DNA of 64,000 bases from Acinetobacter dispersus (GTDB taxonomy: Bacteria > Pseudomonadota > Gammaproteobacteria > Pseudomonadales > Moraxellaceae), in assembly GCF_009884975.1 (NCBI RefSeq), contig NZ_CP041970.1:3100001-3164000 (forward strand). Reading direction: 5' to 3'. The notes under the pieces are model-generated. The model saw only the letters and a list, made by a program, of their open reading frames with translations. It ran no database searches and was not told where the DNA came from. The position numbers and the translations under genes are program-made. Shown piece by piece: positions 1-64,000 of this stretch (its first letter is position 1; each line of letters starts with the position of its first letter).

Positions 1-186
1 TTGCCAGCCAAATACAAAATGAACCTCAGTAATGAAGATAAAACTCGTTATCAACAAATCCTGCGTGAAGCACGTATGGGATTGACTAAACGTGGTATTT
101 ACGATGCCACCATGATGAATGTACTCAAACGTGCACGTTGTACCGTGGATCGGACCAATTTTGAATGTACTTTAGGTGGTGAATAA
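1..186 (+). CDS. C-terminal end of a secreted putative solute-binding protein (DUF6091-like), cut by the window edge
   Basis: Only the last 61 residues are present; the gene begins upstream of the window. The tail aligns without gaps to the ends of the three complete proteins that follow (391-1392, 1610-2617, 2906-3910). It shares the pattern of a tyrosine/glutamine-rich helix, a GIYDA-type motif, then ARC and FEC cysteines and a terminal GE. It is therefore a fourth member of the tandem family. The in-frame TTG at base 1 is not a real start because the signal peptide and main domain are missing. Function is unknown beyond resemblance to periplasmic solute-binding proteins. No clear terminator is visible before the next copy. 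Confidence 0.85.
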   Translation: MPAKYKMNLSNEDKTRYQQILREARMGLTKRGIYDATMMNVLKRARCTVDRTNFECTLGGE

Positions 187-390
187 ATCAGTACATAGGG
201 GATGGATGTTTCAATACTCTCCTTTTGAGTTGATATTGGCCTAAAACATTAAAACGTGATCAAGTCTGTTAAAACTGACGAAAACCCGATGTATGTATAT
301 AAAAGCGCTATGCATTTAGGAAAAAGCTGACTATATTTATCGAGCACTGATGGAAAATTGTGCAAGATAGTAAAAATAAGGGAAAACGAG

Positions 391-1392
391 ATGAAAAAAG
401 GACTTTGGGCATTGAGTGCTACGGCTCTATTTGTCATGGCTACTCCTGTACAGGCAAAACAACAAATTTGTGTTTTTGATTTATTGGGTAAGGCTGGGGA
501 GTCTTATAAACTGATTGAAGAATGGAAGCTTGCCTCTAAAACATGGCAGGGCGATGTTGAATTAATTCCTTATCAAGATGAAGAAAAAGCGGAAAAAGAT
601 TTCGATGCAGGCAAATGTGATGGCGTGTATATGACCTCCATGCGTGCACGTAAATATAATAAATTTGCAGGCTCAGTCGATGCGGTTGGTGCAGTTACCA
701 GTAATGCCATTGCACAAAAGGCAATCACCTATGTATTGGATAAACGAAATCAGCATCGTTTAACGGCAACAGTCAACGGTGATAAATTTGAAGTCGTCGG
801 TATTATCCAAGTGGGATTGGCATATATCTTTGTCCGCGACAAAAAGATCGACACCATTGAAAAAGCCAAAGGTAGAAAATTTGCTTATCTACACTATGAT
901 CAAGCACAAAAAACCATTGTTGAAAGCATAGATCTAGTTGCTGTCCCATCTGATATTTCTGATTTCGTGAAGAAATTTAATAGTGGCCAAGTAGATGTGA
1001 TTGCTGCACCAGCGTACGCCTATAAACCACTTGAAATTAGTAAAGGCTTAGCTAATGGGGCGCTGTTTAATTTTCCTGTGGTGAATATTACAGGTGACTT
1101 AATTATTCGTCCGAGTCAATTCCCGAATGGATTTGGTCCACAATCTCGACAATGGTTTGTCAATAAACTGCCAAGTAACTTTGCCATGGTGCAACGTTTA
1201 GAGGCAGGAATGAACGCGAGAAAAATTACCTTGTCGAGCGAAGATAAAGTTCGTTATCAAAAAATGTTACGTGATGGTCGCATGAATTTAACCAAGCAGG
1301 GCGTATACGATGCTAGTATGATGAATGTACTCAAGCGTGCCCGTTGTACGGTTGAGCGGACAAACTTTGAGTGTACTTTGAGTGGTGAATAA
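391..1392 (+). CDS. Putative periplasmic solute-binding protein (DUF6091-like), tandem paralog 2
   Basis: This 333-residue secreted protein starts with a typical signal peptide (MKKGLWALS, hydrophobic stretch, cleavage after PVQA near residue 22). The mature protein opens with an ICVFD motif whose cysteine is residue 27. It then has an AGKC segment and two more cysteines near the C-terminus (ARC and FEC); all four recur in the neighbouring copies, so two disulfide bonds are plausible. Acinetobacter genomes carry this family as 'putative solute-binding protein'; I know no characterised ligand. The ATG at 391 is chosen over an upstream start at 358 because only it places the signal peptide at the N-terminus. 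A terminator-like hairpin lies about 120 bases downstream, suggesting it is expressed apart from the next copy. Confidence 0.85.
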   Translation: MKKGLWALSATALFVMATPVQAKQQICVFDLLGKAGESYKLIEEWKLASKTWQGDVELIPYQDEEKAEKDFDAGKCDGVYMTSMRARKYNKFAGSVDAVGAVTSNAIAQKAITYVLDKRNQHRLTATVNGDKFEVVGIIQVGLAYIFVRDKKIDTIEKAKGRKFAYLHYDQAQKTIVESIDLVAVPSDISDFVKKFNSGQVDVIAAPAYAYKPLEISKGLANGALFNFPVVNITGDLIIRPSQFPNGFGPQSRQWFVNKLPSNFAMVQRLEAGMNARKITLSSEDKVRYQKMLRDGRMNLTKQGVYDASMMNVLKRARCTVERTNFECTLSGE

Positions 1393-1512
1393 CAAGGAGA
1401 ACAGCAGTACAAAAATATAAATCTATAAACAAAGTGAGGCATATATAACAAATTTGCCTATGAAAATAATAGAAATAGATAAAACTGGGTAAAAAGTATA
1501 CAAACTAGACAT

Positions 1513-1542
1513 AAAAATAGAGTATAAGCTCTATTTTTTTTC
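1513..1542 (+). terminator. Rho-independent terminator between paralogs 2 and 3
   Basis: An 8-base stem (AAATAGAG with CTCTATTT) encloses a 6-base loop and is followed by a run of Ts. It sits about 120 bases after the stop of the upstream paralog and about 70 bases before the next start. Confidence 0.7.
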
Positions 1543-1609
1543 AAAAAACATGATTAATATTTGCTTCGAACAAGGAGACAAACATAAAGTTTGTGAAGGG
1601 ATGAAAAAT

Positions 1610-2617
1610 ATGAAAAAAATTGCACTTGCTCTTGCAGCAACTTCGATCTTAGGTGTATCTGCTTCTACTCAAGCAGCAATTGACGTGTGTGTATTCGACT
1701 TATTAGGAAAGTCAGGTGAATCATACAAAATGATGCAAGACTGGGCACTCGCAGCGAAAAGCTGGGGCGCTGATGTCAATCTTCTCGCGCTTACAGATGA
1801 GCAGGTTGCGGATAACAACTTTAAAGCAGGTAAATGTGCTGCTGTTGCAATGACCGCTATGCGTGCCCGCCCATATAACAAGTTTGCTGGTTCTGTAGAT
1901 TCATTAGGTGGTGCGCCAAGTAATGAAGTTGCACAACGCGCAATTACTTATGTTCTAGACGCACGTAATGCAGCAAAAATGACCACCACTTTAGGTGGAA
2001 ATAAATATGAAATTGGTGGTATCGCTCCAATGGGTGCCGCATACATTTTTGTACGTGACAAGAGTATTAATTCAATTGAAAAAGCAGCGGGTAAAAAATT
2101 CGCAGTATTGGGTTATGACGATGCGCAAAAAATCATGGTACAACGCGTAGGTGCTCAAGCCGTACTTTCTGATATCTCTAACTTCGCTGCTAAATTTAAC
2201 AATGGTCAAGTGGACATGGTTGGTGCGCCTGCTTATGCCTACAAGCCATTAGAATTAAGCAAAGGTTTGGGTACCAATGGTGCAATGTTTAACTTCCCTG
2301 TACTACAAGTCACAGCGGATCTAGTTTTACGCCCAGAAAAATTCCCAGCAGGTTTTGGTCAAAAATCTCGTGATTATTTTGTGAAGCAACTTCCAAAAGC
2401 ATTCTCAATGATCAAGCGTTATGAAGCTGAAATCCCAGCGAAATACAAAATGAACTTAACGGCTGAAGACACATTGAAATATCAAAAATTAATGCGTGAT
2501 GGTCGTTTAGAAATGACTAAACGTGGTATTTACGATGCTGGTATGATGTCTGTATTGAAAAAAGCACGTTGTTCAGTAGACAAAGCTAACTTTGAATGTG
2601 CATTACCTGGTGAATAA
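1610..2617 (+). CDS. Putative periplasmic solute-binding protein (DUF6091-like), tandem paralog 3
   Basis: This 335-residue secreted protein has the signal peptide MKKIALALAA...STQA, cleaved near residue 22, followed by the family's VCVFD opening. The AGKC, ARC and FEC cysteines are conserved. I chose the ATG at 1610, about ten bases after a GAAGGG ribosome-binding site. The ATG at 1601 directly abuts that site, and the one at 1550 would bury the signal peptide. Its last 60 residues are very close to those of the truncated first copy, including a run of more than 20 identical bases. It has its own terminator downstream. The fold is probably a two-lobed binding protein, but the ligand is unknown. 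Confidence 0.85.
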   Translation: MKKIALALAATSILGVSASTQAAIDVCVFDLLGKSGESYKMMQDWALAAKSWGADVNLLALTDEQVADNNFKAGKCAAVAMTAMRARPYNKFAGSVDSLGGAPSNEVAQRAITYVLDARNAAKMTTTLGGNKYEIGGIAPMGAAYIFVRDKSINSIEKAAGKKFAVLGYDDAQKIMVQRVGAQAVLSDISNFAAKFNNGQVDMVGAPAYAYKPLELSKGLGTNGAMFNFPVLQVTADLVLRPEKFPAGFGQKSRDYFVKQLPKAFSMIKRYEAEIPAKYKMNLTAEDTLKYQKLMRDGRLEMTKRGIYDAGMMSVLKKARCSVDKANFECALPGE

Positions 2618-2642
2618 TCAGTAATTGCGATATATCACACTT

Positions 2643-2676
2643 AAAGCCTAGATTCATCTAGGCTTTTTGTTTTTTA
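2643..2676 (+). terminator. Rho-independent terminator after paralog 3
   Basis: A 9-base stem (AAGCCTAGA with TCTAGGCTT) with a four-base loop is followed by a T-rich tail. It begins 26 bases after the stop codon. Confidence 0.9.
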
Positions 2677-2905
2677 GGCTTTGTCATTTGAGTCATTGTG
2701 TTTATTTTGAAAGATCGTAATCATACAAATATATAAAAAGCCAAATGAAATCTTGAAGATTTAAAATATGTTTTAATCAGGACGATTGGACATGACTGAA
2801 CAAAAACATATTTTTATGTGAAAGCCCAGAGCAGGATGTTAGCTAATTCTTTAATTTTTGGGTGTGATGCAACAACAATCAGCATAGATGCAAAGGAAAA
2901 ATAAA

Positions 2906-3910
2906 ATGCAATGGTTTAAAACATTATTACTTGCAACAGGTATCGCTGCGGTATCTGCAGGCGCTCAGGCAAAACAAACAATTTGTGTATTCGATATCGT
3001 GGGTAAAAGTGGCGATGTCTATGCATTAATGAAAGATTATCAGCTTGCTGCAAAAAACTGGGGTGCTGATATTGAACTGAAAGTCGCGACCAATGAAGCT
3101 GTGATCGCGGAAGACTTTAAAGCGGGTAAATGTGATGGCGTGAGTATCACAGGCATGCGTGGCCGCCAGTTTAACCCATTTACAGGATCATTGGATGCGA
3201 TTGGGGCAATTACAGACCTTAAACTTGCTGTGAAGGTGATGCAAGGTTTGGCGAGTCCAACTTTTGCCAAAGCGATGGTGAATGGTAAATATGAAGTCGT
3301 AGGTGTAATCCCAGTGGGAGATGCTTACTTACTTGTGAATGACCGTAATATCAATACCGTTGCCAAGGCTGCAGGTAAGAAAATCGCCGTTTTAGATTAT
3401 GACGAAGCCCAAAAAATTATGGCTTCGCAAGTCGGTGCACAGGCGGTCAGTTCAGATATCACTAACTTTGGTGCGAAGTTTAACAATGGTCAGGTCGATA
3501 TTATTGGAGCACCAGCGGCAGCGTTCAAACCTTTGGAGCTTTATAAGGGCTTGGGAACAAAAGGTGCAATTGTGAATTACCCAATTTTACAAGTAACTGG
3601 TAATTTGATCATTCATCCAGATAAATTCCCTGAGGGTTTTGGTCAAAAATCAAGAGAATGGGTAAAAGCACAATTGCCGCGTGCATTTACAATTCTTGGA
3701 AAAATGAAGGCAGACATTCCACAAAAATATTGGATGGAAGTTCCAGCTTCGGATAAACCAGGTTATCAAAAACTGATGCGTGAAGCGCGCATTAACCTGA
3801 CAGCAAAAGGAATCTATGACAAACGGATGATGAAATTGCTATGGCAATTCCGTTGCCGCGAAGATGCGAAGAACTTTGAATGTGGTCTGCAAGATGAGAA
3901 CTATAAATAA
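2906..3910 (+). CDS. Putative periplasmic solute-binding protein (DUF6091-like), tandem paralog 4
   Basis: This 334-residue secreted protein has a signal peptide starting MQWFKTLLLATG and ending GAQA near residue 23, then the TICVFD motif. It is the most divergent complete copy. The GIYDA motif becomes GIYDK, the ARC region becomes FRC, and the C-terminus is extended past the usual GE to end in ENYK. The four family cysteines are kept. The ATG at 2906 has an AAAGGA ribosome-binding site nine bases upstream; the ATG at 2888 lacks one. About 230 bases separate its terminator-bounded unit from paralog 3, enough room for its own promoter. Ligand unknown. Confidence 0.85.
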   Translation: MQWFKTLLLATGIAAVSAGAQAKQTICVFDIVGKSGDVYALMKDYQLAAKNWGADIELKVATNEAVIAEDFKAGKCDGVSITGMRGRQFNPFTGSLDAIGAITDLKLAVKVMQGLASPTFAKAMVNGKYEVVGVIPVGDAYLLVNDRNINTVAKAAGKKIAVLDYDEAQKIMASQVGAQAVSSDITNFGAKFNNGQVDIIGAPAAAFKPLELYKGLGTKGAIVNYPILQVTGNLIIHPDKFPEGFGQKSREWVKAQLPRAFTILGKMKADIPQKYWMEVPASDKPGYQKLMREARINLTAKGIYDKRMMKLLWQFRCREDAKNFECGLQDENYK

Positions 3911-3951
3911 TCTTGCAAAAAGTTACTAACAGCACTTTAAACTTCAAATAC

Positions 3952-3996
3952 AGACCCGATATTGAGTATGCTATACTAAATATCGGGTCTTTTATT
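3952..3996 (+). terminator. Terminator of paralog 4 with an extended -10 promoter in its loop
   Basis: A 12-base perfect stem (3952-3963 with 3979-3990) precedes TTTTATTT. The 15-base loop contains TGCTATACT, an extended -10 promoter element (TATACT at 3972-3977), about 55 bases before the erpA start. No convincing -35 box is visible, which is normal for extended -10 promoters. Confidence 0.7.
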
Positions 3997-4032
3997 TATT
4001 AAAGACGTATTGAAGTCTGAGGAATGTGCATC

Positions 4033-4368
4033 ATGAACGCCCAAGCTCTAGAATTGTCAGATAATGCTGCCAAAAAAGTTCGCCAACTGCGCGAAAGTGA
4101 AGGGAATAACGACCTTATGTTACGTGTTTATGTAACGGGTGGTGGATGTTCAGGATTCTCTTATGGCTTTAATTTCGCTGAAAGCGTCAATGAAGATGAT
4201 GCTGAGTTCATGAATGGCGATGTAAAAATGTTGGTGGATTCTTTGAGCTACCAGTATTTGATCGGTTCAGTTGTTGATTATCTTGAAGGACTTGAAGGTT
4301 CACGCTTTGTGATCCAGAACCCGAATGCGACAACAACCTGTGGCTGTGGTTCATCATTCTCAATCTAA
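4033..4368 (+). CDS. erpA: Iron-sulfur cluster insertion protein ErpA
   Basis: This 111-residue A-type carrier delivers Fe-S clusters to apoproteins, classically the isoprenoid enzymes IspG/IspH and respiratory enzymes. The three cluster-binding cysteines are visible: one in [11 protein letters not shown] and two in the C-terminal TTCGCGSSF motif. Length matches E. coli ErpA (114). The start at 4033 is chosen over 4024 because GAGGA lies about nine bases upstream and the homologous N-terminus is MNAQAL. It is a single-gene unit between two hairpins. The likely promoter is the extended -10 element in the preceding terminator loop. Confidence 0.95.
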
Positions 4369-4382
4369 CAGATTCTAGATAT

Positions 4383-4414
4383 AAAAAAAGCTTCTCCAAT
4401 TGAGAAGCTTTTTT
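4383..4414. terminator. Bidirectional terminator between erpA and anmK
   Basis: The stem AAAGCTTCTC / GAGAAGCTTT is flanked by As on the left and Ts on the right, so it can end transcription from erpA (plus) and anmK (minus), which converge here. Confidence 0.9.
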
Positions 4415-4417
4415 GTT

Positions 4418-5551
4418 TTATACCATGGTTATTGTTCCGAGGATACGATCACCTGCTGCACCCGTCACCGCAGGTAAATTACCACTCAGTTGTTGTACGA
4501 AGCGCATAGCCAACCACGCAAAAGCAGTTGCCTCTACCCAAGTTGGCGCTAGACCAAGTGCATCCGTTGTTTGCACTGACCAATTATGTTTACGTAAGCG
4601 CCAACGGAGTTGTTCAAGTAGATGCGAGTTATATGCACCGCCACCACAGACATAGATTTCACCTGTCGGCATCCATTCCTTGCTACGATAAATTGCTTTT
4701 TTAATCGCACGTGTGGTGAGTTTCATTAAGGTCGCTTGAACATTCTCTGGTGTATCTTCCAGTTCATCATATTCCAGATCATTGCGCCAATCGCTGAGCT
4801 GCTCATCCAACCATTCGAGATTAAAATCTTCGCGACCTGTGCTCTTCGGTGGTTCTTTGGCAAAAAACTCATGATTCTGTAGACGATCTAGTAAGGAACG
4901 AATTGGATTGCCATAGGCTGCCCAGTCACCATTTTCATCATAAGGATGTCCAGTGTGGCGATGACACCAAGCATCCATCAAAATATTGGCAGGGCCTGTA
5001 TCAAAGCCATATACGCCGTTTAAATCATTTGCAGGCAGCATACTGACGTTTGCAATACCACCTAAATTTAAAATGACACGGTGGATACTGTCATGTAGGA
5101 ATAAGGCTTGATGGAAGGCGGGGACCAAAGGTGCACCTTGACCACCTGCTGCCATATCACGACGACGGAAATCAGACACTACTGGGAGTTGCGTGATTTC
5201 GGTAATGATATTGGGATCACCAATTTGTAAGGTAAAGCCATGTTCAGGACGATGGCGAATGGTTTGCCCATGCGAACCGATGGCTTTAATTTGAGTGCGG
5301 TCTAAATTATTCTTTTCAATCAGTTCATTAATGCCATGCCCAATCATTTGCGCTAAAGCAACATCAGCTTTACCCATACGATCAATTTCATTGTCGTCTG
5401 GGAGCGTCAATGCCATCAACTCATCGCGTAATTCAGGTTCAAAAGGCACAGTCAGCGTAGCATGCAGCGTTAAAGGGTCGAATGAAGTTGCAACAATATC
5501 AACACCATCCATGCTCGTGCCTGTCATTACACCAATATAGATTGCGCTCAT
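4418..5551 (-). CDS. anmK: Anhydro-N-acetylmuramic acid kinase AnmK
   Basis: AnmK phosphorylates and ring-opens 1,6-anhydro-MurNAc to MurNAc-6-phosphate in the cytoplasm, recycling peptidoglycan fragments. The 377-residue protein begins MSAIYIGVMTGTSMDGVD, the family's N-terminal phosphate-binding signature. It also contains DPNIITE, a GFDTGPAN segment and a C-terminal CGGGAYN motif. Length is normal (E. coli 369). The ATG at 5551 has AGGA about ten bases upstream; the longer reading frame would need a TTG start. It is divergent from tyrS with an 80-base gap. The same anmK-tyrS pairing occurs in other Acinetobacter as far as I recall. Confidence 0.95.
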   Translation of the reverse strand: MSAIYIGVMTGTSMDGVDIVATSFDPLTLHATLTVPFEPELRDELMALTLPDDNEIDRMGKADVALAQMIGHGINELIEKNNLDRTQIKAIGSHGQTIRHRPEHGFTLQIGDPNIITEITQLPVVSDFRRRDMAAGGQGAPLVPAFHQALFLHDSIHRVILNLGGIANVSMLPANDLNGVYGFDTGPANILMDAWCHRHTGHPYDENGDWAAYGNPIRSLLDRLQNHEFFAKEPPKSTGREDFNLEWLDEQLSDWRNDLEYDELEDTPENVQATLMKLTTRAIKKAIYRSKEWMPTGEIYVCGGGAYNSHLLEQLRWRLRKHNWSVQTTDALGLAPTWVEATAFAWLAMRFVQQLSGNLPAVTGAAGDRILGTITMV

Positions 5552-5609
5552 ATACAACTTATCCTGCAAGATGCTGAAAAAATGTTAGTATATCGCACAA
5601 ATTGAATAA

Positions 5610-6845
<1,236 letters not shown>

Positions 6846-6862
6846 ATCAAAATGAAAATAAT

Positions 6863-6889
6863 AAAAAGCAGGCCATGAGCCTGCTTTTT
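6863..6889 (+). terminator. Rho-independent terminator of tyrS
   Basis: The stem AGCAGGC / GCCTGCT with a five-base loop is followed by Ts, starting 18 bases after the tyrS stop codon. Confidence 0.92.
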
Positions 6890-6973
6890 ATACATAAATA
6901 GCTGATAAAAACAACGAAAACACTGGTTTTGTAGAAAAAAGAAACATGCAAAAGAAAATAATAAAAAATGGGG

Positions 6974-7001
6974 TTGCACCTGACCTGAAATGCTGTAGAA
7001 T
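6974..7001 (+). promoter_or_regulatory. rRNA operon promoter P1 (sigma-70 type)
   Basis: TTGCAC at 6974-6979 and TAGAAT at 6996-7001 are separated by 16 bases. They lie downstream of an A/T-rich stretch that could act as an UP element. Located 340 bases before 16S. Confidence 0.6.
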
Positions 7002-7112
7002 GCACATCCATCGGCGGTGATGCAGATAAAAACTTGTTGAGAAACAAGGATTTGGCTTAAGGGTTAAATTTTTGGGTTTGAGAATAAGTTTTGAAAATAT
7101 CTAAATTACCTG

Positions 7113-7140
7113 TTGACTTTAAAGAAATTTAGAGTAATAT
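7113..7140 (+). promoter_or_regulatory. rRNA operon promoter P2 (sigma-70 type)
   Basis: TTGACT at 7113-7118 and TAATAT at 7135-7140 with a 16-base spacer form a strong-looking promoter. Two tandem promoters are typical of rRNA operons. The 6846-7342 interval holds no gene, only the tyrS terminator, these promoters and the 16S leader. Confidence 0.65.
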
Positions 7141-7192
7141 AGCCGACCTAGCTTGATGATGACGAATCATCGAGAAGATCATTAAGAGAATA

Positions 7193-7233
7193 GAAGAACA
7201 ACTTGTGTGGATTTTTACTGATTGATCGATCGA
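7193..7233 (+). other. 5' arm of the 16S precursor processing stem
   Basis: This leader segment is nearly complementary to 8893-8926, just past the 16S 3' end. The two arms would form a long helix enclosing 16S, the classic RNase III substrate. The pairing is read directly from the sequence; cleavage sites are inferred. Confidence 0.75.
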
Positions 7234-7342
7234 AAATATTTCATTGATTGAATGGTAGAAATTTCTCGAAGTTTATTTGAGCGAATTTTTAGTCAGAAAA
7301 TTGATGAGCCAAGATTTGTAGCCATAAGCTACTAATGATTTT

Positions 7343-8880
<1,538 letters not shown>

Positions 8881-8892
8881 ACGAAAGATTGA

Positions 8893-8926
8893 CGATCGGT
8901 AAGAATCCACAACAAGTTGTTCTTCG
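8893..8926 (+). other. 3' arm of the 16S precursor processing stem
   Basis: Complementary to 7193-7233 in the leader, as expected for the RNase III stem around 16S. It lies between 16S and tRNA-Ile. Confidence 0.7.
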
Positions 8927-8939
8927 AAGATGTATCTGA

Positions 8940-9016
<77 letters not shown>

Positions 9017-9071
9017 AATCTGATTGCAGTAGCTTAGATTGAAAGATATGTCGTTCATTAAATGATAAGCT

Positions 9072-9147
9072 GGGGACTTAGCTTAGTTGGTAGAGCGCCT
9101 GCTTTGCACGCAGGAGGTCAGGAGTTCGACTCTCCTAGTCTCCACCA
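9072..9147 (+). tRNA. tRNA-Ala (TGC)
   Basis: A 76-base cloverleaf: acceptor GGGGACT pairs with AGTCTCC allowing a wobble, the anticodon TGC is at 9105-9107, the T-arm contains GTTCGAC and CCA is encoded. Ile-Ala is the common spacer pair. The following 9148-9530 stretch holds no gene that I can see, only spacer and the 23S leader. Confidence 0.97.
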
Positions 9148-9530
9148 TACATTACAAAGTGATGTAAAACGAAAGTTGAATTCCAAGATAGCTTATAGAA
9201 TTTAGTAAGTAGATAGCTTATTAAGTTCTGTGATTTATCACAGTTTACTACACACCGACGAGGTGGTAGTTAATCATTAACAGATTAGAAAATTGAGTCT
9301 GAAATAAATTGTTCAAACTCGATTAATTTGACACTAACGGTAATACGTAAGTATTGCAGTTGGATGAAGAATTAATCTGAGAACTAGCAAATTAACTGAA
9401 TCAAGCGTTTTGGTATATGAATTAGATTGAAGCTGTACGGTGATTAAATTCACAGGACAACAGATGGTAGCAATTAAGTTTGCAACGATAACACTCACTT
9501 GTATGTGTTAACGACTGTTTGGGGTTGTAT

Positions 9531-12423
<2,893 letters not shown>

Positions 12424-12628
12424 ACAACACCCAAGCAGTTGTATGTAAAGCTGATAATCGATTCATAAAAGATCAGTTAAACCTGATCTTGAACAAAGAA
12501 CTTGATTTAGTGATTGCTAAGCAATAAACTTCGACTCAATAATCTAATCCGTTAATAACTCTTTGGACCGTAAGTAAGGCATACGATGAATACATCGTGA
12601 ATAAGACCCGAAAGCACCACAACAGTTT

Positions 12629-12743
12629 GCTGGCGACAATAGCAAGAGTGAACCACCTGATCCCTTCCCGAACTCAGAAGTGAAACCTCTTAGCGCTGAT
12701 GGTAGTGTGGCACTTGCCATGTGAGAGTAAGTCATCGCCAGCT
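12629..12743 (+). rRNA. rrf: 5S ribosomal RNA
   Basis: About 115 bases bounded by the complementary ends GCTGGCGAC and GTCATCGCCAGC (helix I). The conserved CCGAACTCAGAAGTGAAAC loop region is in the middle. It follows 23S by about 205 bases of spacer. Confidence 0.96.
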
Positions 12744-12753
12744 TTTAAATTAG

Positions 12754-12790
12754 AAACACCCCAATCTCGTGAGAGGTTGGGGTGTTTTTT
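12754..12790 (+). terminator. Rho-independent terminator of the rRNA operon
   Basis: A long stem (AACACCCCAA... with ...GGTTGGGGTGTT) with a very short loop is followed by a T run directly after 5S. Confidence 0.93.
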
Positions 12791-12861
12791 ATGGCATGAA
12801 AGAAAATAGGTAGAAGAAATTGGCTAAAATCGGTTAAATCATTCTCAAAATTAACAACACG

Positions 12862-13326
12862 ATGAAAATTTCTTTGCTCGTAGATCACCCAGAAGCAATT
12901 GGAAAAATTGCAAAGTGGTACTATAACGAATGGGCTTATTTCTCTTTACAGATTACCGAAGAAATGATGCGCCAAAAGGTGTTGGAAAAAGCAGCTAATC
13001 GTGATGTTATTCCTTTAGCAATCGTAGCTCATCATGAAAATGAATTGATTGGTGCCTTAGAACTTAAGCTACGAGAGAATAAAAACTATCCAGAATATGA
13101 GCATTGGATCGGTGGGATTTTTGTTGATCCTTTATGGCGAGGACAAGGTGTTGCAAGCAGAATGATTAGTATGGCAAAAGAAAAAGCTAAAGAATTAGGT
13201 GTAACCATGCTTTATTTACAATGTGAAAGCCATAATATTTCACTATATCAAAGACATGGTTTTAAAGTGCTGCATCAAGCCAATCATCATACGGTAGAAG
13301 TAACAATTATGAGATATCAACAATAA
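12862..13326 (+). CDS. GNAT family N-acetyltransferase
   Basis: This 154-residue protein of single-domain GNAT length transfers an acetyl group from acetyl-CoA to an unknown amine. Motif A is visible as GIFVDPLWRGQGVASRM around residues 87-105. A LYQRHGF motif near the C-terminus is typical of aminoglycoside- and small-molecule-acting members. The ribosome-binding site is weak. It opens a four-gene plus-strand block with small gaps downstream of the rRNA terminator, together with a cytidine deaminase-like enzyme and another GNAT. The block looks accessory; the substrate cannot be read from sequence. Confidence 0.85.
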   Translation: MKISLLVDHPEAIGKIAKWYYNEWAYFSLQITEEMMRQKVLEKAANRDVIPLAIVAHHENELIGALELKLRENKNYPEYEHWIGGIFVDPLWRGQGVASRMISMAKEKAKELGVTMLYLQCESHNISLYQRHGFKVLHQANHHTVEVTIMRYQQ

Positions 13327-13360
13327 GAATTACGAAGTTATGACTTTGTTTGGAGATAAG

Positions 13361-13762
13361 ATGGAACAAAAGTTATTTCAAGCTGCGAAAGTCTTTATGG
13401 AGAGCCGTTATCCTACAGGCTGGGGTGGTGTTGCTGCACTAGCCACAGAGAGTGGCAAAATTTTGATTAGTGTTGCTCCTGAAACAGGAAATGATGCTTT
13501 ATCACTTTGTATGGAAGTTGGGGCGTGCTTGGAGGCACATAAAATCAATGAAAAAATTACACATTCCCTCTGTATATGTAGAGAGTCGGAACATTCAAAC
13601 ATTCTAATTTTAACGCCTTGTGGGATCTGCCAAGAGCGTCTTTCCTATTGGGGTGGCGATGTTCTAGTCGCAGTAAGTACAGCTGAGAACAAATTATTAT
13701 TTAAACCCTTAAGAGAACTGATGCCCTATCATTGGTCGATTGTGAATGGGGTACAGCTTTAA
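13361..13762 (+). CDS. Cytidine deaminase-like zinc enzyme (blasticidin-S deaminase-like)
   Basis: This 133-residue member of the CDA superfamily hydrolytically deaminates a cytidine-like base. The zinc site is visible as C50-M-E52 (the CxE form of the HAE motif) and the P-C87-G-I-C90 motif, giving three zinc ligands and the catalytic glutamate. Length fits the short tetrameric CDAs. Compared with housekeeping Cdd, the region before the active site is unusual (GWGGVAALATESG). It resembles the blasticidin-S deaminase branch as I recall it. Start chosen at 13361 because GGAG lies seven bases upstream. It sits between two acetyltransferases, suggesting a detoxification or modification role, which is inference. 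Confidence 0.78.
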   Translation: MEQKLFQAAKVFMESRYPTGWGGVAALATESGKILISVAPETGNDALSLCMEVGACLEAHKINEKITHSLCICRESEHSNILILTPCGICQERLSYWGGDVLVAVSTAENKLLFKPLRELMPYHWSIVNGVQL

Positions 13763-13813
13763 TGCGGTATAAGGAAAAGCTATTCGTGTTTAAAGAATCA
13801 GGATATTAAGTAT

Positions 13814-14314
13814 ATGCTGAGTTATCGTCTTCTCTGCTCTGATAATGAAACTGATATAGCCAGTATTCAAGCTGTATTTGAGGCTACTCCAAATTATTTT
13901 AAACTCATTCAAGGATATAGCGCAGAGAAAAATGCTGCTCGAAACGATCTAAAAGCTGTACCTAGTGGACATCCATTTACTGCAAAGTTTTTTTACGCGA
14001 TTTATCATAAAGAACAGATGATTGGTTGTATTGATATTCTGCAAGGTTATCCCGAGTCATCAATAGTATTTATTGGACTGCTATTATTTATAGAGTCTCA
14101 TCAAGGTTTAGGCTATGGCTCGCAAGCAGTCAATTTTATTTCGGGTCTTACTAATGCTTGGGAATGTGATCGGTTGAGAATTGCAGTGGTTGAATCAAAT
14201 GAACCTGCATTTGCATTTTGGTCAAAGGAAGGTTTTGTAGAACTTTATCGTAAAGAACTCAGTGAATATGTTGCTCCCGTAATTGTTATGGAGAGACCGC
14301 TAACTTTTAAATGA
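13814..14314 (+). CDS. GNAT family N-acetyltransferase
   Basis: A 166-residue GNAT-fold protein. The acetyl-CoA pyrophosphate loop is HQGLGYGSQAV after the beta-4 strand FIGLLLFI, and FWSKEGF near the C-terminus is the usual motif-B element. It is not closely similar to the GNAT at 12862, so it is not a recent duplicate. It starts about 50 bases after the deaminase-like gene and ends about 10 bases before the ankyrin gene, consistent with one transcript. Substrate unknown. Confidence 0.82.
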   Translation: MLSYRLLCSDNETDIASIQAVFEATPNYFKLIQGYSAEKNAARNDLKAVPSGHPFTAKFFYAIYHKEQMIGCIDILQGYPESSIVFIGLLLFIESHQGLGYGSQAVNFISGLTNAWECDRLRIAVVESNEPAFAFWSKEGFVELYRKELSEYVAPVIVMERPLTFK

Positions 14315-14324
14315 GAGGAACTAA

Positions 14325-14636
14325 ATGAAACTTAACTCTTTTTCACCACTGCCTGAAGATGATGAAGAACTACATCTTCCTGAGCTGGTGTATTGGGCAT
14401 CTCTTGGTGATGTGGAACAAGTAGAGCAATTATTGGCAGAGGGGGCAAATCCAAACCAGACCGATGATGATGGTTATAGTGCATTACAGGCTGCTGCTGA
14501 GAATGATCATTTGGCCGTAGTGAAGCTGTTGGTGTGTAAGGGTGCAAATGTGACGTATAAAGGCGAATACACGGCCCTACAGCTTGCTGAAATGGCAGAG
14601 CATAGCGAAGTGATTGCGTATCTTAAAAGTCTTTAA
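14325..14636 (+). CDS. Small ankyrin-repeat protein
   Basis: A 103-residue protein made of about three ankyrin repeats. They are marked by ALQAAAENDHLAVVKLL and ALQLAEMAEHSEVIAYL and by the loop residues GANPNQTDDDGY. There is no signal peptide, so it is probably a cytoplasmic protein-binding module. A GAGAGGAAC ribosome-binding site lies just upstream of the ATG, and the gene starts ten bases after the GNAT gene, so the two are probably co-transcribed. A strong terminator follows. Partner unknown. Confidence 0.85.
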   Translation: MKLNSFSPLPEDDEELHLPELVYWASLGDVEQVEQLLAEGANPNQTDDDGYSALQAAAENDHLAVVKLLVCKGANVTYKGEYTALQLAEMAEHSEVIAYLKSL

Positions 14637-14659
14637 ATTGCTTTGAAAAATGATAGATA

Positions 14660-14695
14660 AAAAGAAGCCCCATCATCCTGACGGGGCTTCTTCAT
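14660..14695 (+). terminator. Terminator of the GNAT-deaminase-GNAT-ankyrin block
   Basis: The stem GAAGCCCC / GGGGCTTC is followed by TTCAT. It starts about 25 bases after the ankyrin gene stop. The 14696-14885 interval holds no convincing gene. Confidence 0.8.
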
Positions 14696-14885
14696 ATTCA
14701 GTTTATGTCGTTGATATCCTATTAACGACCACGTCCTGTGTGTTTTATTATTCTCAATGAGACTTCCTGTCTCTCTATGATTTGTATGATAGGCGAAAAG
14801 TTTGTATTGGGATATTCGTCAATCTCTGCGATTGTTGTAGGTTTTGGCGTACATGAATAGAGATTGATGAAATGATGCGCTATAA

Positions 14886-14913
14886 AAAACGGAATCTCTG
14901 GATTCCGTTTTTG
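14886..14913 (-). terminator. Terminator of the outer membrane protein gene
   Basis: The stem AAAACGGAATC / GATTCCGTTTT with a four-base loop gives a T run in the minus direction, 13 bases past the stop of the 14927-15688 gene. Confidence 0.85.
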
Positions 14914-14926
14914 TTTCATTCAAGTC

Positions 14927-15688
14927 TTAGAAATGAATATCTAAACCAATATAAGGACCCTTAAAGTTAAATTTAAGGTCATTTTTTTCGTAATCATCTA
15001 GCTTGATATCGAGGATGCGGTAACCTGCTTTTAAACCAACATCGACCAACAAGTTATCAATAAAGTTGTATTGTAATTCAGCTTGTGCATCAGTGATTTT
15101 AGCGTCGTTAAAGTTGCTATATAACAATTCAGCTTTGGCACTTAAACCTGTGAAAGGTAGTTTTACGCCTGCAGAACCATAAATGACAGGAACTGTTTTA
15201 TCGATATCTGTTTTGCTTAAGCCTAGTGTTTTTACATCACCATTCAGGTTGGTTGCACCCAAACCAACATCTGCATTTACGATGGTGTCTAGGATTTCAT
15301 AATACAAAATGAAGTCGGTATGATCGATATTCAAATCATAAACTGGCTGACCCGCAACTTCATTTTCCGTTTGCGATTTTAAATTCACATAGCGAATTTT
15401 TGCATTTGGAATCAGTGGAATCGGGTGTTCAAATGCAAGCGAAATTTGTGCAGAACCTTTACGATCTAAATTTTCTTCAGGTGCTGAAAGACCTGCGTAA
15501 GGATTTAATAAAAGGTCGTTCACACCTGTTTGATTTGATAATGATGAAGTATTTGATTTTGGTTGAACTTTTGTTTTCCCATCATAAAACCAATAACTCG
15601 CATCAGCTTTTACACCAATTAAATCTGCTTGCGCTACACCACAAAAGCTTGTCCCTAAAGCCAGCATTGATATTTTTAATATTTTCAT
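14927..15688 (-). CDS. TIGR04219-type outer membrane beta-barrel protein
   Basis: A 253-residue protein with a signal peptide (MKILKISMLALGTSF...AQA, cleavage near residue 21) and alternating-residue strands throughout. It ends in phenylalanine (GLDIHF), the usual outer-membrane sorting signal. Content such as DASYWFYDGKT and YIGLDIHF fits the TIGR04219 family. It probably has 8 to 10 strands. Whether it is a pore or an enzyme is unknown. It is a single-gene unit with its own terminator. Confidence 0.8.
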   Translation of the reverse strand: MKILKISMLALGTSFCGVAQADLIGVKADASYWFYDGKTKVQPKSNTSSLSNQTGVNDLLLNPYAGLSAPEENLDRKGSAQISLAFEHPIPLIPNAKIRYVNLKSQTENEVAGQPVYDLNIDHTDFILYYEILDTIVNADVGLGATNLNGDVKTLGLSKTDIDKTVPVIYGSAGVKLPFTGLSAKAELLYSNFNDAKITDAQAELQYNFIDNLLVDVGLKAGYRILDIKLDDYEKNDLKFNFKGPYIGLDIHF

Positions 15689-15820
15689 TGGATTGTCCTA
15701 ATAAGTATCAAAAACCGTAATGAATTGTTGTGAATTCATCAGCGAATGGGCGAATCATATAGTGATCTTGGGAAATATGCAGTAGTCTAATTTTAAATTT
15801 TTATAAAGGAATCGATAATA

Positions 15821-17263
15821 ATGACAGATACATTAAGCGTGCTGGATTACCCGTTGTATGTAGCAGGAAAGGCTGTTACCACAGGGCAATGGTTAGAAGT
15901 GCATGATAAGTATCGAAATACGGTCTATGCGCGTGTGGCATTGGCTGACGCTAAGGTCCTAGAAAAAGCCATTTCGGCTTCGGTAAAAGCAGAAGCGGAA
16001 ATGGCAGCACTCAAGCCTTTTCAAAAACAGCAAATCTTGCTGCATTGTGTAAAACGCTTTAATGAATTACGTGAGCAACTCACTGAGATTCTGATTGCTG
16101 AAGGCGGTAAACCTCGTGGTGCAGCCAGTGCAGAAGTGGAACGTCTGATTAATACCTTCCAATTGGCAGCAGATGCAGTCACGCAACTTGATGATGGTCG
16201 TATGCTGCCATTGGCGGTCACGCCTGCTGCCGCACGTTTTCGTGGCATGGTCAAAAAGGTGCCAATCGGTGCGATTTCCTTAATTAGTCCATTTAATTTC
16301 CCTTTAAATCTGGTCGCTCATAAGATTGCACCTGCAATTGCAGCAGGTTGCCCATTCGTGCTGAAACCTGCAAGCTTGACCCCAATCAGTGCTTTAATGA
16401 TTGCCAAGGTTTTGGCGGAAACAGACCTTCCAAAAGGTTCATGGTCGGTATTGCCATGTGACCGCCAAGCAGCAGATATTCTAGTGACCGATGACCGCTT
16501 TAAATTACTCAGCTTTACTGGGTCAGATCAGGTCGGCTGGGATATGAAAGCACGTGCAGGTCGCAAGAAAGTGACTTTGGAGCTTGGTGGCAATGCTGCG
16601 GTTCTGATCGATGTGGATACCGTGATTGATGATGCTTTAATTGACCGCTTAATTGCTGCGGCTTATGGGCATGCAGGACAAGTATGTATTAGTGTGCAGC
16701 GGATTTTAGTACATGCAGATATCTATGCTGACCTGAAAAAGAAACTCATCGCAAAATTGAAGAAAATCAAGGCAGATGACCCAAGTTTAAGTAGTACTGT
16801 GGTTGGTCCGATGATTAAGGAAGCTGAAGCTGTTCGCTTGAAAAAATGGTTGGATAAAGCAGAGAAGAAAGGAGCAAAAATACTGATAGGAGGAAGTTTA
16901 CAAGGCATGCTATTTGAACCCACTTTGTTGGAAAATGTAGATGCCAAGCTAGAAATTTATAAGGATGAAGCCTTTGGCCCTGTCGCGATCTTAGAAAAAT
17001 TCAAAGATTTTGAGCAGGGCATTGCCACGATTAACCAAAGCCGTTTTGGTTTGCAGGCAGGTGTATATACGCAAAATCTCAATAAAATGCTGTATGCATG
17101 GGACCATTTACATGTTGGAGGTGTGATTATTAACGATGTCCCGACTTTCCGTGTCGATAATATGCCTTATGGCGGTGTGAAGGATTCTGGCCTAGGTCGA
17201 GAAGGGATTCATTCTGCGATTCGGGATATGCAAGAGGAAAGATTATTAGCCATTAAACAATAA
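15821..17263 (+). CDS. NAD(P)-dependent aldehyde dehydrogenase
   Basis: This 480-residue ALDH-superfamily enzyme oxidises an aldehyde to its acid. The catalytic cysteine is in GQVCISVQR, the general-base glutamate in LELGGN, and the cofactor-binding segment FTGSDQVG is present. Also visible are the substrate-pocket motifs SPFNFPLN and KPAS. The C-terminus (PYGGVKDSGLGREG) is of the succinate-semialdehyde / lactaldehyde dehydrogenase type. The specific aldehyde cannot be read. It stands alone, followed by a hairpin. Confidence 0.88.
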   Translation: MTDTLSVLDYPLYVAGKAVTTGQWLEVHDKYRNTVYARVALADAKVLEKAISASVKAEAEMAALKPFQKQQILLHCVKRFNELREQLTEILIAEGGKPRGAASAEVERLINTFQLAADAVTQLDDGRMLPLAVTPAAARFRGMVKKVPIGAISLISPFNFPLNLVAHKIAPAIAAGCPFVLKPASLTPISALMIAKVLAETDLPKGSWSVLPCDRQAADILVTDDRFKLLSFTGSDQVGWDMKARAGRKKVTLELGGNAAVLIDVDTVIDDALIDRLIAAAYGHAGQVCISVQRILVHADIYADLKKKLIAKLKKIKADDPSLSSTVVGPMIKEAEAVRLKKWLDKAEKKGAKILIGGSLQGMLFEPTLLENVDAKLEIYKDEAFGPVAILEKFKDFEQGIATINQSRFGLQAGVYTQNLNKMLYAWDHLHVGGVIINDVPTFRVDNMPYGGVKDSGLGREGIHSAIRDMQEERLLAIKQ

Positions 17264-17276
17264 AAAAGATTGTGGC

Positions 17277-17310
17277 CCAAGCGAAGTTCAAGCTTCGCTT
17301 GATTGTTTTA
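17277..17310 (+). terminator. Probable terminator of the aldehyde dehydrogenase gene
   Basis: The stem AAGCGAAG / CTTCGCTT with a six-base loop is followed by GATTGTTTT, 15 bases after the stop codon. The T run is imperfect. The rest of 17264-17639 contains no gene; it holds a two-part hairpin at 17456-17503. Confidence 0.6.
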
Positions 17311-17455
17311 TGTACTTGATTTTTATAAGTTGACTGCAAGGTCAAAATTACAGTCTGTTGAAAAATAATCAGTTGTTCAAAAAAGATGACTTTTTTTTCA
17401 GAATTTACAGTAAAAAGAAATAAAAACAGGTATTGTTCGGCTATTAAAAGCAGAA

Positions 17456-17503
17456 AAACAAAGCCCAATCTTTAAGGAAGATGGTTTGGTTTTTGCTTTG
17501 TTT
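17456..17503 (+). promoter_or_regulatory. Two-tier hairpin in the leader of the NSS transporter gene
   Basis: An outer 9-base stem (17456-17464 with 17495-17503) encloses an inner stem (CCA-TCTT with AAGA-TGG, one bulged A). It is about 135 bases before the transporter start. It could be a leader RNA structure or an old terminator; no known riboswitch class is recognised. Confidence 0.35.
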
Positions 17504-17639
17504 GTCCATGTAAACGGAGACCCACAAGGTTGAAATTTCATGCAAGCAAAACAAGATTTTTTATGGCACTTTTCATGTCTGTTGGATAATAAAAACCTAG
17601 GGCAGCATGGAACGGCCAGCAGGACAATTTAGGTGTTTT

Positions 17640-19118
17640 ATGGCAGATTCTCGTGAAAACTGGACATCACGATCTGGTTTTATTATTGCAGCTGTTGGTT
17701 CAGCTGTAGGTTTAGGTAACATTTGGCGTTTCCCTTACGTTGCTTATGAAAATGGCGGTGGGGCGTTTCTTATCCCTTATTTACTGGCGTTGATTACCGC
17801 TGGTTTACCTCTTTTATTCTTGGATTATGCAACAGGTCATCGTGCGCGTAATTCACCACCAAAAGCATATCGTGCGCTATTTAAAGGCGGTGAGACACTC
17901 GGTTGGTGGCAAGTCTGTGTCTGTATCATCATTGGTTTGTACTATGCCAGCGTACTAACTTGGGCAGGTAGTTATGTCTACTTCTCAATTGGTCAGGCGT
18001 GGGGCAGTGACCCAGAAAGCTTCTTCTTCAATACTTATTTGCAGACTTCGAAAGCAACTGGCTTCGATCTACAATTCGTGAGTCATTTGTTCTGGCCTAT
18101 CGTTGGGATTTGGGCACTGACCTTAATCATTTTGTATGGCGGTGTTAAGAAGGGCGTTGAATTATCCAATAAGATTTTCATGCCGTTGTTATTTGTTTTG
18201 TTTACGGTTCTTGTGATTCAGTCATTACGTTTACCTGGTGCGGTAGAAGGCTTAAATGCATTCTTTACTCCGAACTGGTCAGCGATGATGAACTATAAAG
18301 TTTGGTTAGCTGCCTATGGTCATACTTTCTTCTCGTTGTCTGTTGGCTTCGGGATCATGGTGACGTATGCCTCTTACTTAAAACCTAAAACCAACTTAAC
18401 CGGTTCAGGCTTGATCGTTGGTTTTGCTAATGCATCAACAGAGATTTTGGCGGGTATTGGTATTTTTGCTGCGTTGGGCTTTATGGCACATGCGGCAGGT
18501 AAAGAAGTACACGATGTTGTGAGTGGTGGTATTGGTCTAGCATTCATCGCATTCCCTAAAATTATTTCAAGTTTAGGTGCGGGTGCAGATTTATTTGGTT
18601 TCTTATTCTTCTCTTCGCTGTTTGTTGCAGGTATCTCTTCCATGGTAAGTATTTTGGAAGTGCCGATTGCTGCAATGCAGGACAAGTTGAAATGGGGCCG
18701 TACCAAAGCTGTAACGATTATTGGTGGTGGTAGTGCACTTGTTTCAGTGATCTTATTCTCTAGTGTGAATGCGATTAAACTAGTAGATATCGTCGATCAC
18801 TTCATCAATAACATCGGTATTATTGGTGGTGCATTGATCTCGATTATTAGTATTGCTTGGTTTAAACGTTCTGCCTTGCGTGAACTGCGTGATCATGTGA
18901 ATCGTATTTCGACGATTCAATTGGGCAAAGGTTGGGATTTCACTTTAACGGTGATCACATCGTTGATCTTGTTAACGACCTTAAGCATGACCGTATTTAA
19001 CTTGGTGAAAAACGGTTACGATAGTTATAGCATGAGCTTACAAGGCATTTTTGGATGGGGTAGCGTGATTTTCTGTGCTGTCGTTGCAATTGTACTCAGC
19101 CGAATCAAAGATCGCTAG
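17640..19118 (+). CDS. Sodium-dependent NSS-family amino acid transporter (MetP-like)
   Basis: This 492-residue inner membrane sodium:neurotransmitter symporter family protein has about 11-12 membrane segments. The N-terminal signature GSAVGLGNIWRFPYVAYENGGGAF (TM1) forms the sodium and substrate sites as in LeuT. The gene is followed ten bases later by a 47-residue MetS-like partner, an arrangement known from Corynebacterium MetPS, which imports methionine and alanine. The substrate here is inferred only from that pairing. The start at 17640 is preferred because the conserved sequence begins SRENWTSRSGF and TAGGTG lies upstream. Confidence 0.9.
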   Translation: MADSRENWTSRSGFIIAAVGSAVGLGNIWRFPYVAYENGGGAFLIPYLLALITAGLPLLFLDYATGHRARNSPPKAYRALFKGGETLGWWQVCVCIIIGLYYASVLTWAGSYVYFSIGQAWGSDPESFFFNTYLQTSKATGFDLQFVSHLFWPIVGIWALTLIILYGGVKKGVELSNKIFMPLLFVLFTVLVIQSLRLPGAVEGLNAFFTPNWSAMMNYKVWLAAYGHTFFSLSVGFGIMVTYASYLKPKTNLTGSGLIVGFANASTEILAGIGIFAALGFMAHAAGKEVHDVVSGGIGLAFIAFPKIISSLGAGADLFGFLFFSSLFVAGISSMVSILEVPIAAMQDKLKWGRTKAVTIIGGGSALVSVILFSSVNAIKLVDIVDHFINNIGIIGGALISIISIAWFKRSALRELRDHVNRISTIQLGKGWDFTLTVITSLILLTTLSMTVFNLVKNGYDSYSMSLQGIFGWGSVIFCAVVAIVLSRIKDR

Positions 19119-19128
19119 GAGAACAAAT

Positions 19129-19272
19129 ATGAATACTTCAGCAATCGTAATGATGGTGATTTCAATGGTGTTTTTATGGGGCGGTTTAGCATTGTCTATT
19201 CTGCACTTATCCAAAAACCCAGAAGAACTCGATGACGTTCTGGAAGAAGTCAAAGATCAGCATACGCTTTAA
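19129..19272 (+). CDS. MetS-family small subunit of the NSS transporter
   Basis: A 47-residue protein with one membrane helix (TSAIVMMVISMVFLWGGLALSIL) and a short acidic tail (NPEELDDVLEEVKDQ). This matches the MetS-type small subunit found beside MetP-like transporters. An AGGAGAAC ribosome-binding site lies six bases before the ATG. The gene is ten bases after the transporter stop, so they form a two-gene operon ended by the terminator at 19283-19314. Confidence 0.88.
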   Translation: MNTSAIVMMVISMVFLWGGLALSILHLSKNPEELDDVLEEVKDQHTL

Positions 19273-19282
19273 AAATAGATTT

Positions 19283-19314
19283 AAAAAAAGCAGGCTTTAA
19301 GCCTGCTTTTTTTA
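19283..19314. terminator. Bidirectional terminator between metS-like gene and rsmB
   Basis: The stem AAGCAGGCTT / AAGCCTGCTT has As before and Ts after, serving convergent genes from both sides. Confidence 0.92.
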
Positions 19315-20622
19315 TTATGCCAATTTTTTAATTTGGCAATAATAGAAACCATCACCAGAGTGTGAAGATGGAAGCAACTGACGACCATGGGTCTGTTCAA
19401 TGCCCAAATCAGCTTCGATTTTGATTTCTTCTGCATCAGCATGTGCTGCAAAGAATGCCGCCATTTGCTGCTCATTTTCAGCTTTTAGAATCGAGCAGGT
19501 GATATACAGCAAAGTGCCGCCGACTTTAAGCTGTTGCCACATCTGCTGCAAAATCTGTTGTTGTAGCGCAGCCGTTTGTGCGATATCGGTCGACTGTCTG
19601 AGCAGACGAATATCGGGATGGCGACGAATCACGCCTGTTGCAGAACAAGGTGCATCCAGCACGATACAATCGACAGGTTCTGGTGCCTGCCACGTGGTGG
19701 CATCAGCCGTAATAATCTCAACCTTGTCCTGATCTAGGGCAAGACGTTCTAAATTTTCAGAAACACGCAGTAAACGTTTGGCATCATGATCAAGCGCAAT
19801 CAATTTTTTAGGGTTAAAACGCTCAAGAATATGCGCAGTTTTACCCCCCGGTGCAGCACAGGCATCGACAACAACTTTGTTATCCAAGTTTGGTAAAAGC
19901 GTCGCGCACAATTGTGCATGTTCATCTTGAACAGAAAAACCACCTTCTTCAAAACCCGGTAAATGGGTAATATTGCCCGTTTGCTCTAGAACAATACCAA
20001 CATCTGAAAGCGTGCAAGGACGAGCATCAATCTGCTCTTCGTCCAAAATCTCTAAATATTCGTTACGACTGACTTGGCGTTCATTGATGCGCAACGTCAG
20101 TGGTGCGACTTGTTTTAAGGCTTGGCATAGAGACTCTGCTTGCTCAGGCCAATCTTTTTTGAGTCGCTTGAATAACCAACTTGGTAAACCATGGGTATTA
20201 TTCAACGCGGTTTGAAATTCATCTGTTTCACGTGAAACACGGCGCAGAATCGCATTGACCAAACCACTCATTGGCTCGAAACCGAGTTGCTTAGCCGCAT
20301 TTACAGTTTCTGAAATCGCAGCATGTACTGGAATACGCGTACATAAAATTTGATATAAACCCAGGTATAAACAACTTTCTAGGGCTTCATTGTCTAATGG
20401 TTTTGTGAGCAAGGGTAAGGTAATGGCTTTTAACGAATACCATTGGCGTAAACAACCTAAAGTAAGCTCGTGATATAAACCACGGTCACGTTCAGAAACG
20501 ATATTGATATGTTGATTCAAAACGGAAGACAAAGATTGCCCATTTTGAACCGCCAAAAGTGTTTTGACCACCTGCGCACGCAGATTCAAATTTTTTGCAG
20601 ATGATTGATTCGATTGGCTCAT
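19315..20622 (-). CDS. rsmB: 16S rRNA m5C967 methyltransferase RsmB
   Basis: RsmB methylates C967 of 16S rRNA using S-adenosylmethionine. The 435-residue protein has an N-terminal NusB-like domain (about residues 10-140). The Rossmann methyltransferase domain carries DACAAPGGKTAH (SAM loop), LDAPCSATGVIRRHPDIR and the catalytic cysteine in YITCSIL. Its start overlaps the fmt stop by four bases (ATGA), so the two are translationally coupled. The fmt-rsmB order is the same as in E. coli. Confidence 0.95.
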   Translation of the reverse strand: MSQSNQSSAKNLNLRAQVVKTLLAVQNGQSLSSVLNQHINIVSERDRGLYHELTLGCLRQWYSLKAITLPLLTKPLDNEALESCLYLGLYQILCTRIPVHAAISETVNAAKQLGFEPMSGLVNAILRRVSRETDEFQTALNNTHGLPSWLFKRLKKDWPEQAESLCQALKQVAPLTLRINERQVSRNEYLEILDEEQIDARPCTLSDVGIVLEQTGNITHLPGFEEGGFSVQDEHAQLCATLLPNLDNKVVVDACAAPGGKTAHILERFNPKKLIALDHDAKRLLRVSENLERLALDQDKVEIITADATTWQAPEPVDCIVLDAPCSATGVIRRHPDIRLLRQSTDIAQTAALQQQILQQMWQQLKVGGTLLYITCSILKAENEQQMAAFFAAHADAEEIKIEADLGIEQTHGRQLLPSSHSGDGFYYCQIKKLA

Positions 20623-21581
20623 GGGAGAATTTGTCCAAGATGTAATTTTTGGGTTTGGGCAATTTGAACTGGATTGAGGGCTTTAGCACCTGGCCATTGC
20701 AAACTGGTTAAGCACACCGCGCTATTGTCGCCACAAGCAACGTGTACGCCTTGTTTATCTATGGCAAGGATCTCACCGACTTGTGCATCAGCTTTTTGAT
20801 GTTGAGAAAGCATTGAGCCCCAAACACGTAAGGCATTGTTTTCATCGAGCTGAATAAAAGCGACTGGCCAAGGGTTAAAGGCACGAATATTACGATCGAT
20901 TTGAACTGCATTTACAGTCCAATCGATACGCGCTTCTGCTTTCACTAATTTGTGCGCATAAACGGTCAGTGCTTCATCTTGTACTTCACGTTTTTCAATA
21001 AAATCCTGTAAGCTTTGTTCGGATTCAAGTACCGTACAAATCGCTTCTGCACCTTGAACAGCCAATTTGTCATGTAAGCTGGCAGTGGTATCTTCCGCAG
21101 TAATTGGGCAATAGGTTTTATACATCATATCGCCAGTATCTAAACCTGCAGCCATTTGCATGATGGTAATGCCAGTTTCAGCATCCCCTGTGGCAATGGC
21201 ACGTTGAATCGGGGCAGCACCACGCCAGCGTGGTAGCAATGAACCATGGATATTTAAACAACCGTATTTCGGTGTATCCAAAACGGCTTGCGGTAAAATC
21301 AAGCCATAGGCTGCAACCACCATCACATCTGCGCCAAGTGCTGCAAGCTCTTGTCGAGCGGCCAAGCCTTCTTCCGTAGATGCTTTAAAGTTCAAAGGTT
21401 GATAAACAGCTAAACCGTGCTCAAGTGCTAATTGTTTAACAGGAGAAGGTGTTAATTTTTGCCCGCGTCCTGATTTACGGTCAGGTTGAGTATAAACAGC
21501 AATAATCTGGTGGGATGTTTTTAATAATGCCGCCAATGCGGTTGCCGCAAATTCAGGCGTACCAGCAAAAATGATTTTCAC
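20619..21581 (-). CDS. fmt: Methionyl-tRNA formyltransferase
   Basis: Fmt formylates Met-tRNA(fMet) with 10-formyltetrahydrofolate for translation initiation. The 320-residue protein begins MKIIFAGTPEFAA, contains the catalytic N-x-H in LNIHGSLLPRWRGAAP and the DTGDMM aspartate. It has a C-terminal OB-like domain from about residue 205. Length is normal (E. coli 315). It is the first gene of the fmt-rsmB operon. No def gene is visible upstream; a 210-base gap separates it from the divergent ilvD. Confidence 0.96.
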   Translation of the reverse strand: MKIIFAGTPEFAATALAALLKTSHQIIAVYTQPDRKSGRGQKLTPSPVKQLALEHGLAVYQPLNFKASTEEGLAARQELAALGADVMVVAAYGLILPQAVLDTPKYGCLNIHGSLLPRWRGAAPIQRAIATGDAETGITIMQMAAGLDTGDMMYKTYCPITAEDTTASLHDKLAVQGAEAICTVLESEQSLQDFIEKREVQDEALTVYAHKLVKAEARIDWTVNAVQIDRNIRAFNPWPVAFIQLDENNALRVWGSMLSQHQKADAQVGEILAIDKQGVHVACGDNSAVCLTSLQWPGAKALNPVQIAQTQKLHLGQILP

Positions 21582-21791
21582 AAATGGAATCCAAATAAAA
21601 CTTATCTCAAATTATAAGCGAAAAAGCGACGAGTCCCTAATTCACCGCCTGAATTGCTTTTGTGCAAAAAAAGATAGGCCTGTTGGTCATCTGTTAAACG
21701 ATAACTTGTAGTATGATGCAGAGAGCTCAGTATCATTTCGCCAGAGAGAATGTCCTATTCTTCTCGAGCACACACTTGTTGGGAATACAAA

Positions 21792-23621
21792 ATGCCTGAT
21801 TATCGTTCGAAAACATCAACACATGGAAGAAATATGGCTGGCGCGCGTGGTTTATGGCGTGCGACCGGTATGAAAGATGAAGATTTTGGCAAACCAATTA
21901 TTGCGGTGGTCAACTCATTTACCCAATTTGTTCCAGGTCACGTGCATCTTAAAGATTTAGGTCAACTTGTTGCGAGAGAAATTGAAGCTTCTGGTGGTGT
22001 GGCAAAAGAATTTAATACCATTGCTGTCGATGACGGCATTGCCATGGGCCATGACGGGATGCTGTATTCACTGCCATCACGTGATTTGATTGCCGATTCT
22101 GTGGAATACATGGTCAATGCTCATTGCGCGGATGCAATGGTGTGTATCTCGAACTGTGACAAGATCACACCAGGAATGCTAATGGCTGCGATGCGCTTGA
22201 ATATCCCAGTGGTATTCGTATCTGGTGGTCCAATGGAAGCGGGTAAAGTCAAATTCCGTGGTGATGAAAAGGCGATTGACCTTGTTGATGCCATGGTGGT
22301 TGCAGCAGACGAAAGCTATACCGATGAAGAAGTTGCTGCGTTTGAACGTTCAGCATGTCCTACTTGTGGTTCATGTTCAGGGATGTTCACGGCTAACTCA
22401 ATGAACTGCTTAACCGAAGCTTTAGGTTTATCTTTACCGGGCAATGGTTCAATCGTTGCGACGCATGCCAACCGTGAAAAATTATTCTTAAGAGCAGGTC
22501 GTTTAGTGGTTGAACTAGCGAAACGCTACTACGAACAAAATGATGACAGCATCTTGCCACGTTCAATCGCAACCAAAGCCGCATTTGAAAATGCCATGAC
22601 GCTTGATATCGCGATGGGTGGTTCAACCAATACCGTATTGCACTTACTTGCGGCTGCACATGAAGCTGAAGTTGATTTCACCATGGATGATATCGACCGT
22701 TTGTCTCGTCAAGTTCCAGTATTGTCAAAAGTTGCTCCAGCAAAACAAGACGTGCATATGGAAGATGTACACCGTGCAGGTGGCATCATGGCAATCTTGG
22801 GTGAACTTGATCGTGCCAACTTGCTCAATACCTCATGTCCAACCGTGCATGAACCAACCCTAAAAGATGCATTAGACAAGTGGGATATTATCCGTACAGA
22901 AGATTCGGACGTTTATGAATTCTATCGCTCGTCTCCGGGGGGTATTCCAACGCAAGTGGCATTCTCGCAAAACCGTTATTATTCAACTTTGGATGGTGAC
23001 CGTGAGAAAGGCGTGATTCGTAATGCTGAACATGCTTTCTCTAAAGACGGTGGTTTAGCAGTTCTTTACGGCAACATCGCTCTAGATGGCTGTATCGTAA
23101 AAACAGCAGGTGTAGATGAGTCGATTCTTAAATTTACAGGTACAGCACGCGTTTTTGAAAGCCAAGATGCAGCGGTTGAAGCGATTTTGGATCATAAAAT
23201 CGTTGCGGGCGATATCGTGGTGATTCGTTACGAAGGACCACGTGGTGGACCAGGGATGCAAGAAATGTTGTATCCAACCAGTTACTTGAAGTCGAAAGGT
23301 CTAGGTAAAGACTGTGCCTTGATTACCGATGGTCGTTTCTCGGGCGGTTCGTCAGGTTTGTCGATTGGTCACGTTTCTCCAGAAGCAGCAGAAGGTGGTG
23401 CGATTGGTTTGGTTGAAGATGGCGATACCATTGAAATTGATATTCCAAACCGTACCATTCATTTGAATGTTGATGATGCGACTATGGCACATCGTCGCAC
23501 TGTTCAGGAAGCAAAAGGTTGGCATCCAGCAGAAGAGCGTAAACGTAAAGTGTCTAAATCATTGAAGATTTACGCAATGCATTCGACCAGTGCAGCCAAA
23601 GGCGCAGTACGAGTTTTGTAA
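21792..23621 (+). CDS. ilvD: Dihydroxy-acid dehydratase IlvD
   Basis: IlvD is the Fe-S enzyme that dehydrates dihydroxyisovalerate and dihydroxymethylvalerate in valine, leucine and isoleucine synthesis. The 609-residue protein has the cluster cysteines in [12 protein letters not shown] and [18 protein letters not shown], and the C-terminal [11 protein letters not shown] and HVSPEAA motifs. Length is as in E. coli (616). The ATG at 21792 ([12 protein letters not shown]) matches the usual N-terminus and has a GGGA site upstream; the start at 21750 adds an unlikely extension. It is monocistronic with a strong terminator. Confidence 0.97.
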
Positions 23622-23628
23622 TCCCTTT

Positions 23629-23663
23629 GAGTCCCTCTTTCAATTAAGAGGGACTTTTTTGTT
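23629..23663 (+). terminator. Rho-independent terminator of ilvD
   Basis: The perfect 10-base stem AGTCCCTCTT / AAGAGGGACT is followed by TTTTTT, starting eight bases after the stop codon. Confidence 0.94.
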
Positions 23664-23764
23664 ATTTTATAAGATACTGAATACACTTATTGACTCACTT
23701 GTTCCAATCCAAGCTTGAGAAAACTTTTCCATTTATAAATTTATGACCATTAGAGGCTATCGAC

Positions 23765-25054
23765 ATGTCTTTGTTACGTCGTTGGTTTGACCCGATCCGA
23801 TCGAGTTGGTTCTATCAGAAACCTTCGCGGCAGGCGGTGTTACCCACGGAACAGGGTTTAAGTATTTACCTGCGTCTGGACGATGTTTATAGCTATCTTG
23901 CGGTACAACAATTGGATCAGCTCAATGAAATTTTGAGTGATGAGCTGAAACCTTTAAAAGTGATTATTTCGAGGCAAGACGCAGAACCTCCGAACGAGAT
24001 GTCCACGCAGGATTGGCAAAGCTATTGTCTAAATGACGCCAAAATTCTCGCCAAGCAACATCGTTTTGGCTTTGATGACACCCCTGAAATTCCAAGCGCA
24101 GAAGCATTACAACAAGCTGAAACCATTCTTAGAAATACTCCGTTAAGAGAACAGAACTTCTTACATTTGCTTGAAGATGTGTTCCATATGCTATGGCAGC
24201 AACAATATGGAAAATTGCGTACCTTGTATGCAATGGCGAGTCAGCATCAAAGCCCTCAAGATTATCCTGAACGTATTTTTAAAGATGTGCCTGTTGCGGC
24301 CAGTTATTTCGAGTTTGGTGAACGTAAATATCAGGCCGTTGATGACTTACTCCGTTTGACCCGCCGTCTGAAACAACAAAAATTACTAACAGGAAATCCA
24401 ATTTTCTTGATCAATCATATCGAATGGCGTGAGCATCTGATTAATGATGGTGAGGCATTAGCAGAAGTCCAAGCTTTGCATCCTGAGTTAGATTTGTATA
24501 TTGCGCTTGAAGATCCTATGAGTTGGTTGTTATTGGCCTATATCAAAGAAGAGCTGGCCAATTATTATAATATCCAGTTGAAGGTCTACCCCTTGAGTTA
24601 TCACGGGCGAGACTGGTTTGACTGGAGTCTGGCGACGCGTGTTTCCAAGCGTACCCAAGTGGCATTTACCCCATTCTGCCGTCCAACCAAAGAAGCGACT
24701 TATGAAATGGCACGACTGTTTTATAGCGTGCCTGAGGAACAGCAGGTGGATTGTATCCATCAGATTTTTGAAGGGGTATGGACGCGTGGTAAAGACTTGT
24801 CGTTTAAGGCTCATTTTCAACGGATGCAAAAGCGTTTAGAGATTGGACAAATCACTGAGCAAGATGTGGAGACATTACTGAAACAGAATGATGAACTGTG
24901 TCAGCAAAAGCATCAGCCTGATTTTCCTGTACTGGAATTACGCATAGACGGACAGAGCTACGTTTTTAATAGCCTGTATCGGGTTTGGATGATTGAAAGC
25001 ATTATCAGCAATGTTCTGGAAGATAAATATAAAACAGCCTCAAGCTCTGCCTGA
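23765..25054 (+). CDS. Duplicated DsbA / 2-hydroxychromene-2-carboxylate isomerase-like thioredoxin-fold protein
   Basis: This 429-residue cytoplasmic protein (no signal peptide) appears to contain two related thioredoxin-fold halves. One starts near residue 32 (LSIYLRLDDVYSYLAVQQL) and one near residue 245 (LDLYIALEDPMSWLLLAYI). Each has a strand followed by an aromatic/serine turn and a long helix, as in the DsbA-like HCCA isomerase and kappa-GST group. Neither half has a CxxC motif, so it is not a disulfide oxidase. A glutathione-dependent isomerase or transferase activity is possible but not shown. It stands between ilvD and a TSUP permease, 80 bases before the latter. Confidence 0.7.
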   Translation: MSLLRRWFDPIRSSWFYQKPSRQAVLPTEQGLSIYLRLDDVYSYLAVQQLDQLNEILSDELKPLKVIISRQDAEPPNEMSTQDWQSYCLNDAKILAKQHRFGFDDTPEIPSAEALQQAETILRNTPLREQNFLHLLEDVFHMLWQQQYGKLRTLYAMASQHQSPQDYPERIFKDVPVAASYFEFGERKYQAVDDLLRLTRRLKQQKLLTGNPIFLINHIEWREHLINDGEALAEVQALHPELDLYIALEDPMSWLLLAYIKEELANYYNIQLKVYPLSYHGRDWFDWSLATRVSKRTQVAFTPFCRPTKEATYEMARLFYSVPEEQQVDCIHQIFEGVWTRGKDLSFKAHFQRMQKRLEIGQITEQDVETLLKQNDELCQQKHQPDFPVLELRIDGQSYVFNSLYRVWMIESIISNVLEDKYKTASSSA

Positions 25055-25135
25055 GGCCTGCTTCTAAAAATAAGGATAGGGCAAGCGTCCATTTTTTTCG
25101 TAGCATAACTCCGATGCAAGATCGGAGATTCGGAC

Positions 25136-25867
25136 GTGACTTTTTTAGCAATTATTGTAATGGTATTTATCTTTGCGGGCATGATTAAAGGCATGATCGG
25201 TTTGGGTTTACCTGCGGTCTCCATGGGACTGCTCACGATTGCCATGAGTCCTTTTCAAGCTGCATCTTTACTGATTGTTCCCTCAATGATTACCAATATC
25301 TGGCAGCTATTTGCTGAAGGTCGGGTTTGGACCTTTGTGCGCCGTTTCTGGTCTTTGCTGTTTGGGATTGTGATTGGCTCAGTTTGGAGTTTTTTACCGA
25401 CTTTAAGTCAAAGTCATGGCAAGACCAGCGAAATTTTATTAGGCAGTATGTTGGTGCTCTATGGCCTCTATGGTCTATGTGTCAAAAAACTGCCTCATTT
25501 GGCTAAATATGAACGCTGGTTGTCGCCTATTGTCGGTTATATCGGTGGTGCGGTCACGGTGGCGACAGGTGTGGTGATTATTCCTGTGGTACCTTATTTG
25601 CAGTCTTTACATCTGAACCGTGATGAGTTGGTTCAGGCTTTAGGATTAACTTTTACCGTCTCCACCATTTGCTTGGCAGTATTTCTACACCATAACCCAA
25701 TGCAGGGAATCACACTGGACTATCGTTTATCGGCTGTGGCATTGGTCGCAGCTTTGGTCGGGATGTGGTTGGGTAAAAAAATTCGCTATCAACTGAATGA
25801 ACAACGTTTCCGCCGTCTGTTTTTTATGGGGCTGGTCGCCTTAGGTGGCTATATGCTATCGCATTAA
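25136..25867 (+). CDS. TSUP (TauE/SafE) family sulfite/anion exporter-like permease
   Basis: A 243-residue inner membrane protein with about eight hydrophobic segments and the family's repeated GxxxGxIGxG-like motif (FAGMIKGMIGLGLP near the start). TSUP proteins move sulfoacetate, sulfite or other organic anions; the substrate is unknown here. Translation starts at GTG 25136 with GGAG about eight bases upstream. It converges on a LysR regulator with only 12 bases between stops. Confidence 0.85.
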   Translation: MTFLAIIVMVFIFAGMIKGMIGLGLPAVSMGLLTIAMSPFQAASLLIVPSMITNIWQLFAEGRVWTFVRRFWSLLFGIVIGSVWSFLPTLSQSHGKTSEILLGSMLVLYGLYGLCVKKLPHLAKYERWLSPIVGYIGGAVTVATGVVIIPVVPYLQSLHLNRDELVQALGLTFTVSTICLAVFLHHNPMQGITLDYRLSAVALVAALVGMWLGKKIRYQLNEQRFRRLFFMGLVALGGYMLSH

Positions 25868-25879
25868 TTTTGCTGTGAA

Positions 25880-26770
25880 CTACGGACGATGCTGTAATAA
25901 AAAATCTGCAAATTGCTGATAAGTCTCAGGCAGTTGACTGAAATCCTGCGTTGCTAACAACAGCTTCCGATTAGCCCATGCACCCAATAGCTGTACCGTA
26001 TGAAAATCATAGTCTGGCTCTAAACGCTGTGCTGCACGGGCAGGCATAATGGCGATACCAACGCCTTTGGCAACCACCTCGGCAATCGCGGCAAAATTGG
26101 GTAAGCGCAAACGGTATTGGATATTAAAGCCCAGCAACTTGGCTTGGGTTTCAATCGATTGCTGCAAAGAATGATGCGGCATCAGCCCAATAAAGCCAAA
26201 GTGTAAGGCATCGACCAAATTCAACTGTGAATGTTGTGCGAGAGCATGTGAGGCTGGGCAAATCAGCACCAAGGGATCACTGGCAAATTCCTGTGTCTGT
26301 AAAGGCCGAATATCAAAGAAACTGGAAACTAGTCCAAGCTTGGCGATGCCTTTGCCGAGTGCGGCAATAATCTCTGAACTCTCAGCTTCATGCAGATCGA
26401 TATTGATGTCCGGATGACGCATCAGATATTGTGGTAACAGCGGAGGCAGATATTCACTTTGTGCAGAAGAGTTGCACCATAAGGTTAAGGATTCAGGCTG
26501 TCGTTGTCGAAAGCGTTGCATCTCTTGTTCAAGTTGGTCTTTTTGCCTGATCAAGGATCGAGCATGCTCGGTCAATGCATGACCAGCACTGGTGAGCTCA
26601 ACACCTGTAGTATGGCGAAGAAAGAGAGGGGTATCGAAATATTGTTCGAGTTTTTTAATCCGTTCGCTGGCTGCTTGCAGAGAAATTGCAGAACACTCTG
26701 CCCCTTTGGTGAGGCTGCCTGTGCTGACAATATGCAGGAATAGTTGTAAATCAAAAAAATCAAAACGCAT
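25880..26770 (-). CDS. LysR-family transcriptional regulator
   Basis: A 296-residue regulator with an N-terminal winged helix-turn-helix (residues 1-60: DLQLFLHIVSTGSLTKGAEC...ASERIKKLE) and a periplasmic-binding-like effector domain (about 90-290). It lies tail-to-tail with the TSUP permease gene. A LysR partner for transport genes is common, but LysR targets are usually divergent, so the link is weak. About 107 bases upstream lies the terminator of the pyrimidine permease gene. Confidence 0.88.
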   Translation of the reverse strand: MRFDFFDLQLFLHIVSTGSLTKGAECSAISLQAASERIKKLEQYFDTPLFLRHTTGVELTSAGHALTEHARSLIRQKDQLEQEMQRFRQRQPESLTLWCNSSAQSEYLPPLLPQYLMRHPDINIDLHEAESSEIIAALGKGIAKLGLVSSFFDIRPLQTQEFASDPLVLICPASHALAQHSQLNLVDALHFGFIGLMPHHSLQQSIETQAKLLGFNIQYRLRLPNFAAIAEVVAKGVGIAIMPARAAQRLEPDYDFHTVQLLGAWANRKLLLATQDFSQLPETYQQFADFLLQHRP

Positions 26771-26845
26771 GATGGCAACGTATTGAAATATAAAAAACCA
26801 TCATACTAAAAATGCTGAATAAAGATAGGGCATCGTTGTTGTGTT

Positions 26846-26870
26846 AAAAAAAGGCAGCTTGCGCTGCCTT
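26846..26870 (-). terminator. Terminator of the NCS2 permease gene
   Basis: The stem AAGGCAGC / GCTGCCTT with a four-base loop gives a seven-T run in the minus direction, directly after the stop codon. Confidence 0.88.
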
Positions 26871-26877
26871 CAAGGTT

Positions 26878-28173
26878 TTAGTTTTTATCTTTTAAACTGA
26901 ATAATAGGTTCAGGAAAATCGCAGCAAAAGTTGCGGTTCCAATGCCACCTAAATTAAAGCTACCAAATAATAATTCAAAGTTACCTGCACCTAAAATAAT
27001 GGTGACAGAGGCAATGATCAGGTTTTTATTATTTGAGAAATCAACTTTGTTTTCGATCCAGATTTTCGCACCTGCAATGGTAATCAAGCCAAACACCACA
27101 ATTGAAGCACCCGTCAGAACTGCAGTTGGAATGGTACTGATCACTGCGCCAAACTTTGGAGAAAGGCCCAAGAAAATAGCAAATACACCAGCAATCACAA
27201 ACACAATCGTAGAATAAACGCGGGTGACTGCCATCACACCAATGTTTTCACCATATGTGGTCATGCCAGGCGCACCAACACCACCTGATAAGGTCGTGGC
27301 TAAACCATCGGCAACAAAAGCTTTGCCCAATTGCGGAGTCAGGTTTTCACCTGTCATTGCTCCCACAGCTTTGATATGACCTAAGTTCTCTGCCACTAAA
27401 ATCAGTGCAACTGGTGCAATGATCAGAATCGCATTTAAATCAAAAGTTGGATGTGAAAAGCTTGGAATACCGAACCATGGTGCCGCTGCGATTTGGGAGA
27501 AATCAATCGGTTTGCCATAGCCTAAAACATTGGTTGCAATGGCATAAAGCGCATAGGCAATCAGTAGGCCAACGAGCAGTAATAAGCGTTGTAATAAGCC
27601 TTTGGTAAAGACTGCAATGATGCCCATACTGAGTACAGTGATGAGCGCCATCCACATCTCAAACGGTTGACCAGCAACACCTTTAATTGTCACAGGTGCA
27701 AGGTTAAGCCCAATGATCATGACGATCGCCCCAGTCACCACCGGGGGCATCAGTTTTTCGATCCAACGTGTGCCTGTCAGCATCACCGCAAAACCGATCA
27801 AGGCATAAAAAATACCACAGGCAACGATACCGCCTAATGCAACAGAAAGATTAGGGTTGGCGCCTGAGCCGGTGATATGACCAGTCGCTGCAGCAACCAC
27901 ACCGATAAAGGCAAAACTTGAGCCTAAATAGCTTGGTACGCGTCCACCTGTGATCAGGAAGAAAATGATGGTACAAATCCCTGACATTAAGATGGCAAGG
28001 TTTGGGCTAAAACCCATTAATAAGGGTGCAAGAACCGTTGCACCAAACATTGCAAATGCGTGTTGAACCCCGAGCACCGCACTTTGTAAGGGCGGTAAAT
28101 ATTCATTTGTCGCAACAGGGCGATGATCGATCTTCCCCTGATACGGCTGCCATTTTGGAAACCAACTTGACAT
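26878..28173 (-). CDS. NCS2-family uracil/pyrimidine permease (RutG/UraA-like)
   Basis: A 431-residue inner membrane transporter with about 14 hydrophobic segments. It matches the RutG subgroup as I recall it: FAMFGATVLAPLLMG, RVPSYLGSSFAFIGVV, RWIEKLMPPVVTGAIVM and the substrate-site motif LVAENLGHIKAVG. NCS2 members move uracil, xanthine or uric acid by proton symport; uracil or thymine is most likely. The rut catabolic genes are not adjacent. It has its own terminator. The 310 bases upstream (28174-28483) contain no gene but carry a perfect palindrome at 28283-28300. Confidence 0.88.
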   Translation of the reverse strand: MSSWFPKWQPYQGKIDHRPVATNEYLPPLQSAVLGVQHAFAMFGATVLAPLLMGFSPNLAILMSGICTIIFFLITGGRVPSYLGSSFAFIGVVAAATGHITGSGANPNLSVALGGIVACGIFYALIGFAVMLTGTRWIEKLMPPVVTGAIVMIIGLNLAPVTIKGVAGQPFEMWMALITVLSMGIIAVFTKGLLQRLLLLVGLLIAYALYAIATNVLGYGKPIDFSQIAAAPWFGIPSFSHPTFDLNAILIIAPVALILVAENLGHIKAVGAMTGENLTPQLGKAFVADGLATTLSGGVGAPGMTTYGENIGVMAVTRVYSTIVFVIAGVFAIFLGLSPKFGAVISTIPTAVLTGASIVVFGLITIAGAKIWIENKVDFSNNKNLIIASVTIILGAGNFELLFGSFNLGGIGTATFAAIFLNLLFSLKDKN

Positions 28174-28282
28174 AAATTAGACTCATTATGTGATATCAGC
28201 GCGTATGATACCCTGTCTTAAAACGAGCTTTCACCTATAAGCCATTGAGAATATTGCCAGAACAGGCATTACGGGCTTGTAT

Positions 28283-28300
28283 TTTTACCTTTTGGTAAAA
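28283..28300. promoter_or_regulatory. Perfect 7+7 palindrome upstream of the NCS2 permease gene
   Basis: TTTTACC and GGTAAAA flank a TTTT loop, 110 bases before the permease start. It could be an operator half-site pair or a small hairpin. No T run follows on the minus strand, so it is not a terminator for ppc. Confidence 0.35.
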
Positions 28301-28433
28301 TTTATTTCAAAATAAGCTAGCGGTTTTATTATTTATTTTTGTGCTGATGCTTTGAAAAGTTAACTCTCTTATTTTCAAAATATTTTTTGATTTTTTTCTC
28401 TTTTTTTAAATTCAGATGGCATATTTTGCTAAT

Positions 28434-28470
28434 CTCGCCATCAATAGCTGTGATTTCTATCGATGGCGAG
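28434..28470 (-). other. Inverted repeat after ppc
   Basis: The nine-base arms CTCGCCATC and GATGGCGAG lie 14 bases past the ppc stop. It could end ppc transcription, but the tail is not T-rich in the minus direction. The plus strand also lacks a T run. Confidence 0.4.
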
Positions 28471-28483
28471 GCTGACTTTCGAC

Positions 28484-31165
28484 TTAACCTGTGTTACGTA
28501 GACCCGCAGCAATCCCTGCAATACTGACCATTAAGGCATGATCGACAGGGCTGTGTTCGGTTTGGTGTTCAGCCAGATATAAACGACGACGTTTCATCAA
28601 CTCCGCTTGTAATAAATGCAGTGGCAATAAATACGGTTTACGCACCTGCATAGATTGATCCAGTACTTCATTGTTGCTGAGTAATTTAGATTCACCTTTT
28701 AAGCGCAGTAGAGTATCCACCGCATTTTGCAGACGCTGGCGTAACTCAACTCCGAGAACCTTTAAGTCCTGATCTTGCGTGAGATGCGACTCATAGTACA
28801 GGGCAATATCGGCATCAGATTTAGACAATACCATTTCCAGCATATCAATTAAGGTTTGGAAATAAGGCCATTGTTCCAGCATCTCATTCAAGGTGTTTTT
28901 ATGCTGCTCATGCACCTGATTAATCGCCGTACCTGTACCCAACCAAGCAGGTAGCATCAACCGGATCTGTGTCCATGCAAACACCCATGGAATGGCACGC
29001 AGTGATTCAATACCACCACTGACTTTACGTTTGGCTGGGCGTGAACCCAATGGCAGCATTTGTAATTCCAGCTCTGGTGTAACCGTCCGCAGATAGCTGA
29101 CAAAGTTTGGATTTTCACGCACAGTTTGACGATAGACTTTGACCGATAAATCAGTCATTTGATTCATCAAGTCACGCCATTGTTTTTTCGGTTCAGGTGG
29201 TGGGAGCAAAGTCGCTTCTAAAGTTGCAGCGGTATAGATTTCCAGATTTTGCAGCGCAATACCTTCTAGACCGAATTTGAAGCGAATCATCTCACCTTGT
29301 TCAGTGACTCGAATCGCGCCTGAAATTGAACCTGGGGGTTGTGAGAACAGGGCTTGCTGGGTTGGTGCACCACCACGGCTGATTGAACCACCACGACCAT
29401 GGAACAAGGTCAATTGCACGCCATGCTGTTTGGCAATGGCAGTCAATTCCTCTTGAGCGCGGTATTGCGCCCAGTTGGCGGACATAAAGCCTGCATCTTT
29501 GGCTGAATCTGAATAGCCAATCATCACCTCATGTTTGCCTTGAATATGCTGTTTATACCAATGCATATTGAACAAGGTCGTCATGGTTTTGGCTGCACCA
29601 TCCAGATCCTTTAAGGTTTCAAATAAAGGCACGACGCGTAGCGGATGTTGAATCCCAGCTTCCTTTTGCAACAATAAAACTGCGAGCACATCACTTGGAT
29701 ATTCTGCCATCGAAATAATATAGGCACCCAAGCTCTCGGTTGGCTGTTCTGCCAAGGTACGCATGGTGGCAAATACTTCCAGTACGTCAGGATGCTGAAT
29801 CAGGCTACCTTCTGGCTCATTGAAAAATTTCGGTAATAATGGACGTTTGCTTTGTAGTTCTTGGATGAGGAAGTTTTGACGTGCTTGTTCAGTCCACGAT
29901 TCAAAATTGCCTAGACCCAGATATTCGGTAATGGCTGAAATGGCTTGGCGATGACGGCCTGATTCTTGACGAATGTCCAGTTTGAGCAGTTCAATGCCGA
30001 AACAGTTGACTCGATAAATGAAATCCAGCAATTGTCCATTGGCGATTTCGGCTAAGTTATTGTCAATCAACGAGCGATAGCAAAGCAGTAACGGAGCTAA
30101 TAGTTCATCTTTATCTTTGATGATATTGCTGTCATCGGCTTCAGCACCTTGTAAGCGTTGTCCCAACCAATAGCGGGTGGCTTTTAAACGTTCACGGGTG
30201 TCGCGCAGATATTCACGATAGGGTTCAGGGTGTTCATAGCCCAATGCTTGAGTCAGTTCCTCAGAACAACTTTGAATCGACAGTTCCCAACGCAGATTTT
30301 CAATATCACGCAAATACAAATCAGCGGCTTGCCAACGTGATAACCACAACACCTCTTGTGTCACTTGATGGGTGACATTCGGATTGCCATCGCGGTCACC
30401 GCCCATCCATGAAGCAAAACGGATCGGTGCAATGCTCAATGGTAAAGCGTGTTCGCAGTGTTGTTGAGTTAGTTCATTTAGTTCACGTACGAATTTTGGT
30501 ACTGCATTCCAGAGCGACTGCTCAATAGTGGCAAAGCCCCACTTGGCTTCATCGACAGGGGTTGGGCGATGCTGACGAATCTCATCGGTTTGCCATGCTG
30601 AGCTGACCAATTGCTTCAGTGTCGCGATGGTCTGTTGGCGTTCTCTTGGTGTCAGTTTTTGTTGATCTAATTGTGAAAGACAGTCAGTAATATCATCATA
30701 TTTTTGAATCAGGGTACGGCGGCTGACCTCGGTTGGATGTGCAGTCAGCACCAATTCAATTTTTAAATCACAGATCTGTTGAAACAGTTGTTGTGCATTG
30801 ATCTGTTGGGTTTTAAATTTTTCAAATAAATGTGGCAGTGGGTTTGGGCTAGGCGCGTGCTCATCGAACTCGGCCTGACGGCGGCTACGCACCACATGAT
30901 ATTGTTCAGCAATATTGGCGAAATTGAGAAAATGTGAGAATGCGCGGGTCAGCGGCAAAATCTCTTCATCTTTTAAACCGAGAAACAATTGTTCGAGCTG
31001 TTTTTCTGCTTCGATCTGGCCGTCACGTGCACCTTTGGCTAATGCGCGAATTTGCTCAATCTGATTAAACAAATCTTGCCCAGCATGTTGCTTTAAGGTC
31101 TCTCCAAGTAAATTGCCGAGTAAGCGGACATCTTCACGTAGTGGAGCAGTGATTTGCTGAATCAT
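28484..31165 (-). CDS. ppc: Phosphoenolpyruvate carboxylase
   Basis: Ppc carboxylates phosphoenolpyruvate with bicarbonate to oxaloacetate, refilling the TCA cycle. The 893-residue protein (E. coli 883) shows the catalytic histidine regions VLTAHPTEVSRR (near residue 142) and FHGRGGSISRGG. It also has GYSDSAKDAG and the C-terminal AGLRNTG needed for activity. It is monocistronic, 84 bases downstream of a TetR gene on the same strand but without coupling signals. Confidence 0.97.
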   Translation of the reverse strand: MIQQITAPLREDVRLLGNLLGETLKQHAGQDLFNQIEQIRALAKGARDGQIEAEKQLEQLFLGLKDEEILPLTRAFSHFLNFANIAEQYHVVRSRRQAEFDEHAPSPNPLPHLFEKFKTQQINAQQLFQQICDLKIELVLTAHPTEVSRRTLIQKYDDITDCLSQLDQQKLTPRERQQTIATLKQLVSSAWQTDEIRQHRPTPVDEAKWGFATIEQSLWNAVPKFVRELNELTQQHCEHALPLSIAPIRFASWMGGDRDGNPNVTHQVTQEVLWLSRWQAADLYLRDIENLRWELSIQSCSEELTQALGYEHPEPYREYLRDTRERLKATRYWLGQRLQGAEADDSNIIKDKDELLAPLLLCYRSLIDNNLAEIANGQLLDFIYRVNCFGIELLKLDIRQESGRHRQAISAITEYLGLGNFESWTEQARQNFLIQELQSKRPLLPKFFNEPEGSLIQHPDVLEVFATMRTLAEQPTESLGAYIISMAEYPSDVLAVLLLQKEAGIQHPLRVVPLFETLKDLDGAAKTMTTLFNMHWYKQHIQGKHEVMIGYSDSAKDAGFMSANWAQYRAQEELTAIAKQHGVQLTLFHGRGGSISRGGAPTQQALFSQPPGSISGAIRVTEQGEMIRFKFGLEGIALQNLEIYTAATLEATLLPPPEPKKQWRDLMNQMTDLSVKVYRQTVRENPNFVSYLRTVTPELELQMLPLGSRPAKRKVSGGIESLRAIPWVFAWTQIRLMLPAWLGTGTAINQVHEQHKNTLNEMLEQWPYFQTLIDMLEMVLSKSDADIALYYESHLTQDQDLKVLGVELRQRLQNAVDTLLRLKGESKLLSNNEVLDQSMQVRKPYLLPLHLLQAELMKRRRLYLAEHQTEHSPVDHALMVSIAGIAAGLRNTG

Positions 31166-31249
31166 TCTAATTCTCCTGTTGTTCTCACTCGACTATAGCG
31201 CGATTGAGAGACATTCCAAGAGCAGAACGTAAAAAAATGTGAATATTCT

Positions 31250-31873
31250 CTAAATTATTGGTTGATATTTAAGCATAAAAATTTCGATGGCCTGTTCAAT
31301 CATCTGATTGATTTCAGTTGCGCTGGGCACAGGGGCTAAACCCAGTAACACTTGCTGATGACGGATACCCAACATCAGCGAGATGATCAGCTCCGTTTGC
31401 TTAAGCGGTTCATCTGCGCGAATAAATTTAAAGGCGATGGCCTGTTCAAAAAAATCACACCAGACATGACACATGCGGGTATGTGAGGCATCAAAAAACT
31501 GTTGGGTTAAGGGGCTTTGTTCTGCTGCCAGTTCAAACAGCAGGCAATCCAGCTTCAGTGCTTCAGGCAGATAAATAATACTTAATGCACGCTGACACAT
31601 CAGCACCAGCGCCTGTTTAAAATTAGCGTCTGCGGTCAGTTCAATCTGTTTGGTTCGAATCGATTCTTCACAGCTTTCTTCAATGGCACAGATAAACAGA
31701 TTACCCTTATCTTGGAAGTGGTTATACACCGTGAGTTTGGTCACACCCGCTTCTTTGGCAATCTGATTCATATTGGTGGCGTGATAGCCCATTTTTAAAA
31801 ATATAGATTTTGCAGCCTGTAAAATCTTGGCTCTTTTTTCTAAATCTTTAGGGCGACCACTGTTGATTTGCAC
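31250..31873 (-). CDS. TetR/AcrR-family regulator of the adjacent RND efflux operon
   Basis: A 207-residue repressor with an N-terminal helix-turn-helix (residues 12-55; KEAGVTKLTVYNHFQDKGNLF is the recognition region) and a ligand-binding C-terminal domain resembling TetR_C members of the AefR type. It is divergent from the RND adaptor gene across 151 bases that contain a large inverted repeat (31921-31960). Repression of both directions is inferred from this layout. Confidence 0.9.
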   Translation of the reverse strand: MQINSGRPKDLEKRAKILQAAKSIFLKMGYHATNMNQIAKEAGVTKLTVYNHFQDKGNLFICAIEESCEESIRTKQIELTADANFKQALVLMCQRALSIIYLPEALKLDCLLFELAAEQSPLTQQFFDASHTRMCHVWCDFFEQAIAFKFIRADEPLKQTELIISLMLGIRHQQVLLGLAPVPSATEINQMIEQAIEIFMLKYQPII

Positions 31874-31920
31874 GTTACCGTTCTCTTTTAATTAATTTAA
31901 AAATCAAAATTCTAGCTTTA

Positions 31921-31960
31921 ATTTTTAATTAGTGTACTCATGGGTATATTAATTAAAAAA
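31921..31960. promoter_or_regulatory. Candidate TetR operator between regulator and efflux genes
   Basis: Two 16-base arms (31921-31936 and 31945-31960) are inverted repeats with 14 matches, built on TTTTTAATTA. They are separated by eight bases. The site lies 48 bases before the regulator's start and 65 bases before the adaptor's start, where both promoters must be. Confidence 0.6.
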
Positions 31961-32024
31961 TAAACAATCTATGATAATGCTCATATCACGCCTTAAAAAT
32001 CAATTTGAATAAGAGCGCAAAGAG

Positions 32025-33125
32025 ATGAATCAGATCAATCGTATCATATTGGGGTTACTCATTGTCAGTAGTGTACTCCTCAGCGCATGTCAAAAAGAGG
32101 TGCCAAAGACTGAGGAAATTCCCTATGTCATGGTGACGCAACCGAGCAGTAATCATGTCGATCAAAAAAGCTATGCAGGGGATGTGCAGGCGAGACAGCA
32201 AACTGCTTTGGCCTTCCGTGTCGGGGGGCAGATTACCGAACGTTATGTCGATGTGGGTGATCGGGTCAAAGTGGGACAGGTGCTGGCGAAATTGGATGTT
32301 AAAGATGCGCAGTTGCAGATGAATGCAGCCAAGGCCCAATTAGACAGCGCACAGGCAGCAGCAAAGATTGCGGCTGAAGAATATCAGCGTTATCAGCAAC
32401 TTTTACCAGTCAATGCGGTCAGCCGTTCGCAATTTGATGCAGTGAAGAATCAATATGAATCTGCACAAGCAAGCCTGCAACAAGCACGTTCAAACTATGA
32501 AGTGTCATCTAATCAAACCGGCTATAACCAGTTAGTTTCCAATAAAAATGGCGTGATTACCCAACGTCAAATTGAGATTGGACAGGTGATTGCAGCAGGG
32601 CAAGCTGTTTATCAGTTGGCGATTGATGGTGAACGTGAAGTGGTGTTTGGTGTGCCTGAACAGGCAGTCAGTACCATCAAGGTTGGGCAACCGGTATGGG
32701 TCACTTTATGGTCGCAACCAGATGCGCGTTTTGCAGCCAAAGTACGCGAGGTTTCACCTGCGGCTGACCAATCTCGAACCTTTACTGTAAAAGTTTCTTT
32801 ACTCGAAGGGCAGTCGACGATTCAACTCGGGCAAAGTGCACGGGTATTCTTTGTCGCAAATGAAAATAACGTGTTGAGCGTACCGTTATCCAGTGTGACC
32901 GCCAATGATCAACAAGCCTATGTTTGGGTGGTGAATGCCAATCAAAGCATACGCAAAGTCCCTGTGACTTTAGGTACTTATGGTCGAGATAGTGTGCCAG
33001 TTGTTTCAGGTTTAAAAGCAACGGATTGGGTTGTGGTCGGTGGTGTACATTTACTGCGTGACCAGCAAAAAATTCATCCGGTCGATCGTGATAATCGTGA
33101 AGTCACTGTAAAAGCGGGAGGTTAA
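32025..33125 (+). CDS. RND efflux periplasmic adaptor (membrane fusion lipoprotein)
   Basis: A 366-residue adaptor that links the RND pump to an outer membrane channel. It has a lipoprotein signal (VLLSAC, lipid-bearing cysteine at residue 22). The biotinyl-lipoyl halves are GGQITERYVDVGDRVKVGQVLAKLD and the VSNKNGVITQRQIEIGQVIAAGQ region. A coiled-coil hairpin (about residues 95-165) lies between them, followed by beta-barrel domains. It lies three bases before the pump gene, so the two form an operon. Confidence 0.93.
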   Translation: MNQINRIILGLLIVSSVLLSACQKEVPKTEEIPYVMVTQPSSNHVDQKSYAGDVQARQQTALAFRVGGQITERYVDVGDRVKVGQVLAKLDVKDAQLQMNAAKAQLDSAQAAAKIAAEEYQRYQQLLPVNAVSRSQFDAVKNQYESAQASLQQARSNYEVSSNQTGYNQLVSNKNGVITQRQIEIGQVIAAGQAVYQLAIDGEREVVFGVPEQAVSTIKVGQPVWVTLWSQPDARFAAKVREVSPAADQSRTFTVKVSLLEGQSTIQLGQSARVFFVANENNVLSVPLSSVTANDQQAYVWVVNANQSIRKVPVTLGTYGRDSVPVVSGLKATDWVVVGGVHLLRDQQKIHPVDRDNREVTVKAGG

Positions 33126-33127
33126 AC

Positions 33128-36100
33128 ATGAAATTTAACCTTTCAGAATGGGCACTCAAAAATAAGGGGATTATCCTTTATTTTATGCTGTTGCTCGGCA
33201 TCGTCGGCATCATGTCTTATTCCAAACTGTCGCAAAGTGAAGATCCGCCATTTACCTTTAAGGTGATGGTGATACAGACTTATTGGCCGGGGGCAACCGC
33301 AAAAGAAGTCTCGACATTGGTGACGGACCGAATCGAAAAGGAATTGATGACCACGGGGCAGTATGACCGCATTATGGCCTATTCACGGCCGGGTGAGTCT
33401 TTGGTGACCTTTGTCGCGAAAGACAGTTTGCCGTCCAGTGCTATTCCTGATGTTTGGTATAACGTGCGCAAGAAGGTCAACGACATTCGGTCGCAGTTAC
33501 CGAGCGGTGTACAAGGGCCTTTTTTTAATGATGAGTTTGGAGACACCTTCGGCAATATCTATGTACTGACAGGCAAAGACTTTGACTATGCGGTGATGAA
33601 AGAATATGCCGACCGTTTGCAACTGCAATTGCAACGGGTCAAAGATGTCAGCAAGGTCAATCTGGTGGGTCTGCAAGATCAAAAAATCTGGATTGAATTA
33701 TCAAATACCAAAGCGGTACAACTGGGTGTACCAGTTACAGCCATTCAGGAAGCCATTCAAAAACAAAATGACATGGCCGGTGCGGGATTCTTTGAAACTG
33801 GTACAGACCGTATTCAAATCCGAGTTAGTGGACATTTGCATAGTGTCGAAGACCTGAAAAAAATGCCGTTGTTGGTGGGGGATAAAACCATTCAACTGGG
33901 TGATGTGGCTGAGGTTTATCGAGGCTTTAGTGAACCTGCCCAGCCACGTATGCGTTTTATGGGCGAAAATGGGATTGGTATTTCGGTTTCGATGCGTAAA
34001 GGTGGCGACATCATTGCGCTGGGTAAAAATCTGGAAACTGAGTTCAATCGTCTACAAAAAACCTTACCTTTGGGTATGAAACTGCAAAAAGTTTCTGATC
34101 AGCCTGTAGCGGTACAACGCAGTATTCAAGAGTTCTTAAAAGTCTTGGCTGAAGCCGTGATCATCGTGTTATTGGTGAGCTTCTTCTCGCTGGGTTTCCG
34201 TACTGGTTTGGTGGTGGCACTTTCTATTCCATTGGTATTGGCGATGACTTTTGCAGGCATGAATCTATTTGATGTAGGGCTGCATAAGATTTCCTTGGGG
34301 GCATTGATTCTGGCCTTAGGGTTGCTGGTCGATGATGCCATTATCGCTGTTGAAATGATGGCGATTAAAATGGAGCAGGGCTATAGCAGATTGAAAGCGG
34401 CAGGTTTTGCGTGGCAAACCACTGCTTTTCCAATGTTGACAGGAACCTTGATTACCGCAGCAGGCTTTTTGCCGATCGCGACAGCTCAATCGGGGACAGG
34501 TGAATACACCCGTTCTATTTTCCAAGTGGTGACTATTGCGCTGATTGTGTCATGGATTGCCGCAGTTTTATTTGTGCCTTATTTAGGTGAAAAGCTATTA
34601 CCCGATTTTAGCAAACAGAATCAGCAGGCGGCATGGTATCTACGTTTATGGGCGCGACTGCGTAAGCAACCTGCACCCGTGGTAGAAGCACATGGTCAGC
34701 ATCATGATCCGTATCAATCCAAGTTTTATCAAGCTTTTGGTCGTGTGGTTGAAATCTGTATTACCTATCGTAAAACCGTGATTGCAGTGACAGTAGGCAT
34801 CTTTGTATTGTCTGTCGCGATGTTTAAGTTAGTGCCGCAACAATTCTTCCCGCCATCGAATCGTGCAGAAATTTTGGTGGATTTAAAACTTGAAGAGGGG
34901 GCATCACTGACCGCAACTGAACAGGCGGTACACAAGGTGGAACAGTTCCTGTCCAAGCAAAAGGGCATTGATAACTATGTGGCCTATGTGGGAACAGGTT
35001 CACCGCGGTTCTATTTACCGCTAGACCAGCAATTACCGCAAGCCAGTTTCGCTCAATTCGTTGTGTTGGCTTCCTCCCTTGATGATCGTGATGAAATCCG
35101 TCGCTCTTTAGACAAGCAGATTAAGCAGTTATTGCCTCAAGTGCGGACAAGGGTATCGTTATTGGAAAATGGTCCACCTGTGGGTTATCCATTGCAGTAT
35201 CGTGTATCGGGTGAAGACCTCGGCACCGTACGTCAATGGGCGCAAAAAGTTGCCAAAGTCCTGAGCGAAGATCCAAATACCACCAATGTACATCTGGATT
35301 GGGGCGAACCGAGTAAAATCATTGCAATCGAAATTGACCAAGATCGCGCACGTCAGATGGGTGTTTCCAGTGTGGATTTAGCCAATTTCCTCAATGCTTC
35401 GGTGACGGGTGCGGTAATGAATCAATATCGCGAAAAACGTGAATTGATTGAAATTCGGTTACGTGGTGATAAATCTGAACGTGTTGAAGTCGCATCTTTA
35501 GCAAGTTTGGCGGTGCCAACCAGTAAAGGGACAACAGTTCCGTTGGCGCAAATTGCCAATATTGAATCCCGTTTTGAAGAAGGTTTAATTTGGCATCGTA
35601 ATCGCCTGCCGACCATTACTGTGCGTGCCGATATTCGCACGCACTTACAACCTGCAACTGTGGTGCAACAGTTGGCTGATCAGATGCAGAGCTTACGCGC
35701 AGATCTACCAAGTGGTTATCTACTGGAAGTAGGGGGTACGGTTGAAGAGTCGGCTAAGGGGCAAAATTCGGTGAATGCAGGTATGCCATTGTTCTTGGCT
35801 GTGGTCATGACTTTATTGATGATCCAGCTGCGTAGCATGTCACGGGCAACCATTGTGTTACTGACAGCACCATTGGGTTTGATTGGTGTCGTTGCATTCC
35901 TACTGTTATTCAATAAACCCTTTGGTTTTGTGGCGATGCTTGGCACCATTGCCCTGTCTGGGATGATTATGCGTAACTCACTCATATTGATCGATCAGAT
36001 TGAGCAGGACATTGATGCGGGACATACACCTTGGGATGCGGTGATTGGTGCAACCATGCGTCGTTTCCGTCCAATTGTGTTGACGGCACTGGCAGCGGTG

Positions 36101-36256
36101 CTGGCGATGATCCCTTTATCACGCAGTATTTTCTTTGGTCCGATGGCGGTTGCGATTATGGGTGGTTTGATTGTTGCAACCTTATTAACCCTATTTTTCC
36201 TGCCTGCACTGTATGCAGCATGGTTTAAGGTGAAGAAAACAACACAACTATCGTAA
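33128..36256 (+). CDS. RND multidrug efflux pump, inner membrane permease
   Basis: A 1042-residue HAE1-type resistance-nodulation-division transporter using proton motive force. The TM4 proton-relay aspartates are D402-D403 in GLLVDDAI. In the later relay helix, an arginine (R949 in GMIMRNSLILIDQI) sits about where AcrB has K940, as in the TriC-like branch. Length is normal. No outer membrane channel gene follows, so the pump must use a channel encoded elsewhere. Drug range cannot be predicted from sequence. Confidence 0.93.
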   Translation: MKFNLSEWALKNKGIILYFMLLLGIVGIMSYSKLSQSEDPPFTFKVMVIQTYWPGATAKEVSTLVTDRIEKELMTTGQYDRIMAYSRPGESLVTFVAKDSLPSSAIPDVWYNVRKKVNDIRSQLPSGVQGPFFNDEFGDTFGNIYVLTGKDFDYAVMKEYADRLQLQLQRVKDVSKVNLVGLQDQKIWIELSNTKAVQLGVPVTAIQEAIQKQNDMAGAGFFETGTDRIQIRVSGHLHSVEDLKKMPLLVGDKTIQLGDVAEVYRGFSEPAQPRMRFMGENGIGISVSMRKGGDIIALGKNLETEFNRLQKTLPLGMKLQKVSDQPVAVQRSIQEFLKVLAEAVIIVLLVSFFSLGFRTGLVVALSIPLVLAMTFAGMNLFDVGLHKISLGALILALGLLVDDAIIAVEMMAIKMEQGYSRLKAAGFAWQTTAFPMLTGTLITAAGFLPIATAQSGTGEYTRSIFQVVTIALIVSWIAAVLFVPYLGEKLLPDFSKQNQQAAWYLRLWARLRKQPAPVVEAHGQHHDPYQSKFYQAFGRVVEICITYRKTVIAVTVGIFVLSVAMFKLVPQQFFPPSNRAEILVDLKLEEGASLTATEQAVHKVEQFLSKQKGIDNYVAYVGTGSPRFYLPLDQQLPQASFAQFVVLASSLDDRDEIRRSLDKQIKQLLPQVRTRVSLLENGPPVGYPLQYRVSGEDLGTVRQWAQKVAKVLSEDPNTTNVHLDWGEPSKIIAIEIDQDRARQMGVSSVDLANFLNASVTGAVMNQYREKRELIEIRLRGDKSERVEVASLASLAVPTSKGTTVPLAQIANIESRFEEGLIWHRNRLPTITVRADIRTHLQPATVVQQLADQMQSLRADLPSGYLLEVGGTVEESAKGQNSVNAGMPLFLAVVMTLLMIQLRSMSRATIVLLTAPLGLIGVVAFLLLFNKPFGFVAMLGTIALSGMIMRNSLILIDQIEQDIDAGHTPWDAVIGATMRRFRPIVLTALAAVLAMIPLSRSIFFGPMAVAIMGGLIVATLLTLFFLPALYAAWFKVKKTTQLS

Positions 36257-36388
36257 TTATTTTGTGAATAAAGGTGCGAAAGATTGAAAATTTCAATATA
36301 GTAGCACCTATATTTTAAGACCAAAAAATAATTGAATTTCATAGCATGACAAATTTTGCATAATGCTGTGAATGAGGTGATAGAGAGC

Positions 36389-36766
36389 ATGGGGCAAGAC
36401 GGTATTGAGCAGCATCGCCGCTATGTGGCGATTTCTTATGTGTTCATGTTTCTTGCATTATTTACGATAGTGTTTGCTGTATTTGCGTACCTATTAGCAC
36501 GAAAAGTTGCGATTGTGGATAATGCCGAAGTATGGATACATGCGCATGCACTTTGGATTATGCGTAATGTGATGTTGTTTTTGCTGATGGCTTTCTTTGC
36601 AGCGTTATGGTTTATTCCACTGTTCTTTTTTGCTTGGAACAGCGCACTTTGGGTGACTGCAATGACGGTTGCTGGTGTGGTGTTTAGTTCAATTGCATGG
36701 TTATTTTTATTGAATGCTTGGCTGAAAGGTATTGCGAAGTACTTTAAGAATAAAGCTGTTTTCTAA
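36389..36766 (+). CDS. Small four-helix membrane protein of unknown function
   Basis: A 125-residue protein with four hydrophobic segments: YVFMFLALFTIVFAVFAYLL, a segment near residue 60, WFIPLFFFAW, and the last near the end. The second segment is preceded by an HAHALWIMRN motif reminiscent of the DUF4870/Tic20-like group. There is no signal peptide. The ATG at 36389 is preferred to an upstream TTG at 36356. It is followed by a strong hairpin before dnaJ. Function unknown. Confidence 0.75.
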   Translation: MGQDGIEQHRRYVAISYVFMFLALFTIVFAVFAYLLARKVAIVDNAEVWIHAHALWIMRNVMLFLLMAFFAALWFIPLFFFAWNSALWVTAMTVAGVVFSSIAWLFLLNAWLKGIAKYFKNKAVF

Positions 36767-36822
36767 ATTTATTGCTTTTTTATTGCAATAGACCTTGTAA
36801 ATTTATTGTACAGCCCCTATTA

Positions 36823-36870
36823 AGGCTCTGTTGACTTTTTATTTCCGAAGTCGACAGAGCCTATTTGTTT
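36823..36870 (+). terminator. Terminator before dnaJ
   Basis: A 13-base stem with one wobble pair (AGGCTCTGTTGAC with GTCGACAGAGCCT) and a 14-base loop precedes ATTTGTTTTTT. It separates the small membrane protein gene from dnaJ. Confidence 0.85.
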
Positions 36871-36909
36871 TTTAGATTTAAGTAAATTCCGTGAGGAGCA
36901 CCGCCAACC

Positions 36910-38022
36910 ATGGCTAAACGTGATTATTATGAGGTTTTAGGCGTTTCGAAAACCGCAAGTGATGATGAGATCAAAAAAGCCTATCGTAAGTTGGCGATGA
37001 AGTATCATCCAGACCGTAACCCTGACAACGCTGAAGCAGAAGAAAAGTTCAAAGAAGCTGCGGAAGCCTATGAAGTCCTTTCTGATGAAGAAAAGCGCAG
37101 CATGTATGATCGTGCTGGACATAGTGCTTTTGAAGGTGGCTTCGGTGGAGCAGGTGGCGGTTTCGGCGGCTTTAGTGCAGAAGATATTTTTAGTCAGTTT
37201 GGCGATATCTTTGGTGGTGCGTTTGGTGGCGGTGGCCGTCAACAACGTCAACGCCGTGGTTCAGACCTTCGTTATGTCATGGAACTCACACTAGAAGAAG
37301 CTGTAAAAGGCGTGAAAAAAACCATTACCTTCACTGCGCCAGCGCCATGTGAAACCTGTGATGGAAAAGGATCAAAAAATCCAAACGATGTAGAAACTTG
37401 TCGTACCTGTCATGGTGCAGGTCAAGTGCGCATGCAACAAGGTTTCTTCTCAGTTCAGCAAACCTGTAGCACGTGCCGTGGTCAAGGTAAAATCATCAAG
37501 AATCCATGTAATAGCTGTCATGGTTCAGGTGTTGCAGATCGTCAGCAAACCCTTGAAGTTACTATTCCAGCGGGTGTGGACAATGGCGATCGTGTACGCT
37601 TAACTGGTAAAGGTGAGGCTATCCGTGATGGTCAAGCTGGCGATTTATACGTTGAAGTCGTGGTTCGTGAACACGAAATTTTCCAACGTGATGGCGCAGA
37701 TCTTTATATGGACGTACCTGTCAGCATTGCAGATGCCGCTTTAGGTAAAGAAATTGAAATCCCGACCCTTGATGGTCGTGTCAGCTTAAAAATTCCAGAA
37801 GGTACACAAACAGGTAAATTGTTCCGCTTGCGTGGTAAGGGCGTTCGTCCTGTACGTAGCAGTATGGTCGGTGATTTACTCTGCCGTATTGTGGTTGAAA
37901 CGCCTGTGAATTTAAACAGTCGTCAGCGTGAATTATTGAAAGAATTACAAGCATCTTTTGATGGTGATGGGCATGCTGCCTCTCCAAAGAAAAAATCGTT
38001 CTTTGATCGTCTATTTGATTAA
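36910..38022 (+). CDS. dnaJ: Chaperone protein DnaJ
   Basis: DnaJ is the Hsp40 co-chaperone that loads substrates onto DnaK and stimulates its ATPase. Domains in the 370-residue protein: J domain with HPD at 33-35, a glycine/phenylalanine-rich linker (about 70-115), four CxxCxGxG zinc repeats ([32 protein letters not shown]), then the C-terminal substrate-binding domains. dnaK is not in the window. AGGAGCACCGCCAACC upstream supplies the ribosome-binding site. Followed by a strong terminator. Confidence 0.98.
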
Positions 38023-38034
38023 TTAGACATCAAT

Positions 38035-38061
38035 AAAAAACCTGCTGCGGCAGGTTTTTTT
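38035..38061 (+). terminator. Rho-independent terminator of dnaJ
   Basis: The stem AAACCTGC / GCAGGTTT with a four-base loop and a T run, 12 bases after the stop codon. Confidence 0.93.
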
Positions 38062-38103
38062 ATTGGAAATTTTTAGCGCAGCCACAGAGTTTTGCTATAG
38101 TAG

Positions 38104-38958
<855 letters not shown>

Positions 38959-38982
38959 AACGTTCCTTTTTTGTACTATAAA

Positions 38983-39026
38983 AGAGCTTGTTGAGCTTTC
39001 TTTCCGAGAGGAGTGAAACAAGCTCT
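38983..39026. other. Inverted repeat between dapB and the START-domain gene
   Basis: Ten-base arms AGAGCTTGTT (38983-38992) and AACAAGCTCT (39017-39026) enclose 24 bases. There is no T run, so it is not a standard terminator. It lies just ahead of the START gene's start. Confidence 0.45.
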
Positions 39027-39054
39027 CGCCCTTATTACAACAATTGAGCATGAC

Positions 39055-39705
39055 ATGAATAAAAAACATATCGTTCTTGCCACATTGCTCAGTCTCAGCA
39101 GCTTTGCAGTGACTGCAGCAACAGATACAGCCAAACTCAGTTTGCATCGGAACAATATTAAGGTTTGGACGTACCAAACAGAAAACAATCCGATTATCCA
39201 ATATAAAGCTGAGACCACATTTGATGTGCCTTTAGAGCGTGCTGTGGCGGTAGTACTGGATGTAGAACGAACACCGCAATGGGTGCCGTATGTGGGCAAG
39301 GCACAAATGCTGTCACGTGATGATAAGAAAGGTGAATTCACCTTGTATATGGTTCTGGACTTTCCATTTCCTTTAAAAGATCGTGATGTGGTGATTAAAG
39401 GCAAAATGAGTAAGAATGCGGATGGCAGCATTAATATTAAAAACAATGCCATTCAGAATAATTACCCTGAGCAGCCTGATGTGGTACGGTTAAGCAAATA
39501 CGCGGGTGATTGGACGTTCCAGCGACTGCCAAATAACAAAGTAAAAGTGACGACCAGTGGCTATGCCGATCCTGCAGGGGCAATTCCATTGAGCTTTGTG
39601 AATATGTTTGTGCAGCAGCAGCCTTATCAAATGCTGATGAAAATGAAAAAAGAAGTGAATAATCCTTTATATGCGCAACCGAAGTTACCAGATTTATTGA
39701 AATAA
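39055..39705 (+). CDS. Secreted START-domain (lipid-binding-like) protein
   Basis: A 216-residue protein with a signal peptide (MNKKHIVLATLLSLSSFAVTAA, cut near residue 22) and a START/Bet v1-like helix-grip domain covering the rest. Motifs include FDVPLERAVAVVLDVERTPQW and FPLKDRDVV. Such proteins bind a hydrophobic ligand in a cavity; which ligand is unknown, and it would act in the periplasm. The ATG at 39055 gives a clean signal peptide; a GTG at 39013 would add 14 residues before it. Confidence 0.82.
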   Translation: MNKKHIVLATLLSLSSFAVTAATDTAKLSLHRNNIKVWTYQTENNPIIQYKAETTFDVPLERAVAVVLDVERTPQWVPYVGKAQMLSRDDKKGEFTLYMVLDFPFPLKDRDVVIKGKMSKNADGSINIKNNAIQNNYPEQPDVVRLSKYAGDWTFQRLPNNKVKVTTSGYADPAGAIPLSFVNMFVQQQPYQMLMKMKKEVNNPLYAQPKLPDLLK

Positions 39706-39706
39706 T

Positions 39707-39738
39707 AAAAAAGCCTGATTTAAATCAGGCTTTTTTAT
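39707..39738. terminator. Bidirectional terminator between START gene and MFS gene
   Basis: A perfect palindrome AAAAAAGCCTGATTT / AAATCAGGCTTTTTT serves the two convergent genes. Confidence 0.94.
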
Positions 39739-39744
39739 TTGAGC

Positions 39745-40932
39745 TTAAGCTTGAGGACATTGTTGTAATGGCGTCTCTGGTTTGCTTGCTAATTTCATTT
39801 GAATGAAAACCAAGACTAAACCAATAGCTGCCAGTACTGCACCAATCATGGAGACTGCTGCATAGTTTAAGCCGAGGCTTAAGACGGCACCGCCTGCTGC
39901 AGCTCCAATGGCATTACCTAAGTTAAATGCACCAATATTCACTGAAGAAGCAAGACCCGAGGCTTCATGTGCCACCGACATCACGCGCATTTGTAATGGC
40001 GGAACGATCGCAAAGGCTGCTGCACCCCAGATCACCAAACCGATTGCTGCACCCAATTGGCTTTGAGCAAGGATTGGGAAGATGACCATCAACGCGATCA
40101 GTAACACCAAGAAACCAATCAAGGTTTTATCAATCGATAAGTCTGCAAACTTCCCACCGAAATGGTTTCCGATTGAAAAACCAATTCCGATCAAGACCAA
40201 CATCATAGTGATAAAGGTCGGAGAGGCATGGGTGAACTCAACCAGACTTGGTGCGATATAGGTGTACAAGGTGAACATCGCGGAGGCACCAAACACGGTT
40301 GTAAGCAATGCCAATACCACGGGTAGGCGTGTAAGAACGCTTAACTCCATTTTTACATTTGGCTTTTGTCCAACCGATCCGACCGGAAGGGCCTTCCAAA
40401 GTGACAGCATAGTGATGACACCAAGGGCTGAAATTGCGAGGAAAGACATTCTCCAACCAATGTTTTGTCCCACCCATGTTGCGAGTGGTACACCGCCAAT
40501 ATTAGCGATGGTTAAGCCCATAAACATGGTTGCCACCGCACTGGCCTGTTTATTTGCTGGCACCACACTGGCTGCCACCACAGAACCAATCCCGAAGAAG
40601 GCACCGTGGTTTAAGCTGGTAATTAATCGAGCACCCATTAAGCTCATGTAATTAGGTGCAAAGGCTGCGATCAGGTTACCAATGGTGAAGATTGCCATGA
40701 GTAGAATCAGGGCATTACGACGGGCAAAGCCACCAAACCATAAGGTCATGATTGGCGCACCGAGCATCACGCCCAGTGCATAACCGGTAATCAGCATGCC
40801 CGCACTTGGGATTGATACCCCAAGATCATTGGCAATATTGGGCAACAGACCCATTGGGGAGAACTCTGTTGTTCCAATTGCAAATGCACCAATTGCCAGT
40901 GCTAGCAAAGGAAGGTTGATGCGGCTGCTCAT
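39745..40932 (-). CDS. MFS transporter, DHA1 (AraJ/YdhP-like) family
   Basis: A 395-residue inner membrane protein with 12 predicted membrane helices. The start (LALAIGAFAIGTTEFSPMGLLPNIA) is the DHA1 signature seen in AraJ/YdhP-type exporters, and the loop motif GARLITSLNHGAFFGIG is present. Substrate unknown; sugar or drug export is typical. It starts one base after the dkgB stop (40932 versus 40934), so it is almost certainly co-transcribed with that aldo-keto reductase. Confidence 0.9.
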   Translation of the reverse strand: MSSRINLPLLALAIGAFAIGTTEFSPMGLLPNIANDLGVSIPSAGMLITGYALGVMLGAPIMTLWFGGFARRNALILLMAIFTIGNLIAAFAPNYMSLMGARLITSLNHGAFFGIGSVVAASVVPANKQASAVATMFMGLTIANIGGVPLATWVGQNIGWRMSFLAISALGVITMLSLWKALPVGSVGQKPNVKMELSVLTRLPVVLALLTTVFGASAMFTLYTYIAPSLVEFTHASPTFITMMLVLIGIGFSIGNHFGGKFADLSIDKTLIGFLVLLIALMVIFPILAQSQLGAAIGLVIWGAAAFAIVPPLQMRVMSVAHEASGLASSVNIGAFNLGNAIGAAAGGAVLSLGLNYAAVSMIGAVLAAIGLVLVFIQMKLASKPETPLQQCPQA

Positions 40933-40933
40933 G

Positions 40934-41740
40934 TTATTTGTCCCATTCAGGCGCGAATGGTTCGGGACTCACTTCTCGACCATTACGTTCAAGCTGAGCG
41001 ATCAACTGCATTTCCTCTGCACTTAAAGTTAGGTCTTGCGCTTTTAAGTTGCTGATCAGATTTTCACGTTTGGTTGATGATGGAATCACCGCAAAACCAT
41101 TTTGTAAGGCCCAAGCCAAAGCGACTTGTGCGGTGGTTGCTTGATGCTGTGCAGCGATCTCAACTAAGGTTGGGTCCTGCAATACTTTGCCATAAGCCAA
41201 AGTCATGTATGAAGTCACATCAATATTTTGCTCACGTAAAAAATTGACCAAGGTGCGGTTCTGCAAATAAGGACTGAGTTCAATCTGGTTGGTGGCAATG
41301 TGTTCGACACCAATGCTATCAATCGCTTGTTGGGTCAAGGCGATATTAAAGTTTGAAATCCCGATTTGTTTAGTCAAACCCTGTTGTTTCGCCTCTAATA
41401 ACAATTGCATCACGCTTGGGATGGAGACACCCAGTGCTGGAGCTGGCCAGTGGATCAAGGTGAGATCAACGGCATCAGTACGTAGTTTTTGCAGACTGTC
41501 TTTTAAGCTGGGAATGAATTTATCTTCAGCAAAATTGTCGACCCAGATTTTTGTAGTGAGGAACAGGTCTTGACGAGCTACACCACTTTCAGCAATGGCT
41601 TGACCCACTGCTGCTTCATTTTCATAAACCTGTGCGGTATCAATGGCACGATAACCCACTTCCAGGGCGGTTTTAACTGAGTCAATGACTGCTTGATCTT
41701 TAAGACGGAAAGTACCTAAACCGAATTGAGGGATACGCAT
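40934..41740 (-). CDS. dkgB: Aldo/keto reductase DkgB (2,5-diketo-D-gluconate reductase B-like)
   Basis: This 268-residue NADPH-dependent reductase reduces 2,5-diketogluconate and methylglyoxal-like carbonyls in E. coli. The AKR tetrad is visible: aspartate and tyrosine in DTAQVYENE, lysine in TTKIW, histidine in LIHWPAP. The C-terminal [17 protein letters not shown] cofactor motif is close to E. coli DkgB. The start at 41740 has TAGGTGA six bases upstream; the longer form needs GTG. It is divergent from a YafC-like LysR regulator, the neighbour found in E. coli. Confidence 0.93.
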
Positions 41741-41878
41741 ATTTTTCACCTAATCTTTTTTCATGCTCAAAAGAGCTGTTTTGTGGATGGCTGTTATTTT
41801 GCGATGATTATTGTTGCTAAAACATAGATGAATTTGCAAAATACAGTTGACTAAATATCAATAATTGAGAGGGTGGTA

Positions 41879-42781
41879 ATGAAATCTACGGTAGAAGAAC
41901 TGCTTGCTTTTATGACCATCGTCGATACAGGTTCATTTATTGCCGCTGCTGAACGACTGGGACAGACGGCATCTGGGCTCAGTCGCTCGCTCAGCCGTTT
42001 AGAGTCCAAGCTCGAAGTCACTTTACTAGAACGAACCACGCGAAAATTAAAACTCACCCAAGAAGGCCAGCAGTTTTTACAACAGGCCCGTAAAATCCTG
42101 AGTGATTTGAATGCCGCCGAAGAAGCACTACAAAAATCAGATCAAGATACTTCGGGAGTGATTCGGATTGACTCAGCCACACCTTTTATTCTGCATGTGA
42201 TTACGCCATTGGTACATAAGTTTCGGCAGTGTTATCCCAATATTGAAGTCGAGTTGAATAGTAATGATTTGGTGATTGACCTACTCGAACATAAAACCGA
42301 TTTGGCGTTTCGCTTTGGTGAATTACATGATTCCAGCTTACACGCAAAATTGGTGTGTAAAAGTCGTATCTATATTGTTGCCAGTCCCGAATATTTAAAA
42401 CGCAAGGGCACGCCTTTACAACCTCAAGCATTGCCTGAACATGATGTCATTGGTTTTACCCGTCCAACCTATATCAACACTTGGCCGATTAAAATTGAGG
42501 GTGAGTATTTTCAAGCACAACCTAAAGTAAGAGCATCCAGTGGTGAAACCGTCCGACAACTGTGTTTACGTGGGCAGGGTATTGCTCGGCTCTCTGAATT
42601 TGAAATCTGGCAGGACATTCGAGAAGGGCGTCTTGAAGCCCTATTTGAAGATCAAATCGAACATTCTTATCAAAGCATCCATGCTGTTTATTATCAACAA
42701 GAGCACTTGCCGAAACGTGTCCGTTTATTTATTGAGTTTTTGACTGAGCAACTAAGTCAGGGCTTCTCGGTTTGCCAATAG
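41879..42781 (+). CDS. yafC: LysR-family regulator YafC-like
   Basis: A 300-residue regulator. The helix-turn-helix covers residues 1-60 (IVDTGSFIAAAERLGQTASGLSRSLSRLE), followed by a long linker helix and an effector domain. It resembles E. coli YafC (INTWPI, SSGETVRQLCLRGQGIA). As in E. coli it sits beside dkgB, here divergent, so it probably controls the dkgB-MFS unit. The ATG at 41879 follows a GAGGG site. Its 3' end overlaps the convergent lipoprotein gene by 53 bases. Confidence 0.88.
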   Translation: MKSTVEELLAFMTIVDTGSFIAAAERLGQTASGLSRSLSRLESKLEVTLLERTTRKLKLTQEGQQFLQQARKILSDLNAAEEALQKSDQDTSGVIRIDSATPFILHVITPLVHKFRQCYPNIEVELNSNDLVIDLLEHKTDLAFRFGELHDSSLHAKLVCKSRIYIVASPEYLKRKGTPLQPQALPEHDVIGFTRPTYINTWPIKIEGEYFQAQPKVRASSGETVRQLCLRGQGIARLSEFEIWQDIREGRLEALFEDQIEHSYQSIHAVYYQQEHLPKRVRLFIEFLTEQLSQGFSVCQ

Positions 42782-43139
42782 CATCATTTTGCAGTTGTAC
42801 ATTCAGCACTGGAATTGATGGTCCAGTTTTTTGTATCACTGAAACAACAATATGTTGCTGTTGTAACTTGCATTCAAGTTCGACCGTTGGCAGAAAGTTG
42901 CTTGAGAGCATCAGACCATTTTCATTGGGCTTCTTATAGGTCATTTTGATGATACGAGTCTGCTCTGGCGCCTCACTTTTCTCCATTTTCCATAACTCAT
43001 AGGTTGGTTGGTTTTGAATTTGCAGGTAGCCCTGAGAAAGCGATTTACACACTTGTTGTTGCTGGTAGGTGGCTTGATCAGTCAGATTGCAGCCTGTAAA
43101 TAAAACGGCGCTTAATATAAATAAGATATTATTTTTCAT
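42729..43139 (-). CDS. Small predicted lipoprotein of unknown function
   Basis: A 136-residue protein with a lipoprotein signal (MKNNILFILSAVLFTGC, lipid cysteine at residue 17). The mature domain is polar with two further cysteines (QQVCKSL and ELECKL). I do not recognise the domain. The ATG at 43139 has AAGGA six bases upstream, whereas the longer frame lacks a signal. Its last 53 bases overlap the end of yafC on the opposite strand. It is divergent from the MocR regulator, with about 90 bases between. Confidence 0.7.
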   Translation of the reverse strand: MKNNILFILSAVLFTGCNLTDQATYQQQQVCKSLSQGYLQIQNQPTYELWKMEKSEAPEQTRIIKMTYKKPNENGLMLSSNFLPTVELECKLQQQHIVVSVIQKTGPSIPVLNVQLQNDAIGKPRSPDLVAQSKTQ

Positions 43140-43229
43140 GGTCTTATCCTTTGGCTGTTGATTTTTATAGCTTAAAGGTGTTGTATAAACCAATACAGAT
43201 ACAGAAATTTATAAAAAAGCAGTACAGAT

Positions 43230-44645
43230 ATGACTTTTCACTATCAGCGCTTGGCAGAACAATTGGCTCACAAGATTTATCAGCATGAGTTACAGCCCCA
43301 ACAAAAGTTGAGTTCTTTAAGGGAATTTGCACGTCAGCAAAGTATTAGTTTAAGTACGGCACAGCAATGTTATGAATTGCTGGAAGCAAAAGGGCTGATC
43401 TATGTAAAAGCCAAATCGGGCTATTTTGTCAATTCAAGACAATATCAAAGTGCCGTACCAGACAGTCCGAACTTTGAGTCCAAAGCCCGGCAGGTTTCAA
43501 ATTTAGACCTGCAAAACCAGATTCAGACGGCCTCAATTCAGCATCATTTAACGCCGTTGGGAGCAATCCAACTGTCTCCTCATTTGATTCCTGTCGATGG
43601 ATTGCGTCGTTCTTTACAACGTGCTTTGAAACATTGCCAGCCTGAAGATTTTTTATATTGTAATAAACAGGGACATCAGCAACTTCGTAAAGCCTTATCT
43701 GATCATTGGCGTGAGGATGGTATCTATGTTGCGACCGATGATATTTTTATTACCAACGGTTGTATGCCTGCCTTATCGCTACTGATTCAACAGATCAGTA
43801 AAGAGGGGGATAGTATTTTAGTACCGACGCCCACTTTTAATGGTCAGCTGCAAATGTTGGCTAGCCTGAAACGCAAAATTATTGAGATCCCAGCGGATCA
43901 TCGTGGCATTGATCTAGAGCGTTTAGAATTTTTTATGCAACAGGATGATGCCAAACTGTGTTTGCTCACTGCCAATTTTCAGAATCCTTTGGGCTATTGT
44001 CTCAGCAATGAACAGAAACAGCACATTGCTCAACTGGCACAAAAATATCAATGTTTTATTTTGGAAGATGATATTTATGGCGAATGTAGCTTTCAAAAGG
44101 AACGACCTTTACCCATTCGCTATTGGGATCAGGAAGGCTATGTGATTTGGTGTGGCTCGGTCTCCAAGTCATTATCAACCGCCTATCGCGTCGGTTGGTT
44201 TTGCTTAGGTCAACAGCTGCAATATTTAAGACCACAATTATTGGCCAACAATGTGGGGGTAAATACGCCTTTGCAACTTGGTTTAGCCGATTTTATTTAC
44301 AGTCGTGGTTATCGAGAACATTTGGATCAATTAAGACCTAAACTGATGCAGCAAGTTGAACAGTATCGGGCTTATATTCTTGACGTGTTTCAGGGGGTTC
44401 CGATTGGATTAAGCCAGTCACAAGGTGGCTATGCTTTATGGATGCAACTGCCCAATAGTATTACCGGTTTGGAATTGTATTATTTGGCACAAGGTAAAGG
44501 GATCAATATCGTACCCGGTGAGGTCTTTGGTGAAGACCGCCGTTATCAGCACTTTTTGCGTTTAAATGCAGGTCATGCTTTAACAGCAGAAATCCGCCAA
44601 GCGATTCAACAGTTGGCGGATTGGGTACGACAGAGTATGAATTAG
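43230..44645 (+). CDS. MocR-type regulator (GntR DNA-binding plus aminotransferase domain)
   Basis: A 471-residue fusion: a GntR winged helix-turn-helix at residues 1-70 ([28 protein letters not shown]) and a class I PLP-dependent aminotransferase-like domain at about 110-470. The PLP lysine is in [17 protein letters not shown]. MocR proteins usually control vitamin B6 or amino acid related genes. The target is not evident; the divergent lipoprotein gene is one candidate. Its stop codon overlaps that of ahr on the other strand by two bases. Confidence 0.9.
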
Positions 44646-45667
44646 TCGAAGTCTGCTTTGAGTACGATGCGATAACGTGCTTGACCTGAATGCAGTCGTT
44701 CAATCGCTTCATTCAGCTGTGACATTGGAAATAACTCAACCTGTGGTGCGATATTTTTGCGTGCAGCGAATTGTAAAAGTTGGCGCAGGGCTAACGGTGA
44801 GCCCGTTGGTGATGAGGTGACAGATTTGGCACCTCCCATGATGGCACCGACAGAAACAGGGATTGGTTCCAAAGTCACGCCTAGGAAATGTAGACTACCT
44901 TTTGGCGCCAATGTATTGAGATAGGCTTGCCAGTTTAGGGTGACATTGACCGTACTGAGCAATAAATCAAACTTACCACGTTGTGCTTTGATGGCCTGGG
45001 CATCACGGCTATTGACCACGTGATCGGCACCCATGGCTTTGAGTTCTTCAGTTTTTTCTGGGTTAGAACTGAAAGCCGTAATTTCACAGCCCCATGCTTT
45101 GAGTAACTTAATCGCGATATGACCTAAACCACCAATACCAATCACACCCACATGATGGGTCGCTTGGATTTTGTGTTTCAGTAAGGGATCAAATACCGTG
45201 ATGCCACCACACAGTAGCGGGCCAGCACTTTCAGGATCTAAATCGTCTGGAAGGGGAATGACCCATTGCCAACCTGCACGGACTTTATCGGCAAAACCGC
45301 CTGCATGGCCAATGATGGTTGCTTTTTTTTCACCAGTACATAGGACCTGATTACCCCCAATACATGGATCACAGGCTTGACAGGTTTCAGCTGTCCAGCC
45401 AATGCCAACACGTTGACCGACGCGTAGTCCTTTGGCTTCTGATCCCAATGCAATGATAGTACCAATGATTTCATGTCCAGCCACCGCAGGGTAAACCGAT
45501 GATTGCCACTCATTATTAATCACGGATAGATCGGAGTGGCACAGACCACAATATTCAACTTTGACTTCAACTTGATGGGCTTGTAATTCTCCCGCATCAA
45601 ATTGGTACGGCACCACTTGCTCGCCTGCTTGCATTGCAGCATAAGCGCGAATTTGATTATTGCTCAT
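44642..45667 (-). CDS. ahr: NADP-dependent aldehyde reductase Ahr (zinc alcohol dehydrogenase)
   Basis: A 341-residue medium-chain zinc dehydrogenase that reduces aldehydes to alcohols. The catalytic zinc site starts with CGLCHSD and AGHEIIG. The structural zinc cysteines are in [15 protein letters not shown]. The cofactor fold has [13 protein letters not shown]. It is close to E. coli YjgB/Ahr over its whole length. The ATG at 45667 follows GGGAG; an ATG at 45679 adds four residues. It is the last gene of a compact minus-strand run that begins at mutY. Confidence 0.9.
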
Positions 45668-45703
45668 TGGAACTCCCATTCAAGGAAAATCGATGATGAT
45701 TTG

Positions 45704-46258
45704 TTATTTAAATTGGCAATGATTTTCGTGGTCATTGACCATACCAACCGCTTGCATAAAAGCATAACAGGTGGTCGGGCCCACAAATTTAAAGCCACGC
45801 TTTTTTAGGGTTTTGGATAGTTTTTGGCTAAGTTCAGTTTGTGCGGGTGCTTCGCGGTAATTCGCCACATCATTATTTTCGGTTTGATGATCGACAAAAC
45901 TCCATAACCAAGCAGAGACATCTTCGACTTCATCCTTAAGCTTGAGCCAAGCAATAGCATTGTCGCGGATGGCTTTCAGTTTGCCGATATGACGAATTAA
46001 ACCTGCATCACTGAGTTTGAGTTCGAGTTGATCATCGGTGAGTGCTGCAACGTCTGTGATGGAATGTTGAAAGAAATGTGAGCGGTAGTGTTCGCGTTTT
46101 TTCAGTACCGTGATCCAAGAAAGTCCTGCTTGCTGTCCTTCCAGACAGAGCATTTCAAATAGGTGGGGTTCATCATGTTGCGGCTTGCCCCATTCCTGAT
46201 CATGGTAGTCAATATAGAGGGGATCATCGGAGCACCAGCCACAGCGTTGAGTTGACAT
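45704..46258 (-). CDS. tag: DNA-3-methyladenine glycosylase I
   Basis: Tag removes 3-methyladenine from alkylated DNA. The 184-residue protein begins with RCGWCSDDPLYIDYHDQEWG and contains CLEGQQAGLSWITVLKKRE and KKRGFKFVGPT-CYAFMQA. Zinc-ligand-type cysteine and histidines are visible. Length is as in E. coli (187). It lies 36 bases from both neighbours in the same-strand run, suggesting co-transcription with mutY, another base-excision glycosylase. Confidence 0.95.
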   Translation of the reverse strand: MSTQRCGWCSDDPLYIDYHDQEWGKPQHDEPHLFEMLCLEGQQAGLSWITVLKKREHYRSHFFQHSITDVAALTDDQLELKLSDAGLIRHIGKLKAIRDNAIAWLKLKDEVEDVSAWLWSFVDHQTENNDVANYREAPAQTELSQKLSKTLKKRGFKFVGPTTCYAFMQAVGMVNDHENHCQFK

Positions 46259-46294
46259 ATTTGATGCTCCTTGTTGTTATTTGAACAGTATAAT

Positions 46295-46540
46295 TTAAAG
46301 TTTGAATGCCACCCATTCATTTGGGCGAGTATCCCAATAATACAGTTCTGCGCTATTTAAATCAGTAAACTTAAGCCAAAAGTCTTTACCTGATTTATCG
46401 GCAAAGCCTGTACTAATCAACAAAGCATCTTCGGTAATTTCCATGATCCAACCTTGATAGCTGGTACCACCCATGATGATTTTCTGTTGATTTCCAGACT
46501 CTGCAAATTCAACCAGACGTTCAATCAATGCTTCTGACAT
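46295..46540 (-). CDS. Small conserved protein of unknown function
   Basis: An 81-residue soluble acidic protein without signal peptide or membrane segment. The middle (MGGTSYQGWIMEITEDALLISTGF) looks like a small beta-barrel, possibly Sm- or YxgG-like, but I do not recognise a family. It begins nine bases after the LytM peptidase gene ends and stops 36 bases before tag, so it is part of that run. Codon use looks ordinary, supporting a real gene. Confidence 0.7.
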   Translation of the reverse strand: MSEALIERLVEFAESGNQQKIIMGGTSYQGWIMEITEDALLISTGFADKSGKDFWLKFTDLNSAELYYWDTRPNEWVAFKL

Positions 46541-46549
46541 TGTAGATTC

Positions 46550-47085
46550 CTAACGTAAATACGGGTATGGATTGACTGCACCACGCCCTTTGCCATTTAA
46601 ATAAATTCCGTAGTGTAAATGCGGAGAGGTATAACGAGCATTGCCGGTATTTCCTACATAACCGATCAGGTCACCCTTACGCACATAGTCGCCAACATTG
46701 AGGCCACGCTTATGACCATCCAGATGCGCATAATAGTGCCAAGAGCCTGCTGGCCCAATAATCCAGATCACTTTGCCGCCTAAATTATTATTACGTAAAT
46801 CAGCAACTAAGCCTTCGGTCGCACTATACACTTTCGTACCACGCTCTGCCATGATATCGATGCCTTCATGGCTACGACCTTGACTACGTGCCGCACCCCA
46901 AGTATCCCGTAATTCGTTTCGACTTACACCTTTAACTGGGACTGGCAGGCGACTGTCTAAACGCATCATTTTAAGTTTATTGACCTGTGCATTGGGCAAG
47001 GGCGTTGGTTTTTTGGGGCAGTTGTACATGCTGAAAGTAGAATCATCAACACGCCAACAACGGTATAGGAAATCGAATGACGCAC
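46550..47085 (-). pseudogene. M23 (LytM) peptidase lipoprotein, apparently frameshifted after the signal peptide
   Basis: The reading frame from the ATG at 47029 gives a 159-residue M23 domain with zinc ligands in HEGID and the SPHLHYG motif, but no export signal. In another frame, a GTG at 47085 with AAGGAG five bases upstream encodes a perfect lipoprotein signal (MRHSISYTVVGVLMILLSAC). That frame then runs into a stop. Adding one base to the A6 run (minus strand CCCCAAAAAACC, near 47010-47021) joins the two into TTAPKKPTPLPNAQ. The intact protein would be an envelope murein hydrolase or activator of the NlpD type. The defect may be a sequencing error, a real mutation or a phase-variable tract. 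Confidence 0.8.
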
Positions 47086-47122
47086 ATAAACTCCTTGCGT
47101 TTGATCTACAGCATTTTAGGCA

Positions 47123-48160
47123 TTAAGCCTTTTGTTTGGCTGTAATCAGTTTTTTCATGGCTGTTGGAATGCCTTTGGCAATCGCATTTTCTGGACTTAG
47201 CCATATGCCATTTAATTCGATACTCAACTGTTCTTTTTGATCGTGTTCCACGTGGAACAGTTTTTCATGCAGTAACCAAGTAAAGTGAGTAAAGCTATGG
47301 CTAATCTGCAATGATGATACTTGAGCTTGTAGTTTGAAGTATTGCTCAATCTGTTGTAATTCGGTTGCTTGTTCAATGATTGGAAGACAATACAATCCAC
47401 CCCAGAGGCCATGCGCTTCACGTTGTTGCCACAGCCATTCATCTCCAGATTGGATCAATAACACATTGGCTGTTCTGACGGGAACAGGTTTCTTGGCCTT
47501 TTTAAAGGGCAATTCCTGTTCTAAGCCTTGTTGATAGGCCTGACAGTGTTGCTGCATTGGGCAGTATAAACACAGCGGTTTTTTCGGAGTACAAACGGTT
47601 GCACCTAAATCCATGATCGCTTGGGTATAATCATGATTGCGTTCTTCTGGGCAGAGCTGTTCCGCAATTTGCCAGAGTGCCCGTTCATGTTGCGGCTTGG
47701 ACAGATCATCTTCGATGGCGAGGAAACGTGCCAGTACACGTTTTACGTTACCATCCATAATCACGCCATACTGACGTAAGCCGAGTGACATGAGCGCACC
47801 AGCGGTGGAGCGGCCAATGCCTGGCAGCTCAATCCATTGTTCGAGTGTTTCTGGAAATTTCCCTTGTTGACTGACGATGCCTGCCGCTTTATGCAGATTG
47901 CGTGCGCGGGCATAGTAGCCGAGGCCTGCCCAATAAGGAGCGACATCATCCCAACTGGCTGTTCCTAGGGTTTCTACGGTCGGGAAGCGTTCAATAAAAC
48001 GGTCGAAATATTGCAGTACAGTTTTGACTTGCGTCTGTTGCAGCATGATTTCTGAGACCCAAACTTTGTAGGGATCATCGGCCACTTGCCATGGTAGATC
48101 GTGACGACCGTGTTGGTCGAACCATGTAAGTAGTGCATCAGAAAATGATAAGTCAGACAT
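47123..48160 (-). CDS. mutY: A/G-specific adenine glycosylase MutY
   Basis: MutY removes adenine mispaired with 8-oxoguanine. The 345-residue protein has the catalytic glutamate in SEIMLQQTQV and the helix-hairpin-helix LPGIGRSTAGAL. The 4Fe-4S cysteines are in the C-x6-C-x2-C-x5-C pattern (from CTPKKPLC to CPMQQHC), and a C-terminal NUDIX-like recognition domain begins near 225. It is the first gene of the minus-strand run mutY, LytM peptidase, small protein, tag, ahr, all separated by 9-37 bases. Confidence 0.96.
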   Translation of the reverse strand: MSDLSFSDALLTWFDQHGRHDLPWQVADDPYKVWVSEIMLQQTQVKTVLQYFDRFIERFPTVETLGTASWDDVAPYWAGLGYYARARNLHKAAGIVSQQGKFPETLEQWIELPGIGRSTAGALMSLGLRQYGVIMDGNVKRVLARFLAIEDDLSKPQHERALWQIAEQLCPEERNHDYTQAIMDLGATVCTPKKPLCLYCPMQQHCQAYQQGLEQELPFKKAKKPVPVRTANVLLIQSGDEWLWQQREAHGLWGGLYCLPIIEQATELQQIEQYFKLQAQVSSLQISHSFTHFTWLLHEKLFHVEHDQKEQLSIELNGIWLSPENAIAKGIPTAMKKLITAKQKA

Positions 48161-48376
48161 GAATCAGAACAGTAAAAAGCAGAGGCGTAGTATAGCGGAA
48201 ATAGGGAGAGGAGTTGTTGTATACAAACAAATTCGTTATTAAATGCTGATTAAGATTGGCTTTTGCAAAGGCGACATCCATGTCGCCTTGCACGAGTAGA
48301 AAAATCTAGGATTTAAACAAATGATATATTCGCTCAATTCCGTGTTGATGGGATCTTTAGAGATCGTCTTTTCAAA

Positions 48377-49114
48377 TCACTTTAAATGTTTATCTAACAG
48401 CTCATACATTGCTTCAAGACTTTGACGTTCTGCTTCGGCGTTATAGCCTAAGTCAACATTGTTGGCCTTGGCACGCTCATCTGCAAGCGGGTTACTAAAA
48501 CCATGCTTGGCATCTTCAAAAATAATTACATCGTGATCCACAGCAGCATCATGCATTTCCTGACGGAAGCTTGCCACATTATCCAAGGTCACCATGCTAT
48601 CGAGTTCACCATGTAGGACTAAAATCTCGGCTTTAACTTTGCCTTTCTCAGCAGGGGCTTTCGGACTTAATATCGCATGGAACGTGGCAACGGCTTTGAT
48701 ATCTGCACCTGAACGCGCCAAATCTAGCACGACTTTACCGCCATAGCAGAAACCAATCGCTGCTAATTTTTCGGCATTCACTTCTGCTTGAGCCGCTAAA
48801 GCATTTAAGCCAGCTTGAGCGCGGTCAACAATAGTATCAGCATGCTCAAAAGTTTGATTCATCCATTCAGAGGCTTGTGGCACATTGGTTGTAACTTTCT
48901 TATCACCATACATATCAATGGCTAAAGCGGCAAAGCCATGTTCTGCAAGTTCACGAGCACGTTGCTCGGTATAAGCATTACGACCCCACCATTCAGGGGC
49001 CACAATCACACCTGCAACGGGCATATCAATTGCAGGTGCAGCGAAATAACCAATTAGGCGTTGACCATCGGGAGCGGTATATTCAATTTCACGTGTGTTA
49101 ATCGGGAAGCTCAT
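48377..49114 (-). CDS. Dienelactone hydrolase family protein
   Basis: A 245-residue alpha/beta hydrolase. The nucleophile is cysteine in IGFCYGGKV (DLH form of GxSxG), the acid residue is in LHGELDSMV and the histidine in AKHGFSNP. The N-terminal VIVAPEWWGRN oxyanion region also fits. It is a general carboxymethylenebutenolidase-like enzyme; no chlorocatechol genes are nearby, so the substrate is unknown. Start chosen at 49114 (AGGAT eight bases upstream) rather than 49147. The 48161-48376 gap holds no gene, only a small hairpin at 48268-48289. Confidence 0.88.
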   Translation of the reverse strand: MSFPINTREIEYTAPDGQRLIGYFAAPAIDMPVAGVIVAPEWWGRNAYTEQRARELAEHGFAALAIDMYGDKKVTTNVPQASEWMNQTFEHADTIVDRAQAGLNALAAQAEVNAEKLAAIGFCYGGKVVLDLARSGADIKAVATFHAILSPKAPAEKGKVKAEILVLHGELDSMVTLDNVASFRQEMHDAAVDHDVIIFEDAKHGFSNPLADERAKANNVDLGYNAEAERQSLEAMYELLDKHLK

Positions 49115-49226
49115 TCTATAATCCTGATCTGTATTTTTAGAATGCATTGATTAAAACATAAAAAGGAAAATGGATGGCATCGTAAAAACATAATAAATAC
49201 GCTTGTTTTAACGATGATCAAAAATG

Positions 49227-49257
49227 AAAAAAGAAGAATACCAAGATTCTTCTTTTT
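49227..49257 (-). terminator. Terminator of the DUF1328 gene
   Basis: The stem AAAGAAGAAT / ATTCTTCTTT with a short loop gives Ts in the minus direction, about 24 bases past the stop of the 49281-49439 gene. Confidence 0.8.
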
Positions 49258-49280
49258 ATGTTTTGCGTAGGTCGAAATTA

Positions 49281-49439
49281 CTAGACTTTGCCTCTGGATA
49301 AGAAGCCGACGATTGCTAAGATGACGGCAACAACCAATAAGATTACCGCGAAATCTTTGGATAAACCTGCCACGCCACCAAAACCTAATAAACTGGCAAT
49401 GAGTGCGATGACTGCAAAAATAATGGCCCAACGGAACAT
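49281..49439 (-). CDS. Small DUF1328 (UPF0391) membrane protein
   Basis: A 52-residue protein with two hydrophobic helices ([20 protein letters not shown] and [18 protein letters not shown]), separated by GVAGLSKD and ending in a basic tail. This is the DUF1328/YtjA pattern. A strong AGGAGG ribosome-binding site lies seven bases before the ATG and a terminator follows, supporting expression. Function unknown; relatives are often stress-induced. Confidence 0.88.
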
Positions 49440-49631
49440 GTCGTGTCCTCCTAATTTTTCGTTATGCGTTCACTATAGCGTGTGTTTTTTGAACGAAATG
49501 TGGTGTTTATGTGGTTTAAATGTTTAATACTTAAAGAAGTGTTAAATCAATTAAATAAAAGAGATTGAAGTCAGCAAAGCAAAGATGAATGCTATAATAA
49601 GAAGCTCATTTTTTAATATTGAAAGCTCTGT

Positions 49632-50083
49632 ATGTCCGTCGAACTGCGCCCCAACTTTTGGAAACACTATCCGCTTGATCAGCTCAGCAATGCGGAGTGG
49701 GAGGCATTGTGTGACGGCTGTGGTTTATGTTGTTTGATCAAGTTAGAAGATGAAGAGACAGCCGAGGTTGCGTATACCAAAGTGGCATGTAAATTACTGG
49801 ACTGTAAAACCGCGCGTTGTTCCGATTACCCTAACCGTCAGCAGCAAGTGCCTGATTGTATCCAGCTGACGCCTGAGCGGCTCAGCACCATTTCTTGGTT
49901 GCCACCGAGCTGTGCGTACCGTCGCTAAGTGAAGGCAAGAATTTACCTTCTTGGCATTACCTCAATACAGGTTCACGTCAAAGTGTGATCAAGGCGAAAA
50001 AGTCTGCTGCAGGGCGTTGTATTTCAGAAACTGAAATCGATGAAGAACAAATTGAAGATTATATTGTGCGTTGGATTCGTTAA
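49632..50083 (+). pseudogene. YcgN-like UPF0260 cysteine-cluster protein, apparently frameshifted
   Basis: The first frame encodes 98 residues with the family's CDGCGLCC cluster, VACKLLD and [10 protein letters not shown], then stops at 49926-49928. The next frame continues directly with [17 protein letters not shown] and runs to 50083 (DYIVRWIR). E. coli YcgN has these parts in one chain (CAYRLLAEGKDLPAWH). One missing base at CGTCGCTAAG (about 49921-49926; one missing C would give CAYRRLSEGK) explains the split. Intact length would be about 150 residues. The cysteine-rich motif suggests metal binding; function unknown. It may be a sequence error. Confidence 0.82.
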
Positions 50084-50190
50084 TCGCGTTTAGCAAATCA
50101 ATAAGACATGATGATCATAAAAACAACACTTTTGCAGTATTTTTATTGGCGATGTTCCCTAAGATGAAGAATAAACGAGGGAGATAAGCC

Positions 50191-51354
50191 ATGAACAAAC
50201 TGTTGATGACACCTTTGCTCTACAGTGGCATTTTATTTTTGGCTGCGTGTGGTGCCAACGAAAGCAACTCTAAAACGCCAGAACAGAATACAGCGCAACA
50301 AGCATCAAGCCAGCGCATTGCACAAAAGTATCGGATTGAGAGCGTTACTGAATTTGATGAGCCATGGGCGATTGCAAGTTTGCCAGACCAACTTTTATTG
50401 ATCACTGAGCGCAAAGGCCAATTAAAATTATTTGATCCCCAAACCAAGAGCAGTATCAATGTTGCTGGCGTTCCAACCGTCAGTTATGGCGGGCAAGGTG
50501 GTTTAGGTGATGTCATTTTGCATCCTGATTTTCATCAGAATCATGAATTATATTTAAGCTATGCCAGCAAAGGTCAAGGTGGCTATGGTGCAGAGATTGC
50601 ACATGCAAAACTGGATTTATCTGATCCCAAGCAACCCAAGCTCACAGATTTAAAAACCATCTGGCAACAAGTACCGAAAGTGTCAGGGCAAGGTCATTAT
50701 GGTCATCGTATGCAGTTTGGTCCCGATGGCAAACTTTGGGTCAGTTCGGGTGAGCGCCAAAAGTTTGATCCTGCTCAAGATTCAAACAGTAATTTAGGTA
50801 AGGTTTTACGTTTAAATGCAGATGGAACTGCTGCGGAAGATAATCCATTTTATCAGCAGGGTGGTGTAACGGCAGAGATTTGGTCGCTGGGTCATCGTAA
50901 TCCATTGGGAATGGCTTTCGATCAGCAAGGGCAACTGTGGGTGGTTGAAATGGGCCCCAAAGGCGGTGATGAATTAAACCGTATTGTGAAAGGGGAAAAC
51001 TATGGCTATCCAACAGTTTCGAATGGCGACCATTATTCAGGCTTGCCTATTCCTGATCATCATACCCGTCCAGAGTTTAAAGCCCCTGAAATCGATTGGA
51101 CACCTGTGATTTCACCATCTAGCTTGATTATTTATTCAGGTCAGCAGTTTCCTTTGTGGCAACACAAAGCGTTGATTGGTGGCTTATCATCCAAAGCAAT
51201 TATCGTGGTGGATTTAGCTGCAAAACCTGTCCAAGAAGTGCAAAGGCTAGAAATGAAACAACGAATTCGTGGTCTACATCAGGCGCAAGATGGTTCAATC
51301 TGGGTGATCGAAGATGGACCGAAAGCCAAGCTACTTAAACTTCATGCCAATTAA
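50191..51354 (+). CDS. PQQ-dependent soluble aldose sugar dehydrogenase-like lipoprotein (YliI-type)
   Basis: A 387-residue six-bladed beta-propeller of the GdhB/Asd family, with a lipoprotein signal (LFLAACG, lipid cysteine near residue 20). Motifs: DEPWAIASLPD, YGGQGGLGDVILHPDF, GHYGHRMQFGPDGKLWVSSGE and WSLGHRNPLGMAF. The histidines and arginines around PQQ in such enzymes appear present. It oxidises sugars to lactones at the periplasmic face; substrate unassigned. A GAGGGAGA ribosome-binding site lies upstream. It is followed 50 bases later by the beta-lactamase gene. Confidence 0.88.
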   Translation: MNKLLMTPLLYSGILFLAACGANESNSKTPEQNTAQQASSQRIAQKYRIESVTEFDEPWAIASLPDQLLLITERKGQLKLFDPQTKSSINVAGVPTVSYGGQGGLGDVILHPDFHQNHELYLSYASKGQGGYGAEIAHAKLDLSDPKQPKLTDLKTIWQQVPKVSGQGHYGHRMQFGPDGKLWVSSGERQKFDPAQDSNSNLGKVLRLNADGTAAEDNPFYQQGGVTAEIWSLGHRNPLGMAFDQQGQLWVVEMGPKGGDELNRIVKGENYGYPTVSNGDHYSGLPIPDHHTRPEFKAPEIDWTPVISPSSLIIYSGQQFPLWQHKALIGGLSSKAIIVVDLAAKPVQEVQRLEMKQRIRGLHQAQDGSIWVIEDGPKAKLLKLHAN

Positions 51355-51403
51355 ATTTTAACTTCAAGTGATACACATAATGAATCAGCCGAAAGCCTTT
51401 TCT

Positions 51404-52567
51404 ATGACTTTAAAAAAACTATTTGTACTTACAGGACTGTTGTCCTGCAGTTCAGCGCTTTGGGCTGGAAATTTGACCGAGCAACAAGTTCAAACCATTG
51501 TTGATCAGCAATTTAAGCCTTTATTGGCACAATATAAAATTCCAGGTATGGCTGTTGCTGTGACCTTGAATGGTCAACATTACTTCGTGAATTATGGGCT
51601 TGCTTCTAAGCAAAACCAGCAAGCAGTGAGCAACAGTACTTTATTTGAACTTGGTTCGGTCAGTAAGACCTTTAATGCGACTTTAGCAGGTTATGCACAG
51701 ACACAAGGGCAACTGTCTTTGTCGGATCATCCTGCCAAATATTTCCCTGAACTGAAAAATACTGCGGTCAATCGTGCGACATTATTAAATCTCGGAACTT
51801 ATAGTGCAGGTGGCTTTCCGTTGCAATTCCCTGATGAGGTAGTGCAGCAACAGGATATGGTAAAATATTTTCAGACTTGGCAGGCAAAAACCAAAATCGG
51901 CGCTGCCCGTCAATATTCCAATCCAAGTATCGGTTTGATGGGCTATGTCACCGCCTTGGCAATGAAAAAACCATATAACGAACTGATTGAAAAAACCTTG
52001 CTGCCGCAATTGGGAATGACACAAAGTTTTATTCGAGTACCTGAGCAGCACATGCCGCAATATGCATGGGGATACAAAGCCGATCAAGCCATACGTGTTT
52101 CACCAGGTATGTTTGATGCAGAAGCTTATGGTCTGAAAAGTAGCAGTGCGGATATGCTGAAATTCCTCGATGCACAAATCAATCCGCAGCAGTTTAAACA
52201 ACCGCTTCGCAAGGCGATTGAAAATACTCATGTGGGCTATTTTAAAGTGGGTGCAATGACCCAAGGTTTGGGCTGGGAACAGTATGCTTATCCAGTATCA
52301 CTTGAAACACTTTTACAGGGTAACTCGAGCAAAATGGCTTTAGAAAGTCATGCAATCACAGCGATTAAACAACCGAAGCTCGCCACACCCGCGACCTATT
52401 TTAATAAAACAGGCTCAAGTAATGGTTTTGGTGCTTATGCCGCCTTTATTCCGCAGCAAAAAATTGGAATTGTCATGTTAGCCAATACCAATTTTCCCAA
52501 TGAAGAGCGGATCAAAGCTAGCTATCGCGTGATGCAACAGTTGGTGCAGAGCAACAGCGCGCAATAG
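51404..52567 (+). CDS. Class C beta-lactamase (ADC-type cephalosporinase)
   Basis: This 387-residue periplasmic serine beta-lactamase has the active-site S-V-S-K at residues 85-88 (serine 85), Y171-S-N173 and K335-T-G337. The signal peptide ends WA near residue 21. Surrounding sequence (FELGSVSK, QYSNPSIGLMG, NKTGSSNGFGAY, IPNEER-like NFPNEERIK) is close to Acinetobacter ADC enzymes but clearly diverged from A. baumannii ADC-7 as I remember it. No AmpR regulator or ISAba1-like element is upstream, so low constitutive expression is expected. Starts at 51380 or 51368 are alternatives; 51404 gives the tidiest signal peptide. Confidence 0.9.
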   Translation: MTLKKLFVLTGLLSCSSALWAGNLTEQQVQTIVDQQFKPLLAQYKIPGMAVAVTLNGQHYFVNYGLASKQNQQAVSNSTLFELGSVSKTFNATLAGYAQTQGQLSLSDHPAKYFPELKNTAVNRATLLNLGTYSAGGFPLQFPDEVVQQQDMVKYFQTWQAKTKIGAARQYSNPSIGLMGYVTALAMKKPYNELIEKTLLPQLGMTQSFIRVPEQHMPQYAWGYKADQAIRVSPGMFDAEAYGLKSSSADMLKFLDAQINPQQFKQPLRKAIENTHVGYFKVGAMTQGLGWEQYAYPVSLETLLQGNSSKMALESHAITAIKQPKLATPATYFNKTGSSNGFGAYAAFIPQQKIGIVMLANTNFPNEERIKASYRVMQQLVQSNSAQ

Positions 52568-52649
52568 AATGTCGCGTGAGTGCAGATTCAAATTGTAGAT
52601 TTGAGCCAGACACAATAGACTAGGGTAAAAGATCATAAAGCCAGTGATG

Positions 52650-53924
52650 ATGTCAGATACGCATATTCCTTTACCTGAACGTTTACGCCCTCGTGACTTG
52701 TCCGAAATTATCGGACAAGATCATTTGCTGGGTGAAAATGCCCCTTTACGTCAGATGATTGATCAAGGGCATCTGCCTTCGATTATCTTCTGGGGGCCTC
52801 CAGGGGTTGGGAAAACCACGATTGCATTGTTATTGGCTCAGGCTGTGGATCGTCCTTTTATCAGCCTATCTGCACTCAATACAGGCGTGAAAGAACTCCG
52901 TGAGGTGATAGCGGAAAGTGGGGACTTGTTGACCCCTGTGGTGTTTATTGACGAGATTCATCGCTTCAATAAATCGCAGCAAGATGCCTTACTCAATGCG
53001 GTCGAGAAAGGCAAAATTACCTTGATCGGGGCAACCACAGAGAATCCTTCTTTTGAAGTGAATAGTGCCTTGCTGTCTCGCTGTCAGGTGTATACCCTGA
53101 ATAATCTGAGTGCTGAGGCGATTCAAACCTTACTGAATAAAGCGATTCAAACGGACAAGTTCTTAAAAGAACGCTTTATCCAGATTGAAGAATATGATGC
53201 GCTGATTCAGTTTGCGGCAGGTGATGCACGTAAGGCACTCAACCTGATTGATTTGATTGCCAGTACCTTTGAACCTGACATTGAGAATATCGTAACCAAT
53301 GCCATCGTCGTTAAAGTCGCGCAGCAAAATATTGCGCGTTATGACAAATCGGGTGAGCAGCATTACGATCTGGTTTCGGCTTTTATTAAATCGATTCGCG
53401 GTAGTGATCCAGATGCAACCCTGTACTGGATGGCACGCATGCTGAAAGGTGGTGAAGATCCAGTCTTTATTGCGCGTCGTATGCTGATTGCGGCATCAGA
53501 AGACATTGGCAATTCCAATCCAAATGCTTTGTTGCTGGCGGGAGAGTGTTTCCGTTCAGTCCAAGCGGTGGGGATGCCTGAGGCGCGCATTATTCTTGGA
53601 CAATGTGCCGTGTATCTGGCCACTAGTCCGAAAAGTAATAGCACCTATCTCGCGATTAACAAAGCCTTGGAACTGGCAGAAAAAACCGCAAACCTGCCAG
53701 TGCCTTTGCACTTACGCAATGCGCCAACCAAGCTGATGAAGCAGCAAGGCTATGGCGTGGATTATCTGTATCCGCATAACTATCCTGAACACTTTGTGTT
53801 ACAGGACTATTTGCCTCCAGAATTACGTGGTACCAAACTGTACGAACGAGCCTTAAATAAACGTGAAGTCGAAGGCGAACGTTTGCAGCAACGTCGTTGG
53901 CAGCAGGAACAACAGCAGCAGTAA
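52650..53924 (+). CDS. rarA: Replication-associated recombination protein RarA (MgsA)
   Basis: A 424-residue AAA+ ATPase acting at stalled replication forks. Walker A is GPPGVGKTT near residue 50, Walker B is [12 protein letters not shown], and sensor [18 protein letters not shown] follows. The C-terminal tetramerisation domain ends with [12 protein letters not shown]. Three consecutive start codons (GTG ATG ATG) occur; the last, at 52650, gives the usual [14 protein letters not shown]. The tail is glutamine-rich. A small hairpin follows at 53931-53956. Confidence 0.95.
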
Positions 53925-53930
53925 TCAAAA

Positions 53931-53956
53931 CTCGGTGAAATTCACCGATCATTTTA
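53931..53956 (+). terminator. Weak terminator-like hairpin after rarA
   Basis: CGGTGA and TCACCG with a three-base loop, followed by ATCATTTT. The tail is only partly T-rich. Confidence 0.5.
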
Positions 53957-54029
53957 AAATTGTCCAAAGCAAGATTCCGAATCGCATCGATAGATTTTGC
54001 TTTGGCCTCAATATTCTATTTGTATAAAA

Positions 54030-54914
54030 ATGAACGCAAAAAAAGCAACATTGATTGGATTGGTCGCGATCTTGCTCTGGAGTTTGATCGTTGCCTTGAT
54101 TAAGGATGTGAGTAGTCATTTTGGCGCAGTGGGCGGTGCAGCACTGATTTATACGCTAGCCTCAATTTTCCTGTTTTTCTCGGTTGGTTGGACCAGCCTC
54201 AAACGCTTTCCCAAAACCTATTTGATCTGGGGCAGTATTCTATTTGTTGCCTATGAAATTTGTTTGTCTCTTTCGATTGGCTATAGCAGTAATAATCGAC
54301 AGGCGATCGAGGTGGGGATGGTCAATTATTTATGGCCAACCTTTACCATGGTCGCTGCCATTGTTTTTAATCAGCAAAAAGCCAATTTTTTGATTATTCC
54401 TGGTTTTATTCTTTCAATATTGGGGATCTGTTGGGTGCTTGGAGGAGAGCAGGGTTTTGATTTGGCTAGTATGTTGCAAAATATTCAGCACAATCCATTT
54501 AGTTATGGGCTTGCCTTTATTGGAACATTACTCTGGGCTGCCTATTGCACGCTCACAGCGAGAATTGCGCAAGGAACCAATGGCATCACCCTATTTTTTA
54601 TCCTCGTCTCGGCGGTGCTGTGGATTAAATATGCATTGATGGGGGGCGGCAGCTTTGATTTTGATGGGTCTTCTTCAATTTCCTTATTTTTTGCGGCAGC
54701 GGCGATGGGCTTTGGCTATGCCGCTTGGAATGTTGGGATTTTGCATGGCAATGTGACGTTATTGGCTGGTGCATCCTATTTTATTCCAGTTTTATCCGCC
54801 TTTTTCTCGGCAATTTTACTCAGTACGCCATTAGGTCTTTCTTTCTGGTATGGCGCATTTATGGTATGTTTAGGCTCGATTCTATGCTGGCTAGCAACAC
54901 AGAAAAAACGCTAA
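54030..54914 (+). CDS. yddG: Aromatic amino acid exporter YddG (DMT superfamily)
   Basis: A 294-residue inner membrane protein with ten hydrophobic helices. The sequence follows E. coli YddG closely: KATLIGLVAILLWS, GGAALIYTLAS, YEICLSLSIGY, QAIEVGMVNYLWPTFT and AAWNVGILHGNVTLLA. YddG exports phenylalanine, tyrosine, tryptophan and some dipeptides. The ATG at 54030 is preferred over 53997 because MNAKKATLIG aligns with the usual start. It is monocistronic. Confidence 0.92.
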   Translation: MNAKKATLIGLVAILLWSLIVALIKDVSSHFGAVGGAALIYTLASIFLFFSVGWTSLKRFPKTYLIWGSILFVAYEICLSLSIGYSSNNRQAIEVGMVNYLWPTFTMVAAIVFNQQKANFLIIPGFILSILGICWVLGGEQGFDLASMLQNIQHNPFSYGLAFIGTLLWAAYCTLTARIAQGTNGITLFFILVSAVLWIKYALMGGGSFDFDGSSSISLFFAAAAMGFGYAAWNVGILHGNVTLLAGASYFIPVLSAFFSAILLSTPLGLSFWYGAFMVCLGSILCWLATQKKR

Positions 54915-55041
54915 AATATTCTCTGGTTTAGCTGGGTGTTGCTGCTGCGCTGAACAGTCACTGTATTTTTGTAAGCGACCTCTAGACACTACAGATAAAA
55001 GGTCGCATCATCCCGCTTATCACGGATGATCAAGCTCCACC

Positions 55042-56160
55042 ATGACCACAAACAAAATTAATGCTGCGGAAAGTATCCGAGGCTTGGCATGTCTCGCCGT
55101 TGTGTTGTCACATCTATCACTGACCTTTTTTCCGCAACTGCATAATTTTGATGTCAGTGCTGTACCGCAATATGATTTTTTTGCGCAGTTACATCACTCG
55201 CCCTTGGCCTTCTTTTATTCAGGTACAGGCGCGGTTTTTGTGTTCTTTGTTTTAAGTGGCTTTGTACTGACATTATCCAGTTTTAAAAAGCACAATACCG
55301 CAGCACAATTGAAAAATTCCTTGGTCAAACGTTACCCACGCTTGGCAATTCCAGCCTTCGTCTCTTGTATTATTGCTTATCTGGTGTGTTTTGTGCCTGT
55401 GGATGTGTCGCATGTTTCTGAATGGGGAGCAGCACTCGCCAACCCACATCCGCAACTGGGTACCGCCTTATATGAAGGCAGTATTGGCGCATTCTTATTT
55501 GGCGATTCCAGTTATAACTGGGTGCTGTGGACTATGCAAATTGAGTTGCTTGGGTCACTGGTGATTTATCTGGCTTGCTATCTCTATGGCAAGCTGCCAA
55601 TTCTATGCGGTCTATTTCTCATCATCAGCATTGTGACCGCGTATATGATCTCGCAAACCGTGTTGCTGGGTCTTCTCAGTTTTGTTTTGGGGATGGCACT
55701 GTTTCTCTATGCCGCAGAACTGAGTACAGCAGTTTCAGTACTGCTATTTTTGTTGGGATTGTATTTTTGTGGCGCCCATAACAGTAGCTCAAGCTATCAG
55801 ATTTTTAGCCAGTTCCTCGGTGAACAAACATATGACTACCTCAACTTTATTGGCGGCTTTTGTATTGTTTATGCGGTGCTGAAAGGTAAGTGGTTAGCAC
55901 AGTTTTTTGATCGGTCTGTTTTGGTATTTCTAGGCAAAATCTCATTTTCGATTTATTTAATTCATCTTGCTGTACTTTATGCTTTGGGGATTCCATTGTT
56001 TAATCTATTGCATGTGCAATGGGGTTTCTCCTATTTAAATGCAGGATTATTGGCAAGCCTATTAAGTGTGTTATTGAGCATTGTGTTGGCACAGCCGTAT
56101 AGTCATTATGTCGATGATCTTGCGATTAAAGTCTCGAATAAACTGGCAAAAATGTTTTGA
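55042..56160 (+). CDS. Acyltransferase 3 family membrane protein
   Basis: A 372-residue protein with about ten membrane helices. The start INAAESIRGLACLAVVLSHLSL carries the family's R-G-x-A core and histidine; FVFFVLSGFVLTL and SFSIYLIHLAVLYAL are also typical. Such enzymes O-acetylate surface polysaccharide, LPS or peptidoglycan. There is no attached SGNH domain and no polysaccharide cluster nearby, so the acceptor is unknown. It stands alone. Confidence 0.88.
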   Translation: MTTNKINAAESIRGLACLAVVLSHLSLTFFPQLHNFDVSAVPQYDFFAQLHHSPLAFFYSGTGAVFVFFVLSGFVLTLSSFKKHNTAAQLKNSLVKRYPRLAIPAFVSCIIAYLVCFVPVDVSHVSEWGAALANPHPQLGTALYEGSIGAFLFGDSSYNWVLWTMQIELLGSLVIYLACYLYGKLPILCGLFLIISIVTAYMISQTVLLGLLSFVLGMALFLYAAELSTAVSVLLFLLGLYFCGAHNSSSSYQIFSQFLGEQTYDYLNFIGGFCIVYAVLKGKWLAQFFDRSVLVFLGKISFSIYLIHLAVLYALGIPLFNLLHVQWGFSYLNAGLLASLLSVLLSIVLAQPYSHYVDDLAIKVSNKLAKMF

Positions 56161-56305
56161 ACCGCACACTAAGTCGTGTGCAGAGCCTATGTAGGGCTGC
56201 TCGGAACTTGACCAAACATTACAAAAATAATCAGTGAACGCTTTCTATTACAAGCGGAATCCGCTTTAATCAAAAAAGACATAATAAAAATATGGATTTT
56301 AATTC

Positions 56306-58044
56306 ATGAACCGTACTTATCTCAAACGTTGCGCCTTATTCACTTCTATATCACTGGCTGTTGCGGGCTGTGCAACCACGGCAGTGCCTGTCATTGCAAC
56401 AGAACAACTGTTTTATGGGGCCCCATTCTGACCATGTCAGGCAACAGTCCTGAATATGCAGAAGCCCTGTTGGTAAAGGATGGAAAAATTGTTTTTGTGG
56501 GCTCAAAGCAGCAGGCTGAACGCTTGGCAGATAAAAAAGTTCAATCTATTGATCTAAAAAATAAAACCTTATTGCCAAGTTTTATTGACGCGCATAGTCA
56601 TGTGAATATGGTCGGTTTCCATCAAATGGTGGCCAATCTCTACCCAATGCCTGATGGTCAGGTCTCAGATATCAACTCTTTGGTGAATGTGCTGAATAGC
56701 TGGAAAGTCCAAAATCCATCCGTGATTAAAACTATGGGAGGCTGGATTTTGGGAAATGGCTATGATGACGCACAACTCAATGAGCAGCGTCATCCGACGG
56801 CAACCGATCTAGATCGGGTGTCCCAAGACCAACCGGTGATGATTTTGCATCAATCGGGGCATTTGGCCTCTGTGAATCATAAAGCACTGGAACTGCTGAA
56901 GATCAATCAAAATACCCCAAACCCAGCAGGTGGCGTGATTCGCCGTGAAGCCAATTCAAATGTTCCAAATGGCGTGTTAGAAGAGTCCGCTTTATTTACC
57001 GCAATTGGCTCAATTTTTAAAGATGTACCCCCTGCGGTGATGTTCCAAATTGCAGAAAAAGGCATTGATGCTTACGTAAAAAATGGCTTTACCACAGTAC
57101 AAGAAGGACGGGCGGATCAAGGGACCACGGAAATGTGGCACGCTTTAGCCAAGCAAAATCGACTGCCAATTGATGTCGTTTCTTATCCAGATATCACCAC
57201 CAGCCAAGACTATATGCTTAAGCAAGGCAGCCAGCGAGAGTATGATCATCATTTTCGTATTGGTGGAGTGAAAATCAGTCTGGATGGTTCACCTCAAGGG
57301 AAAACAGCTTGGCTGACCCAGCCTTATCTGGTACCGCCTGAGGGTAAAGATAAGACGTATAAGGGCTATCCTGCCATGAGTAATGATCAGCAGGTCAAGG
57401 ACTATATCAATTTAGCCTTTAAGCATGGTTGGCAGGTGCTTGCCCATGCCAATGGGGATGCAGCGATTGATCAGTTTATTGGGGCAGTGAAAGATGCCAC
57501 AGCAAAACAAGGACTAGCAGATCGTCGTAGCGTATTGATCCATTCACAAACGATTCGCGATGATCAGCTGGATCAGCTTAAGGCCTTAGATATTATTCCT
57601 TCGTTCTTCTCGTTGCATACCTTCTATTGGGGGGATTGGCATCGTCAACAAACCTTAGGCGAAACTCGAGCTGCACATATTTCTCCAACTGCAACGGCTT
57701 TAAAAAAGCATCTGATCTTTACGGAGCATCATGATGCTCCTGTGGTCCCACCGAGTAGCATGATGATGCTGGATGCGACCGTGAACCGAGTAACGCGGAG
57801 CAATTATGTTTTGGGGGCAGAGGAGCGTATTAGCCCATATCTGGCATTAAAGTCGATGACAGATTGGGCTGCGTATCAGTACTTTGAAGATCAAAACAAG
57901 GGTACTTTAAGCCAAGGTAAATTGGCTGATTTGGTGATTCTGAATCAGAACCCGCTGACTGTACCGAGTCGTGAGATTAAAAACATTAAAGTGCTGGCAA
58001 CCTATAAAGAAGGCAAACTGATTTATCAGAACGCGCAGAATTAA
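56306..58044 (+). pseudogene. YtcJ-like amidohydrolase lipoprotein, apparently frameshifted after the signal peptide
   Basis: The main frame encodes a long amidohydrolase. It has metal motif DAHSHVN, DGSPQGKTAW, HANGDAAIDQF, a C-terminal TEHHDAPVVPPS and the usual GKLADLVILNQNPL ending. This frame has no sensible start. In another frame an ATG at 56306 begins a lipoprotein signal (LAVAGC, cysteine at residue 22) that runs to EQLFYGAPF and a stop at 56429. Adding one G to GGGGCCCC (56417-56424) joins them as LFYGGPILTMSG. The intact protein would be 579 residues. It may be a genuine mutation or a sequencing error. Confidence 0.82.
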
Positions 58045-58048
58045 ACTG

Positions 58049-58075
58049 AAAACCGAGCAAGAAGGCTCGGTTTTT
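58049..58075. terminator. Bidirectional terminator between amidohydrolase and TonB receptor
   Basis: The stem AAACCGAGC / GCTCGGTTT is flanked by As and Ts, between the two convergent genes. Confidence 0.9.
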
Positions 58076-58080
58076 GATTA

Positions 58081-60489
58081 CTACCAACGATAATTGATCT
58101 TGCCGTAATAGAACGCACCATTAAAGCCAAAAGGCGAGAACTGGCTATAAGGCAAGCTGCCGCCTGTGGGTTGGTTGATATCGTAGACATCTTTATCAGG
58201 ATATACATCGGTAATATTGTCGCCACCAACCGTGAAGTTCCAGTTTTGATATTGATAAGACAACGCTAAATCGAGTAACCATTTGGCTGAGAATTTTTGG
58301 TCTTTGGCTTCGCCAGAATTACTAAAGGTTTTAAAGCTGCCATAACGTGTGAGATTGGTATTCACAGTGAAGTTTCCAAGCTTATAGTCATTCGCTAAAC
58401 TGAATTTATGTTCAGGAGTACTGCCAGCCAATAAACCGTATTGCTCTCGACGATCCAGACGCGTGAGGTTAATGCCCAGCGCATCTAAGATGGCTGGATT
58501 GCCATCCACATGGGTCACTTTATTTTTATTGTAGTTGTAGGCCAGTGAGGTATTCAGTTCGCCATAAGGCAAATTAGTCCATTTATAGGTCGCAACTAAG
58601 TCAACACCGCGCGTGCGGGTATCGCTGGCATTGTTGAAATAACGAATCGTGTTGAAGTTGGTGTCGGTGATCCCTTTTGAATTCAGGTATTGGCGAACGG
58701 TCGCACTGCTGGCATTGATATTTGAGGACAGGCTAATCCGATTATCAATGTCGATTTGATAAGCATCCAAAGTCACATATAGTTGATCTGTAGGTGTCAA
58801 GACTAAACCCACACTATAGTTTTTAGATTTCTCTGGTTTAAGTTGTTCGGCACCAAGCAGTTGAGCAACGTATGACGTGGTGGGAAAGGTACCTGCTTCA
58901 GCAAATTGACCATTGATCAGCTGTGAAGAGGTTTGGGTGAAATATTGTTGGGCAAGACTTGGGGCGCGGAAACCAGTAGAGGCACTACCACGTACCGCAA
59001 TCGCTGGGTGAATGGCATAACGTAAAGATAATGATGCATTATCGGTGTGACCAAAATCATTGTAATATTCATGGCGATAGGCTGTAGATGCTGAGAGTTT
59101 TTCAGTTAAATTGGCCTCTAAATCCAGATAAGCCGCATAACTGTCGCGTGACCATTCACCAGCATCGGCAGAGCGAAAGCCTGCTAATCCAGAAGAACCA
59201 CTTTTATAATAAGATGCTGGATCACCCGCTTGGATTTGATACTTCTGATTTAAATATTGCGTACCAAAGGCAACATTCAGTGGGCTGGCGAGTGCTGTAA
59301 GATTAAACTCTCGAGAAAGATCAAAATTCACTACCGTTTGTGCATTTTTCAGTGTGCCATTTTGGAATCCAAAAGGCGTGGTAGCGGTGTCTTTATAGAG
59401 ATCGACATTAATGGTCTTGGTATCGACATCATAACGATTTAAACCATAATTCACCGAGGCATCATAATGCCAATCTGACCAATCGCCTTTGATCCCTGCA
59501 ACTGCACCAAAATCATCGAGTTGGCCTTGAATGATGGGTAGATAGCCATTGGGAAACAAGGCAGGAATATTATTGGAGGCGTTGCTTAAACGATAGAATC
59601 CAGCAGTTTCTGCATTACGATGGCTATAGGTCGCAAAAGAATACAGCTCGGCATGATCACTGAGGTCATAACCTAAATTCAAGGCTGCTTTTACCTCATC
59701 GGAATCTGGATCACCAAAACGGAACGTACGCTGTCCATAGGTACTTGATTTGGGATCACGCAGGTCAGGGCCAGCACGATTGGTGGCTTGGCTATCCTGC
59801 CATTCCCCTGAAAAGATCGCGTAACCATAATTATTCAGTTTGGTGCCACCTGAAACAAAGGATTGCTTCTGTTCACCATCTCCTTTGTTATAAACCCCGT
59901 ATTTAATACCTGCTTCGCCATGTGTAGGGTTGGATTTCAAAATAATATTAATCACGCCTGCAATTGCATCGGAACCATAGCGAGCCGATGCGCCTTCACG
60001 CAGTACTTCGACACGGCTAATCGCTGAGATCGGGATCGCATTTAAATCGGTTGGGGCAGAGCCACGGCCAATGGTTCCGCCAAGGTTAATAAAGGCACCT
60101 GTGTGGCGACGCTTACCATTAACCAGAACCAGTACTTGATCAGGTGCAAGTCCTTTCAGTTGAGCAGGTCGAACCAGTTCAGTTCCATCCACCACAGTTG
60201 GACGTGGAAAATTAATTGAAGGAATAATTCGAGATAGCGCCGTGCCGAGTTCATTGGAGCCCGTTCGTTCGGTCAGCTCTTTGGCACTAATCACATCAAT
60301 TGGCTGTAAGGACTCTGTTTGTGAACGATTGTTGGCACGGGTTCCTGTGACGACAATGGTCGCGAGTGTTTTGACTTGTTCTGGTTCGTTTGAATTGTTT
60401 TCAGCTGCGTGCACATTGCTGTATAGAGCAAGCAAAATCAGGCTAGCACTCAGACTTAAAGGAAAATTTCTTAAAATAGGAGTATTCAT
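58081..60489 (-). CDS. TonB-dependent outer membrane receptor
   Basis: An 802-residue active importer. It has a signal peptide (MNTPILRNFPLSLSASLILL...VHA, cut near residue 28), a TonB-box-like ATIVVTGTR and a plug domain (about residues 60-190; VLVLVNGKRR, EVLREGASARYGSDAIAGVINI). A 22-strand barrel ends in YRW rather than the usual YxF. No Fur box is evident upstream, so it may not be an iron receptor; a carbohydrate or small organic substrate is possible. No other transport genes adjoin it. Confidence 0.92.
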   Translation of the reverse strand: MNTPILRNFPLSLSASLILLALYSNVHAAENNSNEPEQVKTLATIVVTGTRANNRSQTESLQPIDVISAKELTERTGSNELGTALSRIIPSINFPRPTVVDGTELVRPAQLKGLAPDQVLVLVNGKRRHTGAFINLGGTIGRGSAPTDLNAIPISAISRVEVLREGASARYGSDAIAGVINIILKSNPTHGEAGIKYGVYNKGDGEQKQSFVSGGTKLNNYGYAIFSGEWQDSQATNRAGPDLRDPKSSTYGQRTFRFGDPDSDEVKAALNLGYDLSDHAELYSFATYSHRNAETAGFYRLSNASNNIPALFPNGYLPIIQGQLDDFGAVAGIKGDWSDWHYDASVNYGLNRYDVDTKTINVDLYKDTATTPFGFQNGTLKNAQTVVNFDLSREFNLTALASPLNVAFGTQYLNQKYQIQAGDPASYYKSGSSGLAGFRSADAGEWSRDSYAAYLDLEANLTEKLSASTAYRHEYYNDFGHTDNASLSLRYAIHPAIAVRGSASTGFRAPSLAQQYFTQTSSQLINGQFAEAGTFPTTSYVAQLLGAEQLKPEKSKNYSVGLVLTPTDQLYVTLDAYQIDIDNRISLSSNINASSATVRQYLNSKGITDTNFNTIRYFNNASDTRTRGVDLVATYKWTNLPYGELNTSLAYNYNKNKVTHVDGNPAILDALGINLTRLDRREQYGLLAGSTPEHKFSLANDYKLGNFTVNTNLTRYGSFKTFSNSGEAKDQKFSAKWLLDLALSYQYQNWNFTVGGDNITDVYPDKDVYDINQPTGGSLPYSQFSPFGFNGAFYYGKINYRW

Positions 60490-60676
60490 TTTGATCTTCT
60501 AACTCAAGTTCTGTAAACATTTGTGAACATGGTAGGAGCATCAAAAAAAATTCAAAAACAATATAAAAACATAAGGTTAGAACAAAACTCGCAAAGCTAT
60601 ATCTATGAAATTTAAGTTGATGATTTATATAGTATTGATATTTAAAATGAAGTTGCTCATTTTTGAATAGGCAATA

Positions 60677-60706
60677 AAAAACCAGCCCCATTGAGCTGGT
60701 TTTTAT
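60677..60706 (-). terminator. Terminator of the dapA-bamC-purC operon
   Basis: The stem AAAAACCAGC / GCTGGTTTTT with an eight-base loop gives Ts in the minus direction, 26 bases past the purC stop. Confidence 0.9.
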
Positions 60707-60729
60707 GTGTGCTAGAGGTTTAGCCAGAC

Positions 60730-61449
60730 TTAGATATTGTCTAAGTTAATGCCTAAACGTGCAGCAACTTCTTCATACGCTTCAACCACACCACCTAAAC
60801 CTTGGCGGAAACGGTCTTTATCCAGTTTTTTCTTGGTGTCTTTGTCCCATAAACGACAACCGTCTGGAGAGAATTCATCACCCAAAACGATACGGTCATG
60901 GAATACACCGAATTCAAGTTTGAAATCAACCAGAATCATATTACCTGCATCGAATAATGCTTTCAGTACATCATTCACTTGGTAAGTGAGTTCTTTCATT
61001 TTTTCAAGTTGTTCCGCCGTTGCCCAACCTAAAGCAATCGCTTGAGATTCGTTCACCATTGGATCGCCAAGTGCATCATCTTTAAAGAATAATTCAAATG
61101 TTGGCGGTGTTAATTCTTTGCCTTCTTCAACGCCTAAACGACGGCAAAGTGAACCAGCAGCATAGTTACGAATGACACATTCAACTGGAATCATCTGAAG
61201 TTTTTTAACCAGTACTTCAGTTGGAGAAAGCAATTTTTCAAAATGCGTTTCGATACCTGCTTCAGCCAGTTTTTCCATGATGAAGGCGTTAAAACGGTTG
61301 TTGACCTTGCCCTTACGATCGAGTTGCTCAATTTTTTCGCCATTAAATGCCGAGGCATCATCACGAAAGACCAAAATCAGGTGATCAGCGTTATCTGTCT
61401 CGTATACAGATTTTGCTTTACCAGTATAGAGCAAGGTTTGTTTTAACAT
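60730..61449 (-). CDS. purC: Phosphoribosylaminoimidazole-succinocarboxamide synthase PurC
   Basis: PurC is the SAICAR synthetase of purine biosynthesis, joining CAIR and aspartate with ATP. The 239-residue protein starts with [13 protein letters not shown] and contains the substrate motifs [18 protein letters not shown] and [20 protein letters not shown]. Length matches E. coli (237). It is third in the dapA-bamC-purC operon, 35 bases after bamC, the same order as in E. coli. AAGG lies upstream of the ATG. Confidence 0.97.
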
Positions 61450-61484
61450 GGAGGAACCTTTTGAAAAATATGCCTAGTAAACGA

Positions 61485-62090
61485 CTAGGCTGGCCAATTT
61501 TGGTAAATCTGGGCTAACACTTCAGTTGCAACTTTAGGGTCGGCAAAGGTGGTGTCAGGTTTGAAGAGGGCAATGGTATTGCTTGAACCAACAGCAGAAA
61601 GCTTCAATACGTAGTTTTGATTGTCAACCTGAATGGTTGCTTCATAACCATGATCTGCTTGAGAGATGACTTTGTAGTTGAGGCTGCTGACCGTTGCAAA
61701 GGCATATTGCCAAGCACTTGCTGTTGGACCTTCCACTTTCAGTAATGGGTTTTTATTACCATCCATCACCAGTTGTGGACGACCCAAGCTGGTTGCTGTC
61801 GCTTCAGTGGTATTGCTTGTAGTTTGCATTGACTCTGGGCGAGGTAATGCATAACGGTTGCCAGTCTTGCTTTCAAATGTTGGCGCATGTTGAATCGCTA
61901 GTGGATCAACCGTCGGTGCTGGATACAATGGCGTGAATGGTCTTACCGTTGCATTCTCAGGGAACTTGAGTGGTTCAAGCGCTTGCGCTTTTTTATAATC
62001 TAAAGAATGATTATTGAGGGCAAAACGACCACAACCAGCCAAACTTAAAGCTGAAATGACTAGGACAACACCAAGACGTAATTGCATCAT
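61485..62090 (-). CDS. bamC: BamC-like outer membrane assembly lipoprotein
   Basis: A 201-residue lipoprotein (signal ALSLAGC, cysteine at residue 20). In E. coli, BamC is a non-essential part of the outer-membrane beta-barrel assembly machine. This protein keeps an N-terminal unstructured segment and one helix-grip domain (about residues 110-198). It is much shorter than E. coli BamC (344), so it seems to lack the second domain. The assignment rests on the dapA-bamC-purC gene order and domain type more than on sequence identity. It lies 12 bases after dapA. Confidence 0.8.
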   Translation of the reverse strand: MMQLRLGVVLVISALSLAGCGRFALNNHSLDYKKAQALEPLKFPENATVRPFTPLYPAPTVDPLAIQHAPTFESKTGNRYALPRPESMQTTSNTTEATATSLGRPQLVMDGNKNPLLKVEGPTASAWQYAFATVSSLNYKVISQADHGYEATIQVDNQNYVLKLSAVGSSNTIALFKPDTTFADPKVATEVLAQIYQNWPA

Positions 62091-62102
62091 AAATTGCTCG
62101 TA

Positions 62103-62996
62103 TTAAATAATGCCCGCAGTTTTTAAATCTGTGCGGAGCGGTTCACGATATTGTTCTGCTAGAGCGGTTAGTGGCAGGCGTAAACCTGTACTAATGTATC
62201 CCATCTCATGCAACGCCCATTTCACAGGAATTGGGTTTGATTCGCAAAACAAAATATTGTGTAGATTTGCAATTTGTTGATTCAGATTTTGCGCTTTTGC
62301 TTTATCACCCGCCAAGGCAGCTTCACAAACTTCGCTCATTTGTTTTGGTGCAACATTGGCTGTTACAGAAATATTACCTTTAGCACCTAATAAAATCAGT
62401 TCCCAAGCAGTTTCGTCATCGCCTGAGTAAACTGCGATTTTACCATTTAAACCTTCGATGAGGGCTTGACCACGTGGTACATCGCCTGTTGCATCTTTAA
62501 TCCCAACAATGTTTTTAACATCGGCTAAACGAATGACAGTTTCATTTTGCATATCAACGCCAGTACGACCTGGAACATTATAAAGAATTTGTGGAATATC
62601 AACTGCTTCAGCAATTGCTTTATAGTGTTGATATAAGCCTTCTTGTGTTGGTTTATTATAATATGGCGTAACGAGCAATGCCGCATCGGCACCGAGCTCT
62701 TTCGCTGCTTTAGTGAGTTCGATTGCTTCGTGAGTTGAGTTTGCACCTGTGCCCGCGATAATTGGGATGCGTTTATTGGCTACACGAATCACTTCTTTGA
62801 TGACTTGTGTGTGTTCTTCCATGCTTAATGTAGACGCTTCGCCCGTTGTGCCAACAGCAACAATACTATGTGTACCTTGTTGGACATGCCACTCAACGAG
62901 CTTCTCAAGGCTCTTCCAATCTACGCGACCATCTTCAAACATAGGGGTGACGAGTGCGACAATTGAACCTTGAATATTCTGTGCTAGCTGAGTCAT
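62103..62996 (-). CDS. dapA: 4-hydroxy-tetrahydrodipicolinate synthase DapA
   Basis: DapA condenses pyruvate and aspartate semialdehyde, the first committed step to lysine and diaminopimelate. The 297-residue TIM barrel has the Schiff-base lysine in IVGIKDATGD, the VGTTGEAST phosphate-like loop and the catalytic tyrosine in LYNVPGRTG. Length matches E. coli (292). It is the first gene of the operon with bamC and purC; about 290 bases upstream, shared with the divergent pncA, must contain its promoter. Confidence 0.97.
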   Translation of the reverse strand: MTQLAQNIQGSIVALVTPMFEDGRVDWKSLEKLVEWHVQQGTHSIVAVGTTGEASTLSMEEHTQVIKEVIRVANKRIPIIAGTGANSTHEAIELTKAAKELGADAALLVTPYYNKPTQEGLYQHYKAIAEAVDIPQILYNVPGRTGVDMQNETVIRLADVKNIVGIKDATGDVPRGQALIEGLNGKIAVYSGDDETAWELILLGAKGNISVTANVAPKQMSEVCEAALAGDKAKAQNLNQQIANLHNILFCESNPIPVKWALHEMGYISTGLRLPLTALAEQYREPLRTDLKTAGII

Positions 62997-63286
62997 TTTA
63001 AAAAACTATCCTATTTTCCCATCCGAGATTGAATTAGTTGAAACGAAATATTGGATGGTTGCAGTATTTTGATTCGCCGTTCAATAATGAATTCGATTGA
63101 ATGACAATTATGCAAATTATGACTGATCAGCGGCATAAGAACAATATGCTTTAGTCAAACAGCTGAAAACTTTCATTCATCTTTGTCCTGAATGATTTTC
63201 ATCTTATGAAATGTTGATGCATGGCTAGTCAGGCGAAGGCTGGCAGCGTATGGTATAGCAAGAAGTGATCTAGATTGAATAATGAG

Positions 63287-63925
63287 ATGCGTACAGACTC
63301 TAAACACAGTGCCTTAATTGTTGTTGATGTGCAAAATGGATTTACCCCGGGTGGAAACTTGGCAGTCACTGATGCTGATCAGATTATCCCTGTGATTAAT
63401 CAACTGGCGCGTCAGTTTGAAACGGTGGTGCTGACACAAGACTGGCATCCTGATCAGCATATTTCTTTTGCTGACAATCACGAAAATAAAGCGCCATTTG
63501 AAACCATTGAATTGTCCTATGGAACTCAAGTGTTATGGCCAAGACATTGTGTACAAGGCACACACGATGCTGAATTCCACCCCGATCTTGATATTCCAAC
63601 CGCGCAACTGATTATTCGCAAAGGCTTTCACGTCAATATTGATAGCTATTCTGCCTTTATGGAGGCGGATCGAAAAACCCCGACAGGTCTCAAGGGCTAT
63701 TTAAAAGAACACCAAATAGATACGGTCTATATTGTGGGGATTGCCACCGATTTTTGTGTGGCGTGGACGGCATTGGATGCTGCACAAATGGGTTTTAAAA
63801 CTTTTGTGATTGAAGATGCCTGTAAAGCCATTGATTTAAATGGTTCATTGCAAAACGCATGGCACAACATGTTAGAACAAGGCGTTCAACGTATTCAGTC
63901 AGCTACAATTTTGCCACAAGCTTGA
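63287..63925 (+). CDS. pncA: Nicotinamidase PncA
   Basis: PncA deamidates nicotinamide to nicotinate for NAD salvage. The 212-residue isochorismatase-fold protein shows the triad: aspartate in VVDVQNGF, lysine in IRKGFHVNIDSYSAF and cysteine in TDFCVAWTA. The metal ligands are in DWHPDQHISF. Length matches E. coli (213). The ATG at 63287 lacks a clear ribosome-binding site; a TTG at 63275 in the same frame is an alternative. It is divergent from dapA. The last 75 bases of the window hold no feature I can support. Confidence 0.93.
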   Translation: MRTDSKHSALIVVDVQNGFTPGGNLAVTDADQIIPVINQLARQFETVVLTQDWHPDQHISFADNHENKAPFETIELSYGTQVLWPRHCVQGTHDAEFHPDLDIPTAQLIIRKGFHVNIDSYSAFMEADRKTPTGLKGYLKEHQIDTVYIVGIATDFCVAWTALDAAQMGFKTFVIEDACKAIDLNGSLQNAWHNMLEQGVQRIQSATILPQA

Positions 63926-64000
63926 GCTGATTGATCTAAAGGCGTTAAACTTCTAAAACTGATGAATCAATATCAGTTAAATCATGACTTAAGGCAGAAT

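What the first reader, a model, noticed from the sequence alone, without database searches (positions are those of the whole stretch)
1..3910. Tandem array of at least four secreted, four-cysteine solute-binding-like proteins with no characterised function
Three complete genes and the end of a fourth lie head-to-tail. All complete copies have signal peptides and keep the same four cysteines (in the CVFD, AGKC, ARC and FEC motifs). Terminators separate at least the last three, so the copies may be expressed independently with different ligands. No permease or ATPase is present inside the window. This is the best candidate here for an undescribed system; partner genes may lie upstream of the window.
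Basis: partly seen in the sequence, partly recalled or inferred. Interest (0 to 1): 0.7.

Follow-up and report, generated by a model that had tools for sequence, protein, structure and literature searches.

The report
Scattered binding proteins of one transporter
The tandem genes, named AdeT and often called antibiotic-efflux parts, look instead like several interchangeable binding proteins that feed one membrane transporter, probably for oily or lipid-like molecules, whose other parts lie elsewhere in the same Acinetobacter chromosome.

Summary
The array is real: four head-to-tail genes (one starts 822 bases upstream of the window) for secreted proteins with four invariant cysteines. They belong to Pfam PF19582 (AdeT1/2); the genome holds nine copies. 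By predicted fold AdeT is a TRAP-transporter binding protein (Z 27), not a known RND pump part. Its partner was found: in 46 of 60 named loci outside Acinetobacter/Alkanindiges an AdeT gene lies directly upstream of a TRAP-type permease gene, in 44 after a lipoprotein gene. The lipoprotein model matches TatT, the T part of TPAT-type TRAP transporters. In Acinetobacter the AdeT genes have left this operon and multiplied. AdeT and permease are present or absent together in 118 of 119 Acinetobacter genomes; a START-domain (lipid-binding type) gene, in this window at 39055-39705 and linked to the operon in some relatives, also agrees with AdeT in 118. AdeT has Ala where classical TRAP binding proteins have the carboxylate-binding Arg, as in Tp0957, which has a hydrophobic pocket. 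Best reading: a dispersed TPAT-like importer with many alternative binding proteins, probably for hydrophobic cargo. Ligand, contacts and direction are untested. New variant of a known kind.

The parts
1..186 (+). 3' end of AdeT-family copy 1 of the array (335 aa; 822 bases of the gene lie upstream of the window)
   Evidence: PF19582 269 bits
391..1392 (+). AdeT-family TRAP-type binding protein, copy 2 (333 aa; the 344-aa TTG ORF starts at 358)
   Evidence: array position p3, in the clade of p3 and higher positions
1513..1538 (+). terminator-like hairpin with a run of T, after copy 2
   Evidence: z -5.5; not listed by the scan, which asks for at least 3 G-C pairs
1610..2617 (+). AdeT-family TRAP-type binding protein, copy 3 (335 aa)
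   Evidence: array position p2 clade
2643..2666 (+). terminator-like hairpin after copy 3
2906..3910 (+). AdeT-family TRAP-type binding protein, copy 4 (334 aa), in one clade with the operon-borne relatives of other genera (support 0.806); AlphaFold model m5de06ba3b052
3952..3990 (+). terminator-like hairpin after copy 4
   Evidence: z -7.1
39055..39705 (+). START-domain (lipid-binding type) protein, 216 aa, with a signal peptide by eye; probable accessory part of the same system
   Evidence: PF01852 42.5 bits, cut-off 22; agrees with AdeT in 118 of 119 genus genomes; a homologue lies downstream of the AdeT-permease operon in 8 named loci of relatives

Best explanation
The AdeT genes encode alternative substrate-binding (P) subunits of one TPAT-type TRAP transporter. 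Proposed working: each AdeT is exported to the periplasm, stabilised by disulfides, and binds a small, probably hydrophobic, molecule. A TatT-like lipoprotein (T part, 367 aa) helps load or guide the cargo. The permease (734 aa, DctM-type C-terminal part, read here as a fused QM subunit) takes it from AdeT and carries it across the inner membrane using an ion gradient, as TRAP transporters do. A START-domain protein probably shuttles or presents the lipid-like cargo. In many other genera the parts form one gene run (T-P-QM). In the Acinetobacter lineage the P gene left that run, whose slot now holds a rhombosortase gene, and multiplied into several loci (nine copies here, four in this array), so one permease is served by many binding proteins with separate expression. 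Shown by computation: family, predicted folds, linkage in other genera, joint presence and absence, absence of the carboxylate-binding arginine. Inferred: Q-M fusion (from length and the missing DctQ), physical P-T-QM contact, import, hydrophobic cargo, disulfides, different ligands per copy, role of the START protein.
For: Fold: the AdeT model (pLDDT 88.7) matches TRAP binding proteins (4nn3, Foldseek E 6.3e-16; Z 27.1, 290 aligned). Partner count: no DctQ hit in the genome and two DctM hits, the 734-aa permease (54 bits) and a partial hit at 24.1 bits against a cut-off of 23.8, whose gene I did not examine. Linkage: 46 of 60 named loci outside Acinetobacter/Alkanindiges have AdeT directly upstream of the permease on the same strand, 44 with the lipoprotein before it; gap -29 to 521 bases, median 107. 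Co-occurrence in the genus: AdeT 100 of 119, permease 99 of 119, agreeing in 118; START gene 99 of 119 (E <= 1e-10), agreeing with AdeT in 118. Across the order: AdeT in 53 of 293, this permease subfamily (E < 1e-70) in 52, all within the 53 and in 0 of the other 240. T part: the lipoprotein model matches TatT (3u64 Z 17.3, 4di3 chain A Z 17.4). Arginine: SiaP position 147 aligns with AdeT Ala161, Ala in 37 of 37 rows of A4 and Ala, Gly or Ser (27, 3, 1) in 31 of 31 rows of A2; Tp0957 also has Ala there, with a hydrophobic pocket (PMC4646407, passages).
Against: In Acinetobacter itself no AdeT gene lies beside the permease (0 of 20 Acinetobacter/Alkanindiges loci). 14 of 60 other permease loci lack a neighbouring AdeT. 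Discordant genomes: G110 (AdeT and START, no permease; 64% complete), G024 (no START; 93% complete), G291 (AdeT, only a 68-residue permease piece; 99% complete). G099 counts as permease-bearing, but its permease is in two pieces with in-frame stops although it keeps AdeT. The joint absences are few independent events: 5 supported pairs, all agreeing without G110 and 5 of 6 with it, sign test p 0.0625, the least that five pairs can give, so the plain Fisher values overstate the case. No unlinked accessory gene was tested genome-wide as a negative control. The lipoprotein has no sequence match to TatT; its link is structural, and weak in Foldseek (best E 0.035). The N-terminal half of the permease matches no DctQ model. 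AdeT is not a lipoprotein by eye, unlike TatP of Treponema (PMC5812351). I saw no ligand, transport or contact data for AdeT with these partners.
Confidence: 0.77

Rival explanations
1. Same parts, other direction or purpose: the T, P, QM and START parts form a lipid-trafficking line that maintains the envelope (moving membrane lipids or acyl chains between the membranes) rather than scavenging nutrients.
For: START domain; TatT-like lipoprotein that also resembles a bacterial sterol transporter, 7t1s (Z 13.4); the AdeT copy near 1.55 Mb lies downstream of a thioesterase-superfamily gene and a fatty-acid desaturase gene.
Against: TRAP transporters are known as importers (established knowledge); the gene neighbours are single loci and may be chance.
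Confidence: 0.25
2. AdeT is a subunit of an RND-type efflux pump that gives antibiotic resistance, as its name and many papers say.
For: PMC7687900 (abstract, introduction, discussion) cites an earlier report of resistance by AdeT1, states that AdeT1 forms an efflux pump active on ethidium in E. coli, and that a propionylated form raised erythromycin MIC fourfold. PMC10325922 (one passage) reports lower adeT expression in a dksA mutant that is more sensitive to aminoglycosides.
Against: PMC7687900 found no resistance from wild-type AdeT1 and a frame-shift in the earlier plasmid. The predicted fold is a TRAP binding protein. An adeT transposon mutant of AB5075 showed minimal MIC change (PMC10648852, passages), though gentamicin was at the ceiling of the assay. 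Linkage is to a TRAP permease. The dksA result is a correlation in a global regulator mutant.
Confidence: 0.03
3. Orphan binding proteins used as sensors or buffers, without a dedicated permease, as one may think for orphan Bug proteins of the TTT family.
For: Many copies, each away from the permease, as with Bug proteins (PMC5812351, passages).
Against: AdeT is absent altogether from the same 19 of 119 genomes as the permease, and linkage elsewhere is strong.
Confidence: 0.06

Closest known systems
TPAT: TPR-protein-associated TRAP transporter (TatT, TatP(T) Tp0957, TatQM of Treponema pallidum)
   Same: Three-gene set of T protein, DctP-fold P protein lacking the carboxylate-binding Arg, and a QM-type permease; T model matches TatT
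   Different: T shares no detectable sequence with TatT; P has a cleavable-type signal peptide (by eye) and four cysteines; in Acinetobacter the P genes are unlinked and multiplied; a START protein travels with the system
Classical DctP-type TRAP binding proteins (SiaP, TeaA, DctP)
   Same: Fold (the 50 listed rows have Z 23.9-27.1) and DctM-type permease
   Different: Ala, Gly or Ser instead of the conserved Arg; four invariant cysteines; permease whose N-terminal half matches no DctQ model; T part
AdeT1/AdeT2, PF19582
   Same: Sequence family (240-513 bits for eight of nine copies, 157 for the ninth)
   Different: The published role (RND efflux, aminoglycoside resistance) is not supported by fold or linkage
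Orphan Bug proteins of TTT transporters (Bordetella; PMC5812351, passages)
   Same: Many unlinked binding proteins for few permeases
   Different: Other transporter class; here the permease partner can be named
Bst sterol-binding proteins (PMC10942540, passages)
   Same: BstC and the lipoprotein here both resemble TatT
   Different: BstB is grouped there with phosphonate-type binding proteins; I saw no AdeT or DctM permease in the passages

Membership tests
PF19582 AdeT1/2 | profile score above the curated cut-off | tested here: met
   all nine copies above 27 bits
DctP-type TRAP binding protein | DctP fold | tested here: met
   (predicted model of one window copy)
DctP-type TRAP binding protein | PF03480 or TRAP_S1 profile above cut-off | tested here: not met
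   TRAP_S1 best 43 bits (0.24-Mb copy), window copies 14-32, cut-off 50; PF03480 seen only for the 3.52-Mb copy at 13 bits, cut-off 23.4; remote member by fold only
DctP-type TRAP binding protein | conserved Arg that binds the ligand carboxylate | tested here: not met
   Ala161 in 37 of 37 rows of A4; Ala 27, Gly 3, Ser 1 of 31 rows of A2
TPAT | P and QM genes together with a T gene | tested here: met
   44 of 60 named loci outside Acinetobacter/Alkanindiges; in 19 of 20 Acinetobacter/Alkanindiges loci T and QM only
TPAT | fused QM permease | tested here: inconclusive
   734 aa with a C-terminal DctM match; no DctQ match in the protein or genome; a crude hydropathy count did not resolve the helices
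TPAT | T protein with the TatT fold | tested here: met
   predicted model, Z 17.4 to 8g52 and 4di3, 17.3 to 3u64; Foldseek E only 0.035
TPAT | T protein related to TatT by sequence (PF16811) | tested here: not met
   no PF16811 among the matches of 23 lipoproteins at E 0.1; no PDB sequence match
TPAT | P protein with Ala at the SiaP Arg147 position | tested here: met
TPAT | T trimer that binds P and has a hydrophobic pore | not testable with these tools
   needs a complex structure or binding assay
RND efflux pump membrane fusion protein | RND adaptor fold or profile | tested here: inconclusive
   no RND adaptor family in the Pfam and NCBIfam scans and none among the 50 listed rows; a missing match alone is no proof
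Classical TRAP with separate DctQ | DctQ gene in the genome | tested here: not met
   no match in the own genome

The most novel reading that the evidence does not exclude
Acinetobacter runs a dispersed envelope lipid-transport machine: one TatT-like lipoprotein and one or two TRAP-type permeases, a START-domain periplasmic carrier, and up to about ten alternative binding proteins that let one transporter handle a range of hydrophobic molecules. The genes long cited as the AdeT efflux pump are its cargo receptors.
Probability: 0.5. Interest if true: 0.78.

Novelty: new variant of a known kind. Interest (0 to 1): 0.64.

Why it matters
Papers on Acinetobacter count AdeT genes as efflux or resistance genes (search listings); this assigns them a different and testable job with named partners. 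It gives TPAT transporters, whose natural cargo was still called unknown in the papers I saw (PMC4646407, PMC10942540, passages), a tractable host with natural variation in receptor number. It also shows how a transporter can gain range by multiplying and scattering its binding proteins while the permease stays nearly single. A START-domain protein as a further part would point to lipid cargo.

Tried and rejected
RND efflux reading: not supported by fold or linkage. TAXI-type TRAP: three NMT1_3 hits elsewhere in the genome, two over cut-off, none within 70 kb of an AdeT copy; their neighbours were not examined. Partner genes upstream of the array: gyrB, a PepSY gene, a DedA-type (VTT) gene and an ABC-F-like ATPase gene lie there (gyrB and ABC-F named from recall), no transporter partner. 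Neighbours of the operon in other genera (10 proteins) matched helicase, PNPase, ferredoxin, PhoH, kinase and polymerase families or nothing, so gave no substrate clue. PDB search by sequence with one AdeT found nothing, and with the lipoprotein alignment nothing. Two papers on TPAT (PMC3289903, PMC3367087) are not held, so I could not see whether Acinetobacter is among the 35 other species that the review PMC5812351 mentions. Mapping of variable residues onto the cleft was not done because I had no model coordinates in the script box. A limited control in the gyrB-erpA neighbourhood (the 82 of 101 loci longer than 12 kb) showed a DedA-type gene in 5 of 11 AdeT-less and 18 of 71 AdeT-bearing loci, so it does not track AdeT; this is local, not genome-wide, and confounded by array length. 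TatP of Treponema was not among the 50 rows; that is no evidence against it.

Rows dropped: the gyrB tree used 101 of 119 genomes. G029 and G113 have only gyrB fragments; 16 further AdeT-bearing genomes were left out by me, mostly close relatives of others. Of 564 permease relatives only the best 80 were returned, and several are near-copies of one species, so they are not independent. The strong-permease cut-off (E < 1e-70) was set after seeing the list; the weakest strong genome has 2.7e-77, the next 3.0e-12. G000 and G044 are in both the genus and the order sets.

The START gene was not chosen blindly: PMC6679007 (passages) mentions a STRING co-occurrence link between AdeT and ABUW_0040, a START-domain protein; I then tested its likely homologue in this window.
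Full report
What is there. Window 1-3910 holds three complete genes and the end of a fourth, head-to-tail. The fourth is whole in the chromosome (335 aa). The window lies at 3,100,001-3,164,000 of a single-contig genome of 4.02 Mb. The genus is Acinetobacter: the genome's permease is 98.6% identical to one of Acinetobacter higginsii CIP 70.18 and 92-99% to those of six further named Acinetobacter loci. All three complete copies match PF19582, 'Solute-binding protein AdeT 1/2'. The genome has nine copies at five places: four in this array, two near 0.70 Mb, and one each near 0.24, 1.55 and 3.52 Mb. Identities between copies are 25-85%. The four cysteines are invariant in 40 of 40 aligned members. 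Terminator-like hairpins follow the last three array copies.

Fold. An AlphaFold model of the last array copy, built on 37 sequences, has mean pLDDT 88.7 and pTM 0.85. Its best matches are TRAP-transporter periplasmic binding proteins: 4nn3 at Foldseek E 6.3e-16 and Z 27.1 over 290 residues at 2.8 A. By sequence the link is weak: NCBIfam TRAP_S1 is below cut-off, and a family profile reaches PDB TRAP proteins only at E 0.015 and 0.036.

The missing permease. A TRAP binding protein needs a permease. The genome has no DctQ match and two DctM matches: a 734-aa permease at 54 bits, and a partial hit at 24.1 bits (cut-off 23.8) in another gene that I did not examine. The permease gene follows a gene for a lipoprotein (367 aa, lipobox by eye) and a rhombosortase gene (TIGR03902, 146 bits). 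A profile of the permease family matches solved TRAP permeases (DctMQ 9pym E 1.4e-6, large permease component 7qha E 1.2e-4). I read the 734-aa protein as a Q-M fusion from its length; its N-terminal half matches no DctQ model.

Linkage outside the genus. Of 564 relatives of the permease in the named genome collection the best 80 were returned. Sixty are outside Acinetobacter and Alkanindiges. In 46 of the 60 an AdeT gene lies directly upstream of the permease on the same strand (gap -29 to 521 bases, median 107); in 44 the lipoprotein gene precedes it. Hosts include Pseudomonas, Limnobacter, Aquabacterium, Agitococcus and Paraperlucidibaca. Fourteen have no AdeT beside the permease. In all 20 Acinetobacter/Alkanindiges loci AdeT is absent from this gene run, and in 19 the order is lipoprotein, rhombosortase, permease. 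So the binding-protein gene appears to have left the run in this lineage. In some unnamed relatives several AdeT genes lie around one or two permeases (L091, L106, L113), a plausible intermediate, and in two the order is AdeT, lipoprotein, permease (L096, L097).

Joint presence and absence. AdeT is in 100 of 119 genus genomes, with 1 to 11 matches each, and the permease in 99 of 119. The 19 genomes without AdeT are 19 of the 20 without permease; the other is G110, 64% complete. G099 counts as permease-bearing, but its permease is broken into two pieces with stops. On a gyrB tree of 101 of the 119 genomes the absence needs 8 changes, at least 5 forced by supported branches; all 5 supported independent pairs agree once G110 is set aside (5 of 6 with it), and the sign test is p 0.0625, the floor for five pairs (a FastTree version gave 9 changes). 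Across the order, AdeT is in 53 of 293 genomes and this permease subfamily (E < 1e-70) in 52, all among the 53. The exception G291 holds only a 68-residue permease piece. Another 128 of the 293 genomes have weaker permease matches, presumably other TRAP types, without AdeT, which serves as a specificity control.

The T part. The lipoprotein has five invariant cysteines in 29 of 29 aligned members and no convincing Pfam or PDB sequence match. Its AlphaFold model (from L171, Acinetobacter beijerinckii; pLDDT 85.4) is all-helical. Best matches are 8g52 'bacterial TPAT family transporter' and 4di3 chain A (TatT-TatP complex), both Z 17.4, and 3u64 (TatT) 17.3, then the sterol transporter 7t1s at 13.4; the next row, a designed helical barrel, has 12.5. 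Foldseek also ranks 3u64 first but at E 0.035. The set T, P, QM is the gene set described for TPAT systems. The review PMC5812351 (section on TPAT read whole) reports TatT as 13 helices and one small helix around a hydrophobic pore, reports the proposal that TPATs take up hydrophobic molecules, and says that among free-living proteobacteria TPATs occur mostly in species that degrade hydrocarbons.

Cargo. In SiaP Arg147 binds the ligand carboxylate. In the profile alignment with 2xwk (the R147A mutant) this position meets AdeT Ala161, which is Ala in 37 of 37 rows of one alignment and Ala, Gly or Ser (27, 3, 1) in 31 of 31 rows of the other. PMC4646407 (passages) says that Tp0957 has alanine there and a hydrophobic pocket, and that about 3% of 6142 such proteins lack the Arg. 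This argues for non-carboxylate, probably hydrophobic cargo.

A further part. [quoted passage not shown] The START protein here is at window 39055-39705 (PF01852, 42.5 bits). It is present in 99 of 119 genus genomes and missing from the same 19 plus G024, 93% complete. In 8 named loci of relatives a homologue lies downstream of the AdeT-permease run, and in 5 AdeT-less loci a divergent pair lies upstream of the permease. I read it as an accessory part; its role is inferred.

Evolution of the array. Counted from erpA, array copies fall into three clades in a midpoint-rooted FastTree of the family: position 1 (72 of 73), position 2 (69 of 69), and position 3 (60 of 60) together with positions 4 and 5. 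Position 1, the last copy in the window, groups with the operon-borne proteins of other genera (support 0.806). In 15 of the 19 AdeT-less genomes gyrB and erpA are both visible in the stretch taken, and no AdeT was found in it. Conserved separate lineages argue against plain redundancy, so different ligands or conditions are likely but untested.

What is known. The family name comes from claims of RND efflux. PMC7687900 (abstract, introduction, discussion) found that wild-type AdeT1 gave no resistance in E. coli and noted a frame-shift in the earlier plasmid, though it still calls AdeT1 a membrane fusion protein, reports ethidium efflux, and reports higher erythromycin MIC with a propionylated form. 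An adeT transposon mutant had minimal MIC change (PMC10648852, passages). PMC10325922 (one passage) reports lower AdeT expression in a dksA mutant that is more sensitive to aminoglycosides, and PMC3758355 (passages) expression of one adeT gene in biofilm only. Library searches for AdeT with 'TRAP transporter' and Acinetobacter, AdeT with 'solute-binding protein' and A. baumannii and 'putative solute-binding protein' with 'TRAP transporter' and Acinetobacter returned no paper; TPAT with Acinetobacter returned one, on Treponema outer-membrane proteins (listing only); TPAT with 'TRAP transporter' returned nine, none on Acinetobacter by title. The library is open-access only, these are word searches, and the original TPAT papers are not held, so the link may be in print elsewhere.

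Verdict. A new variant of a known kind: a TPAT-type TRAP system whose binding proteins have been scattered and multiplied. Confidence is high for partner and class, moderate for hydrophobic cargo, low for direction and for ligand differences between copies.

Noticed in passing
L026:5197-5778; L169-L200: A rhombosortase gene occupies the slot between lipoprotein and permease in Acinetobacter/Alkanindiges loci, and lies behind the permease in Agitococcus/Fluviicoccus-type loci. Whether it acts on a part of this system is unknown.
   Followed up: partly
L162, L171, L176-L180, L185: Eight of the 20 Acinetobacter/Alkanindiges loci carry two permease genes in tandem. In G064 a decayed second piece lies beside the intact one, and in G099 the permease is split with in-frame stops.
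   Followed up: no
L012:9325-10575: One AdeT copy (416 aa, with an N-terminal extension) lies downstream of a 2520-aa repetitive, trimeric-autotransporter-like ORF (name from recall) and an OmpA/BamE-domain protein.
   Followed up: no
L011:9937-12552: One AdeT copy lies just downstream of a thioesterase-superfamily gene and a fatty-acid desaturase gene on the same strand, a possible hint at acyl cargo.
   Followed up: no
L151, L154, L157, L159, L160: Permease genes without a neighbouring AdeT but with two divergent START-domain genes beside them: perhaps a related system using START carriers.
   Followed up: no
L010:9248-10192: The two AdeT copies near 0.70 Mb flank a PF10118 predicted metal-dependent hydrolase gene.
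   Followed up: no
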